Assembly (NCBI RefSeq): GCF_023715895.1
Contig: NZ_JAMBOO010000001.1
Span: forward strand, 496,001 to 560,000
DNA from: Domibacillus indicus
GTDB lineage: Bacteria > Bacillota > Bacilli > Bacillales > Domibacillaceae
DNA length: 64,000 nucleotides
Direction of reading: 5' to 3'
Below the pieces are notes generated by a model. It did not search any database. It was not told the origin of the DNA and saw only the letters and a program-made list of their open reading frames with translations. Both the position numbers and the translations under genes were made by a program. Positions 1 through 64,000 of the stretch are shown here, piece by piece. Positions within the stretch are counted from its first letter, which is position 1, and every line of letters begins with the position of its first letter.

Positions 1-59
1 TACATGTCCCATTCCCGCTGGAATGCGCGATCAAACAGGGCGAAAGCCTTAAATTTGAT

Positions 60-374
60 TTATACGTGTTCTTCTAATTCAACCCAGTCATGCGCCCAAT
101 TCTCTATTTCTGTAATAGCCGCTTTTAAGGCGCGTCCTTTTTCCGTTAATGTATATTCAACCCGAACCGGCACTTCTGCATACACTTTTCGAGTGACCAT
201 GCCTTCCTCTTCCAGCTCTTTCAGCCGCTCTGTCAGCAGCTTTCCGCTGATCGGAAATCCAGCTTTAATTTCAGAGAACCGCTGCGGCCGATCCAAAAGC
301 TGTTTAATCACAAGGCCCGTCCATCGTTTGCCTAATAACTGCATTGCTTTTTCTACTTTTGGACAAAGCTCCAT
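60..374 (-). CDS. HxlR/DUF24-family redox-sensing transcriptional regulator (YodB/CatR-like)
   Basis: The 104-residue protein is a one-domain winged helix of the HxlR (DUF24) family. The start ATG at 374 is preceded by an AGAGGTG ribosome binding site; an upstream extension lacks one. The N-terminus reads MELCPK, then a LLGKRW segment and a TERLKELE recognition region, as in B. subtilis YodB and CatR. In those proteins a cysteine in this CPK context senses quinones and diamide. Here Cys4 is the only cysteine. The gene is divergent from a nitroreductase, the usual arrangement for this family, and a perfect inverted repeat lies between them. I infer it represses the nitroreductase and perhaps itself. 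Family call is firm; the inducer is inferred. Confidence 0.88.
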   Translation of the reverse strand: MELCPKVEKAMQLLGKRWTGLVIKQLLDRPQRFSEIKAGFPISGKLLTERLKELEEEGMVTRKVYAEVPVRVEYTLTEKGRALKAAITEIENWAHDWVELEEHV

Positions 375-420
375 TATTCTTTCACCTCTTTTATGTACTC
401 TTAGTATACACCATTTTAAA

Positions 421-437
421 GAAAGATGATATCTTTC
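421..437. promoter_or_regulatory. Candidate HxlR operator (inverted repeat)
   Basis: GAAAGAT-GAT-ATCTTTC is a perfect 7-bp inverted repeat with a 3-bp spacer, between the divergent regulator and nitroreductase. Two weaker symmetric elements flank it: TACT-CTT-AGTA at 395-405 and TAGT-N6-ACTA at 452-465. The second overlaps the nitroreductase -35. Which of these the regulator binds cannot be told from sequence. Confidence 0.45.
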
Positions 438-458
438 CACTTTTCAATATCTAGTTAC

Positions 459-487
459 TTGACTAATTTAATTTATTTTTTTAAACT
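459..487 (+). promoter_or_regulatory. Sigma-A promoter of the nitroreductase gene
   Basis: TTGACT (459-464) and TAAACT (482-487) are separated by 17 bp, about 49 bp upstream of the nitroreductase start. A TAGT-N6-ACTA symmetric element overlaps the -35 box, compatible with repression. Confidence 0.5.
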
Positions 488-535
488 ATGTTTCTAAAGG
501 TAACAAAATTTTATTTGAAAGAAGGTACATAAACC

Positions 536-1150
536 ATGTCAAACACTTCTACCCAAACAGATTTTTACACAGCTGTTCAAAATCGCCGCTCTCATTATGC
601 TATTTCAAAAGAGTCTGTCGCTTCAGATGAAAGAATCCAAGAAATCATTGAATTTGCAGTTAAGCATGTGCCAACAGCTTTTAATTCGCAAACAGGGCGT
701 GTTGTCGTTCTTCTTGGCGAACAGCATGATACATTGTGGGATATTACAACACAAACGTTAAAAAATGTGGTTCCAGAAGAAAGCTTCGCTTCTACACAAG
801 AGAAAATGGATATGTTCCAGGCAGGCTACGGAACAGTTTTATTCTTTGAAGATCAATCGATCGTCCGCAGCCTTCAGGAGCAGTTTGCCCTTTATGCGGA
901 CAACTTCCCTGTTTGGTCTAACCAGGCATCTGGTATGCTTCAATTTACCGTTTGGACAGCGCTTGAAAACGAAGGCTTCGGTGCAACCCTGCAGCACTAC
1001 AATCCACTGATTGATGAAAAAGTAGCAGCCCAGTGGAATATTCCAGCAGACTGGAAGCTCATTGCTCAAATGCCATTCGGCAAACCAACAGCGCCAGCCG
1101 GCGACAAAGAATTTGCGCCGCTTGATGAGCGTGTAAAAGTGTACAAATAA
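536..1150 (+). CDS. Nitroreductase family protein (Frm2/HBN1/CinD-like)
   Basis: The 204-residue protein is an FMN-dependent NAD(P)H oxidoreductase of the short nitroreductase class, expected to be cytosolic and dimeric. The N-terminal RRSHYAI segment, the PTAFNSQTGRVVVLLG block around residues 45-62 and the C-terminal MPFGKPTAPAG block fit the Frm2-like subgroup, which includes lactococcal CinD, better than YodC or YdgI. The ATG follows GAAGG at 8-9 nt spacing. The neighbouring HxlR regulator suggests induction by electrophiles or quinones. The substrate is unknown; reduction of quinones or nitro compounds is inference. A strong bidirectional terminator follows. Confidence 0.88.
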   Translation: MSNTSTQTDFYTAVQNRRSHYAISKESVASDERIQEIIEFAVKHVPTAFNSQTGRVVVLLGEQHDTLWDITTQTLKNVVPEESFASTQEKMDMFQAGYGTVLFFEDQSIVRSLQEQFALYADNFPVWSNQASGMLQFTVWTALENEGFGATLQHYNPLIDEKVAAQWNIPADWKLIAQMPFGKPTAPAGDKEFAPLDERVKVYK

Positions 1151-1169
1151 TGTACCCCTTTTTTGAATA

Positions 1170-1211
1170 AAAAAGCGCGGACTTTTCAATATTGAAAAGT
1201 CCGCGCTTTTT
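1170..1211. terminator. Bidirectional terminator between nitroreductase and LacI-type regulator
   Basis: AAAAAGCGCGGACTTTTCAA pairs with its exact complement immediately downstream, leaving A- and T-runs at both ends. The hairpin therefore serves both convergent genes and overlaps the regulator's stop codon at 1210-1212. Confidence 0.9.
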
Positions 1212-2238
1212 AATTTTCATTGGATGAAGATCCACCATCGATGATTTTTCGAACCGATCCTCTTTCAATTAAAGATGGCGCCAGCATAATCCGATGTCCA
1301 ATTTGATCCGGCTGCTTGATGAGCTGTAACAGCTGGTCAAATGAATAATGAGCAAGATCTGTAATAGGCTGTGCAATCGTCGTAAGTCCAGGATCGGCAA
1401 TTTCCGCATAAATGGTATTATCAAAGCCGATGACCGACATATCCTCGGGTACCCGCACACCCGCTCCTCTCGCTTCGTTGATCAACACAATAGCGATCAA
1501 GTCCGTTGCTGCAAACACAGCGGTTGGCTTTTTTGGGAGACGAAGCAGCTTTTGCGCGGCTTTTTTCGCTTCCAAAATATCAGAGCGGGTATCAATAATG
1601 TACGGTTCTTCAACCATCACATCTGCTTCTGATAACGCCTGCTGAAAACCAATCAAGCGGGAACGCCCCGATTGGCGCTGCTTTTCGTACATAATGGCTA
1701 ATTCATGGTGTCCTTTCGACAGCAAATATTTACCGGCTACGTACCCTCCGCGCACATTGTCTGTCATGACCACACTGGCTGAAGCGTCTAAGTGATTCAC
1801 AGACAGCATTACGCTCGGTACGCCGCGCTCATTAAATTTTTTGAAATGATCCATTTCTTCCGGCTCAATGGCTACCATCACACCGTCAACCTGCTTTTTA
1901 GAAAAAAGCTCTAAATATTCCCGTTCCCTCTGCTGCTTATAATCCGTGCTGCACAGCATCAGTGTATAACCAGATTCCCGTGCCCGGTTTTCCAGTGCCC
2001 GGGCCACTTCCGCAAAAAACGGGTTGGCAATATCAGGAACAAGCACGCCGACGGTATATGTTTTTTTGCCTGTCAGTGCCGCTGCGACACTGCTCGGCTG
2101 GTAGTCAAGAACCCGCATAATCTCTGTTACACGCTTACGGGTTTTTTCGCTGATCCGCCCTGTATTGTTCACGACCTTGGATACGGTAGCAATAGAAACT
2201 CCCGCTTTTTCCGCCACGTCATAAATCGTCGGTTTCAT
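1210..2238 (-). CDS. LacI-family transcriptional regulator of the adjacent ABC transporter
   Basis: The 342-residue protein has an N-terminal LacI helix-turn-helix (TIYDVAEKAGVSIATVSKVVN) and hinge helix region (YQPSSVAAALTG). A periplasmic-binding-protein-like effector domain follows (VGVLVPDIANPFFAEVARALE). It is closest in style to RbsR. It is the last gene of a leftward binding protein-ATPase-permease-regulator set, 101 bp after the permease. A LacI-type palindrome with the central CG sits on the start point of the operon promoter near 6321-6333. I infer it represses that promoter and is released by the transported sugar or its phosphate. Confidence 0.88.
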   Translation of the reverse strand: MKPTIYDVAEKAGVSIATVSKVVNNTGRISEKTRKRVTEIMRVLDYQPSSVAAALTGKKTYTVGVLVPDIANPFFAEVARALENRARESGYTLMLCSTDYKQQREREYLELFSKKQVDGVMVAIEPEEMDHFKKFNERGVPSVMLSVNHLDASASVVMTDNVRGGYVAGKYLLSKGHHELAIMYEKQRQSGRSRLIGFQQALSEADVMVEEPYIIDTRSDILEAKKAAQKLLRLPKKPTAVFAATDLIAIVLINEARGAGVRVPEDMSVIGFDNTIYAEIADPGLTTIAQPITDLAHYSFDQLLQLIKQPDQIGHRIMLAPSLIERGSVRKIIDGGSSSNEN

Positions 2239-2338
2239 ATCATCGTTTCTCCTCGTGTCATTCTATTCTTAGAGTAACACGAAACGCCGTGAATCACTTC
2301 ATGTGACGCTGAAATTTTTCAGTCAGCATCCCGCTTTA

Positions 2339-3331
2339 TTATTTTTTCTTGTGCTTGCGTGCATCGATATAAACTGCGACTGTAATGATGACGCCTTTTA
2401 GAATTTGCTGCCAGTATGAAGAAACGTTCATTAAATCAAGACCATTATTCATTACCCCGATGATAAGAGCACCGATAATCGTTCCGCCAATGGTACCAAT
2501 GCCGCCTGTTAAGCTTGTTCCGCCTATAACAGTCGCCGCAATCGCATCCAGCTCATACATTGTACCAGCTGTCGGCTGCCCTGACGCAATACGGGCTGTT
2601 AGAATAAGGCCGGCAATTCCGACTAGAAGACCGTTCAATGTGTAAACCAAGATTTTTACTTTTGTTACGTTTACACCGGCAATCATCGCCGCCTGCTCAT
2701 TGCCGCCAATCGCATAAACATATTTACCGAATCTTGTTTTATTTAAAAGAATATAAGAAATCACACCGATAATGGCAAAAATGATGACAGGTACCGGGAT
2801 GCCGGCAATCATGCCCTGTCCAAGAAACAGCAATGAATCTGATAAGCCGCCAATTGGGCGTCCGCCGCTATAAAGAAGCGCAAGTCCGCGTGCTGCAGTC
2901 ATCATACCAAGCGTTACAATAAAGGGAGCAATATTTCCTTTTGTGATTAAAAAACCGTTAAAAAGGCCTGTGCCAGCTCCAACTGCAATTGCCACGAGAA
3001 CAGCTACAATAAGTGGATATGTTCCTTCCTGTGCAACTGCGGCAACGAGTACAGACGTCAAGGCCACGACAGAACCAGAAGATAAATCAATTCCGCTTGT
3101 AATGATAATGAAGGTTACGCCGATTGCGATGATTCCGATGACCGCCATCTGTCTTACAATGTTAATAATGTTGTTGGAATTGATAAAGTTCGGTTCAAGT
3201 GCCGTCATAAGCCCGATTAATGCAACTAAAATAATGAGCATTCCATATTTTTTGAATATTGTTCCTGCTTTTGACTCTTTTTGAACGCCTACACCTGGAT
3301 TGTTATTCGTAACGGTTGATAAGTTACTCAT
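2339..3331 (-). CDS. Sugar ABC transporter permease (RbsC-like)
   Basis: The 330-residue integral membrane protein belongs to the BPD_transp_2 family used by ribose, xylose, galactose and inositol importers. It has about ten hydrophobic segments, the first at about residues 30-48 (YGMLIILVALIGLMTALEP), and the family loop EAA-like segment near ALTSVLVAAVAQEG. The C-terminus is basic (ARKHKKK). It would form a homodimeric channel with the ATPase encoded 19 bp upstream. Length and layout match RbsC (about 320 residues). The family is clear but the substrate is not. Confidence 0.92.
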   Translation of the reverse strand: MSNLSTVTNNNPGVGVQKESKAGTIFKKYGMLIILVALIGLMTALEPNFINSNNIINIVRQMAVIGIIAIGVTFIIITSGIDLSSGSVVALTSVLVAAVAQEGTYPLIVAVLVAIAVGAGTGLFNGFLITKGNIAPFIVTLGMMTAARGLALLYSGGRPIGGLSDSLLFLGQGMIAGIPVPVIIFAIIGVISYILLNKTRFGKYVYAIGGNEQAAMIAGVNVTKVKILVYTLNGLLVGIAGLILTARIASGQPTAGTMYELDAIAATVIGGTSLTGGIGTIGGTIIGALIIGVMNNGLDLMNVSSYWQQILKGVIITVAVYIDARKHKKK

Positions 3332-3350
3332 CCCTTTTGCCTCCCTGTTC

Positions 3351-4880
3351 TTACGATGTTTTTTGTTTCATTAATTCCCCGCGCGTTGCCAGCTCCATAA
3401 TGGCTTCCTGTGAAGCTTCCGATCGGTCAAGCTCCCCTGTCTGGTATCCTTCACTCATGACGACAATACGGTCACTCAGCCCGATCACTTCCGGCATTTC
3501 CGAAGATACGACAATAATGGCTTTGCCCTGCTTGGCCAGCTCAAAGATCAAGCTGTAAATTTCACTTTTCGCACCGATATCGATGCCGCGAGTCGGCTCG
3601 TCCAGAAAGAGAATATCCGGGTTGTGAAGGAGCCAGCGTCCGATAAGCACCTTTTGCTGGTTGCCTCCGCTTAAATTGCTGATCAGCTGGTCCATATTCG
3701 GCGTTTTAATATTCATTTTTGCCTTTTGGTCCGCACAGTCGCTCTCAATTTTCTTCCGGTCAAGCAGTCCGCCTTTTTTATACTTGTTGATATTCACCAT
3801 GATCATGTTATCCCGCACACTGAGCGGCAGGAAGCAGCCGGTTAACTTCCGGTCTTCTGTCAAAAGGCCGATGCCAGCGCTGATCGCATCTTTCGGCGAA
3901 CGCATTTTTTTGGACTGGCCGCCAACAAGAATTTCTCCTGAATCTGCCTGCATCGCACCGAAAATGGTTTCCAGGATCTCACTGCGTCCAGAGCCCATTA
4001 AACCGGCGATGCCGAGTACCTCTCCTTTACGGACCTGGAAATTCACATCGTAAAACTTTCCTTCTTTTGTTAAGTTTTTGACTTCAAGCGCTACTTCCCC
4101 AATGTCTGCATGCTCTTTATTAAATACCTGGGAAAGCTCGCGGCCGACCATCATTTCAATCAGGCGTTCACGGGACATATTGTCAATAGAATCTGTGCCG
4201 ACATACTGGCCATCACGGAAAACAGTTAATGTATTGGCAATTTGCTTGAGTTCTTCCATCTTGTGCGTAATGTAAATGATGCCGACGTTTTTCTTTTGCA
4301 GCGAGCGGATAATGTCAAATAAATGGGCAACTTCTTTGTCGGTAATGGCGGATGTGGGTTCGTCCATGATGATAAGCTTTGAATCGTAGGAAACCGCTTT
4401 GGCGATTTCGACCAGCTGCATTTTTGCTACCGTTAAATCAACCATTTTGGCTTTTGGATCGATCGTTGTAATGTTCAGGCGTTCAAAAAGCTCTCTCGTG
4501 TTGGCCACAAGCTGCTTTTGGTTAACCAGACCTGTTTTGCCGTAGGTCGGCTCGCGGCCGAGGAAGATATTTTCTGCCACAGTCATTTCCGGCACGGGGT
4601 TTAATTCCTGGTGAATCATTGAAATGCCTTTATCAAGCGCTTCACTGACATTGTTAATCTTCAATTCTTCACCGTCGAATAGGACGCTTCCCGTGTCAGC
4701 AGTATAAATGCCGATCAGGATTTTCATCAGCGTGGATTTACCCGCGCCATTTTCACCCATCAAGGCATGTACTTCGCCTTTTTTTACATCCAGACGAACG
4801 TTTTGGAGTGCTTTAACACCCGGAAAGCTTTTTGATATCCCTGACATTTGCAAAATATATGGAGATGTCATTTTTTTCAC
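3351..4880 (-). CDS. Sugar ABC transporter ATP-binding protein with duplicated cassette (RbsA-like)
   Basis: The 509-residue protein carries two fused ABC cassettes, as in RbsA/MglA/XylG. The first has Walker A GENGAGKST near residue 43, and its ABC signature is degenerate (TVAKMQLVEIAKA). Its Walker B is LIIMDEPTSAI. The second cassette has a degenerate Walker A (GLMGSGRSE), a good signature LSGGNQQKV and Walker B ILFLDEPTRGI. A degenerate second nucleotide site is normal for this family. The start follows a GAGGTG site. It energises import through the adjacent permease. The gene is separated from the binding protein gene by a 220-bp gap holding a structured repeat. Confidence 0.93.
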   Translation of the reverse strand: MKKMTSPYILQMSGISKSFPGVKALQNVRLDVKKGEVHALMGENGAGKSTLMKILIGIYTADTGSVLFDGEELKINNVSEALDKGISMIHQELNPVPEMTVAENIFLGREPTYGKTGLVNQKQLVANTRELFERLNITTIDPKAKMVDLTVAKMQLVEIAKAVSYDSKLIIMDEPTSAITDKEVAHLFDIIRSLQKKNVGIIYITHKMEELKQIANTLTVFRDGQYVGTDSIDNMSRERLIEMMVGRELSQVFNKEHADIGEVALEVKNLTKEGKFYDVNFQVRKGEVLGIAGLMGSGRSEILETIFGAMQADSGEILVGGQSKKMRSPKDAISAGIGLLTEDRKLTGCFLPLSVRDNMIMVNINKYKKGGLLDRKKIESDCADQKAKMNIKTPNMDQLISNLSGGNQQKVLIGRWLLHNPDILFLDEPTRGIDIGAKSEIYSLIFELAKQGKAIIVVSSEMPEVIGLSDRIVVMSEGYQTGELDRSEASQEAIMELATRGELMKQKTS

Positions 4881-4980
4881 CTCGAAATGGTTTTAATAGA
4901 AGGCGGGCAGCCATTGCTGCCCGGTCTTCTTAATTGTCGCGCTTGAAGCTGACGTACTTTAGGCTTGATTCTCCAGACTG

Positions 4981-5100
4981 TGTCTAGCTTCAAGCGCCAT
5001 CGGCTCGAGGTCATAAGTCAAGCCCTTCTGGAGGTATAAAGCACCTCCAGGAGGGCTCACCTTATACTTGTCGCCGATAAGCAGGCGCTTTATGCTTTTC
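4981..5100 (+). repeat. Structured intergenic repeat, copy 1
   Basis: This roughly 120-bp element lies inside the transporter operon between the ATPase and binding-protein genes, on the strand opposite to the genes. An outer stem pairs AAGCGCC (4992-4998) plus ATCGGC (4999-5004) with GCCGAT (5073-5078) and GGCGCTT (5084-5090), leaving a 5-nt bulge. An inner stem pairs AGCCC (5021-5025) and CTGGAGGT (5028-5035) with ACCTCCAG (5043-5050) and GGGCT (5053-5057). A conserved TCGAGGTCATAAGTCAA block (5005-5021) lies between the stems. A second copy at 47821-47940 keeps the same architecture with compensatory changes. From memory, similar repeats are common between genes in Bacillaceae. Confidence 0.8.
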
Positions 5101-6054
5101 TTATTGCCATTTTTTGATATATGTTTCCACGTTTTCCGGTATGATCAATTCAAATGGAATGTAGTTCATTTTTTCAACTTCTTCGCCTTTTGCTGCTTTT
5201 GCTGCAATTTCAAGCCCTTTTGATCCTTGGCCAGCTGCATCCTGGAATACAGAAACTTTCAGCTTTCCTGATTTTACATATTCAAGTGCATCCGGTGTAC
5301 CGTCAATGCCTGCTACAGTTACTTCTTCAAGTTTGCCGGCTGCTTCAAGTGCCATGATCGCGCCAATGGCCATTTCATCGTTATTTGCTACAACAGCGTC
5401 AATTTTCTCTCCTGATTGCAGCCAGTTTTCCATCAACGTCATCCCTTTTGCGCGATCCCAGTCTGCATTCTTTTCTTTTACTAGTTTCATGCCTGGATTT
5501 TTCTCGATTACTTGCTTGTTTCCTTCCGTGCGCTTGATTTCCGCCTCCTGTCCAGATTGGCCATTCATGATTGCCACGTTCCCTTTACCGCCAAGAAGTT
5601 TTGCGACTTGTTCCATTTGCATAATGCCTGAATCAATTGAGTTTCCGCCAACGAATGCTGTTGCATCTTCAATTTCTTTATACGTACGGTTCACGACCAC
5701 AATTGGAATTTCTGCTGCATTTGCCATGTCTACGATTGTGCCTACAGATTCTGTATCAACGGGTACGATTGCAATTGCGTCTACACCTTGGGAAATAAAC
5801 GTTTCAACCTGAGACATTTGCTTCGCTGCGTCATTCATTGCATCTACATAAACACCTTCAATATCGCCAGCTTTTTTCTCGTAATCCGTCATACCGTCCT
5901 GCAGGTAGCTGAGCCATTTATCATCAAAGTCTGGGAGTGCCACACCGATTTTTAATTTTTCCTCCCCATCTGCACCTTCCCCGCCTCTACATCCTGCCAA
6001 TACAGCTGTTAGTGCTACCATCAATGCCATGAACAGAAAAAACTTTTTCTTCAT
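5101..6054 (-). CDS. Sugar/cyclitol ABC transporter substrate-binding lipoprotein (rhizopine/inositol-binding-like)
   Basis: The 317-residue protein has a lipoprotein signal peptide with lipobox LAGC (Cys at about residue 22) and a type-I periplasmic binding fold. It would be anchored outside the membrane and deliver substrate to the adjacent permease. The block IGVALPDFDDKWLSYLQDGM, the stretch VVANNDEMAIGAIMALEAAG, the segment AGIDGTPDALEYVKSG and the end IPFELIIPENV resemble the rhizopine/inositol-binding subgroup more than classical RbsB. It is the first gene of the operon, behind a promoter, a LacI-type operator and a cre site. Ribokinase and RbsD genes are absent, so ribose is not assured. 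Confidence 0.87.
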   Translation of the reverse strand: MKKKFFLFMALMVALTAVLAGCRGGEGADGEEKLKIGVALPDFDDKWLSYLQDGMTDYEKKAGDIEGVYVDAMNDAAKQMSQVETFISQGVDAIAIVPVDTESVGTIVDMANAAEIPIVVVNRTYKEIEDATAFVGGNSIDSGIMQMEQVAKLLGGKGNVAIMNGQSGQEAEIKRTEGNKQVIEKNPGMKLVKEKNADWDRAKGMTLMENWLQSGEKIDAVVANNDEMAIGAIMALEAAGKLEEVTVAGIDGTPDALEYVKSGKLKVSVFQDAAGQGSKGLEIAAKAAKGEEVEKMNYIPFELIIPENVETYIKKWQ

Positions 6055-6096
6055 TTTTTTCTTCCTCCCCCAGGTTGTTCATATATGGAAACGACA

Positions 6097-6110
6097 TGAA
6101 ATCGTTTTCA
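6097..6110. promoter_or_regulatory. Catabolite-responsive element (cre)
   Basis: TGAAATCGTTTTCA matches the Bacillus cre consensus TGWNANCGNTNWCA at every defined position. It lies 43 bp upstream of the binding-protein start codon, well inside the transcribed leader. CcpA bound there with P-Ser-HPr or P-Ser-Crh could act as a roadblock under glucose. HprK and Crh are both encoded in this window. Confidence 0.7.
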
Positions 6111-6194
6111 AAAAAGTAAGGTGTTAAACTGCTTGTCCTTGCAGCTCCAGTACATTTCTTTTATGGAGCACATAGCTCTTTTCTTCAAAATCAG

Positions 6195-6207
6195 GTTAAG
6201 CGTTTTC
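6195..6207. promoter_or_regulatory. Possible auxiliary LacI-type operator
   Basis: GTTAAGCGTTTTC keeps the GTTAAGCG half-site of the main operator at 6321-6333 but has a poor second half. It lies about 125 bp downstream of the main site in the transporter leader. It could be a secondary site for looping or a chance half-site. Confidence 0.3.
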
Positions 6208-6320
6208 CCAATTGGCACTATGTGTCCCTTTTTTCTGCGATTGCAGTAATTTCATTCTTTCTTCCTACCTTCATGCCACTATACGTGAAAGTGATTACTT
6301 TTCTGAATTTTCTTGATTAA

Positions 6321-6365
6321 GTAAGCGCTTAACTAGATATTAATCGATGTGTTTTTAAAGATCAA
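6321..6365 (-). promoter_or_regulatory. Promoter and operator of the sugar transporter operon
   Basis: On the minus strand, TTGATC (plus positions 6360-6365) and TAATAT (6337-6342) are separated by exactly 17 bp. The palindrome GTAAGCGCTTAAC (6321-6333), with the central CG typical of LacI-family operators, falls at the predicted start point near 6330. The leader to the binding-protein ATG is about 275 nt and contains the cre site. Confidence 0.65.
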
Positions 6366-6494
6366 GAAGAATTTTGCAAAAAAATAGATGTGAACGTGAA
6401 CAAAATTAAAAAGTTTTCAATTTGACATGTACTTGACTTAATTATCGGGTAAACTAAAAGCATCTAGTAAAGGAAATGCACAGGAGGAAGAATC

Positions 6495-6953
6495 ATGAAG
6501 AAGAAAACAATGTCATATGTTATGACGGGCGCGCTATCCATTACAATTTTAAGCGGTGTTCCCTCTTCTCCAGCTCAGGCGGCTTCCCCGCAGCTTATAA
6601 AAGAACAAACGGCCTCGTCCGTTGCTCGTACAGGCACAAGAAATTTTGCCGATATCATTGCAGATCAAGCAATGGCACTCGGTGTTTATAATGAACATGA
6701 TGATTTGGAAACAGCTGCTAAAAAAGTCCGTCTGGCAAAATTGCAGCGTCAGGCCGAAGCTCTCCATCTTGATACAGCTGGTAAAGATGAAAAAACACTT
6801 CGTCTTCAGGTGAAAAAAGCCCATGAAGCCTATGTACATAATGTGGCGGATCAATTCGGCATCCAAACAGAAGGACAGCGCACAAAAGAAATCATTGCGG
6901 CCATTGCGGAAGTAAATGAAACGGCGGCTGAACAATTAAATGGATTTTATTAA
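6495..6953 (+). CDS. Small secreted protein with three degenerate repeats, function unknown
   Basis: The 152-residue protein starts with a Sec signal peptide (MKKKTMSYVMTGALSITIL) and a probable AQA cleavage site near residue 30. There is no lipobox. The mature part is charged, helical and has three degenerate units of about 30 residues: ADQAMALGVYNEHDDL..., AEALHLDTAGKDEKTL... and ADQFGIQTEGQRTKEI.... The pattern resembles the 'GI.TEGK....L' repeats of small secreted Bacillus proteins such as the YckD/DUF2680 group, though I cannot confirm homology. A good AGGAGG site precedes the ATG. A terminator separates it from the downstream two-component system. Function is unknown. Confidence 0.75.
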   Translation: MKKKTMSYVMTGALSITILSGVPSSPAQAASPQLIKEQTASSVARTGTRNFADIIADQAMALGVYNEHDDLETAAKKVRLAKLQRQAEALHLDTAGKDEKTLRLQVKKAHEAYVHNVADQFGIQTEGQRTKEIIAAIAEVNETAAEQLNGFY

Positions 6954-6979
6954 AACCGGCCAAGCAAGGCCGGTTTTTT
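6953..6979 (+). terminator. Terminator after the small secreted protein gene
   Basis: AAACCGGCC-AAGCAA-GGCCGGTTTTTT: an 8-9 bp GC-rich stem followed by a T-run, beginning at the stop codon. Confidence 0.85.
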
Positions 6980-7013
6980 GTCGAACCCTTTAACAAAGGA
7001 AAGGAAGATGGAC

Positions 7014-7697
7014 ATGCAGACAGTTTTAATTGCAGAAGATGAACCGGCAATCAGCCAGGTATTAAAGGTATATGTGGCGAAAGCCGGCTTTGATGTTGTA
7101 CAAGCTTTTAATGGAACGGAAGCGGTTGAAAAATTTCATACGATTTCTCCTTCTCTTGTTCTGCTTGATGTGATGATGCCAGAAAAAGATGGCTGGGCAG
7201 TATTAAAAGAAATTCGGGAAAGCAGCAGCTGCCCTGTGATTATGCTGACGGCTTTAAATGATGTGAACTACCGGCTGGACGGCTTAAACGGCGGGGCAGA
7301 CGATTATATCTCTAAACCATTTATCGCCGACGAAGTCGTTGCACGCATACGAGCTGTGCTTCGCCGGTCCGATTCAAAACGCACCGATGAGAATGTACAG
7401 CACTTCGGCAGCCTGACGATCGACTTTACCGCGCATCGTATTTCTCTAGGAAGTAAAGATATTACCTTAACACCGCGGGACTTGTCTTTGCTGCTGTTTT
7501 TAGCAGCGGCTCCCAACCGGACCTTTACGCGGGATCAACTTTTAGATGAAGTATGGGGGCATGATTACGATGGAAGCGATCGTGCGGTTGATTTATCTGT
7601 GAAAAGAATCCGGAAAGCACTGGCAAAGTGGCCGTCATCTGAGGGGGAAATCAAAACATTGCGCGGCTTAGGGTATCAATTTGTTACGGCGGAATAG
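7014..7697 (+). CDS. Two-component response regulator, OmpR/PhoB family
   Basis: The 227-residue protein has a receiver domain (residues 1-120) with acidic pocket E8-D9-E10, phospho-acceptor Asp52 in LLDVMMPEKDG and the conserved Lys in DDYISKPF. A C-terminal winged helix follows (about 130-225; VWGHDYDGSDRAVDLSVKRIRKAL). Start at 7014 is chosen because AAAGGAAAGG lies 8 nt upstream; the in-frame ATG at 7008 and TTG at 6978 are too close to, or before, this site. The stop overlaps the start of the histidine kinase by 17 nt, so the pair is translationally coupled. The signal and regulon are unknown. Confidence 0.93.
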   Translation: MQTVLIAEDEPAISQVLKVYVAKAGFDVVQAFNGTEAVEKFHTISPSLVLLDVMMPEKDGWAVLKEIRESSSCPVIMLTALNDVNYRLDGLNGGADDYISKPFIADEVVARIRAVLRRSDSKRTDENVQHFGSLTIDFTAHRISLGSKDITLTPRDLSLLLFLAAAPNRTFTRDQLLDEVWGHDYDGSDRAVDLSVKRIRKALAKWPSSEGEIKTLRGLGYQFVTAE

Positions 7698-9117
7698 AAC
7701 ACGGCGCATCTCACTGCTTCGTTATTGGACAACCCGTTATGCCATTACCCTTGCTCTCGGCCTGCTTGTCCTGGCTATGCTGTCGGTCGTCTGGATTCAG
7801 CACACGACTCTTCAAAACCGGCTCGATGTATCCGAGTTTTTAGCAGCGGAGCTTGCCGGCCGCATTGCCGGCAGCCAGCAGGCTGGCGATGACTCTGAGG
7901 CATCTTCTTACCTTGACCGGGACATGCTCGATGTGCGGGATGAACTGAGAAAAATGGAATCCCCCCCTTCCATTTTTATTACGGATGCGAATGGTGTGAT
8001 CATATCCGCTGGTGACGATAACTTATACAAAGAAAGTTCTTTTCCGACCGCTGTGCTGGAGAAAAACAGTGCAGTACAGACCTTTTCCGCCTTAAACGAT
8101 GACGCCATTGTTTACTTGATTAAAAAACCAATCATGGTAAATGATATCACATTCGGATGGGTCGTCATGCTGCAGCCGGAAGATAAATTTGCTGATTTAA
8201 ACGATGAATACCGTCTGCTTGCGATGCTTATTATCGGCAGCGGCCTGCTTGGCTGGGCAGCGATTTACATTTTATCGCGCCGGCTTGCACGGCCAATCAG
8301 TGCAGCAGCTGCCGCGGCCAAAGAAATTCGCAACGGTAACTATGGAGTGCTCCTTAAGCCTTCGAGGGCGAAAGAACAGGAAGTATACGACCTCGTCACG
8401 TCTTTTAACGATATGGCTGTCCGCCTTGAACAGCTTGAATCTATTCGTGCTGAACTGCTTGCGGGTGTCACCCACGAGTTAAAAACACCTGTTACCTCAA
8501 TCAGCGGTCTGCTTCAAGCTGTCAAAGACGACGTTGTTACCGGGGAAGAAGCGAAAGAATTTCTTACGATTTCTTTAAAAGAAACGGAACGAATGCAGAA
8601 TATGATCAATGACCTGCTCGAATTCAACACGTTTGCAGCCAATGCTCTGCCGGTTTCAACCGCGCCGCATGAACTCAATGAACTAACAGGGGACATTGTT
8701 CATGAATGGAACTTAGCCCGTAACCCGGACGGCATCCCTATTCATTTTTATCCGTATGAGCGGGACTTGATGGTGCTGACGGATCCTGACCGCCTGCAGC
8801 AGATTATGATGAACCTGCTCAACAACGCGGCTCATGCTATTGAAACAAAAGGCCAGCTTTCTGTTACGATTCGCACTGATGAATCGTACGCCCTCATTGA
8901 CGTAGCCGATACGGGAATTGGTATTCCGGATGCTGAAAGAGCCTTGATTTTTGAACGGTTTTACCGTGGAGAAAATAAAAAATATAAAGTCCGCGGCCTC
9001 GGTCTCGGTCTCCCGTTCAGCCAGCTGCTTGCCCGGGCCATGGATGGCGACCTGGAGCTGAAGGAAACATCACCTCTTGGCACAACCTTTACGATTAAAT
9101 TAAAAAAACAGGACTGA
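7681..9117 (+). CDS. Membrane sensor histidine kinase
   Basis: The 478-residue kinase has a transmembrane segment near residues 20-40, an extracytoplasmic sensor of about 140 residues and a second segment near 178-200. HAMP, HisKA and HATPase domains follow. The phospho-acceptor is His265 in GVTHELKTPVTS. The N box is LLNNAAHAIE, and G boxes are DTGIGIP and GLGLGLPFS. It starts at TTG 7681 inside the regulator gene, since no ATG exists before the first membrane segment; a GGG lies about 8 nt upstream. It phosphorylates the regulator encoded just before it. The neighbouring genes are iron uptake genes but are convergent and behind a terminator, so an iron link is not supported. Confidence 0.9.
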   Translation: MLRRNRTRRISLLRYWTTRYAITLALGLLVLAMLSVVWIQHTTLQNRLDVSEFLAAELAGRIAGSQQAGDDSEASSYLDRDMLDVRDELRKMESPPSIFITDANGVIISAGDDNLYKESSFPTAVLEKNSAVQTFSALNDDAIVYLIKKPIMVNDITFGWVVMLQPEDKFADLNDEYRLLAMLIIGSGLLGWAAIYILSRRLARPISAAAAAAKEIRNGNYGVLLKPSRAKEQEVYDLVTSFNDMAVRLEQLESIRAELLAGVTHELKTPVTSISGLLQAVKDDVVTGEEAKEFLTISLKETERMQNMINDLLEFNTFAANALPVSTAPHELNELTGDIVHEWNLARNPDGIPIHFYPYERDLMVLTDPDRLQQIMMNLLNNAAHAIETKGQLSVTIRTDESYALIDVADTGIGIPDAERALIFERFYRGENKKYKVRGLGLGLPFSQLLARAMDGDLELKETSPLGTTFTIKLKKQD

Positions 9118-9141
9118 TGCCTCCGCATCAGTCCTGTTTTT
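9104..9141. terminator. Bidirectional terminator between the kinase and yclQ-like genes
   Basis: AAAAACAGGACTGATGC pairs with GCATCAGTCCTGTTTTT across a CTCC loop. The left arm contains the kinase stop codon, and the convergent iron-binding protein gene ends 4 bp away. Confidence 0.9.
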
Positions 9142-9144
9142 GAA

Positions 9145-10107
9145 TTACTTGCTAATCGCTTTTTCAATTTCATCAGCCTGCTTTAAAACAGACTGCAAGC
9201 CTCCGCCTGATAAGTACCAAACGTTTGCATCAAGGTAAACGACATGATCGTTTTTCACAGCTTTTGTGCTCTTTACAAGATCGTTTTCTACAACCTGTTT
9301 TACAGAAGACTCTCCGTCTACTACAGCCGCGCCGCGGTCTACAACAAACAAGTAGTCTGGATCTGTTTCCACTAAATATTCAAATGAAACGCTTTGTCCA
9401 TGGGTAGATACTTCAATGTTTTCATCAGCTGGTTTTACACCGAATACGTCATGAATAATACCGAAGCGTGACGCAGGTCCGTACGCGCTTATTTTGCCTT
9501 CATTCGCCAAAATAATAAGTCCATTTTCGTTCATTGATGATGCTTTTTCGTTTAGTGCCGCTACTTTTTCATCAATAGCTGTTAATTTTTCTTTTACTTC
9601 TGCTTCTTTATCAAAAATTTGACCGATTGTTGTTGCATTTTTCTTGAATGATTCCATGTAGTTCGACTCATCAACAGCAAGATAAACAGTCGGCGCAATC
9701 TCCGCAAATTGGTCGTATAAGTCCATTTGACGGCCTGAAATAATGATTAAATCTGGTGCAAGTTCATTAATTTTTTCAAAATCCGGCTCTTTTAAGCTGC
9801 CTGTATTTTCATACTTTTCATCTTCAAACTTTGAAAGGTAATCCGGAATATTTTCTTTTGGAAGGCCGACTGGCTCAATGCCAAGCTCTGCCATTGTATC
9901 AAGTGAACCAAAATCAAATACAACTACTTTTTCCGGGTTAACCGGCACTGTTGTTTCGCCAAGCTCATGTGTTACGGTTACTTCTTTTGGTGTTTCATTG
10001 CCCTCTGCCGGCTCTGTTTCGGCTTTCTCTCCAGAAGTTGATGAACTGCATGCCGCTGCGATTACCGCAAAAACAGCCATAACGATAAATAACAAATATT
10101 TTTTCAT
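9145..10107 (-). CDS. yclQ: Siderophore ABC transporter substrate-binding lipoprotein (YclQ-like)
   Basis: The 320-residue protein belongs to the FepB/FatB class of iron-siderophore binding proteins. It has a lipoprotein signal ending VIAAAC (Ala at -3 is slightly atypical) and an acidic Ser/Glu-rich linker. The two-lobed binding domain contains VVFDFGSLDTMAELG and PDLIIISGR. It is the last gene of a leftward permease-permease-ATPase-binding protein set in the same order as B. subtilis yclNOPQ, which imports petrobactin. By that synteny it likely binds a catecholate siderophore; the exact ligand is inference. Confidence 0.88.
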   Translation of the reverse strand: MKKYLLFIVMAVFAVIAAACSSSTSGEKAETEPAEGNETPKEVTVTHELGETTVPVNPEKVVVFDFGSLDTMAELGIEPVGLPKENIPDYLSKFEDEKYENTGSLKEPDFEKINELAPDLIIISGRQMDLYDQFAEIAPTVYLAVDESNYMESFKKNATTIGQIFDKEAEVKEKLTAIDEKVAALNEKASSMNENGLIILANEGKISAYGPASRFGIIHDVFGVKPADENIEVSTHGQSVSFEYLVETDPDYLFVVDRGAAVVDGESSVKQVVENDLVKSTKAVKNDHVVYLDANVWYLSGGGLQSVLKQADEIEKAISK

Positions 10108-10122
10108 AATGCTCTCCTTTTA

Positions 10123-10881
10123 TCAGCTAAAATACACGCATATTTTTTGATTGTTAATTTCCTGAATAGACATATCCATGCCATATACCTGTTTGAGTGT
10201 CAACGTGGTAATAATCTCATTGACCGTTCCCTGTGCTTCAATTTTGCCGTCTTTTAGGGCCACAATATAATCGGAATACACAGAAGCAAAATTGATATCA
10301 TGGATGACAATCAGAACCGTTTTACCGAGTTCATCTGCAAGGCGGCGCAGCACTTTCATAATTTGAACAGAGTGCTTCATATCCAAATTGTTCAGCGGTT
10401 CGTCTAATAGAATATACTCGGTATCCTGAGCGATGGTCATCGCGATAAACGCCCGCTGCTTTTGCCCGCCGGACAACTGGTCTAAGTAGCGGTCCTGCAG
10501 TTCCTCGAGCTCCATGTAACGAAGCGCTTCGTCAATGTGAACGTGGTCTTCTTTTGTTAATTTCCCTTGTGAGTAAGGGAAACGCCCGAAGGCAACAAGG
10601 TCACGGACCGACAAACGCAGGTTTAGATGATTAGACTGCTTTAAAATAGCCATTTTTTTGGCTAAATCTCTGCTTTTTGTTTCGTTTACTTTTTGCCCGT
10701 CGATCAGCACTTCACCAGTATCCGCACTCATCAAGCGGCTGATAATGGATAAAAGCGTACTTTTCCCGGCACCGTTCGGACCAATAAACGATGTGATTTT
10801 TCCCTTTTGAATATTGACTGACACATCATCAACAACTGCTTTTAATCCGTATGATTTCGAGATAGACTGCACTTCTACCAT
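10123..10881 (-). CDS. yclP: Siderophore ABC transporter ATPase (YclP-like)
   Basis: The 252-residue ATPase has Walker A GPNGAGKST (about residues 34-42), a Q-loop near ILKQSNH, the signature LSGGQKQRAF, Walker B YILLDEPLNN and the switch His in VIHDINF. It pairs with the two FecCD-type permeases encoded upstream. Its start codon overlaps the YclO-like stop by one nucleotide, which points to translational coupling. Confidence 0.93.
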   Translation of the reverse strand: MVEVQSISKSYGLKAVVDDVSVNIQKGKITSFIGPNGAGKSTLLSIISRLMSADTGEVLIDGQKVNETKSRDLAKKMAILKQSNHLNLRLSVRDLVAFGRFPYSQGKLTKEDHVHIDEALRYMELEELQDRYLDQLSGGQKQRAFIAMTIAQDTEYILLDEPLNNLDMKHSVQIMKVLRRLADELGKTVLIVIHDINFASVYSDYIVALKDGKIEAQGTVNEIITTLTLKQVYGMDMSIQEINNQKICVYFS

Positions 10882-11828
10882 TATTTTTTACTCTCCCTTA
10901 ACAATAAGTATATAAAGTAAATGCCGCCGACAAAGTTAATGATCACGCTAAGCTGCGTAGAAAAAGTAAACACATGTTCAACGATCATTTGACCGCCGGC
11001 AAGTGCCGCAATCGACACAAGTATCGAAGCAAAAATAAGAACGGAATGTTTATAGGTTTTAAACATTTCATAGGCCACATTCACAACGAGCAGTCCAAGA
11101 AACGTAATCGGACCAACCAGCGCCGTAGCAACGGAAATAAGAACAGCAATAATAACAAGCAGCCGTTTGACCGTGTAATCGTACTCAACTCCAAGGTTAA
11201 TCGCTGTTTCTTTTCCGAGTGAAAGAACATCAAGATACTTAAAAAATTTCATTAAATACAGCAGCATAGCGGCAGTAATCACGGCTGCCATCATCAAAAC
11301 CTCTGTCTGGACATTGTTAAAGCTCGCAAACATCCGGTCTTGAATAATCTGAAATTCATTTGGATCAATCAATACCTGCATAAATGAGGTAAAGCTGCCG
11401 AAAAACGTACCGAAAATAAGGCCAAGCAGAAGCAAGAAGTAAATGCTCTGCCCTTCTCTGCGAAAAAGCAGCCGGTACAGCACAAGTGCAAACAGTACCA
11501 TAAAGCCGATCGAAATCGCAAAGTTCACCTGCTTGTTCATGACTGTCAGGCTGGTCGAGCCAAGGAAAAACACAAGCGTTGTCTGCACAAGCATATACAA
11601 GGAGTCAAGCCCGATAATGCTTGGCGTTAAGATCCGGTTGTTCGTTACCGTTTGAAACAGCAGTGTAGCGACTGCAATAACTGTTCCTGTCAGCACAATC
11701 GCTGCAATTTTTTCTGCCCGCCTTGGCAGAGCATAGTCCCAATTAGGTCCAAGCTCAATAAACATATAGCCGGCTATCGAAGCTGCCGCCAGCACAATTA
11801 GTATGATCAGTTTGCCCTTTTCACGCAT
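10881..11828 (-). CDS. yclO: Siderophore ABC transporter permease, second subunit (YclO-like)
   Basis: The 315-residue FecCD-family permease has eight to ten hydrophobic segments and the conserved cytoplasmic-loop GPITFLGLLVVN motif that contacts the ATPase. It starts inside the end of the first permease gene (8-nt overlap) and ends at the ATPase start, so the three membrane-complex genes form one translational unit. Role: half of the heterodimeric channel for ferric siderophore entry. Confidence 0.92.
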   Translation of the reverse strand: MREKGKLIILIVLAAASIAGYMFIELGPNWDYALPRRAEKIAAIVLTGTVIAVATLLFQTVTNNRILTPSIIGLDSLYMLVQTTLVFFLGSTSLTVMNKQVNFAISIGFMVLFALVLYRLLFRREGQSIYFLLLLGLIFGTFFGSFTSFMQVLIDPNEFQIIQDRMFASFNNVQTEVLMMAAVITAAMLLYLMKFFKYLDVLSLGKETAINLGVEYDYTVKRLLVIIAVLISVATALVGPITFLGLLVVNVAYEMFKTYKHSVLIFASILVSIAALAGGQMIVEHVFTFSTQLSVIINFVGGIYFIYLLLRESKK

Positions 11829-12771
11829 AATCCCGTCTCCTCATCAGCAAGTAAATAAAAATCCCGCTCCCAATAACGCCAACCGTTAAACCGATTGGAA
11901 TTTCATATGGGAAAATGATGATTCGCCCGAGAATATCGCAGAACAAAATGAATACGGCTCCTAAAAGCGCGGTATCAAACAAGCTGTTTTTTAAATTGTC
12001 CCCCCGGTAAATCGACACAATATTCGGAACAACGAGACCAAGAAACGGAATAAGCCCGACTGTCAGCACAACGAGTGTGGTTGACAGCGCCACAATAACG
12101 AGCCCGACGTTTACAGCCTGCTTATAATTCAAGCCGAGATTTTTTGCAAAATCCTCTCCCATTCCGGCGATCGTAAACCGGTCGGCGAAGAAGTAAGCAA
12201 TCACAACAAGCGGAATACTTATGTACAGCATTTCATAGCGCCCGGCTGTAATCATGGAAAAGTCTCCCTGCAGCCAAGCTGACATGTTTTGAATCAAATC
12301 GTGCTTATACGCAAAAAATGTTGTGATGGAACTGATAATATTTCCGAACATAAGCCCGACAAGTGGAATAAAAATAGGATCTTTCATTTTAATCCGGTCA
12401 AGGATCTTCATAAATAGAAACGTGCCGGCAAGAGAAAATAAAAACGCGATAACCATTTTTTCAAATGGACCAGCCGACGTAAAGACAATCAGCGCAATAA
12501 GGATACCAAATCGGGCGGAATCCATCGTTCCTGCCGTAGTTGGCGAAACAAATTTATTGCGGCTCAGCTGCTGCATAATAAAGCCGCTGATACTGAGCGT
12601 TACTCCGGCAATTAAAATACTGATCAGCCGTGGAACCCGGCTCTGCCAAAAAATCTGCGTCTGGTGATCGCTAAATCGAAACAAATCCAACGGCGAAATA
12701 GTGGTAACGCCGATAAACAGTGAAGCAAAAGATAATAAAATAAGCAATAATACTAAGTAACGTTTTTTCAT
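11821..12771 (-). CDS. yclN: Siderophore ABC transporter permease, first subunit (YclN-like)
   Basis: The 316-residue FecCD-family permease has a hydrophobic N-terminal segment (YLVLLLILLSFASLFIG), multiple further membrane segments and the VGLIPFLGLVVPNIV loop motif near residue 225. It is the first gene of the importer operon. A sequence with 14 of 19 matches to the Fur box lies about 41-59 bp upstream of its start, so iron-dependent repression is likely. The MarR gene lies upstream in the same orientation. Confidence 0.92.
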   Translation of the reverse strand: MKKRYLVLLLILLSFASLFIGVTTISPLDLFRFSDHQTQIFWQSRVPRLISILIAGVTLSISGFIMQQLSRNKFVSPTTAGTMDSARFGILIALIVFTSAGPFEKMVIAFLFSLAGTFLFMKILDRIKMKDPIFIPLVGLMFGNIISSITTFFAYKHDLIQNMSAWLQGDFSMITAGRYEMLYISIPLVVIAYFFADRFTIAGMGEDFAKNLGLNYKQAVNVGLVIVALSTTLVVLTVGLIPFLGLVVPNIVSIYRGDNLKNSLFDTALLGAVFILFCDILGRIIIFPYEIPIGLTVGVIGSGIFIYLLMRRRDYA

Positions 12772-12811
12772 TCATTTGCCCTACCCTTTATATTGCTGTC
12801 AGGCAGTTAGT

Positions 12812-12830
12812 GATAGAGAGATTCATTCTC
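12812..12830. promoter_or_regulatory. Candidate Fur box of the siderophore importer operon
   Basis: GATAGAGAGATTCATTCTC matches 14 of 19 positions of the Fur consensus GATAATGATAATCATTATC. It is placed just upstream of the yclN-like start. A much stronger Fur box occurs nearby at 13741-13755. Confidence 0.5.
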
Positions 12831-12874
12831 AATTGAAGTGAAAGATAAAAGCCGATTGGAAACCGGCATCCTTT

Positions 12875-13303
12875 CTACGACAAATTGCGTCGGATACGAT
12901 CCAGCGTGCGCAGGCACTGTTCAAATTCAGCCGGATCAATTCCGTTTGATGCATCTTGTATGGTTTGAAAAGCGATCGCTGTATAATCGTCCTTCATCCG
13001 CTTGCTTTCTTCCGTTAAAAAAACAAGATTTACCCGTTTATCCGTCGGATGCGGACGCCGTTCAACGAGCCCATTTCGTTCCATATTTGCAACAAGACGC
13101 GACACACTTGGCTCATCCCGTTCATTTAACACAGCAAGAGATTGCTGCGTTTGACCGTCCCTTTCAAACAAGCGGCTTAACAATTGCCATTGTTCATGGG
13201 TAATCGGATAGCCATTGGATCGAAAATGCTGATTCAACCTGTTCGTCATCAGACGCGAGCTTTGAAACAGCTTATATCCGAGTGAATCATCCAGCTTATA
13301 CAT
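12875..13303 (-). CDS. MarR-family transcriptional regulator
   Basis: The 142-residue winged-helix protein has a MarR core: dimer helices at both ends, recognition region DEPSVSRLVANMERNGLVERR and wing PTDKRVNLVFLTEE. It contains no cysteine, so a thiol switch is unlikely. It lies between the heme monooxygenase and the importer operon, all transcribed leftward. A consensus promoter whose -35 overlaps an ACTTG-N6-CAAGT symmetric site precedes it, suggesting autoregulation. A weak hairpin with four T's (12847-12867) may end its transcript. Its target is not evident. Confidence 0.88.
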   Translation of the reverse strand: MYKLDDSLGYKLFQSSRLMTNRLNQHFRSNGYPITHEQWQLLSRLFERDGQTQQSLAVLNERDEPSVSRLVANMERNGLVERRPHPTDKRVNLVFLTEESKRMKDDYTAIAFQTIQDASNGIDPAEFEQCLRTLDRIRRNLS

Positions 13304-13334
13304 AGCTCTTCACCTCTAACAGCTTATCTCCATC

Positions 13335-13365
13335 ATTGTAATAGAAATAACTTGTCTGTGCAAGT
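13335..13365 (-). promoter_or_regulatory. Promoter and possible auto-operator of the MarR gene
   Basis: Minus strand TTGCAC (plus 13358-13363) and TACAAT (13335-13340) are separated by 17 bp. The inverted repeat ACTTG-TCTGTG-CAAGT (13350-13365) overlaps the -35 box, a common position for MarR repressors. Confidence 0.5.
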
Positions 13366-13375
13366 ATATGTCGTA

Positions 13376-13687
13376 TTAAACGGATGCGGGCAATGATGCT
13401 TCTACAAACGTTTCATTTTTAAAATCCAGGATGTAATCCGGTTTTTCCTGTTTTGTGCGGTGGCCGGCAATGTGAATCGGACTTTTCTTCCACCCTTTAT
13501 AGGCTTCTTCTGATTCCCACTGGATCGCTACAATCACTTTTTCATCTTCTTTGCTGCGTGAACGGACCCAAATTTTTTTATCGATAAAGCCATCCATTTC
13601 CGCCATGGCATTTTTCCCTTGAAAGTTCTCAACGACTAAGTGGGATGTGCCCGGTTTTACCGTAATGGTTTTCATTTCAACAAACAT
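13376..13687 (-). CDS. Heme-degrading monooxygenase, IsdG/HmoA-like ABM-domain protein
   Basis: The 103-residue protein has a single antibiotic-biosynthesis-monooxygenase ferredoxin-like fold. WESEEAYKGWKKSPIHIAGH carries the conserved Trp (about residue 57) and the candidate proximal heme His (about 73), and the C-terminal part PDYILDFKNE matches the Bacillus IsdG-type proteins. Members act as dimers that open heme to release iron. At the position of the catalytic N-terminal Asn of IsdG I read Lys6, so activity could differ. A perfect sigma-A promoter covered by a Fur box lies upstream, supporting a role under iron limitation. Confidence 0.8.
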   Translation of the reverse strand: MFVEMKTITVKPGTSHLVVENFQGKNAMAEMDGFIDKKIWVRSRSKEDEKVIVAIQWESEEAYKGWKKSPIHIAGHRTKQEKPDYILDFKNETFVEASLPASV

Positions 13688-13730
13688 ATTTTACCTCCTT
13701 TTTACCAAAATGAAATTGTTTTTTTACTCT

Positions 13731-13762
13731 ATCATTATATTGATAATGATTTTCAGTGTCAA
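13731..13762 (-). promoter_or_regulatory. Fur-controlled consensus promoter of the heme monooxygenase gene
   Basis: On the minus strand TTGACA (plus 13757-13762) and TATAAT (13734-13739), both perfect consensus, are 17 bp apart. TGATAATGATTTTCA (13741-13755) matches the 7-1-7 Fur box at 13 of 14 defined positions and fills the spacer. A perfect 8-bp inverted repeat, ATCATTAT-N4-ATAATGAT (13731-13750), overlaps it, so two Fur dimers could bind. Confidence 0.85.
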
Positions 13763-13846
13763 CGAGAAGTTTACTAAATGAATTGTTTTCCCGTTTGGCA
13801 GATTTTCCTTTATCATGAAACAAGAAAGAAAAAAGGAGCTGCTTCC

Positions 13847-15994
13847 ATGAAAAAACAATCGTTTGCAATTCAATTCTGGAAACCGATTCTTATTCTTTGG
13901 CTGATTGCGGCGGCTGTTTTTGGATTCTTTGCTGCTAAGCTTCCTGCCAAGCTTGAAGGAGACGGTTTTCGGACAGATGGTGACTATGAAGTGGTTCAGC
14001 AGGAGCTGCATGATACATTTCATTTTCCAGAACAGACCCTGCTTGTTTTATTTGAAAAGAGGAATCATGAATCCTCTAAGGCCTTTCAAACAAACATTAG
14101 CTCTGTCTTAGATGAAATTGACCAGACTGTATCGCCATCTGCCATCGATTCACCTCTTGAAAAAAAAGAATGGCTGAAAGAGGACATCGCTTATGCCGCT
14201 ATTCATTTTGATGATCCGTCAAAGCCAATGGATCCTGTGATTGATGACGTGCGGGCTATTTTGGCAAAAGAAGACGGCATCTCGCTGACAGGCGGACCTG
14301 TTATCTCAAAAGATATTAATCAAGCGAGCCAGGATGACTTAAAACGAGCCGAACTGATTGGACTGCCTGTAGCGCTTATCGTGCTCCTGCTTGCTCTTGG
14401 AACCGTGGTCGCTTCAATTCTTCCGCTTGTGATTGGCGGAATGACGATTATTGTCGGCTTCGGGATTTTATCCTTTATAGCCGACTCAGTTGATTTGGCT
14501 ATTTTCATTTTAAACATCGCTCCAATGCTTGGACTGGCACTGTCGATTGACTTTTCACTTTTGTTTATTAATCGTTATAAAGAAGAGCGCTCCCGTGGCC
14601 GGTCGGTGGATGAAGCAATCCGGATTACACAAGCAAAAGCCGGCCACTCCATTCTTTTTTCCGCTTTATGCGTATTTATCGGACTTGGCTCAGTGCTGCT
14701 GATCGACATTGATATTTTTAAAAATGTGGCCATTGGCGGCATGACTGTTATTGCGGTCGCGGTGATCGCGTCCATGACACTGCTTCCGGCGCTTCTAAAG
14801 CTTCTTGGCAGCCGTATTTACAAAGGACGGATTTTGCGCGTCTCCGGAAACTCTGCCAGCCGGTGGCGCTTATTTGCCCGATTCGTGATGAAGCACCCTG
14901 TTTTAGTCGCGCTGCTTGCTCTTTTTCTGCTCGGCACAGCGGTGATTCCAGTGAAAAACATGCACCTGGCCATTCCAGCAGCAGATTCATTGCCGCCTAC
15001 GTTCGAATCCCGCACGGCTTACGATAAAATTGAAGAGAACTTCATGAAAGATACGGCTTCAACGGTGTATGCAGTCGCTGAACGAAAAAACGGCTGGCTT
15101 GATGAAGACGGATTAACGGTTATGAAAGAACTGGAACAGAAATTAAAGCGGAGCGAAACCATGAGCGGTGTAGAAACCTTGTTTTCCATAAGCGGCCAGC
15201 GTGATCCGGCTGTACTTGCGGCTTCCCTTGAAAATCCGCAAACAGCCGCAAAGCTTGAGCCGGCAATTGAAGGCTTTATTCAGGGAGACAAGCTCTTGCT
15301 TCCCATTTCTCTTAACGCAGAAGCCGCCTCTGACGAAGCTCAGACAGTGGTTCGGAACTGGAGCGAAGACGACTGGCCAGTAAAGATTACATTTGGCGGC
15401 CAGCCTAAATTTAACCAGGAGCTGTATGATGAAATTTTTGATAAAGCAGCCCCTGTGCTGGCGGTTATCTTGATTTCTACCTTTTTTATTTTAATGATCG
15501 CGTTCCGGTCGGTTCTGATTCCGCTCAAAGCGATTATCATGAATGTTCTCAGCCTTGCTGCTACGTTTGGCATTCTTGTCTGGCTGTTTCAAGGAGGGCA
15601 GCTTGGAATGGAACCGGCTTCTGTTTCTCTTATTCTGCCGGTGCTCGTTTTCAGTCTCGTGTTTGGCTTAAGCATGGACTATGAAGTGTTTCTCATCTCC
15701 CGCATTCGTGAATTTTATATGGACACATATGACAATGCATATGCGACTGTAGAAGGGCTTGCAAGCACAAGTAAAATTATTACTTCCGCTGCTGCCATTA
15801 TGATCGCCATTACCGGCGCTTTTGCTTTTACCGGCGTTGTGCCAGTAAAACAAATTGGAATCGGTATTGCGATTGCCATTGCGATCGATGCGACGATTGT
15901 GCGCCTGCTGCTTGTGCCCAGCTTAATGAAACTGCTTGGCGCAGCCAACTGGTGGATGCCGTTTCAAAAAAAATCAAAAAAGCAGTCTTCTTAA
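13847..15994 (+). CDS. MMPL/RND-family membrane transporter
   Basis: The 715-residue protein has the two-fold repeat of MMPL transporters: one membrane segment, an extracytoplasmic domain and five clustered segments, repeated twice. Signature motifs LALSIDFSLLFINRYKEE (first half) and FGLSMDYEVFLISRIRE (second half) carry the acidic residues of the proton relay. Start 13847 is chosen for the AAAGGAG site at about 9 nt; the longer frame begins inside the Fur region. The role is probably export of lipids or hydrophobic compounds; the substrate is unknown. It is divergent from the heme monooxygenase, whose Fur box lies about 90 bp from this start. Whether it shares iron control is uncertain. Confidence 0.9.
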   Translation: MKKQSFAIQFWKPILILWLIAAAVFGFFAAKLPAKLEGDGFRTDGDYEVVQQELHDTFHFPEQTLLVLFEKRNHESSKAFQTNISSVLDEIDQTVSPSAIDSPLEKKEWLKEDIAYAAIHFDDPSKPMDPVIDDVRAILAKEDGISLTGGPVISKDINQASQDDLKRAELIGLPVALIVLLLALGTVVASILPLVIGGMTIIVGFGILSFIADSVDLAIFILNIAPMLGLALSIDFSLLFINRYKEERSRGRSVDEAIRITQAKAGHSILFSALCVFIGLGSVLLIDIDIFKNVAIGGMTVIAVAVIASMTLLPALLKLLGSRIYKGRILRVSGNSASRWRLFARFVMKHPVLVALLALFLLGTAVIPVKNMHLAIPAADSLPPTFESRTAYDKIEENFMKDTASTVYAVAERKNGWLDEDGLTVMKELEQKLKRSETMSGVETLFSISGQRDPAVLAASLENPQTAAKLEPAIEGFIQGDKLLLPISLNAEAASDEAQTVVRNWSEDDWPVKITFGGQPKFNQELYDEIFDKAAPVLAVILISTFFILMIAFRSVLIPLKAIIMNVLSLAATFGILVWLFQGGQLGMEPASVSLILPVLVFSLVFGLSMDYEVFLISRIREFYMDTYDNAYATVEGLASTSKIITSAAAIMIAITGAFAFTGVVPVKQIGIGIAIAIAIDATIVRLLLVPSLMKLLGAANWWMPFQKKSKKQSS

Positions 15995-16011
15995 ACAGAA
16001 GACTGCTTTTT
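15976..16011. terminator. Bidirectional terminator after the MMPL gene
   Basis: AAAAAGCAGTCTTC pairs with GAAGACTGCTTTTT around the MMPL stop codon. The convergent DUF2268 gene ends 13 bp further on. Confidence 0.88.
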
Positions 16012-16023
16012 GCGAGCCTGCAT

Positions 16024-16863
16024 TCAGCTATGAAATATCGAGCCGGCGACGATTTCATCAGCGCTCTTTTGCAATAGCTCTTCTACTTTAAATGGGCCGG
16101 ATCGCTCTGAAAAAGACTGGACAATATGATAGCCGATACAATACCCAATCCACTTGGGAAGGCGGCGATCTTTTTTTCCATATAAAAAATCATGCTGTAG
16201 TTCTTTATCTGTACTCTCCAACGCAGAAACAAACGTTTTTTTCCATAGTTTCATTGCCGTTTCAAGTGAATACAGACCTACCCAGGGAGCGAGCTGCTTT
16301 TCCCCATACAGTTCTTTTACCGCAAACTCAGCTATTCCTTCTAAAACAAGGGCCTCTTTTAAACGCAAAGAATGATCCTCTTTTTTGAAATGATCTAACC
16401 AGCATACATGATTGTACTCATGTGCCAGCAGGGCTTTTACCTCTTCTCTTGGTAAATCAGGTGTCAAAAACAAAAAAATAACTTTCCCGACAGCAGCTCC
16501 ATTTTTCTTAGGGATAGACGCTTTGCCTCTCCAGCGTGCTTTTCGTATCGGAAAAAGAACAATATGTGCTTCAGGTCCATTCCACTTTTGCTGCAGCTCT
16601 TTGTATTCCTGTGCCGCCAGCTCCCACATACGACTTTTATCCATTTCCTCCACAGTGTTCCATGTTTTTTCCCATTCGGATGGATCAAACAATCCGGCGG
16701 CAAGCAGGTGATAGTGAAGTTCCTCTGGGCTGAACGCTGGAAAAAAAGAGACCAGCGGGGCACACAGCGTCTCACATTGAATAAAATACACTTCCTTTTT
16801 TCCTTTTCTTTCACACTCTCTTATAAACTCATCCAGCCATGCTCTACTGTTTAATACCGGCAT
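16024..16863 (-). CDS. DUF2268-domain putative zinc protease (YjaZ-like)
   Basis: The 279-residue protein has the zinc-protease motif HEYNH (about residue 149, ALLAHEYNHVCWL), and a downstream glutamate in LEGIAEFAV is a candidate third ligand. This is the layout of DUF2268, to which B. subtilis YjaZ belongs. No signal peptide or membrane segment is seen, so it is predicted to be cytosolic. The C-terminal GYCIGYHIVQSF block is also typical. The gene stands alone between terminators. Proteolytic activity is inferred from the motif only and the substrate is unknown. Confidence 0.82.
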   Translation of the reverse strand: MPVLNSRAWLDEFIRECERKGKKEVYFIQCETLCAPLVSFFPAFSPEELHYHLLAAGLFDPSEWEKTWNTVEEMDKSRMWELAAQEYKELQQKWNGPEAHIVLFPIRKARWRGKASIPKKNGAAVGKVIFLFLTPDLPREEVKALLAHEYNHVCWLDHFKKEDHSLRLKEALVLEGIAEFAVKELYGEKQLAPWVGLYSLETAMKLWKKTFVSALESTDKELQHDFLYGKKDRRLPKWIGYCIGYHIVQSFSERSGPFKVEELLQKSADEIVAGSIFHS

Positions 16864-16952
16864 GATGCTGCCTCCTTTTTCACTGCCTTTCTTATATATA
16901 TATGAATAAGTTTATTTTGGAGCAGCCGTACTGTTTTTATAGAAAAAAGTAT

Positions 16953-17007
16953 GTTTCATAGACTTTTCGTTTATCCATCTCTTTTTTTCCTGCATAAACT
17001 ATGAAAC
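16953..17007. repeat. Long-spaced perfect inverted repeat upstream of the Sm-like gene
   Basis: GTTTCATAG (16953-16961) and CTATGAAAC (16999-17007) are perfect complements separated by 37 bp. The right arm abuts the ribosome binding site of the next gene. In RNA the pair could form a long stem that hides the start region; in DNA it could be a two-site operator. The stretch CATAAACTA (16993-17001) also resembles a sporulation sigma-E/K -10 box, without a clear -35. Confidence 0.4.
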
Positions 17008-17025
17008 AAAGAAAGGAGGAATATC

Positions 17026-17280
17026 ATGTCTCGAGCACACTTTTATCATCTTTGCTCACAGCACACAGGAAAAAAAGTGAAAATTACCTGCCGTGATGGC
17101 AAAGTTCATACAGGAAGAATTACCCGCGTAACGAGAGACCATGTTTGGATTCGTCCTGCCGGCTTTTTAGGAGGGTTTGGCTACGGATTTTATGGCTGGT
17201 ATGGCTACGGATACGGCTATCCGGTTGCCCTGGCGGCTATTGCCGGTTTTGCCCTCGCATCTGCCTTTTTCTTATGGTGA
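17026..17280 (+). CDS. Small Sm-like/Gly-Tyr-rich hydrophobic protein, function unknown
   Basis: This 84-residue protein has two parts. Residues 10-44 (GKKVKITCRDGKVHTGRITRV...) have the strand-turn-strand spacing of Sm/SH3-like small barrels. Residues 45-64 are Gly/Tyr/Phe/Trp-rich (GGFGYGFYGWYGYGYGYP), and the end is a single hydrophobic segment (ALAAIAGFALASAFFLW). A very good AAAGGAGG site precedes the ATG. I do not recognise a named family. The composition suggests a membrane- or spore-surface-associated protein, which is inference. It is monocistronic, closed by a strong terminator. Confidence 0.7.
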   Translation: MSRAHFYHLCSQHTGKKVKITCRDGKVHTGRITRVTRDHVWIRPAGFLGGFGYGFYGWYGYGYGYPVALAAIAGFALASAFFLW

Positions 17281-17286
17281 AAAAAT

Positions 17287-17322
17287 AAAAAAACGGTCAT
17301 CTTATATAAGATGACCGTTTTT
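17287..17322. terminator. Bidirectional terminator between the Sm-like gene and hflX
   Basis: AAAAACGGTCATCTTATATAAGATGACCGTTTTT is a near-perfect hairpin with A- and T-runs at both ends, serving convergent transcripts. Confidence 0.9.
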
Positions 17323-17331
17323 AAAAGCGGG

Positions 17332-18600
17332 TTAGCCGGTAACAAAGGACTTGAATTTTTCATAATCTTTTCGATGACATTCAACCGTCAGCTTTGTTCC
17401 ATTCTCTTCATATTCTGTTTCGAGCACAGCCGCGTGCTCATTAAAGTACGATACGACTTCCCCTTCGTCGAATGGGATAAGCAGGGTGCAGCGGACATAG
17501 TCTTTAAACAAGTACTCTTTCAGCTTATTCGTCAGCTCGCTGATACCGGCTCTTTCTTTGGCGGATATATATACCGAATCACCGGCTGTCTGCGGGTATT
17601 CGATACCGGCCCGGTCTGCTTTATTGTATACATAGACGACCGGCATGTTTTCTGCCCCAATATCTGCGAGCGTTTTTTCCGTAATATCTATCATTGTTTC
17701 AAACTGCGGGCTTGATACATCAATGACATGAACAAGCACATCGGCAAATGCCGCTTCCTCCAGTGTTGAGCGAAACGCTTTTACAAGATGGTGCGGCAGC
17801 TTGTTTACAAATCCGACCGTATCAGCGAGCAAAAACTCTTTTTTATCCGGAAGCTCAATGCTGCGCACAGATGTATCCAGCGTAGCAAAAAGCATGTCTT
17901 TCTCAAAAACCTCTCCCCCGTCTCCGCCGTACGTTCCGAGCATTGCGTTCATAACAGTTGACTTGCCGGCATTTGTATAGCCGACAAGCGCAGCAACAGG
18001 CAGGTTATTTTTTTGGCGCTGTCTGCGCTGTACAGTCCGCTGCTCCGAAATTTTCGCCAGTTCTTTGCGTAAATAAGAAATTTTCGATTCAATTTTCCGG
18101 CGGTCAAGCTCGAGCTTCGTTTCCCCGGCACCACGGTTCTTAAAGCCTGAGCCGCCCCCCTGACGCCCAAGTGCCACATACGTGCCGACCAGGCGCGGCA
18201 GCATATACTGAAGACGGGCCATCTCCACCTGGAGCTGTGCTTCTTTCGTTTTGGCGCGCCGGCCGAAGATGTCTAAAATAAGCATGGTTCGGTCGATTAC
18301 TTCGCAATCAAGCTCTTTTTCGAGATTTCGAATTTGCGATGGCGACAGCTCACTGTCAAAAATCACGACATCTGCTTCCATCTGTTCGACAAGATGCTGC
18401 AGCTCTTCTACTTTTCCCGTTCCCATATACAGAGCGGGATGTGTACGAGGCAGATTTTGCGTCAGCTCCCCCTTTACTTCAATGCCGCACGCTTCGGCCA
18501 GATTTTTGAGCTCTTCCATTGAGTACAGAAAATCTCCCTCGCTATCCGTATTTACACCCGCTGTAATGCCCTTGAGTTGTTCGGTTTTTGTTTCGTTCAT
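17332..18600 (-). CDS. hflX: GTPase HflX
   Basis: The 422-residue protein has an N-terminal HflX domain with the glycine-rich linker GRQGGGSGFKNRGAGETKLELDRR and a coiled region with KISEQRTVQRRQRQK. The GTPase domain has G1 GYTNAGKST (about residue 206), G3 DTVGF and G4 NKAD. HflX binds the 50S subunit and splits stalled or hibernating ribosomes. It lacks the extra N-terminal antibiotic-resistance features I could identify with confidence, so it is the housekeeping type by default. A terminator-like hairpin sits between its promoter and its ribosome binding site, which suggests regulation by attenuation. Confidence 0.95.
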   Translation of the reverse strand: MNETKTEQLKGITAGVNTDSEGDFLYSMEELKNLAEACGIEVKGELTQNLPRTHPALYMGTGKVEELQHLVEQMEADVVIFDSELSPSQIRNLEKELDCEVIDRTMLILDIFGRRAKTKEAQLQVEMARLQYMLPRLVGTYVALGRQGGGSGFKNRGAGETKLELDRRKIESKISYLRKELAKISEQRTVQRRQRQKNNLPVAALVGYTNAGKSTVMNAMLGTYGGDGGEVFEKDMLFATLDTSVRSIELPDKKEFLLADTVGFVNKLPHHLVKAFRSTLEEAAFADVLVHVIDVSSPQFETMIDITEKTLADIGAENMPVVYVYNKADRAGIEYPQTAGDSVYISAKERAGISELTNKLKEYLFKDYVRCTLLIPFDEGEVVSYFNEHAAVLETEYEENGTKLTVECHRKDYEKFKSFVTG

Positions 18601-18616
18601 AGGGACCTCCGTTCTG

Positions 18617-18644
18617 AAAAAACCGCAGACATCGGCCTGCGGTT
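18617..18644 (-). terminator. Terminator-like hairpin in the hflX leader (candidate attenuator)
   Basis: In the hflX sense strand, AACCGCAG pairs with CTGCGGTT across an 8-nt loop and is followed at once by six T's, then the AACGGAGG ribosome binding site. uppP upstream already has its own terminator at 18714-18740, so this hairpin is not needed for that gene. It may be a premature terminator controlling hflX. Confidence 0.5.
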
Positions 18645-18659
18645 CGGTTTCGTGCTGTT

Positions 18660-18689
18660 AGTTTACCACGCCCGCGTCTTTTAAATCAA
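18660..18689 (-). promoter_or_regulatory. Candidate hflX promoter
   Basis: Minus strand TTGATT (plus 18684-18689) and TAAACT (18660-18665) with an 18-bp spacer. The predicted start near 18653 is only about 9 nt before the leader hairpin. Confidence 0.4.
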
Positions 18690-18713
18690 ACGCTGTGAAC
18701 GCTTATTTCCATA

Positions 18714-18740
18714 TAAAAAAGCGGGGTATGCACCCCGCTT
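18714..18740 (-). terminator. Terminator of uppP
   Basis: In the minus strand AAGCGGGGT-GCAT-ACCCCGCTT is followed by a T-run. The stem includes the uppP stop codon. Confidence 0.85.
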
Positions 18741-19572
18741 ACAAAAAGACGAAATAAATGACCGCTGCCAGAATGATACGATAAATGGCAAACGGAGTTA
18801 ATTTGATACGGTTAATTAATTTCAAGAAGAACTTAATGGAAATTAAAGCGAAAATAAAAGCACTGATAAAACCGACCGCATAAAAAGGAAGATCGGAGCT
18901 TGAAATATACTCAAGGTTTTTCAACAGTGAAATAGAGCTGGCCCCGGCCATAATCGGCACGGCCATAATAAACGTAAAATCCGCTGCAGCACGATAGCTC
19001 ATGCCAACAAGAACCCCGCCGGAAATGGTAGATCCAGAACGTGAAAAACCGGGAAGCAGAACAGAAAGACATTGGAAAATACCAACAAGAAATGCCTGCT
19101 TATACGTTATTTGATCAACAGTCTCAGCTATATTAGCCGTCTGCTTTCTGCCCCTGTAAAGGTCTGCAATCATCATCAGGACAGCACCAGCCACAAGTCC
19201 GATCAACACAGTCTCGGTTGTAAACAAATACTTATCAATCGTATCTTCAAACAAAACACCTAAAACCCCGGCCGGAACCAATCCAACAAGCACCTGGCCA
19301 AGACGAAGCCGATTTTCTTTGCCGCGTGTTTCTTTGTTTAAGCCAAGCAAATCAATAAACCGCTGCCTGAATACAACAACCACCGCTAAAATAGAACCAA
19401 GCTGGATGACAACCTTGAACGTATTAGCTGCATATTTTCCCAAAAATTCTTTAGAGTGAAGCCACATATCATCGACAATAATCATATGCCCTGTTGAAGA
19501 AACCGGGGCAAATTCGGTCATTCCTTCTACAAGCCCGAGAATAACCGCTTTTAATAGAGTGATAAAATCCAT
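18739..19572 (-). CDS. uppP: Undecaprenyl-diphosphatase UppP/BacA
   Basis: The 277-residue membrane protein has about eight hydrophobic segments and both catalytic signatures of the BacA family: EGMTEFAPVSSTGHMI near residues 16-31 and PGFSRSGST near 170. It removes phosphate from undecaprenyl diphosphate to recycle the carrier for peptidoglycan and teichoic acid assembly. Overproduction is known to confer bacitracin resistance. It is monocistronic with its own terminator. Confidence 0.95.
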   Translation of the reverse strand: MDFITLLKAVILGLVEGMTEFAPVSSTGHMIIVDDMWLHSKEFLGKYAANTFKVVIQLGSILAVVVVFRQRFIDLLGLNKETRGKENRLRLGQVLVGLVPAGVLGVLFEDTIDKYLFTTETVLIGLVAGAVLMMIADLYRGRKQTANIAETVDQITYKQAFLVGIFQCLSVLLPGFSRSGSTISGGVLVGMSYRAAADFTFIMAVPIMAGASSISLLKNLEYISSSDLPFYAVGFISAFIFALISIKFFLKLINRIKLTPFAIYRIILAAVIYFVFL

Positions 19573-19637
19573 TCCTATTCTCCTTTGTCAGATTTCCACT
19601 CTCTAAAGTAGCATACTTTTCACTATACGCCAATTGA

Positions 19638-19922
19638 TTACTGTTTAGACTTCCATTCTGCCAGAATCTTGAGAGCCGCTTCTTTACTTAAATGAATACC
19701 TCCGCTGAATGAACGGCAGTCAGGCGATGCAGCGCCCGTTATATAACACATTTGCGTTTCCTCCACCTGCTGCTCTGTGTATTTCTCAATCGTAATTTCA
19801 TCCTGCTGTCCTATTATCCGTACCCGGTCTTCCGGAGAAATACCCAGTTCCTTCCGCACCGATTTGGGCAGAACCACCCGCCCCTGCGCATCCATAATTC
19901 GCTTTGATTTCACCGCAATCAT
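19638..19922 (-). CDS. AbrB-family transition-state regulator paralogue
   Basis: The 94-residue protein has an N-terminal AbrB swapped-hairpin domain (RIMDAQGRVVLPKSVRKELGI). Its C-terminal part, CYITGAASPDC...GGIHLSKEAALKIL, matches the C-terminal oligomerisation region of AbrB/Abh (CLMTG...GKITLSPEGA). It is therefore a full-length AbrB-type protein rather than a MazE antitoxin, and no toxin gene is adjacent. Start ATG 19922 is chosen with AGAGGTG about 7 nt upstream; a GTG three codons earlier sits too close to the site. Targets are unknown. Confidence 0.82.
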   Translation of the reverse strand: MIAVKSKRIMDAQGRVVLPKSVRKELGISPEDRVRIIGQQDEITIEKYTEQQVEETQMCYITGAASPDCRSFSGGIHLSKEAALKILAEWKSKQ

Positions 19923-19979
19923 GCATTTCACCTCTTTTAGTAAGATAAGACTACTATTTCAGCCTTCCTTTTTTTAGTC

Positions 19980-20218
19980 AAAACAAGATAAATAAGGAAA
20001 AAGACAGAAAAAATGCTTCTCACAAGATCCTATTACCTAATTGACTAGCTTTAAAATAAATCTTATAGCATGTTTTCTACGGGAATTAGGTCCAAAGATC
20101 TAAACAAACCGAATGTAGAATGTAAATTTGTCATTTTTACAATTAATGTTAAAAAAAGATGGTTTTAGATGATACAAAAGCTTCTATGTATATTTTGCTT
20201 TGAGAAAAGGAGAACAAA
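19980..20218. other. AT-rich intergenic stretch
   Basis: No open frame with a start signal, no strong hairpin and no RNA gene was recognised. TTGACT near 20041 followed by TTATAG about 16 bp on could be a weak rightward promoter for the degenerate small frame that follows. Confidence 0.35.
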
Positions 20219-20335
20219 ATGAACGCCTTATGAAAACTGAGTTTTAGAATTTTAACAGCGGCTTTATCAGCTCTTCTTGTTTCCTATATCCCTATTTTTT
20301 CAACTCTAATTTACGGATGTAGAGAAAATGCTTGA
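20219..20335 (+). pseudogene. Degenerate small hydrophobic/secreted peptide gene
   Basis: A strong AAAGGAG site is followed by ATG AAC GCC TTA and then TGA. Past that stop the same frame reads KLSFRILTAALSALLVSYIPIF, a typical signal peptide or membrane segment, and ends at 20335. A CGA-to-TGA transition (Arg to stop) would explain the break. In the next frame, 20310-20390 reads DVEKMLEQLNDFSQ..., which may be the rest of the protein after a one-base shift. I read this as a decayed small exported-peptide gene. The identity is unknown. Chance cannot be excluded for so short a frame. Confidence 0.4.
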
Positions 20336-20400
20336 ACAGCTTAACGATTTTTCTCAATCCTCCGCCGGTCAAAAGAAACCAGATCACAATAATATAAAAC

Positions 20401-20430
20401 AAAAAACGCCTTGCGAACAAGGCGTTTTTT
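20401..20430. terminator. Bidirectional terminator next to mhqD
   Basis: AAAAAACGCCTT-GCGAAC-AAGGCGTTTTTT, a perfect symmetric hairpin 14 bp beyond the mhqD-like stop codon and downstream of the degenerate rightward frame. Confidence 0.88.
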
Positions 20431-20443
20431 CTTATCAGAACAA

Positions 20444-21046
20444 TTAAGCGAGATGGGTTTTGAACCACTGTGCTGCTGCCCGCACTTCTGTAGCTGTCAG
20501 CATATGGCCATTCATTTCCCAGTGAACGTCTGTTTCTGCGCCGGCACCAGCCAGCAGCGCCGCTAAATCATCTGTTTCTTTTGCCGGACAAATAGGATCG
20601 TTTTTTCCAGCTGTAATAAAAACAGGGGTGCCTGTTAAATCCGGAAGTTCAATCCCTCTTCTCGGCACCATTGGATGATGAAGGATCGCACCTTTTAAAG
20701 AATCTTTCAAATGAAATAATAGACTTGCAGCAATGTTTGCACCATTCGAGTAGCCGATCGCCACTACTTTATTCCGGTTAAACCCGTAGTCGCGTGCCGC
20801 CTGGGCTAAAAATTCATTTAATTCATTTGTGCGGAACACTAAATCTTCCTCATCAAATACTCCTTCTGCCAGCCGTCTGAAAAAGCGCGGCATACCATTT
20901 TCAAGCACATTTCCCCGCACGCTCAATACAGATGCATCCGGATCAATACTGTCAGCGAGCGGCAGCAGGTCATGCTCGGTGCCTCCTGTTCCATGTAAGA
21001 GAAGCAGGACACGGTCGTTTGATCCTTTTTGAAATACATGTTTCAT
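20444..21046 (-). CDS. mhqD: Alpha/beta hydrolase MhqD-like (putative carboxylesterase/phospholipase)
   Basis: The 200-residue alpha/beta hydrolase has an oxyanion motif LLLLHGTGGTEHDLL, nucleophile Ser in GYSNGANIA (about residue 107), the acid in AGKNDPICP and a C-terminal His in NGHMLT. Length and blocks such as SVRGNVLENGMPRFFRRLAEG match B. subtilis MhqD (YodD), a hydrolase induced by methylhydroquinone. The MhqE dioxygenase that partners it in B. subtilis is not adjacent. An imperfect palindrome resembling the MhqR operator overlaps the predicted start point. Natural substrate unknown. Confidence 0.82.
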   Translation of the reverse strand: MKHVFQKGSNDRVLLLLHGTGGTEHDLLPLADSIDPDASVLSVRGNVLENGMPRFFRRLAEGVFDEEDLVFRTNELNEFLAQAARDYGFNRNKVVAIGYSNGANIAASLLFHLKDSLKGAILHHPMVPRRGIELPDLTGTPVFITAGKNDPICPAKETDDLAALLAGAGAETDVHWEMNGHMLTATEVRAAAQWFKTHLA

Positions 21047-21072
21047 GGCGCTTCCACCTTTTCTGTTTTTAT

Positions 21073-21119
21073 TATCTCGAATTAAAGATAATAGTACAGG
21101 AGGAAGAGAAGTGCGTCAA
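21073..21119 (-). promoter_or_regulatory. mhqD promoter with MhqR-like operator
   Basis: Minus strand TTGACG (plus 21114-21119) and TACTAT (21091-21096) are 17 bp apart. The imperfect palindrome TATCTCGAATTAAAGATA (21073-21090) covers the predicted start. It resembles the MhqR operator I recall from B. subtilis (ATCTcgaattcgAGAT), with two changes in one arm. Confidence 0.55.
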
Positions 21120-21130
21120 TTCCTTTTCCC

Positions 21131-21880
21131 TTAATACGCAGCCGCCAGAGCCATTTCACGTTCCAGCTGCTCCCGGCAGTTGACGACGTCGCCAATGACA
21201 ATCACAGCCGGATTGCCTATTTCCTGCTTCTGCGTTTCTTCTGCAATACGGCATAGCGGTGCTGTTACAACGCGCTGTGCATTTGTCGTGCCCTGCTCAA
21301 TCACCGCGGCCATCATTGCCCCATTGCGCCCATGGTGAATGAGCTGCTTCGTAATATGATCCAAGTGTTTCATGCCCATATAAATCACAAGCGTGTCTAC
21401 AGACGTGGCAAGCTTCGACCAATCTGTTTCCCCTTTGCCTTCCATTTGATGCCCGGTGACAATGGCGAATGAATTGCCATATTCCCGGTGTGTGACGGGA
21501 ATATTTGCATAAGCCGGTGCAGCAATGCCCGCTGTAATACCCGGAATAATTTCAACCGGGATGCCAAAACTTCTCGCATAAGCAGCTTCTTCGCCGCCGC
21601 GTCCGAACACAAACGGATCACCGCCTTTTAAACGCACCACACTTTTTCCGTCAGAAGCGAACTTTACCATCAGCCGATTAATACGGTCCTGAGTCATCAC
21701 ATGATTGCCTGGAAACTTTCCGCAGAAGACGCGGACAGCTGATGGTTTTGACTCCTTCAACAGCTCTTTGTTTACAAGCCGGTCATATAAAATAACATCG
21801 GCCGTTTGAATGGCTTTTAATGCTTTAACGGTAATGAGTTCCGGATCGCCCGGCCCTGCTCCTACAATCGATACACCCAT
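21131..21880 (-). CDS. Uroporphyrinogen-III C-methyltransferase (SUMT)
   Basis: The 249-residue tetrapyrrole methylase has the N-terminal GAGPGDPELITVKALKAI motif, the KGGDPFVFGRGGEE loop and the PGITAGIAAPAYANIPVTHR block specific to SUMT. It uses S-adenosylmethionine to make precorrin-2, the precursor of siroheme needed by nitrite reductase. It is the last gene of the nirB-nirD-sumT operon. It is single-domain, unlike fused CysG. The dehydrogenase/ferrochelatase that completes siroheme is not in the window. Confidence 0.93.
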   Translation of the reverse strand: MGVSIVGAGPGDPELITVKALKAIQTADVILYDRLVNKELLKESKPSAVRVFCGKFPGNHVMTQDRINRLMVKFASDGKSVVRLKGGDPFVFGRGGEEAAYARSFGIPVEIIPGITAGIAAPAYANIPVTHREYGNSFAIVTGHQMEGKGETDWSKLATSVDTLVIYMGMKHLDHITKQLIHHGRNGAMMAAVIEQGTTNAQRVVTAPLCRIAEETQKQEIGNPAVIVIGDVVNCREQLEREMALAAAY

Positions 21881-21898
21881 CTTCGTCCGCCTCCCCCT

Positions 21899-22222
21899 TT
21901 AAATAAATAAGTATACGTCGTCGTCTTCAATAACGGCTTTATAAGTGGACACACAGCCCACATCCGGCGCCTGCACTTTCCCATCAGTTGTGCAAATTTT
22001 CCAGTCATGCATCGGGCAGAAAACGTGCTCGCCGCTGACAATCCCTTCTGCGAGCACCCCGCCTTTATGCGGGCAGCGATTTTCAATCGCTCTGACCGTG
22101 CCATTTCCAAGTTTAAACACAGCCAGTTCCACCTCTCCCACCCGGACGGTTTTTCCCATTTTCTCCGGCAAATCCGCAATGGATGCGATCCGCACCTTCT
22201 CCAATGTTTTTTCCATGTTCAC
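21899..22222 (-). CDS. nirD: Nitrite reductase [NAD(P)H] small subunit
   Basis: The 107-residue protein has a Rieske-like domain of the NirD type. It keeps CPHKGG and CPMHDWKI; these are Cys-x-His pairs, so unlike many NirD proteins it may still bind a [2Fe-2S] cluster. It is the partner of the large subunit encoded 9 bp upstream and is needed for assimilatory reduction of nitrite to ammonium in the cytosol. The ATG follows AAGGGGG. Confidence 0.92.
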
Positions 22223-22231
22223 AGCCCCCTT

Positions 22232-24643
22232 TTATTTTGTTGTGCTCACAAGCTCTGTTTCATATAGTTCTTTTCGGATTTTTTCACTTTCGATTACTTC
22301 TTTCCACGGCTCTTTTGTGACAGACAGCGCTTCGTCGATCCGGGCGTTCAGCGCATCACGCGTTGCTTTATCGGACAGAACTTCTTTAATATGGTCAAGG
22401 CCGACACGCTCTACCCAGGCCGCCGTCCGTTCAAGATATACCGCATCCTCCCGGTAATACTGCATAAATGCGCCTGTCATTTCCATTACTTCTTCGTTCG
22501 TTTTTACTTTGCAGAAAAGATCAGCTGCCCGCAGATGGGTTCCGCCATTTCCGCCAACGTATATTTCCCAGCCGCCGTCTACACCCACGACTCCAATATC
22601 CTTGATGCCAGATTCTGCACAGTTGCGCGGGCAGGCAGATACAGCCATTTTCACTTTATGCGGTGTTCCGATCCGCTCGAATTTCTTTTCCATCTGGATT
22701 CCCATGCTCATGGAATCCTGGGTGCCGAAGCGGCAGAAACTTTCACCGACACAGGTTTTAACCGTTCGTAATGTTTTTCCGTACGCATAGCCGGACGGCA
22801 TATCCAAATCCGCCCACATACCCGGCAGATCCTCTTTTTTTACGCCGAATAAATCAATCCGCTGGCCGCCTGTTACTTTGATGAGCGGCACATTATATTT
22901 ATCTGCTACATCAGCAATTTTCCTCAGGTCATCTGCTGACGTTACACCGCCATACATCCGCGGTACAACTGAATATGTGCCATCTTTTTGAATGTTGCCG
23001 TGCATCCGCTCATTCACAAATTTAGAGGCTTTTTCATCTTCGTATTCTTTCGGATTAATCATGCCTAAATAATAGTTCAATGCTGGACGGCACTTTGAAC
23101 AGCCGCCGTCTGTTTCCCAGCCAAGCACATTCATCACTTCTTTTGTATGAGTCAGCCCTTTTTCGCGAATTGCCTCAACGACTTCATCACGGGAAAGCGT
23201 TGTACAGCCGCAGATCGCTTCTTTTTGGTTCGATGTGTCAAATCCATCTCCTAATGTATGGGCAAGCAGGTCTACAACTAGTGGTTTACAGCCGCCGCAT
23301 GAACGAGATGCACTCGTGCAGGCTTTTACTTGATCCACAGTTGTCAGCCCGTCACGTTTGATCGCTTCCATGATGGTACCTTTTGATACGCCGTTACAGC
23401 CGCAGATCAATTCACTGTCATCCATGGATGCCACCAGGCTGGCTCCATCGGCGGCTTCTTCCGCCGCACCGATGTATTCCTCTACATCCGCTTTCTTATT
23501 AATCAGGCGAAGCAGCTTATTTCCCTCACTTGTGTCCCCAAACAAAACCGCACCGGCCATTTTTCCGTCACGGATTAAGATTTTTTTGTACACGCCTTTC
23601 CAGTCGTCAAACATTTTGATCGTTTTCGTTTCTTCATCCTCTACAATCTCACCGACCGAGAATACATCCACACCCGAAACTTTTAACTGTGTGGACAGGA
23701 CGGAGCCTTCATAACCGGCAGCCGGTGTATCACAAATGTGCGCCGCCATCGCTTTGCCCTGCTCATAAAGCGGAGCCACAAGGCCGTAGACGACTTCACG
23801 GTGCTCGGCACACTCCCCAACCGCGTACACATCTGGGATATTGGTTACCATGTAGTCGTTGACGAGAATGCCCCGGTTTACGGAAATGCCGCTCTCTTTC
23901 GCCAATGATGTATTCGGCCGGATACCGACCGCCATCACGACCAGATCCGTTTCGATTTCTTCGCCGTCATTAAAGCGGATACCTTTTACCCGGTTCTCCC
24001 CTAAAATCTCGGCTGTCTGCTTCCGCATAAGGAAGTTCATGCCTTGCTTTTCCAGCTCTTTTTGAAGCATTTTGCCGGCTGTTTCATCGAGCTGACGCTC
24101 CATTAAAAAGTCGGCTAGATGAATAACGTTTACTTCCATGCCTAGATTCAAGAGCCCGCGTGCAGCTTCGAGTCCAAGAAGGCCTCCTCCAATAACGGAC
24201 GCTTTTTTGAATTCTTTGGACGCACCGATCATTTTTTCACAGTCTTTAATATCACGGAATGCGGTTACGCCTTTTTTCTCATGCCCCGGCACCGGAATAA
24301 TAAAAGGAACCGAGCCTGTCGCAATAATAAGTTTGTCATATTGGACTGTCCGCTCTTTTGTGGTATGAACACATTTTGTTTCTGTATCAATCCGCGTTAC
24401 CCCTTCACCTGGATAAAGCTGAATGTTTTGTTCTTCGTACCAGTTCCAGTCGTTTAGCGTAATGTCAGCAATCGTTGTATCTCCTTGAAGGACCTTTGAC
24501 AATTGAATGCGGTTATAGTTCGGATAGGGCTCTTCTCCAAAAATAGTAATATGAAACCGATCCGGGTTAATTTTTAATATTTCTTCAATAGACCGGACAC
24601 CGGCCATCCCATTTCCGATTAGTACGATTTTCTCTTTTGTCAT
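22232..24643 (-). CDS. nirB: Assimilatory nitrite reductase [NAD(P)H] large subunit
   Basis: The 803-residue protein has an N-terminal FAD/NAD(P)-binding oxidoreductase (GNGMAGVRS, VIGGGLLGLEAA). Two BFD-type [2Fe-2S] domains follow (CGCNGVSKGT...SCGGCKP and CGCTTLSRDE...GGCSKCRP). The C-terminal siroheme/[4Fe-4S] reductase part has TCVGESFCRFG and CPRNC cysteines. Length matches B. subtilis NasD (about 805). It reduces nitrite to ammonium with NAD(P)H. The promoter has a perfect TnrA/GlnR box centred near -50. No nitrate reductase genes are in the window. Confidence 0.95.
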   Translation of the reverse strand: MTKEKIVLIGNGMAGVRSIEEILKINPDRFHITIFGEEPYPNYNRIQLSKVLQGDTTIADITLNDWNWYEEQNIQLYPGEGVTRIDTETKCVHTTKERTVQYDKLIIATGSVPFIIPVPGHEKKGVTAFRDIKDCEKMIGASKEFKKASVIGGGLLGLEAARGLLNLGMEVNVIHLADFLMERQLDETAGKMLQKELEKQGMNFLMRKQTAEILGENRVKGIRFNDGEEIETDLVVMAVGIRPNTSLAKESGISVNRGILVNDYMVTNIPDVYAVGECAEHREVVYGLVAPLYEQGKAMAAHICDTPAAGYEGSVLSTQLKVSGVDVFSVGEIVEDEETKTIKMFDDWKGVYKKILIRDGKMAGAVLFGDTSEGNKLLRLINKKADVEEYIGAAEEAADGASLVASMDDSELICGCNGVSKGTIMEAIKRDGLTTVDQVKACTSASRSCGGCKPLVVDLLAHTLGDGFDTSNQKEAICGCTTLSRDEVVEAIREKGLTHTKEVMNVLGWETDGGCSKCRPALNYYLGMINPKEYEDEKASKFVNERMHGNIQKDGTYSVVPRMYGGVTSADDLRKIADVADKYNVPLIKVTGGQRIDLFGVKKEDLPGMWADLDMPSGYAYGKTLRTVKTCVGESFCRFGTQDSMSMGIQMEKKFERIGTPHKVKMAVSACPRNCAESGIKDIGVVGVDGGWEIYVGGNGGTHLRAADLFCKVKTNEEVMEMTGAFMQYYREDAVYLERTAAWVERVGLDHIKEVLSDKATRDALNARIDEALSVTKEPWKEVIESEKIRKELYETELVSTTK

Positions 24644-24678
24644 CTGAACATCCTCCTTGATGGCTGTTGATAGTGTTG

Positions 24679-24730
24679 ATTATAGGAGACTTAAAAGAAG
24701 TAGTCACAATAAATGTTATATAATCTTACA
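24679..24730 (-). promoter_or_regulatory. nirB promoter with TnrA/GlnR box 1
   Basis: TGTTATATAATCTTACA (24714-24730) matches the 17-bp consensus TGTNANAWWWTNTNACA at every defined base. On the minus strand a perfect TATAAT (plus 24679-24684) gives a start near 24672, so the box is centred at about -50, the position used by TnrA-activated promoters. No -35 box is seen, as expected for activation. Confidence 0.85.
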
Positions 24731-24741
24731 TAAAAATTAAT

Positions 24742-24795
24742 TGTTAGAAAATATCACATATAATCGTTACATAAATTAACGTATTGATATATAAT
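24742..24795 (+). promoter_or_regulatory. tnrA promoter with TnrA/GlnR box 2
   Basis: TGTTAGAAAATATCACA (24742-24758) is a second perfect match to TGTNANAWWWTNTNACA. TATAAT (24790-24795) implies a start near 24802, placing the box at about -52. This predicts positive autoregulation of tnrA, as known in B. subtilis. The two boxes are 28 bp apart centre to centre. Confidence 0.85.
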
Positions 24796-24825
24796 AGTAC
24801 AGGTAATCCATTTCGAGGTGATTCC

Positions 24826-25152
24826 ATGACAGATGAAGAGAAAAGCTATAAGACGAAAAAGGTTATTACAATTGGAATTGTGAGCGAATTAACCGGGTTG
24901 TCTGAACGCCAGATTCGCTATTATGAAGAACGCCAGCTTATTTTCCCTGACCGCTCAGAAAGAGGTACGCGAAAATACTCCTTTGGCGACGTGGAAACAC
25001 TGATGGATATTGCCAACCAAATGGAAGATGGTGTCCGGACATTTGAAATCAGGCAGGAAATGAAGAAAAGACCAGATCAAGACAAATTAAAACGAAGCAT
25101 GATCAAAGGCCAGCTGAATGCACGGTTCGGTATTCAAAACAAGTTCAAATGA
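24826..25152 (+). CDS. tnrA: Global nitrogen regulator TnrA (MerR family)
   Basis: The 108-residue protein has a MerR-type helix-turn-helix ([38 protein letters not shown]). Its short C-terminal tail ends [14 protein letters not shown], the segment that in TnrA binds feedback-inhibited glutamine synthetase. The N-terminal [18 protein letters not shown] and the tail distinguish it from GlnR. Start 24826 is preceded by CGAGGTG. TnrA activates nitrogen-scavenging genes when glutamine is low. Here it is divergent from nirBD, an obvious target. Confidence 0.95.
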
Positions 25153-25185
25153 AAAATCCCGGAATCTTCATCCTCCGGGATTTTT
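25152..25185 (+). terminator. Terminator of tnrA
   Basis: AAAAATCCCGGA and TCCGGGATTTTT form a 12-bp stem around a 10-nt loop directly after the stop codon. Confidence 0.88.
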
Positions 25186-25274
25186 CATTTGAAAAGCTCG
25201 TTTAACAGAGCGCTGAATTCATTAGGGTGCCCTATAAAGCTATGGTAAAATGCAAGTAAAAAAGGATTAATAAT

Positions 25275-26764
25275 ATGAAGAAAGATACATGGGGCGCTCT
25301 CTTTCAACCTGATCAGCCTGAAGATGAGCAGTTCTGCCGCGAGCATGGTGAAACGCTGTTCGCCAGGCTTCGGTTTGTTTGTTTAATGGTTGTCCTGTCT
25401 CACCCGCTTTATTTAGCTTTGGATCTTTACTTTTTGTCAACGGGAGAAAAGAGATTAAACTTTGGGCATCCTCCCTTTTTACATTTTATTCCATCATTGA
25501 TGTCGCTCACCTTTTTGCTGGTCCGTAAGCGGCTGATCCGGCGCCAGCAGTCTGGCAGGAGGTATGTGCTGCATTATGTATAGAGCTATTTTTGTTTTTA
25601 TATTTTCATTGGCGCGTCCGGATCGTTAAACAGCCAATTTTTAACCGGCAATATTTACGCGTATTTAATTATTTTACTGGCAGCTTCTGTGATTTTTCCG
25701 ATTCCCCCAAAAAATCCGCAGTCATGCTGGCCGGCATCCATGTTTTGTTTCTAGCTGGATTCATGAAAATTGGCGGTTTTTCACTTACATCTATTATGAA
25801 TATGATTAATTCGACCGCCGCAGCCGGCATTGCTTTTTTTCTATCGTCCACCTTTTATTTCTATCGAAAAAAAGAGATGGAAAGCCAGCAGCAGCTTCAA
25901 ACAAATGAAAAAACATTTCGCCTTTTATTTGATTTAGATCCGCATCCACTCATTCTGGCACGGCTTTCTAATTATCCGATTATCCTTTTTAATCAGCGGG
26001 CGTCTGCGTATTACGAAGGAACTCAGCTGCACGATAAAGGCACTGGCCTTCTTTTTAAAAATTCGTATGAGAAGCAGAATATCATTGATGTTTTACAGGA
26101 GAAAGGAAGCATCAAAGGATATTTGACGCCGCATTTTGATCCGGCGAAGAAAGACATTTGGATTATGCTGAGTGTGGAATTAGTTGATTATCTGCAGGAA
26201 CCGTGCCTGCTAATCAGAACAACGGATGTAACGAACTTTAAAGCGGAAGAAGAAAAACTATCGGCGCATGCTTTTTTGGATGAACTGACAGGTATTATGA
26301 ACAGACGAAAAGGGCTGAATGTCCTTTCCAGCCTGATGAACAGCCGCCAGGCTCAGCCCTTTACACTCTGCTGCATTGATATTAACGGATTAAAAACCGT
26401 TAATGACCGTTACGGCCATAATAAAGGTGACCATTTTATTAAAGCGATCTGCCGGGCAATTCAAAAATCTCTGCATGAAGAAGATCTTTTATTTCGAATG
26501 GGCAGGGATGAGTTTGTTATTCTTTTTCCCAATCAGCCGCCGGAAGCGGCCAATCAAGCCTGGAATGCCATTCGATTAGAGTTTGACTGCACCAACCAGG
26601 TCTCCCGGCAGCCGTACAAATTGTCGGCCAGTCACGGCATCTGCTATTACCACCCCGGCATGAATATTTCTCTTAAAGAGCTGCTAGAAACGGCTGATCA
26701 GGAAATGTATAAAGAAAAAAGAAGCCGGCGTCACAAGCCCTATACTCCTTCTTTCCAAAAATAA
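25275..26764 (+). pseudogene. Disrupted membrane GGDEF-domain protein gene (TAG stop plus frameshift)
   Basis: The first frame (25275-25583) encodes about 102 residues with two membrane segments and ends at TAG 25581-25583. The same frame continues past TAG as a further membrane segment (CFYIFIGAS..., IYAYLIILLAASVIFPIPPK). At the C5A6 run 25704-25714 the sense switches to the frame that runs to 26764 (SAVMLAGIHVLFL...). One stop plus one lost base thus separate the halves. The downstream part has a PAS-like region and a GGDEF domain (DELTGIMNRRKG, IDINGLKTVNDRYGHNKGD), with GRDEF in place of GGDEF. A TTG/ATG restart near 25592 is not preceded by a good ribosome site. Probably non-functional or a sequencing error. 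Confidence 0.75.
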
Positions 26765-26772
26765 CAAAAAAC

Positions 26773-26807
26773 CAAACGAAGAACAGTGATGTTTTCGTTT
26801 GATTTTT
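26773..26807 (+). terminator. Weak terminator after the GGDEF gene remnant
   Basis: CAAACGAA and TTCGTTTG form an 8-bp stem with a 13-nt loop, followed by ATTTTT. Confidence 0.5.
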
Positions 26808-26913
26808 ATTTAACAGCCTGGTTTCCTCCCTTTGTTTTACCGATTTTCTCACACCTTATTCCATAAACTCATATAAAGTAAAGAGCTAAAAAGTATGGAA
26901 TGGAGGCTTTGGT

Positions 26914-28764
26914 GTGAGCCGAACGAAACGATATGCTCTGGCGCTTTTCATGGATTTCGGGATTCTTTTTCTTTCTGTTGCGCTATCCTGCTTTGTTTTC
27001 TATGAAAACGGCAGAGGGCTTACATTTTCCCAACTGGCATACATCTTCGCCTTGTTTTGGGTAGTACTGACGATTGGATTTCATCTTTTTCACCATTATC
27101 GCCACTTGTGGCGTTTTGCTAGCATGGGGGAATCAAAGGTCATTGGAAAAAGCTTCACATTTTCCTTCGTAACAGGGGGCATGCTGCATCTTCTTTTTTC
27201 GGAGTGGGGGGTAACCACCCTGCCGTTTTCTTTTCTTTTTATAACTTGGACTGTTTCTCTGGCAGCCTTTTTATTTTCACGGCTGATTTTATGGTCTATA
27301 AATGAAAACAAGGGCATTCCCAATAAAAACGGAAAGCGGACACTTATTATCGGCGCGGGCAATGCGGGTATTTTAGTCGTGAAAGAGTTAAAAAAATCGA
27401 CGGACCCTTTTTTATATCCCGTTGCTTTTATTGACGATGACCCTGAAAAAATTGGCCTGCACGTCCGGAATATGCCGGTTGCCGGCACAACCGGTGAGAT
27501 TGAACGGGTCATTGAGCAGTTTCATATTGAAACAGCCATTATCGCCATTCCATCTGCTTCCGGAAGCGATATTGCCCGAATCGTAAAAAGCTGTCAAAAA
27601 TGCGGCGTCACTGTCCGGATTCTACCGCGTATTACAGATATTATTAATGGCCGTGTTACACTGAGTATGATTCGTGAGGTCAACGTGGAAGATTTACTTG
27701 GACGCCCGCCGATCCAGCTGGATGCTCTCGGCATTTCTCATTATGTACAGGATAAAACAGTGCTGATTACCGGAGCGGGCGGTTCGATCGGCTCTGAAAT
27801 CTGCCGGCAGATTTCTTCATTTCATCCAAAAAAAGTTCTTCTGCTTGGCCACGGTGAAAACAGCGTATATGCAATCGAAAAAGAACTTGAGCAGCTTTAT
27901 CCTCACCTTCCCATCCAGGCACTAATTGGCGACATTCAGGATAAAAACCGGCTTAAACATATTTTTTCCACTTACCGCCCGCAGGTTGTCTTTCATGCCG
28001 CTGCACACAAGCATGTCCCTTTAATGGAACACAATCCGACGGAAGCCGTTAAAAATAACATCTTCGGCACGAAAAATCTAGCGGAATGTGCCGGTCAGTA
28101 TGAAGTTGAAACGTACGTTCAAATTTCCACAGACAAAGCAGTGAACCCAACGAGCGTAATGGGTGCCACAAAACGGGTAGCCGAACTTATTATTCAAACA
28201 TTGAATCAGCAGAGTAAAACGAACTTTGTCGCGGTCCGGTTCGGAAACGTACTGGGAAGCAGAGGCAGTGTAGTTCCTTTATTTAAAAAACAGATTCAAA
28301 ACGGCGGTCCGGTTACAGTCACGCACCGGGATATGACCCGTTATTTTATGACGATTCCCGAAGCTGTACAGCTTGTCATTCAAGCAGGGGCGCTTGCAAA
28401 AGGCGGCGAGATTTTCATTTTGGATATGGGCAAACCGGTTAAGATCAGCGAACTGGCCCGTAACTTAATTACCTTATCAGGACTGACACCAGGCAGAGAT
28501 ATCGAGATCCGCTATACAGGTATGCGCCCGGGAGAAAAACTGTACGAAGAACTTTTTACAACAGAAGAAGGCCATACAGCTTCCAAGCATGAATTGATCT
28601 ACATAGCCAGAACAACGAACGTATCAAAGATCGACCTGCCATTCTGGCTGAACCAGCTGGAACAGCTTGTTTACGAACCAGGAAACGAAGAAACCGATAC
28701 AGCAATCAAATTCGTTTTAAAAGAAATCGTTCCTTCTTATCAGATTGATTTCTTTTTTTCATAA
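26914..28764 (+). CDS. Membrane nucleoside-diphosphate-sugar 4,6-dehydratase (EpsC/CapD/PglF-like)
   Basis: The 616-residue protein has four N-terminal membrane segments (to about residue 130) and a CoA-binding-like Rossmann region (IIGAGNAGILVVKEL). The catalytic NAD-dependent domain has VLITGAGGSIGSEICRQI near 285 and the TDKAVNPTSVMGATKR motif, in which Met replaces the usual catalytic Tyr, as in long-form PglF/WbpM enzymes. It converts a UDP-HexNAc, probably UDP-GlcNAc, to the 4-keto-6-deoxy sugar for surface polysaccharide. Start is GTG 26914 after TGGAGG. It is convergent with a PglD/EpsM-like acetyltransferase, an enzyme of the same pathway. Confidence 0.92.
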   Translation: MSRTKRYALALFMDFGILFLSVALSCFVFYENGRGLTFSQLAYIFALFWVVLTIGFHLFHHYRHLWRFASMGESKVIGKSFTFSFVTGGMLHLLFSEWGVTTLPFSFLFITWTVSLAAFLFSRLILWSINENKGIPNKNGKRTLIIGAGNAGILVVKELKKSTDPFLYPVAFIDDDPEKIGLHVRNMPVAGTTGEIERVIEQFHIETAIIAIPSASGSDIARIVKSCQKCGVTVRILPRITDIINGRVTLSMIREVNVEDLLGRPPIQLDALGISHYVQDKTVLITGAGGSIGSEICRQISSFHPKKVLLLGHGENSVYAIEKELEQLYPHLPIQALIGDIQDKNRLKHIFSTYRPQVVFHAAAHKHVPLMEHNPTEAVKNNIFGTKNLAECAGQYEVETYVQISTDKAVNPTSVMGATKRVAELIIQTLNQQSKTNFVAVRFGNVLGSRGSVVPLFKKQIQNGGPVTVTHRDMTRYFMTIPEAVQLVIQAGALAKGGEIFILDMGKPVKISELARNLITLSGLTPGRDIEIRYTGMRPGEKLYEELFTTEEGHTASKHELIYIARTTNVSKIDLPFWLNQLEQLVYEPGNEETDTAIKFVLKEIVPSYQIDFFFS

Positions 28765-28783
28765 CAAAATAAACTTCCTATCT

Positions 28784-29443
28784 TTATGATAAGTAACTGT
28801 CTTCTTGCTTTCTTGTTCGAATTACTTTAGCGGGAGTACCATACGCAACCCCGTACGGACCAATGCTTTGCAGCACCGTTGATCCAGCTCCAATAACGGT
28901 ATGCTCTCCGATACTCACTGAGTGAATGACCTTGGCTCCAAGCGATACAACTGCACTATTTCCCGCTTTAACATTCCTGCCCAGCACCGCACCCGGAGCA
29001 ATGCTGACAAAGTCACTAAGTATGCAGTCATGATCAACTGAGGAGTTTGTATTAATAATAGAATGCTCTCCTATAATTGTATTTCGGTTAATAACCGCAC
29101 CTGCCATCACAACCGTACCATCTCCTATCTTAACATTGCTGCTGATGCAGGCCGATGGGTGTACGATGGAAACAAAAGAAAAGTCAGGGACGAGTTTGCG
29201 AATGGTTTCAACCGTTTTTTTCCGTGTCCAATTGTCCTCGATCGCCACAATACCTCCGCACACCTGTTTGCCCAATTTCAGCAAAGTAGAATCTGTCCCT
29301 ACTATCCGATATCCGTATATACTCGTATTAACAGGACGAATCGTATCAATAATTCCATATATAGCGTATTTTCTTTCTTTTTCAATAGCATCAATAATGA
29401 CGCTCGCATGTCCACCTGAACCGATGATGATGATTTTTTTCAC
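28784..29443 (-). CDS. Sugar O/N-acyltransferase of the NeuD/PglD/EpsM family
   Basis: The 219-residue protein has an N-terminal nucleotide-sugar-binding Rossmann segment (IIIIGSGGHASVIIDAI) and a C-terminal left-handed beta-helix of hexapeptide repeats (VKIGDGTVVMAGAVINRN...). The candidate catalytic His is in NSSVDHDC. The PglD/EpsM group acetylates UDP-4-amino-sugars to give UDP-bacillosamine; NeuD proteins acetylate sialic acid. Start GTG 29443 is chosen since GAGGTG lies 7 nt before it; a longer frame has no such site. The neighbour encodes the matching dehydratase but the aminotransferase is absent here. Confidence 0.87.
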   Translation of the reverse strand: MKKIIIIGSGGHASVIIDAIEKERKYAIYGIIDTIRPVNTSIYGYRIVGTDSTLLKLGKQVCGGIVAIEDNWTRKKTVETIRKLVPDFSFVSIVHPSACISSNVKIGDGTVVMAGAVINRNTIIGEHSIINTNSSVDHDCILSDFVSIAPGAVLGRNVKAGNSAVVSLGAKVIHSVSIGEHTVIGAGSTVLQSIGPYGVAYGTPAKVIRTRKQEDSYLS

Positions 29444-29540
29444 ACCAATCACCTCGCATTGTTTTACCAATGTATGCCGGCCTCTCAACTATATGCACTT
29501 TGTCTTTGCCCATACAAGACAGAGTTGCTTTTCCCAAAAC

Positions 29541-29573
29541 AAAAAAGCCTTGCGAATACTTCGCAAGGCTTTT
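29541..29573 (-). terminator. Terminator of ssrA
   Basis: In the minus strand AAAAGCCTTGCGAA-GTA-TTCGCAAGGCTTTTTT: a 12-13 bp stem with a U-tract, 25 nt past the tmRNA 3' end. Confidence 0.92.
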
Positions 29574-29597
29574 ATAAATAGGTGCTCCATACAAGTA

Positions 29598-29956
29598 TGG
29601 AGACGGCGGGAGTCGAACCCGCGTCCAAAGATAACGGCACCTGAGCGTCTACGGGCGTAGCTGCACTATTTCGGTCTCGCCGGCCCAACTGCCGCACAGC
29701 AGGCGTTTGGATCGGCCAGCCTGATTAGTCTCTTCTCTCATCCCCAGGCGGAGGAATTGAGCGTAGTCCGCTTAAAGTGAGCCCCTTACCCGACTGCACG
29801 GACAACAGCGGGAGGAGCACAGGCTAACCTAAATTAGGCAGCTTGTAGTTGAGTTTGTTGTTTGCCAGTTATTATAGGCAAGTGCGTTTTGACAGAGCCG
29901 ACCCTCTGGCCCGCAGCCCAGGCTCGAACTACCCCTGTCGAATCCGTAACGTCCCC
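29598..29956 (-). ncRNA. ssrA: Transfer-messenger RNA (tmRNA)
   Basis: The 5' end GGGGACGTTACGGATTCGAC and 3' end with GGTTCGACTCCCGCCGTCTCCA form the tRNA-like domain, with a 7-bp acceptor stem GGGGACG/CGTCTCC. The tag frame on the minus strand runs from 29866 to 29834 (GGC AAA CAA CAA ACT CAA CTA CAA GCT GCC TAA), encoding GKQQTQLQAA after the alanine carried by tmRNA. The 3' CCA is not encoded: the discriminator A at 29598 is followed by TAC. With SmpB, encoded next to it, tmRNA rescues stalled ribosomes and tags the product for proteolysis. Confidence 0.96.
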
Positions 29957-30049
29957 GGATTAGATTTGAACAGGATGTTCTGGCTTATGCTAAGAACATT
30001 TCCTGACAAAGTAGTATCGAAGCATAGCTGCTTCATCGTGACAGAATCT

Positions 30050-30078
30050 ATCATACCACAAACAAACTAGTTATTCAA
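30050..30078 (-). promoter_or_regulatory. ssrA promoter
   Basis: Minus strand TTGAAT (plus 30073-30078) and TATGAT (30050-30055), 17 bp apart. The -35 box overlaps the smpB stop codon. The predicted start near 30043 leaves an 87-nt precursor leader to the mature 5' end. That leader contains the small hairpin GAAGCA-GCTA-TGCTTC. Confidence 0.65.
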
Positions 30079-30542
30079 CCCTTTTGACGATCACGGAAGG
30101 CGCGCTCAATATCGCGTTTTGCTTCTTTCTGCTTTAAATCTTCGCGTTTATCATATTTCTTTTTCCCTTTTGCAAGGCCAATTAACAATTTTGCATATCC
30201 GTCTTTTAAATAAAGTTTTAAAGGAACGATCGAGTAGCCTGCTTCTTTCGTTTCACCGATCAACGTATTAATTTGCTTCCGGTGCAGAAGAAGCTTTCGC
30301 GTACGGAGCGGTTCATGGTTATGAATATTTCCCTGCTCGTACGGGCTGATATGCATATTGTGGACGAACAGTTCGCCATTTCGAATGCGGGCGAATGAAT
30401 CTTTTAAATTCACTCGTCCCGCCCGGATTGCTTTAATTTCGGTTCCTAAAAGCACAAGACCCGCTTCATATGTTTCTTCAATAAAGTAATCGTGGCGCGC
30501 TTTTTTATTTTGCGCGACCACTTTTCCTTCTCCCTTTGGCAT
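30075..30542 (-). CDS. smpB: SsrA-binding protein SmpB
   Basis: The 155-residue protein has the SmpB OB-fold with [37 protein letters not shown] and the basic C-terminal tail ([27 protein letters not shown]) that enters the decoding centre. It delivers alanyl-tmRNA to stalled ribosomes. It follows rnr by 18 bp, and RNase R is the nuclease that degrades the non-stop mRNA, so the operon groups the trans-translation functions. Confidence 0.96.
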
Positions 30543-30560
30543 TGACTCATCCCTACTTTC

Positions 30561-32921
30561 TTACTTGCGTTTCTTTTTCTTCGCAATTCCTTCGTAAAAT
30601 TTACGTTTTTTCTTTTTTTTCGGCGGCTGGTTCGACCATTCGCCGCCTTCTTTCACATCTGGACGCGCCGGCTTTCTCGACGGTCTGTCTTCCCGTTTAA
30701 TGGCTTGTGCTTTCTTGCCGCGGCCGCGCGGCTTTTTATCCGCTTTGCCCTCTATTCCAGCTGGACGCTGGCGCTGTTTTTTCATGCCCACGATTTCAAA
30801 ATCGACAGACTGTTCGTCTTTATTTACATCACGCACACGGACGGTAATTTCGTCCCCAATGCGGAAGACATTGCCGGTCCGCTCACCGATCATAGCATAG
30901 TGGCGTTCATCATAACGGTAATAATCATCTGTCATATACGAAACATGAATCAGACCCTCAATCGTGTTTTCAAGCGCCACAAACATACCGAAGTTGGTAA
31001 CAGAGCTGATAACCCCATCATACTCTTCACCGATTTTATCAAGCATAAATTCTGCTTTTTTCAGCTCGTCTGTATCGCGTTCTGCATCAACAGCCCGGCG
31101 TTCCATGCTGGATGTGTGATCAGCGATTTCCGGAAGGCGCGCATCCCACTTTTCCCGTGTTTGCGGCGTAAGATCACCGTTGACTAAATACGTACGAATT
31201 AAACGATGGACAATCAAATCCGGATACCGGCGGATTGGCGAGGTGAAATGCGTGTAAAATTCTGCTGCAAGCCCAAAATGCCCTAAGCTGTTCGCATTAT
31301 ATTTTGCCTGCTGCATGGACCGAAGCATAACAGTAGAAATAACTGTTTCTTCCGGCGTGTCTTTCACGTTTTCAATAATTTCCTGCAGGGCACGCGGATG
31401 AACAGAATTCGCTGTCCCTTTCACATTCAAGCCAAAATTCGTCAAAAACTCAAAAAAGCGCTGCAATTTATCTTCCTTCGGATCTTCGTGAATCCGGTAT
31501 ATAAACGGAACATCCATCCAGTGGAAATGCTCTGCTACCGTTTCATTCGCCGCCAGCATAAATTCTTCAATCAGTTTTTCGCCGACAGAACGTTCCCGAA
31601 TGACCACATCAGTCGGATGCCCATCTTTATCTACAAGCACTTTTGCTTCCCTGAAATCAAAGTCAATGGCACCCCGGTCCGTGCGCTTTTGGCGTAAAAT
31701 GGCCGCCAGGTCTTCCATTCGCTCAAACATCGGCACAAGTGCTTCGTACTTAGCGCGCAATGCTTCATCTTTATCAACCAAAATCCGGTTTACATCTGAA
31801 TAAGTCATTCGTTCTGTCGTTCGAATGACGCTGTCAAAGATTTCATGGCTGACTACTTCACCAGATGCGTTAATTTCCATTTCGCACGACATTGTTAAAC
31901 GGTCTACTTTAGGATTCAATGAGCAGATGCCATTGGACAAGCGGTGTGGAATCATCGGGATTACCCGGTCCACTAAATAAACACTTGTACCACGCTCATA
32001 GGCTTCCCGGTCAATCGGGGAGTTTTCGGTTACGTAGTGGCTGACGTCGGCAATGTGAACACCGAGCTTATAGTTTCCATTCTCAAGCTTGGTTACCGTG
32101 ACCGCATCATCGAGGTCTTTTGCGTCCGCTCCATCAATTGTCACGATGACTTCATCGCGAAGATCCCGACGGTTCGCGATATCTTTCGGATCAATTTCAT
32201 CCGGCACCGCATTCGCCTGCTCCAGCACTTCTTCCGGAAACTCCTGCGGCAGGCCGTGTTTATAAATAATCGACATAATATCGACGCCAGGATCGTTCTT
32301 ATGCCCGATAATTTCTTTTACTTCGCCTTCTGCCGCCTGGCGCCCTTCCGGCCAGCGTGTGATATGGACAACGACTTTGTGGCCGTCAATCGCACCGGCT
32401 GTTTTTTCTTTTGGAATAAAAATATCAGCGGTAAATTTTTTATCGTCTGTTTCCACAAAGCCAAAGCTTTTTTTGTCGATGAACGTACCAACAATGTCCG
32501 TCTGGCCGCGTTCTAAAATACGGACAACAGTACCTTCCCGGCGTGTCCCGTTTTGGTCTTCTTTCGTCACACGGACAAGCGCGGTGTCGCCGTTTAGAGC
32601 TCCGTTCGTTTCATGCGGCGGAATGAATACATCATCCATTCCCTGCTCATCCGGCAGCAGGAAAGCAAACCCTTTTGCGTGTCCGGAAATCTTTCCGCGC
32701 ACAAGGTTCATTTTCTCCGGCAGGCCGTATCGGTTTGCGCGCGTCCGCACGACTAAACCGCGCTCTTCCATGTACACGAGCGACTTAACAAAGTCGCGGA
32801 ACCCTTCCGAGCCTTCAATGCCAAGCACTTCTTCAAGCTCCTGCACTGTGAGCGGCTTGTACGATTCTTCTTTCATATACGTCAGTAATCGATCGACGAT
32901 TTTCTCTATGTGCTGGTCCAT
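30561..32921 (-). CDS. rnr: Ribonuclease R
   Basis: The 786-residue 3'-5' exoribonuclease of the RNR superfamily has an N-terminal winged-helix segment and two cold-shock domains. The catalytic RNB domain has the Asp cluster [14 protein letters not shown] near residue 280, and an S1 domain lies near 640-720 ([28 protein letters not shown]). The tail is Lys/Arg-rich ([32 protein letters not shown]). The start MDQHIEKI at 32921 is preceded by AAAGGAGG. It degrades structured RNA and works with tmRNA-SmpB encoded downstream. Confidence 0.96.
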
Positions 32922-32946
32922 CTGGAACCCGCCTCCTTTTGCGAAG

Positions 32947-33693
32947 TTACACGGTCCAGTCAAGCGTTTGGAGAAAGGCAAGAATATCTGCATGCAGCTG
33001 CTCTTTTTCTTTATCCAGTGTAATCACATGACCGGACTCTTCGTACCACTTCAATTGTTTTTCGTCTGTTTCCACGCCTTCAAAAATCACATTGGCGCTG
33101 TTGGTATCAATCATTTTGTCGTTGCGTGCCTGAACAACAAAAACCGGTGCATAAATGTGGTCAATATGGCTGCGTACATCTTGTACAAGCTCACGAAGCG
33201 CCGCCAGCGTATTCATCGGTGTTTGTTTAAAGGCTTCTATTTCTTTTTCAATAACATCAGCGGATTTCCCTTCAAATTTCTTGAACCCGCGTGCGTATTC
33301 CACAACCCCATTGTACATCGTCTGCTCGTCTTTCATCGACATTGGGGCACACATTGGAATAATACCCTTTACAGGTTTAGTATAACCGAGTTTCAATGCA
33401 AAAACACCGCCGAGCGACAGTCCGCATACCGCAATTTCTTCATAGCCAAGGTTCAGCAGATGCTGATAGCCTTCCTCCACATCCTTCCACCAGTCTTCAG
33501 GACCCGTTTTCACTAGTTCTTCAGGCGGAACCGCATGTCCTTTATAGTGTGGTGCATGTGATGTATACCCATTTTTCTCAAGAAAACGGCCGATCATGCG
33601 CACGTCAGATGAATTTCCAGTAAAACCGTGTAAAAGTAAAACAGCCCGTTTTCCTGCTTCGAATGTAAATGGAGTTGGCAGTGTTAGTTTCAT
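32947..33693 (-). CDS. Carboxylesterase (Est/YvaK-like)
   Basis: The 248-residue alpha/beta hydrolase has the motif [14 protein letters not shown], nucleophile Ser in GLSLGGV (about residue 94), acid in ARNDKMI and His in ESGHVI. Size and sequence match the Geobacillus Est30/B. subtilis YvaK carboxylesterase, and it occupies the same place between secG and rnr. ATG 33693 follows AAAGGG at 10 nt. The physiological substrate is not known; these enzymes hydrolyse short acyl esters in the cytosol. Confidence 0.93.
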
Positions 33694-33740
33694 GTGAGTC
33701 AATCCCTTTCTTTTTTCGGATGATGAAGGCTTTGGGGCAT

Positions 33741-33772
33741 AAAAAAAAGCGATTCAGCCGAATCGCCTTTTT
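33741..33772 (-). terminator. Terminator of secG
   Basis: In the minus strand GGCGATTCGGCTGAATCGC is followed by eight T's, directly after the secG stop codon. est begins 48 bp further on. Confidence 0.8.
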
Positions 33773-33774
33773 TA

Positions 33775-34011
33775 TTATAAACCAAAGTAAGAAAGCGCAA
33801 TTGTTAAAACAAAAAACAGAACAGACAAAATCACTGTCAAACGATGCAGCACCAGGTCAATCCCGCGCGCTTTCTGTTTTCCAAACAATTGCTCCGCACC
33901 GCCAGAAATCGCGCCAGAAAGCCCTGAGCTTTTCCCAGACTGCAGCAAAACAACCGCAATAAGCGCAATTGCTACAATCACGAGCAGTACAATAAGCACT
34001 GTATGTAACAT
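33775..34011 (-). CDS. secG: Protein translocase subunit SecG
   Basis: The 78-residue protein has two membrane segments ([21 protein letters not shown] and [20 protein letters not shown]). They are linked by the conserved [15 protein letters not shown] loop, the hallmark of SecG. It stabilises and stimulates the SecYE channel during SecA-driven export. It is the usual gene between eno and est/rnr in Bacillus. Confidence 0.95.
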
Positions 34012-34077
34012 ATTTTTACCTCCATCAAAGACGAACCTATAGATGAGTAAATTATATCATACTTTCTGCACACGCGC

Positions 34078-34105
34078 AAAAAAGCCCGGCGGCCGCCGGG
34101 CTTTC
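34078..34105 (-). terminator. Terminator of the glycolytic operon (after eno)
   Basis: In the minus strand AAAGCCCGGCGGCCGCCGGGCTTTTTT, a very GC-rich stem with a U-tract, 9 bp past eno. Confidence 0.92.
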
Positions 34106-34113
34106 GTTTGTTC

Positions 34114-35412
<1,299 letters not shown>

Positions 35413-35424
35413 TTATTCTCTCCC

Positions 35425-38925
<3,501 letters not shown>

Positions 38926-39031
38926 CAAGAAGACCTCCCAGTGTAATTGAAAAGCGAAAGCTAAGCGTGCAGCATTCTGCCGACATCGTTCGACGCTGCT
39001 TTAGCAGCGGAACAGATAACGGCTTACACAC

Positions 39032-39065
39032 AAAAAAAAGGGAGCGGGGATTGTATCCCGCTCCC
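39032..39065 (-). terminator. Terminator between gapA and pgk
   Basis: In the minus strand GGGAGCGGG and CCCGCTCCC pair across an 8-nt loop and are followed by eight T's. The 100 bp between here and pgk (38930-39031) hold a GCTGCTAAAGCAGC hairpin and an end (GCTTTCGCTTTTC) that recalls the 3' end of the structured repeat, possibly a worn remnant. Confidence 0.88.
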
Positions 39066-39138
39066 CGTTTCACCTTTTCATTATAGATGGTGAACTGTTG
39101 ATTTCCAAGTTATAGCTTAAAAAATCAGTGTGTTTTAA

Positions 39139-40170
<1,032 letters not shown>

Positions 40171-40178
40171 TTATCAAA

Positions 40179-40204
40179 CCGCCAGTTCATGTGAGAACTG
40201 GCGG
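40179..40204 (-). promoter_or_regulatory. cggR-gapA intergenic stem-loop
   Basis: CCGCCAGTTC and GAACTGGCGG form a perfect 10-bp stem with a 6-nt loop, 10 bp past the cggR stop and about 33 bp before gapA. No U-tract follows, so it is not a terminator. In B. subtilis the cggR-gapA mRNA is cut near the cggR end and a stem-loop protects the downstream gapA message; this hairpin is in the equivalent place. Confidence 0.7.
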
Positions 40205-40213
40205 ATGTTCGCG

Positions 40214-41245
40214 TTAAGATAGGTCTTCAAGCAATTCTCTTGCGGCTGCTTCATCTGTCACTAAAATATCGAGCTTTGGTGATCCGTTTAAATACGAACG
40301 AATCGCTTTCCCTTTTGATGCGCCGCCTGCCGCCGCAATTACGACTTTGGCATGCTGCAGATCATCCAGTTTCAAGCCGATTGTTGATAGCTTCTGAATC
40401 ACTTCGCCTTCTTTGTTGAAATAGTAGCCAAATGCTTCTGCCACTGCTTCATTTTGTTCCAGCATCGCAAGTTCCGCTTCTGGTGTTTTGCGGCGCTTTG
40501 CCATCGAAATTGCATTCCCGACGCCATGGAGAACAATGTCTGCAGACTGGATCATGCTGACTGCTTCTTTGATCGCCGGCTCCTGAAGAAGAGATTCGCG
40601 CACATCAGGGCTGATTCGCTCCGGTGCGTACAACACACGGTGTGACCCGTTTGTATTCTGTGCCATTAATGCAGCGATCGTGTTGGCTTCATTGCGGACA
40701 TCATCCCCAATACCGCCCCGTGCCGGCACAAATAATACTTGTTTCCCTTCTGCAAAATCCGGTTTCATCGTTCTTGCTGCTTCCGCCATTGTCGAGCCGC
40801 CTGTTACAGCGATGATAGTTTTACCGCTGAGCCTGCTCTTTATGCGGCTTACGCACGCCTCACCGATTGCTTTTTTCACGAATGCCGATTCATCACAATT
40901 GCCAGGCACAATAACAGCTTCCGATAAATTGTAGCGGGCCTTCAGCTCTTCGGCCATTGAATCAATGCCTTTAAGCTCGAGCATCAGCTCTTCCAGCTCC
41001 CTCACCACATCCATACCCGTTTCTGTTAATTTCATGCCTGATGCACTGAAATCGAGCAGTCCGCGCTCTTTTAAAAACTCCGCTTCGCTTCTTACAACAC
41101 GTTCCGTCATGCTCAGTGACTGGGCAAGCGTACGTCTGCCAGCTGTCCCGGCAATTCGAACCGCCTGCAAAAGACGATAGCGTTTTTGCATAATGTCAAG
41201 CAGGTCCGGTACGAGCTGCTGTTGAATATTTAAGATCGGTTTCAT
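40214..41245 (-). CDS. cggR: Central glycolytic genes regulator CggR
   Basis: The 343-residue SorC/DeoR-type repressor has an N-terminal winged helix (TLAQSLSMTERVVRSEAEFLKERGLL). Its sugar-phosphate-binding domain contains VTGGSTMAEAARTM, FVPARGGIGDDVRNEANTIA and AAAGGASKGKAI. Fructose-1,6-bisphosphate is the known effector. Start 41245 follows GAGGAGCG; a longer frame would begin within the operator. It represses its own operon with gapA through the GGGAC repeats upstream. Confidence 0.95.
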   Translation of the reverse strand: MKPILNIQQQLVPDLLDIMQKRYRLLQAVRIAGTAGRRTLAQSLSMTERVVRSEAEFLKERGLLDFSASGMKLTETGMDVVRELEELMLELKGIDSMAEELKARYNLSEAVIVPGNCDESAFVKKAIGEACVSRIKSRLSGKTIIAVTGGSTMAEAARTMKPDFAEGKQVLFVPARGGIGDDVRNEANTIAALMAQNTNGSHRVLYAPERISPDVRESLLQEPAIKEAVSMIQSADIVLHGVGNAISMAKRRKTPEAELAMLEQNEAVAEAFGYYFNKEGEVIQKLSTIGLKLDDLQHAKVVIAAAGGASKGKAIRSYLNGSPKLDILVTDEAAARELLEDLS

Positions 41246-41281
41246 ATCCCGCGCTCCTCTTCGGTCTTTGGGTTCTCTTTC

Positions 41282-41373
41282 GTCCCAGTTGAAACTTTTA
41301 ATGTCCCACCCCGGCGAAAAAAATTTTTCCCTGCTTACAAATTCATTGTAGCAGGGCATTATTTAAAAATCAA
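41282..41373 (-). promoter_or_regulatory. cggR operon promoter and CggR operator
   Basis: Minus strand TTGATT (plus 41368-41373) and TACAAT (41345-41350) are 17 bp apart. Downstream of the start, two direct GGGAC half-sites (plus-strand GTCCC at 41282-41286 and 41303-41307) are 21 bp apart, close to the direct-repeat CggR operator of B. subtilis. Confidence 0.7.
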
Positions 41374-41399
41374 CGAAAAGAGCTCGTTATTTTTTTAAA

Positions 41400-41645
41400 T
41401 TATTCGTTAACTCTTCCTTTCAGTTGTGTTAAGAGAGAGCGGCGTTCCACGTGGCCATAAGCCATAAGCTCTCCCCCCATTTCAACAACCGGAATCATTA
41501 ATCCGTATTTTTCTGTCCATTCATCTTTTGTATCAATGTTTCGTTCAAGCATCTCTATATTCAATTCCTGCGCGATGGGGACGACGACTTTTTTAGCGTC
41601 GTCACATAAATGGCAGCCTGGTCTTGTATAGAAATAAATCGTCAT
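41400..41645 (-). CDS. Glutaredoxin-family thiol protein
   Basis: The 81-residue thioredoxin-fold protein has the N-terminal redox motif CHLC in YTRPGCHLCDDA and the cis-Pro region LMIPVVEMGG. Start 41645 is chosen because it begins right before the first strand; an ATG at 41663 is possible and would overlap the rpoN stop. The gene sits between rpoN and cggR. A partner is not evident; it may reduce disulfides or handle bacillithiol mixed disulfides. Confidence 0.82.
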   Translation of the reverse strand: MTIYFYTRPGCHLCDDAKKVVVPIAQELNIEMLERNIDTKDEWTEKYGLMIPVVEMGGELMAYGHVERRSLLTQLKGRVNE

Positions 41646-41655
41646 ATGATCGCTC

Positions 41656-42987
41656 TTATTCATATCTTTTGCGCTTTGCTGAAGATGGTATATTTAATTG
41701 TTCTCTGTATTTGGCGACTGTTCTTCTTGAAACAGCCATCCCTTCTTTTAAAAGCGCAGAACAAATAGCCTGGTCAGACAGCGGCTTTCTCTTGTCTTCC
41801 GCTGAGACGAGCGCTTGAATACGTATTTTCACCTGGTTGGAAGAGGCCGTTTCGCCTTCTTCTGAGGAAGCAGCCATACCGGATGGGAAAAAGGTTTTTA
41901 ATTCGCATGTGCCAAACGGAGTCTGCATGTACTTCCCCCGTACGGTCCGGCTTACGGTTGATTCATGAATGTTCAGCTCTTCAGCAATGTCTTTCATCGT
42001 AAGCGGCTGAAGGGAGCCCGGCCCGTCAAAGAAAAAACGGCGCTGCTTTTCTACAATTTTAAGTCCTACCCGCTGTATGGTCTGCTGTCTTTGCTCAAGG
42101 CTTCTCATGAGCCACTGATAGTCTTTTTCTTTTTCTTTTATAAACCGCTTCACTTCTTTGTCCGCGTGTGAAGCCAATTCATTAAAATATTCTTTTTCAA
42201 AAATAACTTTCGGTAAATCGTCATCATAAAGATGGACTTCTATGGTCTCTCCGCTAACGGTTACCGCTACATCAGGCTGCACATAGCAGGAAGATCCGTT
42301 TCCGAAAGAAGCACCTGGCTTTGGATTTAACGTTCGAATAAAATCAGCCGCCTGCTGAATATCCTTTAGTTCAACACCAAGCTTTTTGGCGAGCGGCTTC
42401 CATGTTTTATCGGCAAACTCGATAAAATGACTACGAAGAATTGTCTCCGCTAAAAAAGGTGCATCCAGGCGCCGTTCCACCTGCAGAAGAAGACATTCCT
42501 GCAAACTGCCGGCTCCGATTCCTGCCGGCTCCATCCACTTGATCATATCGAGTACCAATTGGACTTCGTCTTTGTTCTCCCCCATCAAGACGGCTGCTTC
42601 CTTGCTGTCAATCGTCATATAGCCGTTTTCGTCCATGTTATCTAATAAAAAACGAAGAATCCGTTTTTGTTTATCGGTTAATTCTTTCAACTGAAATTGA
42701 GCCTGCACATAATCCGTGATGGTATAAGAAGAATCCGCAATGTGCTCGATCCAGTTTTTATCATCTGCCGCTTTTGCTCCTGACTGGGCACGTTCTTTTT
42801 TATGAAGCGCTTTCAATGAAGGCGTTTCTAATTGAATAAACGGGTTCTCGACGGCCTTTGTTTCCAAAAACGCTGCCAGCTCCTGCGCTGAATATTGAAG
42901 CAATGTAATGGCCTGCGTTAATTCCTGCGTCATGGCCAGCTTCATCGTCTGCTGCTGCCAGAGTCCCGGCTTCATTTGCATGTTCAT
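41656..42987 (-). CDS. rpoN: RNA polymerase sigma-54 factor
   Basis: The 443-residue protein has the Gln-rich activator-contact region at the N-terminus (LWQQQTMKLAMTQELTQAITLLQYSAQEL) and a core-binding domain. It also has the helix-turn-helix DIAEELNIHESTVSRTVRGKYMQTPFG and a C-terminal RpoN box SRRTVAKYREQL. It directs transcription from -24/-12 promoters with enhancer-binding activators (SigL in B. subtilis). The start is placed after a GGGGGAGA site. It ends 11 bp inside or beside the glutaredoxin gene, so the two are probably cotranscribed. Confidence 0.95.
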   Translation of the reverse strand: MNMQMKPGLWQQQTMKLAMTQELTQAITLLQYSAQELAAFLETKAVENPFIQLETPSLKALHKKERAQSGAKAADDKNWIEHIADSSYTITDYVQAQFQLKELTDKQKRILRFLLDNMDENGYMTIDSKEAAVLMGENKDEVQLVLDMIKWMEPAGIGAGSLQECLLLQVERRLDAPFLAETILRSHFIEFADKTWKPLAKKLGVELKDIQQAADFIRTLNPKPGASFGNGSSCYVQPDVAVTVSGETIEVHLYDDDLPKVIFEKEYFNELASHADKEVKRFIKEKEKDYQWLMRSLEQRQQTIQRVGLKIVEKQRRFFFDGPGSLQPLTMKDIAEELNIHESTVSRTVRGKYMQTPFGTCELKTFFPSGMAASSEEGETASSNQVKIRIQALVSAEDKRKPLSDQAICSALLKEGMAVSRRTVAKYREQLNIPSSAKRKRYE

Positions 42988-43028
42988 CCCATCTCCCCCT
43001 TACCGCTATTATACAGATTAGCGGCATG

Positions 43029-43058
43029 AAAAAAAAGACCCGCTGCAGCAGGTCTTTT
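43029..43058 (-). terminator. Terminator of clpP
   Basis: In the minus strand AAAAGACCTGCTGCAGCGGGTCTTTTTTTT: a stem with one G-T pair and a U-tract, 9 bp past clpP. Confidence 0.75.
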
Positions 43059-43066
43059 GAAATTCC

Positions 43067-43672
43067 TTATTTTTCTTCTTTGTTTGTAACTTCATTACGT
43101 GTAACGATATGGTCTACAAGGCCATATTCTCTCGCACGATCCGCTGTCATAAAGTTATCGCGGTCTGTATCGCGTGCAATGACTTCAAGCGGCTGGCCAG
43201 TGCGCTCTGACAGGATGCCGTTTAATTTCTCACGAAGGAATAGAATACGCTTCGCTGCGATTTCGATTTCTGTTGCCTGGCCCTGCGCTCCGCCAAGCGG
43301 CTGGTGAATCATGACTTCACTGTTCGGAAGAGCGTAACGCTTGCCTGGTGTACCTGCAGCAAGAAGGAAAGCCCCCATGGAAGCAGCCATACCGATACAG
43401 ATCGTCTGTACATTCGGTTTAATAAACTGCATTGTATCGTAGATCGCCATACCAGCTGTGATACTGCCGCCCGGGCTGTTGATGTAGATAGAAATATCTT
43501 TTTCTGGGTTTTCTGCTTCAAGGAACAAAAGCTGAGCTACGATTGAGTTTGCCACATTATCATCAATGCCGCTTCCAAGCATAATAATGCGGTCTTTCAA
43601 CAAACGGGAATAAATGTCATACGCGCGTTCACCGCGGTTTGTTTGTTCAATAACTGTAGGAATTAAATTCAT
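43067..43672 (-). CDS. clpP: ATP-dependent Clp protease proteolytic subunit
   Basis: The 201-residue serine protease has catalytic Ser in [11 protein letters not shown] (about residue 98), His in MIHQPLGG (about 123) and Asp in RDTDRDNFM (about 172). The N-terminal [22 protein letters not shown] lines the axial pore. It forms two heptameric rings that work with ClpX, ClpC and ClpE. A CtsR-type direct repeat overlaps the promoter -35, so heat-shock control is expected. Confidence 0.97.
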
Positions 43673-43713
43673 ACTGTGGTTCCTCCTTTGGATAATAGCT
43701 TTATTGTTTAACC

Positions 43714-43744
43714 ATCATACAATCCAAGGTCAGTGAAGGTCAAA
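43714..43744 (-). promoter_or_regulatory. clpP promoter with CtsR operator
   Basis: GGTCAGTGAAGGTCAAA (43728-43744) matches the CtsR heptad repeat RGTCAAANANRGTCAAA with two mismatches in the first half. On the minus strand TTGACC (43738-43743) and TATGAT (43714-43719), 18 bp apart, form the promoter, so CtsR would cover the -35 and spacer. Confidence 0.7.
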
Positions 43745-43842
43745 CATTATGCTTTTGTTTATGTACGTTTTCTTCTTTTCCCTTTCAAAATCCTGCTAAA
43801 CGAAACTGTTTTTCTTTCTGTAAATATTTTTTTGAATTTCTA

Positions 43843-43871
43843 TTGCATTTATTCAAATCTTACTCTATAAT
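43843..43871 (+). promoter_or_regulatory. tRNA-Arg promoter
   Basis: TTGCAT (43843-43848) and a perfect TATAAT (43866-43871), 17 bp apart, 24 bp before the tRNA. Confidence 0.75.
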
Positions 43872-43895
43872 CTTAAATTGTACCGTAAATCACAT

Positions 43896-43967
43896 GTCCT
43901 CGTGGTGCAACGGATAGCACGCAAGCCTCCGAAGCTTGAAATGCAGGTTCGATTCCTGCCGAGGACG
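43896..43967 (+). tRNA. tRNA-Arg (anticodon CCG)
   Basis: The 72-nt gene folds as a cloverleaf: acceptor GTCCTCG/CGAGGAC, D arm with GTGCAACGGATAGCAC, anticodon loop CTCCGAA with CCG, and T arm GCAGGTTCGATTCCTGC. The discriminator is G. CCA is not encoded (TCC follows), so it must be added by nucleotidyltransferase. It reads the CGG codon and is a single-gene unit with its own promoter and terminator. Confidence 0.95.
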
Positions 43968-43972
43968 TCCCA

Positions 43973-44009
43973 AAAACCAGCGGCTTATTCTTTAAGCTGC
44001 TGGTTTTTT
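43973..44009 (+). terminator. Terminator of tRNA-Arg
   Basis: AAACCAGC pairs with GCTGGTTT across a loop, followed by a T-run, 6 nt past the tRNA. Confidence 0.82.
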
Positions 44010-44118
44010 ATTTTTCTTTTTCATCTATGACAGGGTTATCATTTGAGCAGCCTGACCCGTCATCCGCTCTTTTGGCATATCAATCACTCTTCTGTAATGC
44101 AGCTTCTGTCTATTGTGC

Positions 44119-44156
44119 AAAAAAAGCGCCCTGCCGAATTGGCAGGGCGCTTTTTT
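44119..44156 (-). terminator. Terminator after crh
   Basis: AAAAAAGCGCCCTGCC-GAATT-GGCAGGGCGCTTTTTT: a perfect stem with runs on both sides, ending the yvcI-crh operon. Confidence 0.92.
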
Positions 44157-44418
44157 ATATCCATTCTTCCCGTTCGATGAGTGAGGCCATTTTTCCGACT
44201 GCTTCCTCGCTGTCGCGGCCTTCTGCGCTGATTGTCACTTCTTCTCCGGTGTTCAAAGCAATGCTCATGATCCCCATAATGCTTTTCGCATTATATTTTC
44301 TTCCGTCTTTCTCAAGAAAAATTTCTGAATGAAAGCGAGCTGCTTCCTGTACAAAAAGAGCAGCCGGTCTTGCCTGTAAACCAGATTTTAATTGTACATG
44401 TACTGTTTTTTCTGCCAT
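44155..44418 (-). CDS. crh: Catabolite repression HPr-like protein Crh
   Basis: The 87-residue HPr paralogue has the regulatory Ser46 (NAKSIMGIM) but the catalytic His15 of HPr is Gln15 (SGLQARPA), which defines Crh. It is phosphorylated at Ser46 by HprK, also encoded here, and acts as a CcpA co-effector instead of in sugar transport. It is the last gene of yvcI-rapZ-yvcK-whiA-crh, 15 bp after whiA. Confidence 0.96.
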   Translation of the reverse strand: MAEKTVHVQLKSGLQARPAALFVQEAARFHSEIFLEKDGRKYNAKSIMGIMSIALNTGEEVTISAEGRDSEEAVGKMASLIEREEWI

Positions 44419-44433
44419 GTTGCCACATCCTTT

Positions 44434-45387
44434 TTATTTCTCGGCTGCCGCCATTTCACCGGCCCGGATCTTATCTGCTATTTCGTCAATTTTTCGCAGA
44501 CGGTGGTTAATGCCTGATTTGCTGATTGCTGCGCCTGATACCATTTCTCCAAGCTCTTTTAATGTTACATCTTGATGAAGAACCCGCAGCTCTGCAATTT
44601 CACGCAGCCGGTCTGGCAAAATACCGAGACCGACCGTTTGATCAATAAACTTTATATTTTCGACCTGGCGCAAAGCCGCCCCGATCGTTTTGTTCAAATT
44701 CGCTGTTTCACAGTTTACAAGACGGTTGACGGAGTTTCTCATGTCCCGGACAATCCGCACGTCCTCAAACCGCATGAGCGCGCTGTGCGCTCCTACAATA
44801 CTAAAGAAATCAGAAATTTTTTCTGCTTCTTTTAAATACGTAATAAATCCTTTTTTTCGTTCGAGCGTTTTCGCATTCAAGCTAAATTCATTCATTAAAG
44901 TGCATAACGCTTCATTATGCTCCTGATATAAAGAAAAAATCTCCAAATGGTAAGACGAGGTTTCCGGATTATTGACCGAGCCCCCCGCTAAAAAAGCGCC
45001 GCGCAGATACGCACGCTGGCAGCAATTTTTTTCCGTTATCCGTGAAGCAATATGATGAATAAACGAAAAGCCGTCTTCGATAATGCCCAAGTCGTCTAAT
45101 ATAACCTGTGCGTTTTCCTTTAACCGCACAATATAGACATTATTTTTCTTTAACCGCATTTTTTTGCGGACCAGCAATTCAACCGCCGCGTCATAATTTC
45201 GTTTAATTAGGACATAAATGCGCCGGGCAATGGCCGCATTTTCCGTTTGAATGTTCACAACAAGCTGCCGGTTTGAAAACGACAGGGAGCCATTCATCCG
45301 GATCAGGGCAGATAGCTCTGCTTTCGCGCAGCATCCGCTCGTTTCAATCGTCGTTAACTCTTTTTTTGTTTCTGATGCAAAAGACAC
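44434..45387 (-). CDS. whiA: DNA-binding protein WhiA
   Basis: The 317-residue protein has an N-terminal LAGLIDADG-homing-endonuclease-like fold without the catalytic motif ([26 protein letters not shown]). Its C-terminal helix-turn-helix is [25 protein letters not shown]. It starts at GTG 45387 ([11 protein letters not shown]), matching B. subtilis WhiA, with AGGAG 9 nt upstream; a longer frame has no support. In Bacillus it influences cell division and chromosome segregation. Confidence 0.95.
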
Positions 45388-45415
45388 CACCATCCACTCC
45401 TCTCTTGATACCCGC

Positions 45416-46375
45416 TTACCGTTTTGGGATGAGGCGCACAAGTATTTCAGCGACTTTGGCTGTATCATGGCGGATTATAGAGTTCTCGAATGTCAGAATG
45501 TCATCAAAAATGGCATCCAGTCCGAGCCCCCGCAGCCTTTCCACGTCATACACAACCGGTTTCGCCATTTCTTCTTTGTACAGTTCCTGTATGTCTGCCG
45601 GAACGGGTTCCTTATTTACTAAAATCGTGTCCATCGCCGAGCAGTTCAAGTGATCATAGATCGCCTGGACATGATCTGATGCTGTAAAATCAAGAGTTTC
45701 CCCTGCCTGTGTCATTAAATTGCAGATATACACTTTTTTTGCCTTTGAAGCACAAACTTCTTCCCCTATTCCAGGCACAAGCAAATTCGGCAGAATACTT
45801 GTGTATAAACTGCCTGGGCCGAGAATAATCATATCTGCTTCCCGAATAGAACGGATCGTCTCTGGAAGCGGCTCAATGTGCTCCGGTGTTAAAAACACCC
45901 GTCGGATTTTTTTGCCGGAATAGGGGATTTTAGATTCACCGGACACAACCGTCCCGTCTTCCATCTCCGCATGAAGTACAACGCTTTGATTGGCAGCCGG
46001 AAGCACTTTTCCCCGAACATTGAGCACCCGGCTCATTTCCTGAATCGCATGCCCGAAATCGCCTGTAATCGAAGAAAGTGCGGCAATCATTAAATTGCCA
46101 AGGGCGTGCCCTGACAATTCATTGTTTGTTGTAAACCGATGCTGAAACAAAGACTCTACGAGCGGCTCTACATCGGAAAGCGCCGCCAGCACATTGCGAA
46201 TATCACCAGGCGGCGGAATGTTTAGTTCGGACCGGAGCCTCCCAGAACTGCCCCCGTCATCTGCTACAGTGACAATAGCGGTAAGGTCAATCGGATGGCG
46301 CTTAAGCCCCCGAAGCAGGACTGAAAGACCGGTCCCCCCGCCGATTATGACAACTTTCGGCTGACGGGACGTCAT
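45416..46375 (-). CDS. yvcK: Gluconeogenesis factor YvcK (CofD-like)
   Basis: The 319-residue protein is CofD/YvcK-like, with N-terminal [31 protein letters not shown] and [10 protein letters not shown], and the [16 protein letters not shown] block. It binds UDP-sugars and is needed for growth on gluconeogenic carbon sources and for normal cell shape. Its start overlaps the rapZ stop by 4 nt, so it is translationally coupled. Confidence 0.95.
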
Positions 46376-47253
46376 GCTTTTGCGGCCTTTCTCTTGTCAA
46401 TGTCACGGTGTGTCACGCGCGTTTGATACCCGTCTGCAAAGTAATTAGCCAAATACTCTGCTAAAGCGACAGACCGGTGCTGTCCGCCGGTACAGCCAAT
46501 GGCAATTACCAGTTGTGATTTGCCTTCCATTTTATAATGCGGCAGCATAAAGGTCAGCAAATCGGTCACTTTTTCTAAAAACTTCTGTGTGTCATTCCAT
46601 TTCATCACATATTCAGCCACGTCTGTTTCAAGTCCTGTGCGTGGACGCATGTGCTCAATATAGTGCGGATTCGGCAAAAAACGAACATCAAAAACAAGAT
46701 CCGCGTCAATCGGAAGGCCATGCTTAAAGCCGAATGACATAACATTTACCGTAAAAGACGCCTGTTTATTTGGTGAAAACTCTTTCATGATATTTTCACG
46801 CAAATCCTTCGGCTTCATTTGGGATGTATTTAAAATCATATTTGCACGGCCACGCAGGTCGTTTAACAGCTCACGCTCCTGATGAATGCCGTCAAGCGGG
46901 CGATCATCACGCGACAGAGGATGCGTACGGCGTGTTTCTTTATACCGGCGCACCAATACTTCATCTTCTGCATCTAAAAATAACACCCTTGGTGCCGTGT
47001 TTAATGTTTCGGCCGCTTCATCAAGAGCGGTTTGCAGGTGGTCAAAAAATTCACGCCCGCGCATGTCCATAACGATGGCTACTTTTTTTAACTTTTGCCC
47101 CGAATCTTTCATCAGCGTTAAAAACGGCTGCAGGAGTGTTGGCGGCAAATTGTCCATACAATAAAAGCCAAGATCCTCAAAGCTTTGAACGGCCACCGTT
47201 TTACCAGCTCCAGACATTCCTGTAATAATTACAAGCTGTACATCATTCGCCAT
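46372..47253 (-). CDS. rapZ: RNase adapter/nucleotide-binding protein RapZ (YvcJ)
   Basis: The 293-residue P-loop protein has Walker A GMSGAGKT at residues 10-17 and MDMRGREF. The C-terminal phosphate-binding domain contains [21 protein letters not shown] 47253 follows GAGAGGGG. In E. coli RapZ controls GlmZ decay; the Bacillus protein has nucleotidase activity and affects competence. The ligand role here is inferred from family. Confidence 0.95.
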
Positions 47254-47273
47254 TGTTAGTCCCCTCTCTTCCA

Positions 47274-47732
47274 TCAGCTTGGGTCCAGTCGATACGAGAT
47301 CAACTCAAAATCAGGTGTATATGTAAAGGCTCCATAAAGCAGGCCGGTCCCATGCACCATATATTCAAGCAGATGGCGGTCTCCTTCTGCCATCGGCAGT
47401 TCTTTTAATTCTTCAATCGGCTTCCAGTGCAAATCGCCTTCCCGCGTGTGAGTCAGCGGACTGCCATCGGCCTGGTCTGCAAAAAAAGTGAACATCATCC
47501 ATTCATCCATCACTTTTTCGCCATCTTTAATAATAAATGTGAAAATTCCTTTTACATTCGGGTTGCGCAAATATAAACCTGTTTCCTCCCGATACTCTCG
47601 AATCACTGCATCCCGTACGGATTCACCAGGCTCCATTTTGCCTCCTGGCGCCACCCACCAATTGCGGCGGGGCTTTTGCATTAATAAAACCTGCCCATCT
47701 CTCATCAGTACACAATTTGTGACACGCTGCAC
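47274..47732 (-). CDS. Nudix hydrolase YvcI
   Basis: The 152-residue protein has the full Nudix box [24 protein letters not shown] near residues 31-54 and an early [22 protein letters not shown] strand. The MutT-like fold hydrolyses nucleoside-diphosphate-linked substrates; the exact one is unknown. It is the first gene of the operon with rapZ, 20 bp upstream of it. Confidence 0.93.
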
Positions 47733-47820
47733 AATAACACCCCCGTCAAACTGCCAACAGATATTTCCTTCATTATACGGTGACAGCCGAATAAGTGCAA
47801 CGCTGCCGGGTGTTTTTTAT

Positions 47821-47940
47821 AAGAAAAGCGAAAACGGCCGTTTAGCCCCGACAGGTATAAGACGACCTGTCGGAGTGGCGCTTTTTGCCACATAGACAGG
47901 TTGACTTATGACCCCGAGGGGCTGGCCGTTGCAGCTGGAC
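47821..47940 (-). repeat. Structured intergenic repeat, copy 2
   Basis: This element has the same family and architecture as 4981-5100. In plus coordinates AACGGCC (47833-47839) and AGCCCC (47844-47849) pair with GGGGCT (47918-47923) and GGCCGTT (47924-47930), with a 4-nt bulge on the same arm. The conserved block (47901-47917) differs at one of 17 bases. Inner hairpins are CCGACAGGT/ACCTGTCGG (47848-47873) and GTGGC/GCCAC (47875-47891). The outer stem sequence differs from copy 1 but pairing is kept. Confidence 0.8.
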
Positions 47941-47970
47941 AATGTTAGAGCATTATTTTATAAAGAGCAA

Positions 47971-48072
47971 AGGCTAAAAGCGCGACGTCCTGTTGCAACG
48001 CCTTCGTGACCCTTGAATGCAATGGATCAAAAGCTAAAACCGCCGCGTCCTGCGACAACGCTTTTGTGACCC
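47971..48072. repeat. Tandem pair of 42-bp repeats with 60-bp period
   Basis: Positions 47971-48012 and 48031-48072 align without gaps at 33 of 42 bases (shared core GCTAAAA...CGTCCTG...CAACGC...GTGACCC). They lie between copy 2 of the structured repeat and the trxB terminator in a 476-bp gap without genes. Function unknown. Confidence 0.65.
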
Positions 48073-48087
48073 ACTTCCTGTGGGCCT

Positions 48088-48120
48088 AAAAAAAGCGCCT
48101 GGTACTGAGTACCAGACGCG
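48088..48120 (-). terminator. Terminator of trxB
   Basis: In the minus strand CGTCTGGTACT-C-AGTACCAGGCG is followed by seven T's. It lies about 90 bp past the trxB stop. Confidence 0.7.
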
Positions 48121-48208
48121 TGTAAAAAAGCTGCAGGGGGCAGTTTGATTACATCTTTACTATACCACCCTTATATTTCAAAACGATGACGAGAACGTAA
48201 AGAAAAGG

Positions 48209-49216
<1,008 letters not shown>

Positions 49217-49262
49217 TTACTTTCATCGTACTGAAATTCCTTTATTCCGTCTATTATTCTGC

Positions 49263-50774
49263 TCAAAGCAGGTGTTCACGAATAAATTTAGCGTACTTTT
49301 GTACCGTTGAAACAGACACGCTATATTTTTCCCCCGCTTCCGACTGACTAAACGGTTCATTGCGCAGTTTGCGCCATACGTATTCTACTGCAGCGGCAAG
49401 ACCGGCCGGCTTCGTCATATTTGCTTTTTGATATTGCAGTTCCAGGAAAATAGAGAACCACATTAAAAACAATCCTGCTTCCTGTGAGCCAAGCGGCCGG
49501 AAATGACGGTATAAAACAAGAGCCGTTTCATGGGCAAGACGCGTATTCATTTCACTTAAAAGCGTATGATCGATCGGCATGCCAAGGATGTCCGCCAGAT
49601 AAATTTTTTCGTATGGCTGCAGCGTTTCAATGTCACAAAACTTCGGATGCGTCATGATTTCTTTATGATCGGCCGCTAACGAAAGCAGGAAAATGCCGAA
49701 CAATCGCTCTTCATCCCGTTTCCCATTTAAATAGCCGATAATCGCTTCCGGATCACGTTCTATTTCACTTTCTGCTCTTCCAGCTCCCCACGGCTCAAGT
49801 CCCTCTTTTTCCGGATTATCCTGCAATACTTTTTTCCAGGCCGAGCGTGCGGTTTGCGGATGGTCTGTGTGGTGGGCCGCATAGGAAAGCCAGTAGTAAA
49901 ACCCGGCATCTCCCTCAAACCCGCTTTTCTGGAGTTTTTTCAGCCAGCGGTAAGCCTCTTTATATCGTCCAATCAGGGCAAAGGTAGCACCGATTTTAAA
50001 TTGCTGATCTGGGATAAGCGGCTGAATTTTCGCCAGCTGGTCTGCTAAATCGTTCAGTTGTTCCTGCTTTTTTTCGTAAAAGTAAAACACGATTTTATTA
50101 CAGATGGCATGTAAGTTGCCCGGGTTACGCTCAAGTACATCCTCAAGCACCCCGTATGCTTTTTCTGATTGTCCAAGATAAAAATAGGCCAATGCAAGAT
50201 TATTGTATGCTGCCCAGAAATCCGGGTACTTCTTAACTGTTTCTTCTAAGTGTTCCGCCGCTTTGGCAAAATGTCCGCTTTCAAGCAGGAATCGTGATTT
50301 TTCCTGCATTTCAATCATCTCATCCTGTTCGGATAAATCCTCGAACTCTTCTTCATGATCGAGCGTAATCAAATCGAGCAGGTCCTCCGCATCTTCTCGG
50401 TACTCCCCGTGCTCAGCTAAATCCAAGTACATTTGTGCATGGCGAAAAGCTTCTTTAAACGAACCGAGGTGTGCATAATTGTTCGCAAGGAAATAATGAC
50501 ACTCCGTCATATGCGGATCCAAGTCATCCAGCACAAAATGAAGCAGGCCGTTTGATTGCTCATAATGCCCAAGCTCCGTTTCCACAATGGCGAGCTGACA
50601 AGCAATAATAGGTTCCAGCGGCTCAAGATCCATGGCACGCGAAAGGTATTTTTTTGCTTTCGGCAGCTCTCTTTTTTCAAGCGCCTTCATGCCTTTTATA
50701 TAATAAAACTCTCCTGTCGGAAAAAATGAGACAACATTCTCTTTCTGTTTCCGGCGCATTGAGTCATTTCCCAT
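49263..50774 (-). CDS. TPR-repeat protein (YvcD-like) with C-terminal helix-turn-helix
   Basis: The 503-residue cytosolic protein is built of tetratricopeptide repeats between about residues 25 and 330 (YYIKGMKALEKRELPKAKKYL, WAAYNNLALAYFYLGQSEKAY, and others). A helical region follows, and the end PFSQSEAGEKYSVSVSTVQKYAKFIREHLL looks like a helix-turn-helix. It corresponds by position and type to B. subtilis YvcD, next to trxB. Function is unknown; TPRs imply a protein partner and the C-terminus suggests DNA contact. Confidence 0.85.
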   Translation of the reverse strand: MGNDSMRRKQKENVVSFFPTGEFYYIKGMKALEKRELPKAKKYLSRAMDLEPLEPIIACQLAIVETELGHYEQSNGLLHFVLDDLDPHMTECHYFLANNYAHLGSFKEAFRHAQMYLDLAEHGEYREDAEDLLDLITLDHEEEFEDLSEQDEMIEMQEKSRFLLESGHFAKAAEHLEETVKKYPDFWAAYNNLALAYFYLGQSEKAYGVLEDVLERNPGNLHAICNKIVFYFYEKKQEQLNDLADQLAKIQPLIPDQQFKIGATFALIGRYKEAYRWLKKLQKSGFEGDAGFYYWLSYAAHHTDHPQTARSAWKKVLQDNPEKEGLEPWGAGRAESEIERDPEAIIGYLNGKRDEERLFGIFLLSLAADHKEIMTHPKFCDIETLQPYEKIYLADILGMPIDHTLLSEMNTRLAHETALVLYRHFRPLGSQEAGLFLMWFSIFLELQYQKANMTKPAGLAAAVEYVWRKLRNEPFSQSEAGEKYSVSVSTVQKYAKFIREHLL

Positions 50775-50844
50775 GAAAATCCTCCGTACGTTCTGTATGA
50801 TTAACTTATGTAGTATAGCATACGTACCAGCAGAAAAACAGATG

Positions 50845-50876
50845 AAAAGCCGGCCTAAAAAAGGCCGGCTTTTTTT
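50845..50876. terminator. Terminator of the his operon
   Basis: AAAAGCCGGCC-TAAAAAA-GGCCGGCTTTTTTT: an 8-bp GC stem with A- and T-runs, overlapping the hisI stop codon. Confidence 0.88.
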
Positions 50877-51504
50877 ATTCTTTGTCTTTCCCTTCGTGGC
50901 GGCGCGCTAGAACGGATAATACATCGTCCAAAGCTAAATCCTGCTCACGCAGCAGAACAAGCAGATGGTACAACAGATCGGCCGCTTCCCACTGAAGCTC
51001 TTCCTTGTCGCGATTTTTCGCGGCAATAATAACTTCTGCCGCTTCTTCGCCGACTTTTTTCAAAATCTTATCGACACCTTTTTCAAACAAATACGTTGTA
51101 TAAGCACCTTCCGGACGGTTTTGCTCACGGTCTGCAATAACCTGCTCCAGCTGCTGCAGAATTGAATATGGAAGTGACACATTGTCTTCTCCGTAAAAGG
51201 GTTCATCGAAGCAGCTTGTTGTGCCGCGGTGGCAGGCAGGACCAGCCGGCTCCACTTTTACAACGATCGCATCTTTATCGCAGTCAAACTGCATGGAAAC
51301 GACTTTTTGTGTATGGCCGCTTGTAGCTCCTTTATGCCAAAGCTCCTGGCGGGAACGGCTGTAAAACCACGTTTCGCCTGTTTCCATCGTTTTTTTTAGA
51401 GATTCCTCATTCATATAAGCAAGTGTTAATACTTCATACGTCGTCGCATCCTGTACAATGGCAGGCACGAGTCCTTTTTCATCAAACTTCACTTCGTCAA
51501 TCAT
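50875..51504 (-). CDS. hisI: Bifunctional phosphoribosyl-AMP cyclohydrolase/phosphoribosyl-ATP pyrophosphatase
   Basis: The 209-residue fusion (HisIE) has the N-terminal cyclohydrolase part (residues 1-105; [34 protein letters not shown], with metal-binding DCDKDAIVV and the HRGTTSCF Cys). The C-terminal pyrophosphatase has [15 protein letters not shown] and [13 protein letters not shown]. It catalyses steps 2 and 3 of histidine synthesis. It is the last gene of the operon, overlapping hisF by 4 nt. Confidence 0.96.
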
Positions 51505-52259
51505 CTGACGTTCACCTCTGCATTTCGCAAAAATTGTTTGACCTCTCCAACGCCGGTTTCTTTATAGTGAAAAATAGAAGCGGCAAGCGCTGCATCAGCC
51601 TTCGCTTCTGTAAACACATCCAAAAAGTGCTCTGCGCCCCCAGCACCGCCTGACGCAATCACCGGAACCGAGACTGCATCACCAACTGCTTTTGTCAGGG
51701 CAATATCAAAGCCTTGCTTGCTCCCGTCTTCGTCCATGCTTGTCAGCAAAATTTCCCCGGCACCGCGCTCGACCGCTTCTTTTGCCCAGTCAATGACGGT
51801 CCGCTCAGTTGGCGTACGTCCGCCGTGTGTATACACGCGCCACGTTCCAATTGATTCATCATATTTTGCATCAATGGCAATCACAATACATTGGGAGCCG
51901 AAAAACGCGGCTCCTTCATTGATCAAATCCGGATTGTTTACAGCCGCTGTATTCAATGATACTTTATCTGCGCCTGCACGTAAAATGCGTTTCATATCTT
52001 CAAGCGCGTTAATGCCGCCGCCGACCGTAAAGGGAATCGCAAGCTCTGACGCAACAGCCTGCACCACATCCACCATCGTTTTACGCCCTTCTACCGATGC
52101 GGATATATCTAAAAACACAAGCTCGTCCGCTCCCTGCTCATCATAAACACGCGCCAATTCCACCGGGTCTCCTGCGTCACGCAGCTCCACAAATTGAATC
52201 CCCTTTACGACGCGCCCTTCTTTTACATCCAGGCAGGGGATGATACGTTTTGTCATCAT
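51501..52259 (-). CDS. hisF: Imidazole glycerol phosphate synthase, cyclase subunit
   Basis: The 252-residue (beta/alpha)8 barrel has catalytic Asp in [12 protein letters not shown] (about 11) and Asp in [18 protein letters not shown] (about 130), with the [11 protein letters not shown] and [11 protein letters not shown] phosphate loops. It uses ammonia from HisH to form IGP and AICAR. Start 52259 overlaps the hisA stop (ATGA) and gives the usual family length; a longer upstream frame is out of place inside hisA. Confidence 0.97.
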
Positions 52260-52987
52260 TCGGCCGCCACCTCCAGCGCTTCTTTTACGGTGAAACGGCC
52301 TGTATAAATCGATTTTCCGCAGATGGAGCCAGAGAGTCCGTCTTCTTTCCATTTTGCGAGTGCACGCAAATCGTCCAGTGACGAAACGCCGCCGGAAGCA
52401 ATGACGCTTTTTCCTGTTTCCCGTGCAAGCTCCGCCGTTGCTTCTACGTTTGGTCCAGACAGCATGCCGTCGTTGGCGATATCCGTAAAAATAAACGTTT
52501 CGGCACCCGCTTCAGCAAATTCTTTAGCAAGGTCCACCGCTTTTACAGATGACGTTTCAAGCCAGCCGTGCGTGGCCACAAAGCCATTTTTTGCATCAAG
52601 GCCGATCGCAATTTTTTCCCCGTATGTACGAAGCCACTGTTTGACAAGCTCCGGCTCTTTTACAGCCAGGCTGCCGATGATCACCCGGTCTACACCATTG
52701 TCCAGATAATGCTTTACGTCTTCTTCCGTCCGGATGCCGCCGCCGATTTGCACCTTCGCATTCAGCTTTTGGGCTGCTTCAATCACAAATGTATCATTTA
52801 CACGCTGGCCGTCTTTTGCTCCATCAAGATCAACCATGTGAATCCATTCGGCTCCCTGCTCTACAAAGGACTTCGCCATATCAAATGGCGAGTCCCCGTA
52901 AATTGTCTCCTGGTTATAGTCCCCCTGCACAAGGCGGACGCATTTGCCGCCGCGCATATCAATAGCCGGATAAATAGTAAAACTCAT
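52256..52987 (-). CDS. hisA: ProFAR isomerase
   Basis: The 243-residue (beta/alpha)8 barrel is homologous to HisF, with the general acid/base Asp in [19 protein letters not shown] (about 8) and Asp in [14 protein letters not shown] (about 130). [10 protein letters not shown] and [11 protein letters not shown] bind phosphate. It isomerises ProFAR to PRFAR. It overlaps hisH and hisF by 4 nt each, indicating coupled translation. Confidence 0.97.
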
Positions 52988-53622
52988 AGCATGTCCTCCG
53001 ATCGTTCCATCGCTTTTGCAAAGTTCGTCAGCAGCTGCATTCCCGTTTTACTGCTTTTTTCCGGGTGAAACTGCATACCTGACACGTTCTTCTGCCCGAC
53101 AACAGCCGGTACCTGTACACCATAATCCGCGCTTGCCAGAAGTGCGTTTTTATCTACTCCGTCTGCATAGTACGAGTGAACGAAGTACACATAACCATCT
53201 TCAATGCCTTCAAGCACCGGTGCATCCTGGTGAAAATGAAGCTTGTTCCAGCCCATATGCGGCACTTTCAAGCGCTCGCCGTTCGCATCGCGGTCTGGAA
53301 TATGGACAATCCGTCCCTTGAGCAGACCGAGTCCTTCAAACTGCCCATTTTCTTCGCTTTCTTCAAATAGAAGCTGCATACCGAGACAAATGCCAAGAAG
53401 CGGACGGCCGCTGTCCACATACTGATGAATAAACTGATCAAGATTCGTTTCACGAAGACGGGCCATCGCATCTTTGTACGCACCAACGCCAGGCAAAATA
53501 ACGCCTTTTGTGTTGTTTAGCTCTTCTGGTGATTCACTAATCACATATGGGATGCCAATTCGCTCAAGTGCTTTCGATACGCTGAACAAATTGCCCATGC
53601 CATAATCGATAATTCCGATCAT
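52984..53622 (-). CDS. hisH: Imidazole glycerol phosphate synthase, glutamine amidotransferase subunit
   Basis: The 212-residue class I amidotransferase has the oxyanion [10 protein letters not shown] strand, nucleophile Cys in [11 protein letters not shown] (about 80) and the His-Glu pair in [12 protein letters not shown]. It supplies ammonia to HisF. It overlaps hisA by 4 nt and starts directly after the hisB stop. Confidence 0.97.
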
Positions 53623-54216
53623 TTATAACATTCCCTTCGTTGACGGCACACCTTTTACGCGCGGGTCAATCGTGACTGCTTCATCGATCGCACGGGCCAT
53701 CGCTTTAAATACCGCTTCAATCATATGGTGTGTATTTGTTCCGTAATGAATAATCACATGCAGATTCATACGAGCTTCAAGCGCGAATTTCCATAAAAAT
53801 TCGTGTACAAGCTCTGTATCAAAGGTGCCGACTTTTTGCGATGGAAAGTCAGCGCCCCGGATTTCAAAATGAGGACGGTTGCTTAAATCTACCACGACTT
53901 GTGCGAGGGTATCATCCATCGGCACGAAAAAGTTTCCGTACCGCTTAATGCCTTTTTTATCGCCCAGCGCTTCCTTCAGCGCCATGCCAAGCACGATACC
54001 GATATCTTCCGTTGTATGGTGGTCATCTACTTCCACATCGCCATCTGCTTTAACCGTTAAATCAAAATGGCCATGGCGTGTAAACAGATCCAGCATATGA
54101 TCCATAAATGGCACACCTGTTTGAATATTTGATTTTCCTTCTCCGTCTATCTGGAATGCCAGGTCAATTTTCGTTTCGCCTGTGTAACGCTGCAGCTCTG
54201 CACTTCGATTCCCCAT
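53623..54216 (-). CDS. hisB: Imidazoleglycerol-phosphate dehydratase
   Basis: The 197-residue monofunctional HisB has the metal-binding signatures GVPFMDHMLDLFTRHGHFDL, DDHHTTEDIGIVLG and IHYGTNTHHMIEAVFKAMARAI. It forms imidazole-acetol phosphate and lacks the fused phosphatase of enteric bacteria, as expected. The histidinol-phosphate phosphatase and aminotransferase genes are elsewhere. Confidence 0.97.
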   Translation of the reverse strand: MGNRSAELQRYTGETKIDLAFQIDGEGKSNIQTGVPFMDHMLDLFTRHGHFDLTVKADGDVEVDDHHTTEDIGIVLGMALKEALGDKKGIKRYGNFFVPMDDTLAQVVVDLSNRPHFEIRGADFPSQKVGTFDTELVHEFLWKFALEARMNLHVIIHYGTNTHHMIEAVFKAMARAIDEAVTIDPRVKGVPSTKGML

Positions 54217-54230
54217 TTGCTCTCTCTCCT

Positions 54231-55499
54231 TTATTGGTTGCGCGCTTCAATAGCGCGGGCATGTGCTTCTAATCCTTCCAGTCGCGCAAACGCGGCAATT
54301 TTGGCTCCGTGTTTGTCGAATGCTTTCTTGCTGTACATAATGATGCTTGATTTTTTCATAAAGTCGTCTACATTAAGCGGACTTGAAAAGCGAGCTGTGC
54401 CATTTGTCGGAAGGACGTGGTTCGGACCGGCAAAGTAGTCGCCAACTGGCTCAGATGAGTACCGGCCTACAAAGATGGCTCCAGCGTGCTTAATGTCTTT
54501 CGTCAGCTCCAGCGCATTTTCTGTCATGATTTCCAAGTGCTCCGGCGCGATCGCATTAATCGTTTCAACCGCTTCTTCCAATGTTGAAGCAAGGTAAATC
54601 GCTCCGTGCTCTTCAATAGAAGGCCGTGCAATGTCCTGCCGCGGCAATACCGCAAGCTGCTGCTCGATTTGGTCTGCCACTTCTTTGGCAAGCGCCTCTG
54701 ACGTCGTGACTAAAACAGCCGATGCACGCGTATCATGCTCGGCCTGTGACAGCATATCCGCCGCCACTTCTTTAGCGGAAGCTGTGTCATCCGCTAGTAC
54801 GGCAATTTCACTTGGCCCAGCAATCATATCGATGTCAACATCACCGAACACTTCCCGCTTCGCAAGCGCGACAAAAATATTGCCCGGCCCGGTAATTTTA
54901 TCAACGGCCTGGATCGAGTCCGTTCCGTACGCCAGAGCGGCTACTGCCTGAGCGCCGCCGACTTTAAAGATATCCTTTACACCGGCAATATCGGCTGCTA
55001 CAAGAACACCTGCCGGCAGACGGCCGTCTGCCGACGGCGGCGATACCATCACAATCCGCTCCACGCCGGCTGTTTTAGCCGGCATCACATTCATCAGAAC
55101 AGACGACGGATAAGCAGCTGTGCCGCCTGGTACGTATACGCCCACTGAGTCAAGCGGCGTCATTTTCTGCCCTAAAATCGAGCCGTCTTCATTTGTGTAC
55201 AGCCACGTTTCTCTTTTTTGCTTTGCATGAAAAGCCGCGATATTTTCTGCTGCTTCACGGATAATTTTAATGATCTCATCATCCAGCTCAGCATAGGCGT
55301 CGTTAATTTCATCCTGCGTGACCTTTAAGCTGTACAGCTTCGCTCCATCGAACTTTTCTGTATAGGCAAACAGCGCGCGGTCGCCGTTTTCGCGAACGTC
55401 TTGAATAATATCACGCACGATGCGCTGCTGTTCTTCTGTTCCCGCATCCACCGACCGTTTGATTGAAAGCCCCGGTGTTACCTGTTTGATCTGGATCAT
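54231..55499 (-). CDS. hisD: Histidinol dehydrogenase
   Basis: The 422-residue zinc enzyme has [16 protein letters not shown], the catalytic HLE segment [12 protein letters not shown] and the zinc-binding DHTLPT-like [12 protein letters not shown] near the end. It oxidises histidinol to histidine with two NAD+. Start ATG 55499 follows AAGGCGGT and begins right after the hisG stop; eight further codons upstream are in frame but overlap hisG. Confidence 0.96.
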
Positions 55500-55500
55500 G

Positions 55501-56139
55501 TTACCGTACCGCCTTTTCTTCAATTGTATCCGTTAAGCGGTTAACAAGGTTCGAGATCTCTTCGTTTTTCATTCGGTAGCTGACTGGATTTACAATTAAA
55601 CGGGATGTAATGCCAACAATCGTTTCATATTCAACAAGCCCGTTTTCCCGCAGTGTCCGTCCAGTTGATACAATATCAACAATTCGGTCAGACAACCCGA
55701 TTAAAGGAGCCAGTTCGATCGAACCGTTCAGCTTAATAATCTCTACCTGCTCGCCTTTTTCACGGAAGTAAGCAGAAGCCACGGTTGGATATTTTGTCGC
55801 AATTTTTGGCGCTACTTCATTGAGTGTTGTATCTGGAAGTCCTGCCACCGCCAGGTAGCACGGACTGATTTTTAAATCAAGCAATTCGTATACATCCCGC
55901 TCTTCTTCAAGCAGCACGTCTTTTCCGGCAATACCGACGTCTGCTACCCCGTGTTCAACGTAGGTCGCTACATCCATCGGCTTTGCCAGGAAAAAGCGCA
56001 TGTTTTCTTCCGGCACTTCAATGATGAGCTTGCGTGATTCATCCAAGTCCGGCGGAAGCTTATAGCCTGCTTCCTGCATTAGCGCCGCCGCTTCTTCGAA
56101 GATCCGCCCTTTTGGCATCGCAATTGTTAGCATGGACAT
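55501..56139 (-). CDS. hisG: ATP phosphoribosyltransferase catalytic subunit, short form
   Basis: The 212-residue short-form HisG has [28 protein letters not shown] and the PRPP-binding [14 protein letters not shown]. It needs the HisZ regulatory subunit, encoded just upstream. ATG 56139 overlaps the hisZ stop (TAATG), and GGGGGGAA lies 8 nt before. It catalyses the committed step from ATP and PRPP. Confidence 0.97.
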
Positions 56140-57320
56140 TACACGTTCCCCCCTGATGATTTTCCGACAAAAAACGTTACACTTTTGCACGACTCAGTGA
56201 ATGAATCTACATCTTTTACCCCGGCCACGTCCTGAAGCAGCACGCATTCTCCTGCCGCGCGGCGTTTTTGTGCTTCCTCAATCGCTTCTACACGTCGGTC
56301 GTTACTGAACAGCACACAGTGAACACCTGCTTCGTCTTCAAGCTGGCCAATGGCTTCAAGCAAAAAGTCAACGCGCAGGCCAAAACCTGTCGCACCGGCT
56401 GGATGACCAAATTTGCCAAGCAAATCGTCATATCGTCCGCCATTTCCGATGGGTGCTCCCACTCCGTCCGCATACACTTCAAATACAAGACCTGTGTAAT
56501 AGCTCATGTGGCTGACGAGCGGCAAATCAAACGTTACATGCTCATCTACGCCGTATTCCTGCAGGCGGCCAAACACCATTCTGAGTTCATCAAGCGCTTC
56601 GGCACCTGCACTTCCCTCGATCAGCTTTGCCGCTTCGTCAAGACAGTCCATACCGCCTGACAAGTTCAAGAATTGCAGCAAACGCTGCTTATCAATAGAT
56701 GAAAGCGGGAGGTTTTTGACATGCTCGCGGTAGCCAACATAGTTTTTCTCATATAGGAAGCGTCGCAGCTGTTCAGCCCGCTCTTCCGTGCCAAGAATTT
56801 GGCGAAACAGCTCGTCCGTAAACCGAATGTGCCCAAGAGATAATTGAAACTTCTCAAGACCTGTCTCCTTCATAACAGATACAAGCAGAGCAATAACTTC
56901 CGCATCGGCACTCATCGTTTCGTCGCCGATCATTTCTACCCCAATTTGCTCAAATTCTGCAGCCCGTCCACCTTCACGCTGCTGGGCGCGGTATACGCTT
57001 GCGGAATAAGCAAGGCGCAGCGGCACACGCTCTTTTAATAATTTCGATGCTGCCACACGCGCAATGGGTGCCGTCATGTCGGGACGAAGCACAAGTGTAT
57101 TGCCCTGCTGGTCAAGCAGCTTAAACAGCTGGCGATCCAAAATGGCTGATGCGTCTCCGACTGTCTCATAATATTCAAGCGCCGGCGTCTCAATAAAACG
57201 GTAGCCCCAGCTTCTCATAGCACCCTCAGCCGCTTCTTTTACTTTTCGTTTCGTTTCATAAATGTGCGGCAGTGTATCCCGCATTCCAACTGGCTTTTCA
57301 AACATTAACAGCTTCGACAT
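56139..57320 (-). CDS. hisZ: ATP phosphoribosyltransferase regulatory subunit
   Basis: The 393-residue paralogue of histidyl-tRNA synthetase has class II motif 2 ([29 protein letters not shown]) and a motif-3-like [12 protein letters not shown]. It lacks the anticodon domain. It binds HisG to form the hetero-octamer sensitive to histidine. It is the first gene of the operon; ATG 57320 follows GGGTG. An inverted repeat in the leader may be an operator. Confidence 0.95.
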
Positions 57321-57348
57321 CTTTATCACCCGATCATAGATATTTTTA

Positions 57349-57372
57349 CTTTAGTTCGCTAATGTACTAAAG
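57349..57372. promoter_or_regulatory. Inverted repeat in the his leader (candidate operator)
   Basis: CTTTAGT-N10-ACTAAAG is a perfect 7-bp inverted repeat just downstream of the predicted start point. A nearby TACTAA-N6-TTTAGTA shares the TTAGT half-site. A repressor such as the TrpR-like YerC/HisR reported for Bacillus his genes could bind, but I cannot verify its motif. Confidence 0.4.
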
Positions 57373-57385
57373 ATATGTTAGTAGT

Positions 57386-57414
57386 AGTTTAACGGTTCTG
57401 ACAATTTACGTCAA
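57386..57414 (-). promoter_or_regulatory. his operon promoter
   Basis: Minus strand TTGACG (plus 57409-57414) and TAAACT (57386-57391) with a 17-bp spacer, 66 bp before the hisZ ATG. Confidence 0.65.
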
Positions 57415-57420
57415 GCCCAA

Positions 57421-57600
57421 AAAGCGATAGGCAGACGTTGGATTGCGGAAAGGATAAGACATCCCAAGTTTATGTCGCTTTTTGCCATATAGCTGAGCCC
57501 GTTTATCAATGATTGTGCCAATCCCCGGAGTGGGATGACAGGTTAAACCGGAAGCCAGGAAGGAAGAGAACTATATCATTTTAAACCTGCCCTTTTTGAA
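57421..57600. other. Intergenic stretch with a long inverted repeat
   Basis: AAAAAGCGA (57419-57427) and TCGCTTTTT (57475-57483) are exact complements enclosing about 47 bp. CAGGTT near 57541 and AACCTG near 57586 are a second loose pair, with purine-rich CCGGAAGCCAGGAAGGAAG between. No open frame is supported. It may be a small RNA or a repeat element not otherwise seen here. Confidence 0.3.
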
Positions 57601-57604
57601 CACA

Positions 57605-57631
57605 AATAAACCGGGGGCTGCCCGGTTTATT
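57605..57631 (-). terminator. Terminator of the DUF4003 gene
   Basis: AATAAACCGGG-GGCTG-CCCGGTTTATT forms an 11-bp stem overlapping the stop codon. It has A/T flanks instead of a long U-tract. Confidence 0.7.
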
Positions 57632-58541
57632 CACCTGATATAGAAGAAGCTGCTATTGCACCAGCCGTGGAAGCAGCGATGACCGCCTGCTGGGATTGAA
57701 TCATCGCTTGAACAGCCGCCGTTAATCCAGCAGACGATTGGATCATTTCCTGAGAAACAAACACGGCGGCCAGTATGACAGCCATATCTTTATTCCATTT
57801 TAATGCAGGAGATTTTTTTAATTCATGCACAGCCGGCGCACATGTTTCTGCCCTTCCCGACAGCGCCATCATGCCAAGTGCTGGATAATGCATGCTTTTT
57901 ACTTTTATCCCGCTTTGCTCAAGCTTTCGTTTCATCTGTAAGACGGCATCAGCGGTACTTTCTTGAAACAATCCATTCGCCACAAGTATATTGGCCAGGA
58001 ATTGAAGGTCGTTCCCCCTCCAAAAGCCATGTTTATGAAAGAAATGATAATACCGTTCAGAGGCACCTGCGAGTTCTTGAATGCTTTCCGGCCGGCTGGC
58101 CATCATCGCAGCTGCTGGATAATCTTCATTTGATGTAAGTAAAACGTGATGTTTTTTCATTGTATGGTACATTTCTTTTATCCGCTCAGGCTGAACAGAT
58201 GGCCCCATTAAAAAAGCGGCAATATACGTGTACGGAGAAGAGCGGAAACCAGCTGAACGAAGAATGTGATACTTTCTGTGCAGCTCGGCAATCCGCTCCT
58301 CTTCACTGCCGTCTTGAAGCATCAAGAGCCCAGCCATTGGAAAATGGATGGTTCGAAGGGGAGAAAACATCGATCCTGATTTTTTTATATTGGCTGAAAG
58401 CGTCCTGAATGCTTCGATGTTAATTGGCTGCTGTCTGGCGGCAAATTGGGCAGCGGTTAGGAGAACAAGCCGTTTGTCGATCCATTTACCTTCTTTTTTC
58501 CGCAAAATCGCTGTGTTTTCTTCCAATAGCTTTATGTCCAT
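57627..58541 (-). CDS. DUF4003 family protein, function unknown
   Basis: The 304-residue predicted cytosolic, mostly helical protein has recurring family blocks: ...FRTLSANIKKSGSMFSPLRTIHFPMAGLL..., FRSSPYTYIAAFLM, HHVLLTSNEDYPAAAMMA, GFWRGNDLQFLANILV and YPALGMMAL. These match what I recall of the DUF4003 family of Bacillus. The C-terminus is Ala/Gln/Ser-rich (AMIQSQQAVIAASTAGAIAASS). ATG 58541 is chosen with AGGAG 8-9 nt upstream. No function can be given; the gene is monocistronic. Confidence 0.75.
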   Translation of the reverse strand: MDIKLLEENTAILRKKEGKWIDKRLVLLTAAQFAARQQPINIEAFRTLSANIKKSGSMFSPLRTIHFPMAGLLMLQDGSEEERIAELHRKYHILRSAGFRSSPYTYIAAFLMGPSVQPERIKEMYHTMKKHHVLLTSNEDYPAAAMMASRPESIQELAGASERYYHFFHKHGFWRGNDLQFLANILVANGLFQESTADAVLQMKRKLEQSGIKVKSMHYPALGMMALSGRAETCAPAVHELKKSPALKWNKDMAVILAAVFVSQEMIQSSAGLTAAVQAMIQSQQAVIAASTAGAIAASSISGE

Positions 58542-59022
58542 TCCTGCCACTCTCCTTTTCTTTTTATACGATTTGCTGCCAAAATCGTTTCAAGAAACGG
58601 TTTTTCTGCCTCCGCGTTACTGCCAAAAGCGCCTCTGTCCTGCCCGCATCGGTCACTTAGAAACAGCTGGCTATTTTATAGGACTGACCTCTGCTTTTTG
58701 GTGCCCAAATTCGTGCTATCATGTTGATGAAGCAAGTTTGCTGGACCAATTTTCCTTTTAACTGTTACAGAATGAACAGCCAAATTGTTTTTGTTTGGAC
58801 GCTACAGATTGATTTTGCAGCAGTGAAATAATTGGATAAAAGCGTCATTCAAACCGACCGAAGGAATACGGCTGCAGCTATGTTCTCCCGGCCGGCTTTT
58901 TGCTTTATTCTGTGTGAAACTATGTGAAACTGCTTGTAATCATGCATAAAGAGAAGGAACTTTTCTAGAAAGCAGCTTTTGTTAAAAAAGCAGCCCTTTG
59001 TCATTTCGGAGATATATAAAAA
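58542..59022. other. Gene-free stretch
   Basis: About 480 bp without a supported gene. A short CGTTTC-AA-GAAACG hairpin with GTTTTT lies near 58586-58604. The stretch before 59023 may be what is left of the 5' part of the decayed beta-helix gene, but no signal peptide can be read in any frame. Confidence 0.35.
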
Positions 59023-60043
59023 ATGAAGTACATAGAAAAAGCGGGAGGTACACTTGTTGGCGACCGAACCGCTCACACAAGGGATGATGACGAATGGGGA
59101 CACGGTATTCATATTACATGAAATGCGTTTTCTATTTATGTGAACGGCGTAACGGCTAAAAACTTTTCGGGTGATGGCTTTACAATTGAAAATAACGTGG
59201 ATGCGGTCAAGAAAGTACCAGACAAAGTAAAGCTTGATCGAGTAACGGCGGACTATAACCGCCGGCAGGGCTTATCCATTATCGCAGGCACCAATATTAC
59301 AATAACAAACAGCACGTTTAAACATACAGAGGGTACTCCTTCTTCGGACGGAATTGCTCTTGAACGCGATAAACCTTACACGCTTCTGCTTGAGAACATG
59401 GTGATTCGGCACAAACGGATGCAAAACAATGGAGGATATGGATTGATATTCGCTTTCTCCCATCACAGCCGGGTAGAATACAACATCATCCCATCTAATA
59501 AAGAAGGAGGCTTTTTTAAACAGTGCCTACGGTCATACATTGTACGGAAACAAAATCAGCTGTAACGGCGGACATCTCTCAAAACCGTATTTGAGCAGCG
59601 GAGTATTCATTCGCGGTGGAGAAAATAATGTGATCAGCGCTAACGATATCTCCCAAAACGCCGAGCGGGGTGTTTATGTGCTGGATCACGCAAATGGGAA
59701 CGAAATAATCCATAATACTTTAACCGATAACGGACATACCGCTATTGAAGCAAATGATGGCACCGGCCTTGTTATCAAAAACAATCATGTGTCCGGCGCT
59801 CATGATGCAGTGATCATCCATGATTTATCTTCTTCTGTTGTTTCCAACAATGGCAGCTCTGTTTCATTCGTACCCCCGGCTGAAGAGCCTGGTCCGGCTG
59901 CTGATTCGTCTTCTCCAGCAGAGAAAGAAAGCGAGAAAAAAACAGATCCATCCGATTCTCTCAGCCGCTTGAAAGAAGCGCTTACCGAAAAGTCACTTCC
60001 AGCATCTTTAAAATGGGCGATTTTTATGTATCGATTTTTTTAA
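59023..60043 (+). pseudogene. Decayed right-handed beta-helix (pectate-lyase-like) protein gene
   Basis: The sense frame reads MKYIEKAGGTLVGDRTAHTRDDDEWGHGIHIT, then TGA at 59119-59121. It continues NAFSIYVNGVTAKNFSGDGFTIENN and a run of beta-helix coils (ITITNSTFKHTEG, YGLIFAFSHHSRVEYN). At the T6 run 59512-59517 the frame shifts by one base and goes on as FLNSAYGHTLYGNKISCNGG..., NEIIHNTLTDNGHTAIEAN and a Pro/Ser/Glu-rich tail to 60043. An in-frame TAA at 59017-59019 cuts off any signal peptide. Three lesions make it a pseudogene of a secreted polysaccharide-active or surface protein. The original substrate is unknown. Confidence 0.8.
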
Positions 60044-60084
60044 GCATTGTGCGGACAGCGCAATACTTTTTTTGCATTCATAAT

Positions 60085-60120
60085 AAAAAACCTGCTTCAG
60101 CCCTTTGCTGAAGCAGGTTT
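60085..60120. terminator. Bidirectional terminator after the beta-helix remnant and yvoF
   Basis: AAACCTGCTTCAG-CCCTTTG-CTGAAGCAGGTTT: a 13-bp perfect stem with an A-run. It contains the stop region of the convergent yvoF-like gene. Confidence 0.85.
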
Positions 60121-60591
60121 AATAATCATTGGGTTCCCGCCGGCGAATGCGCCCGGCGGTACATCCTTATTCACCAGTGTCATGGCGGACACAATTGCAC
60201 CATTACCAATTTCAATACCGGGCAAAATGGTGCAGTTGGCTCCAATCATGACGTTATCACCGATCACAACGGGACCAATACGATATTCATCGGTTAAATA
60301 TTCATGTGCCAAAATGGTGGTGTTATAGCCGATAATTGTGTTACGTCCTACCGTAATCTGTTCCGGAAACATAATATCCGGTACCACCTTATAAGCAAAA
60401 GCGGTTCCTGCCCCAATTTTCATACCGAGCAGACGCCGGTACAGTGCATTTTTCACGCGAACGAACGGAACAAAACGGCTTATTTCAATAACGGCTGTGT
60501 TTTTGAATGTTTTCCAGAACGAAACGGTTTGATAAATGTGAAAAAGCGGGTTTGCACCGCCTTTTAACGTGTACCGTTTCGTCCGTCTCAT
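60097..60591 (-). CDS. Hexapeptide-repeat acyltransferase (YvoF-like)
   Basis: The 164-residue protein has a left-handed beta-helix with hexapeptide repeats ([63 protein letters not shown]) typical of maltose/galactoside O-acetyltransferases. The His in [11 protein letters not shown] is a candidate catalytic base. Its start overlaps the ppaX stop by 4 nt, as in the hprK-lgt-yvoD-ppaX-yvoF group of B. subtilis. The acceptor is unknown. Confidence 0.88.
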
Positions 60592-61244
60592 TTCTGGCTG
60601 GCTCCGACCTGCAGAATATCAAGCAAATCTGCCATCGATTCTAGCATGTAATCCGGGTCATACGTATTAAGAAAATCGCGCCCTTTCAGTGACCAGGCTA
60701 CACCTGCCGTTTGAACGCCCGCGTTCCTCCCGCCTTCAATATCGTGATAGTTATCGCCGACCATAATGGCTTCCTCCGGCTTCGAACCAAGAGCAGCCAA
60801 TGCTTTTTGGACAGGCTCTGGATGCGGCTTCGCATGTTCAACATCATCAAGCCCGATGACTACATCGAAAAACGGATCAAGCTTTGTCAGCTTCAAGCCT
60901 TTAAGGACCGTTTCGTGAATCTTCGTTGAAACAATCGCCATTTTATACCCGTTTTCATGCAATGTGCGGATGGTTTCGTACACACCTTCAAATTCTGTTA
61001 CAAGTGCATCATGTTTTTCGTGGTTAAATGCGCGGTAATGAGCAACCATTTCCATCGTCCGTTCCTTATCCAGCGCTTCGAACGTATCAATAAGCGGCGG
61101 CCCCATGAACGGGTATACATCTTCGCGCTTGTATTGGTTTGGAAAATAATGATTTAACGTATGAAGAAATGATTGCACAATCAGTTCATTTGTATTGATT
61201 AACGTTCCATCTAAATCAAACAGCAGTGTTGTAATATTTTTCAT
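60588..61244 (-). CDS. ppaX: Pyrophosphatase PpaX (HAD family)
   Basis: The 218-residue HAD hydrolase has motif [16 protein letters not shown], motif II VSTK, and motif [16 protein letters not shown] and [16 protein letters not shown]. By position in the hprK operon and length it is PpaX, which hydrolyses the pyrophosphate made when HprK dephosphorylates P-Ser-HPr. Start 61244 follows GAAAGGAAG and overlaps the yvoD stop by 4 nt; a longer frame is inside yvoD. Confidence 0.94.
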
Positions 61245-62182
61245 ATATGAACAGCTTCCTTTCTTGTTGCCCGTCCCGGCTGCTTCCAAAGACGTGCGAC
61301 AGCAATCGTTAACACAACAGCTGTGGTTACACGAATAAGGAAAAGCGGCCAAACTGGAATACCGAGTGGAATAAATATAAGTGTATCTTCAATCACCGCG
61401 TGGCAGGCGACGAGAAAAATAAAAGCCAGCGTTACATCGCGCTTACTGACCCCATCTTCTTCGACCGCCTGTATCATGACTGCTGACCCCATTGCCAGAC
61501 CGATAAGCAGGCCGGATGCCAGCGTCATTGATGTGTTTTCCCGCATGCCAAGAAACCGTGTGACAGGAGCGACAGCTTTAGAAAATGCATCAAGCCATTT
61601 TAAATCTTTGGCAATTTGAATGATAATCATAAGCGGAATGACAATCGCAGCTAGCTGCAAAACGCCAAAAACGGCTTTTTGCAGGCCCAGCAGCACAATA
61701 GCTCCCCATGTGTCCGGCTGAACAGCCGACTCAGGAACCATGCCGTATTGAGCAATCTCTCCGCCGCCCTGCCAGACGAGGTTGATGACGATACCGGCTG
61801 TTATCGCAAGCCCGATACGGACCGCTAGGATGATCCACATTTTCACACCAACTTTAACAGCAACGGTCGATTCGATAAATAAATTATGGGAGAACGACAG
61901 CATCATCGCAAGAATAAACACTTCTTTCACAGTCAATTCCAGCGATAAAATCGCCCCGATCCCCGCATACAAATTGAGCGCATTCCCAATCACAAGTGGA
62001 ATCGCTGCATCTCCAGATAAACCAAAAATCCCCATCAGAGGGCTGATTAAATGGATGATCCATGGCAGCACAGGCGTAAATTGCAAAATGGTGACAACGA
62101 GCGTAATCGGAAAAATCACTTTTCCCAGCTTCCACGTTGTCATACAGCCTGTCTGCAGCCCTTTGACAACTGTTTGTCTCAC
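61241..62182 (-). CDS. Nucleoside-recognition/Gate-domain membrane protein YvoD
   Basis: The 313-residue membrane protein has about eight hydrophobic segments in two similar halves, each with the Gate-domain pattern ([48 protein letters not shown]). It corresponds to YvoD of B. subtilis between lgt and ppaX. The family is linked with nucleoside or small-molecule transport, but function here is unknown. It overlaps lgt and ppaX by 4 nt each. Confidence 0.88.
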
Positions 62183-63006
62183 GATGCCATCTTCCCTTCA
62201 TTCGTTTGATCTGCATAACGCGGCAGCGTATATCTTACGCGGCGATACACAAGAAGAGCCGCTGCGATCACGATCAAGGACAAGGACAGCACTTGGGCAA
62301 TCCGTAAAAAATCACCTGGCAGCATTAAACTGTCTGTACGCATTCCTTCAATAAAGAAGCGGCCGACCGAATACCAAATTACATAAGATAGGAACAGCTC
62401 GCCGCGTTTCGGGTTTACTCTGCGCAAGACAAGCAAAAGCACAAATCCGAGGATATTCCAAACGGATTCGTATAAGAAGGTAGGATGGTAATAAGCACCG
62501 TCAATATACATCTGATTGATAATAAATTCTGGCAAATGAAGATTCTCTAAAAATGAGCGTGTGACTTCTCCGCCGTGTGCTTCCTGGTTCATAAAGTTTC
62601 CCCAGCGGCCGATTGCCTGCCCCAAAATAATAGAAGGCGCCGCAATATCCGCCAGTTTCCAAAAAGAAAGACGGCGCTTTCTTGTAAATACAATCGCGGT
62701 AATAACCGATCCAATCAACGCCCCGTGAATGGCGATACCGCCGTTCCAAATTTGAATAATGGCTTCGGGATGCTGTGAATAGTAAGACCATTCAAACAGA
62801 ACATAGTAAGCGCGTGCTGAAATAAGCGCGATTGGAATGGCCCAAATCAGCAAATCAGAAAACGTATCCTCGGGCAGGCCAAGTCTGTTTGCTTCTTTTG
62901 AAGCTAAATAAAAACCGAGGGCGATACCGATTCCGATAATAATGCCATACCAGTGTACTTGAAAATTGCCCAGTTCCAAGGCAATTGGATTTAACGGATA
63001 CTCCAA
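62179..63006 (-). CDS. lgt: Phosphatidylglycerol-prolipoprotein diacylglyceryl transferase
   Basis: The 275-residue protein has seven membrane segments and the Lgt signature [16 protein letters not shown] near residues 130-145, including the essential Arg and Asn/Glu. It adds diacylglycerol to the lipobox cysteine of prelipoproteins, the first step of lipoprotein maturation. The transporter lipoproteins in this window are substrates in principle. It lies 14 bp after hprK. Confidence 0.97.
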
Positions 63007-63020
63007 AATGTTTTCACTCC

Positions 63021-63959
63021 TTACTGCTTACTATCGATTCCAGCATCATTAATGGCACCGGCCAGTTTATCTGTGAATTCCTGGGCTGCGTTCACACCCA
63101 TCCGTTTTAAGCGGAAGTTCATGGCTGCCACTTCAATGATAACAGCCAGGTTTCGTCCAGGGCGGACCGGCAGGGTAATCTTTGTAATCTCCGAATCCAA
63201 AATAGGAAGTTTATCTTCTTCAATGCCAAGACGATCATATTGTTTGTCCGGGTCCCATAGCTCAAGGTTTACGTTCAATGTAATAATTTTATGTGAACGA
63301 ACGGCTCCTGCCCCGAAAAGTGTCATGACGTTAATAATGCCCAGCCCGCGAATTTCCAGCAAATGCTCAATCAATTCTGGTGAATTACCCACCAGACGCC
63401 CGATGTCTTCCTGACGGATCTCTACACAGTCATCTGCCACAAGTCGATGGCCGCGCTTTACAAGCTCAAGCGCTGTCTCACTTTTCCCGACGCCGCTTTG
63501 TCCGGTAATCAATACACCGATCCCATAAATATCAACAAGAACGCCATGAATAGCTGTTGTTGGTGCAAGCATAGATTCCAGGTAATTAGTCAGCTGGCTT
63601 GCAAATTTAGTCGTGGTCATTTTCGAACGCATAACCGGCACTGAATAAGCCTCTGATGCTTCAATGAGTTCAACGGGTACACTTAAATTGCGCGAAACGA
63701 TAATAGCAGGTGTTTCATAGTCACACAGCTTATCCATCCGGTCTTTTTTTTCTTCAGGGTTAAGCCGCTGAAAAAAAGACAGCTCGGTCATACCGATCAG
63801 CTGTACACGTTCTGCCGGATAATAATCAAAAAATCCTGCTATCTCAAGACCCGGACGTGATAAGTCACTTAATTTAATAGGGCGATGAAGTCCTTCTTCA
63901 CCACTAACAAGCTCTAAATCGAATTTCTCCAAAAGATCAACTGCACGCACTTTTGGCAT
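63021..63959 (-). CDS. hprK: HPr kinase/phosphorylase
   Basis: The 312-residue bifunctional enzyme has an N-terminal domain and a C-terminal kinase domain with Walker [10 protein letters not shown] (about residues 154-162), the catalytic [11 protein letters not shown] and the HprK signature [20 protein letters not shown]. It phosphorylates Ser46 of HPr and Crh with ATP or pyrophosphate and also removes the phosphate, setting catabolite repression. ATG 63959 follows GAGGAGGG. It is the first gene of hprK-lgt-yvoD-ppaX-yvoF. Confidence 0.97.
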
Positions 63960-64000
63960 CGTATTCCCTCCTCTTCACCAAAACGAATTGCCTTCATTGT

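Follow-up and report, generated by a model that had tools for sequence, protein, structure and literature searches.

A dispersed, covarying hairpin element of the Bacillales that probably inserts into T-tracts beside terminator-like hairpins

Introduction

In a stretch of 64,000 nt from Domibacillus indicus (the whole of it is called the window here), a hairpin of 122 nt separates two genes of a transporter operon, and a second hairpin of the same fold lies elsewhere in the window. The stems of the two differ in sequence and remain paired. The initial annotation attributed this to selection on a folded RNA or a cruciform DNA, and proposed that the operon copy sets the relative expression of its neighbours. 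This raises the question of what maintains the pairing, and whether the hairpin serves the genes beside it. Our analysis indicates that the repeat is probably a small, non-autonomous mobile hairpin element, which uses T-tracts adjacent to hairpins, typically those of intrinsic terminators.

Two copies of one hairpin in the window

The features of the window are summarized in Table 1. The genome of the window is denoted G000 and a second genome of the same species G041; R1 is a covariance model built on six copies from G000, and R2 is a wider model.

Table 1. Repeat copies and neighbouring features in the window
Feature	Position	Strand	Remarks
ABC transporter ATPase gene (PF00005)	3351-4880	-	next gene in the operon
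Native intercistronic hairpin GGGCAGCCATTGCTGCCC	4905-4922
Spacer between native hairpin and copy 1	4923-4980		58 nt; absent from L217-L219
Copy 1	4981-5102	+	122-nt hairpin element; 135.5 bits with R1; ends 5′ TGTCTAGCT ... GCTTTTCTT 3′
Sugar-binding-protein gene (periplasmic, PF13407)	5101-6054	-	stop codon 5101-5103
tmRNA gene (RF00023)	29595-29956	-	184.1 bits
Copy 2	47821-47941	-	121-nt hairpin element; 120.9 bits with R1
Bacillaceae-1 RNA (RF01690)	47958-48016	+	beside copy 2, on the opposite strand to it; 45.8 bits
Second Bacillaceae-1 RNA (RF01690)	48018-48084	+	in tandem; 70.7 bits
Native terminator-like hairpin and T-tract	48088-48120	-	after the gene at 48209-49162

Each copy forms a single long hairpin, with folding energies of −59.2 kcal/mol (copy 1) and −57.3 kcal/mol (copy 2). 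An unpaired TGTC start is followed by the outer stem and by a second stem stacked on the 5′ arm, opposite which the 3′ arm carries a bulge of 4-5 nt. The interior consists of a conserved part (TCGAGGTCATAAG / CTTATGCTTGTCG in the consensus), a variable inner stem, and an A-rich loop, and the 3′ end is GCTTTTCTT.

The initial annotation described much of this correctly. TCG[A/G]GGTCATAAGTCAA is common to both copies, and the bulge, of 5 or 4 nt, is on the same (3′) arm in both. The outer stems differ yet pair, AAGCGCC/GGCGCTT in copy 1 corresponding to AACGGCC/GGCCGTT in copy 2, and a further stem behaves likewise (ATCGGC/GCCGAT versus AGCCCC/GGGGCT). The inner hairpins had been taken as unrelated; they are in fact homologous, with the same position, A-rich loops that resemble each other, and stems that covary throughout the family.

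Copy 1 does lie inside the transporter operon, between the sugar-binding-protein gene and the ATPase gene. At its 3′ end it shares bases with the stop codon of the former, which is encoded on the opposite strand; the T-tract and the operon lie on opposite strands. Rfam returned four weak matches at copy 1, none near its gathering score, and no RF01690 match up to an E-value of 5. Neither copy matches RF01690; only the two neighbours of copy 2 do.

Stem pairs covary by stepwise compensation

The annotation had suggested a search with a covariance model, and this search retrieved many further copies, with stems that covary far beyond chance. Among 147 distinct aligned copies, 39 of the 42 pairs contain double changes, and standard pairs make up 92.0% of the cells. 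The number of double-changed cells is 1209, compared with a mean of 361 after shuffling (0 of 500 shuffles reach the observed value), and none of the five measures was reached by any of the 500 shuffles. Because this alignment had been fitted to the model, the count was repeated with 74 distinct copies from unused loci. Again, 39 of the 42 pairs are double-changed, in 628 cells versus 188 after shuffling (0 of 500); standard pairs amount to 91.2%, and the covariation score is 0.518 versus 0.156. One of the 500 shuffles reached the number of pair types, and none reached any other measure. The covariation thus supports selection on a folded molecule, i.e. a folded single strand of RNA or DNA.

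Closely related copies show how the changes arise. In 26 pairs of copies that differ at 1-5 positions, 24 single-sided changes face 2 double changes. Double changes accumulate with divergence and dominate only at larger distances between copies. Single mismatches between near copies and double changes between distant ones are the pattern of stepwise compensation.

The element is common in the order and rare in the wider phylum

R1 identified 13 distinct places in G000 (17 matches, 4 of which are opposite-strand duplicates) and 15 in G041. Related repeats had been expected in this genome and in relatives, and R1 matches were indeed found in 37 of 41 genomes (G000 and 40 relatives), ranging from 1 to at least 87 per genome, counts that may include opposite-strand duplicates. 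With R2, the element was detected in 119 of 150 sampled genomes of the order, representing 66 of 84 genera, and in 6 of 398 genomes drawn from the phylum; the latter comprise five of seven genomes of the same order (G000 included) and one of the nine further genomes from the same class. Copy counts per genome in the order and phylum samples are lower bounds (23 and 9 candidates were scored per genome, respectively). Carriers among the matches listed include Rossellomorea, Cytobacillus, Metabacillus, Siminovitchia, Peribacillus, Neobacillus, Niallia, Jeotgalibacillus, Sutcliffiella, and Gottfriedia, a set biased towards one type of inner module, because the pattern scan demanded exact motifs of that type.

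Two sets of matches were analyzed further, i.e. A4, the best 150 of 176 matches, and A5, with 65 rows. Removal of overlapping opposite-strand matches and of short ones left 199 matches in 122 clusters, 117 of which are unique by their 3′ flank. The held-out set comprises 77 matches in 52 clusters, 51 of them unique.

Plasmids and phages yielded no match with one copy as the query, a search in which the variable stems reduce sensitivity. The pattern is present in a single viral contig, L271 (IMGVR_UViG_3300017655_000192), where the copy lies near the end of the sequence stretch and could be host DNA. Copies also occur in a record titled Pseudomonas sp. ISL-84 (L145, L160), the label or assembly of which may be wrong. 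We found no description of the family in the open-access literature, a scope outside which subscription journals mostly fall.

Orthologous sites are occupied in some genomes and empty in others

At the site of copy 1, the element is absent from four relatives (L216-L219), as shown by comparison and by the lack of a model match. The intercistronic hairpin exists at this site even without the element; in element-free relatives such as L217, a T-rich stretch and then the stop codon come after its counterpart. Judged by eye, the 58 nt that separate copy 1 from the native hairpin may be left over from an earlier insertion.

Two further sites were compared in 13 congeneric genomes. The L255 site has no model match in nine of them, and in all nine the TAA of the converging frame runs straight into an A-tract with a hairpin behind it, which on the opposite strand is the T-tract of a terminator. 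At that point, the element is present in G010 and, with additional leader sequence, in G000, and G041 and G008 hold a derivative that has lost the inner hairpin. The L246 site is empty in seven of the 13 genomes, and there too the A-tract and hairpin come right after the converging stop. One copy lies within the T-tract in each of G003 and G005, the copy of G010 lies behind a stem remnant, G000 and G008 have the remnant alone, and G041 has a remnant plus a full copy in the T-tract behind it (remnants were identified by eye).

At the site of copy 2, the terminator-like hairpin is common to the genomes, and the sequence behind it varies; by eye, a hairpin with a T-tract occupies this position in the 13 congeneric genomes compared, with the repeats behind it. 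The element model matches in five of the 13 (G000, G041, G008, G010, and G003). Bacillaceae-1 reaches the gathering score in nine, i.e. G000, G041, and G005 (two matches each), G008, G010, G003, G006, G001, and G009, and neither match was obtained for G007, G002, G004, and G011. By eye, Bacillaceae-1 units number three in G041 and four in G001, and G004, G009, and G011 retain remnants.

All insertions are deduced from the comparison of sites, none having been observed as it happened. Some assignments made by eye gave no Rfam match at the gathering score: a T-box in L251, a Bacillaceae-1 unit in L216 and L252, and a Bacillaceae-1-like sequence at the copy-1 site of G041.

Placement in T-tracts next to hairpins at the sites compared

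We also determined the placement of the clusters relative to converging reading frames, which were counted if they had at least 100 codons and a stop within 300 nt. The 3′ end of the element is at most 5 nt away from the converging stop codon in 33 of 59 clusters (held out: 17 of 25), whereas the 5′ end is never that close (0 of 54 clusters; held out: 0 of 26). The pooled values are 50 of 84 clusters for the 3′ end versus 0 of 80 for the 5′ end; the other 34 of the 84 clusters have a facing stop within 300 nt and do not adjoin it. The empty sites explain the contact, since there the T-tract of the terminator adjoins the stop codon of the converging gene.

Terminator-like hairpins were counted in 111 of the 117 clusters and in 50 of the 51 held-out clusters. 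On the plus strand, they occur within 90 nt upstream of 15 of the 111 and 15 of the 50 clusters, with 0.4 and 0.2 expected from shuffled upstream sequence. The respective numbers are 4 and 6 for the upstream minus strand, 1 and 0 for the downstream plus strand, and 1 and 2 for the downstream minus strand. This strict test is positive upstream of only 30 of the 161 clusters, and some of the others follow other repeats; a unit that is present in G041 and absent from G000 (L248) adjoins a T-run without a hairpin. An upstream gene would be followed by a terminator in any case, and the empty sites therefore speak more strongly for placement in T-tracts.

A target-site duplication was not detected: in 114 of the 122 clusters (8 with short flanks or N were dropped), the similarity of the flanks equals that of permuted pairs, a test in which a few T's duplicated within the tract could go unnoticed.

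The genes around the element vary in orientation. For 102 clusters, the flanking genes are arranged ++ in 53, -- in 21, +- in 15, and -+ in 13 cases, and 10 clusters lie within a mechanically called open reading frame of at least 100 codons. A codirectional start is found within 200 nt in 35 clusters without a converging frame, nine of which lie 13-17 nt before the start codon. L003 follows an FMN riboswitch and precedes a start codon; L251 is flanked by a terminator on one side and a start codon on the other.

Wobble pairs point to the complementary strand

The noncanonical pairs reveal an asymmetry between the two strands. They were counted at positions with more than 80% Watson-Crick cells, i.e. 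at 38, 33, and 37 of the 42 pairs in A4, A5, and the held-out set A6, respectively. In A4, G·T is nearly absent, with 26 of 5611 cells versus 76 for A·C. The A·C to G·T ratio is 25:16 in A5 (p 0.21, weak) and 42:18 in A6. By locus, A·C is more frequent in 64 and G·T in 16, with 23 ties; related copies are not independent in these statistics. The bias is found beside converging stops (52:20) and in other contexts (49:12), and it is weaker before codirectional genes (42:26).

An A·C on the strand shown is a G·U on its complement. The complement also has the better predicted RNA fold for 174 of 191 copies and, in the held-out set, for 65 of 74, numbers that are non-independent because the constant parts are common to all copies. 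These results suggest that the strand complementary to the orientation shown, i.e. the A-tract strand, is the one that folds, which is compatible with RNA as well as with single-stranded DNA. They also suggest that the strand bias belongs to the element's own life and not to local transcription.

Arrays, exchanged modules, and Bacillaceae-1

Copies often follow one another. We found 96 pairs of neighbours on the same strand, 0-4 nt apart, and in the same survey no two copies on opposite strands within 60 nt of each other. In 33 of the 96 pairs, the string similarity is below 0.8, and therefore the arrays are not merely the result of tandem duplication. The 3′ end of the element is again a hairpin with a T-tract, which would account for the head-to-tail arrangement. 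Some array neighbours have common outer stems and different inner modules, of the types GGTCATAAG, GGTCAAATAACC, or GTCGCTTC (L138:1894-2265, L019:1376-1743, and L028:1258-1985), suggesting that inner modules are swapped between neighbours. By eye, some first copies in different genera share a leader of about 40 nt (roughly TAAGAAAGTATAAAATTTTTGAACTTNG), often after a terminator (L132, L134, L142, L105, L123, L029, L032, L104, and L117); none of these leaders lies between array members.

Sites also differ between the two genomes of one species. The flanks at the compared sites of G000 and G041 are 95-99% identical. In L004/L249, the stems at the same site are completely different. In L003/L254, the outer stem is the same and the inner part is exchanged for a Bacillaceae-1 module (an RF01690 match within the element, at L254:1527-1592). 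L002/L252 have a different element plus further sequence, and at copy 2 the element is almost the same and the Bacillaceae-1 stretch differs. Either replacement or independent insertion at the same spot could be the source of these differences.

Bacillaceae-1 modules that are fused with the element or nested in it are backed by Rfam matches inside it in L254 and L248. Among 38 loci scanned with Rfam, 13 contain Bacillaceae-1 matches, 10 of them within about 200 nt of an element, and in nine of these ten adjacent cases the Rfam strand is opposite to the orientation of the element.

A probable mobile hairpin and its alternatives

Together, these observations are best explained by a mobile element of about 122 nt that forms one long hairpin and is preceded in some cases by a leader of about 40-50 nt. 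Its landing site would be a T-tract on the immediate 3′ side of a GC-rich hairpin, in the typical case that of an intrinsic terminator. Each inserted copy would recreate this target, because the element itself ends in a GC-rich stem plus TTTTC, so that further copies or Bacillaceae-1 could insert behind it and build head-to-tail arrays. The element would probably move as a folded single strand, for which the wobble pattern suggests the A-tract strand. Stem pairing would be maintained because only well-folded copies are propagated, leaving the letters free to drift by stepwise compensation. The dispersal, the variable copy number, the occupied and empty sites, the T-tract placement at the sites compared, the arrays, the undetected target duplication, and the stepwise compensation are observations; we infer a single-stranded intermediate, mobilisation in trans by an enzyme that the searches for Y1 and RVT_1 did not reveal, and selection on mobility over host function.

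Regulation of the transporter operon, which the initial annotation had proposed, is not supported as the main explanation, because relatives lack the element at the same site, because its copies are dispersed at unrelated genes, and because its placement tracks the combination of hairpin and T-tract; tuning of the operon might be a side effect. More generally, the hairpin could be a cis-acting regulatory RNA that determines relative expression, processing, or partial termination of its own transcript. The conserved unpaired motifs, the location of copy 1, and the clusters close to codirectional starts would fit, and of the bcr repeats in two strains of the B. cereus group, 84 of 165 and 62 of 155 are given as lying within an mRNA (PMC3446304). 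Nevertheless, the unrelated genes in all orientations, the orthologous sites without element, and a wobble bias in every gene context tested argue against such a role, and a strong terminator before the start codons at L003 or L251 would presumably be hard to tolerate, so that we regard it as improbable. The covariation could, in addition, be a mutational by-product without selection, if one arm served as the template for the other, each time in a single step (templated quasipalindrome correction). The very low number of G·U pairs and the many double changes are in line with this; the prevalence of single-sided changes among near copies is not, and we consider it very improbable.

Two alternatives name the enzyme that would move the element. 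A REP-type element could be moved as single-stranded DNA by a Y1 HUH transposase (RAYT-like), consistent with the palindrome, the lack of a detected target duplication, the strand-specific fold, and the intergenic dispersal. We place little credence in a Y1 transposase as the partner for two reasons: none of 30 Y1 loci retrieved after a search of 41 genomes has an element match in its flanks of up to 1.5 kb, and Y1 matches are missing from G003, G005, G016, and G020, which have 62, 30, 52, and 67 element matches, respectively. A SINE-like retroelement would start from a U-tailed transcript with a terminator-like 3′ end, for which an A-tract would serve as the site of reverse transcription, comparable to the use of terminators by group IIC introns (PMC4424553). 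The shared kind of target, the 3′ end fixed in the T-tract with a variable 5′ junction and leader, and the undetected target duplication are compatible with this route. It is quite improbable, given that the wobble bias points to the complementary strand and that a reverse transcriptase is missing from several genomes with many copies: RVT_1 (PF00078) is present in 20 of 42 genomes searched, and no match was found in G041, G005, G013 (54 element matches), G016 (52), G031 (65), or G040 (77). G041 lacks RVT_1 and yet holds a unit that is missing from G000. The present-day lack of Y1 or RVT_1 does not exclude a past partner.

The mobile hairpin can also be framed more boldly as a bacterial counterpart of SINEs. 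Such a gene-less element would have a terminator hairpin and T-tract as its own 3′ end as well as its landing site, would spread as a folded single strand with the help of an enzyme in trans that is neither Y1 nor RVT_1, and would form a modular superfamily with Bacillaceae-1, with which it exchanges helices. In its entirety, we consider this proposal unlikely.

Relation to known repeats and significance

The nearest known systems are Bacillaceae-1, the bcr repeats, and modular structured repeats such as BOX and EFAR; for the target, they are group IIC introns. The EFAR repeats of Enterococcus faecalis are reportedly modular stem-loop repeats, the targets of which can form stem-loops, and the target stems are mostly lost there; in contrast, the terminator stem is kept at the sites of our element. 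The name EFAR appears in PMC3733652. BOX of Streptococcus pneumoniae is described as a modular structured intergenic repeat of variable length that varies between strains, similar to our element, but with terminal inverted repeats and target duplications (PMC3049150), whereas no duplication was detected here. The bcr1 repeats of the Bacillus cereus group are likewise short dispersed Bacillus repeats with mobile features, but in the cited accounts bcr mobility is tied to a TTTAT motif and to that group (PMC6542083, PMC3446304). Group IIC introns also insert at intrinsic terminators (PMC4424553), a likeness of target that is no proof of membership; they are ribozymes with a reverse transcriptase, while the element has about 122 nt and many copies in genomes without RVT_1. 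Compared with a classical MITE, the element ends (TGTCCAGCT and GCTTTTC) are not long inverted repeats, and the target-site duplication expected of a MITE was not found in the 114 clusters.

The element accounts for an intergenic feature that is common in the order. It cautions that strong covariation in an intergenic hairpin need not signal a host regulatory RNA. Terminators would be repeated landing sites, and insertions would shift gene boundaries between strains. The rewriting of sites between two strains of one species renders the mechanism testable. Furthermore, the results suggest that Bacillaceae-1, a candidate RNA of Rfam, is a mobile element of a similar sort.

Bacillaceae-1 is listed as a candidate RNA in PMC2864571. 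It resembles the element in occurring in the same genomes, often at the same sites, and in sharing hairpin modules, and differs from it in consensus and fold. In the genomes analyzed here, RF01690 behaves as a dispersed, tandemly arrayed element, with matches in 31 of 41 genomes and at least 94 in G009, and the number of units varies between genomes at a single orthologous site, that beside copy 2 (47958-48084 on the plus strand; L326-L331 and L334-L336).
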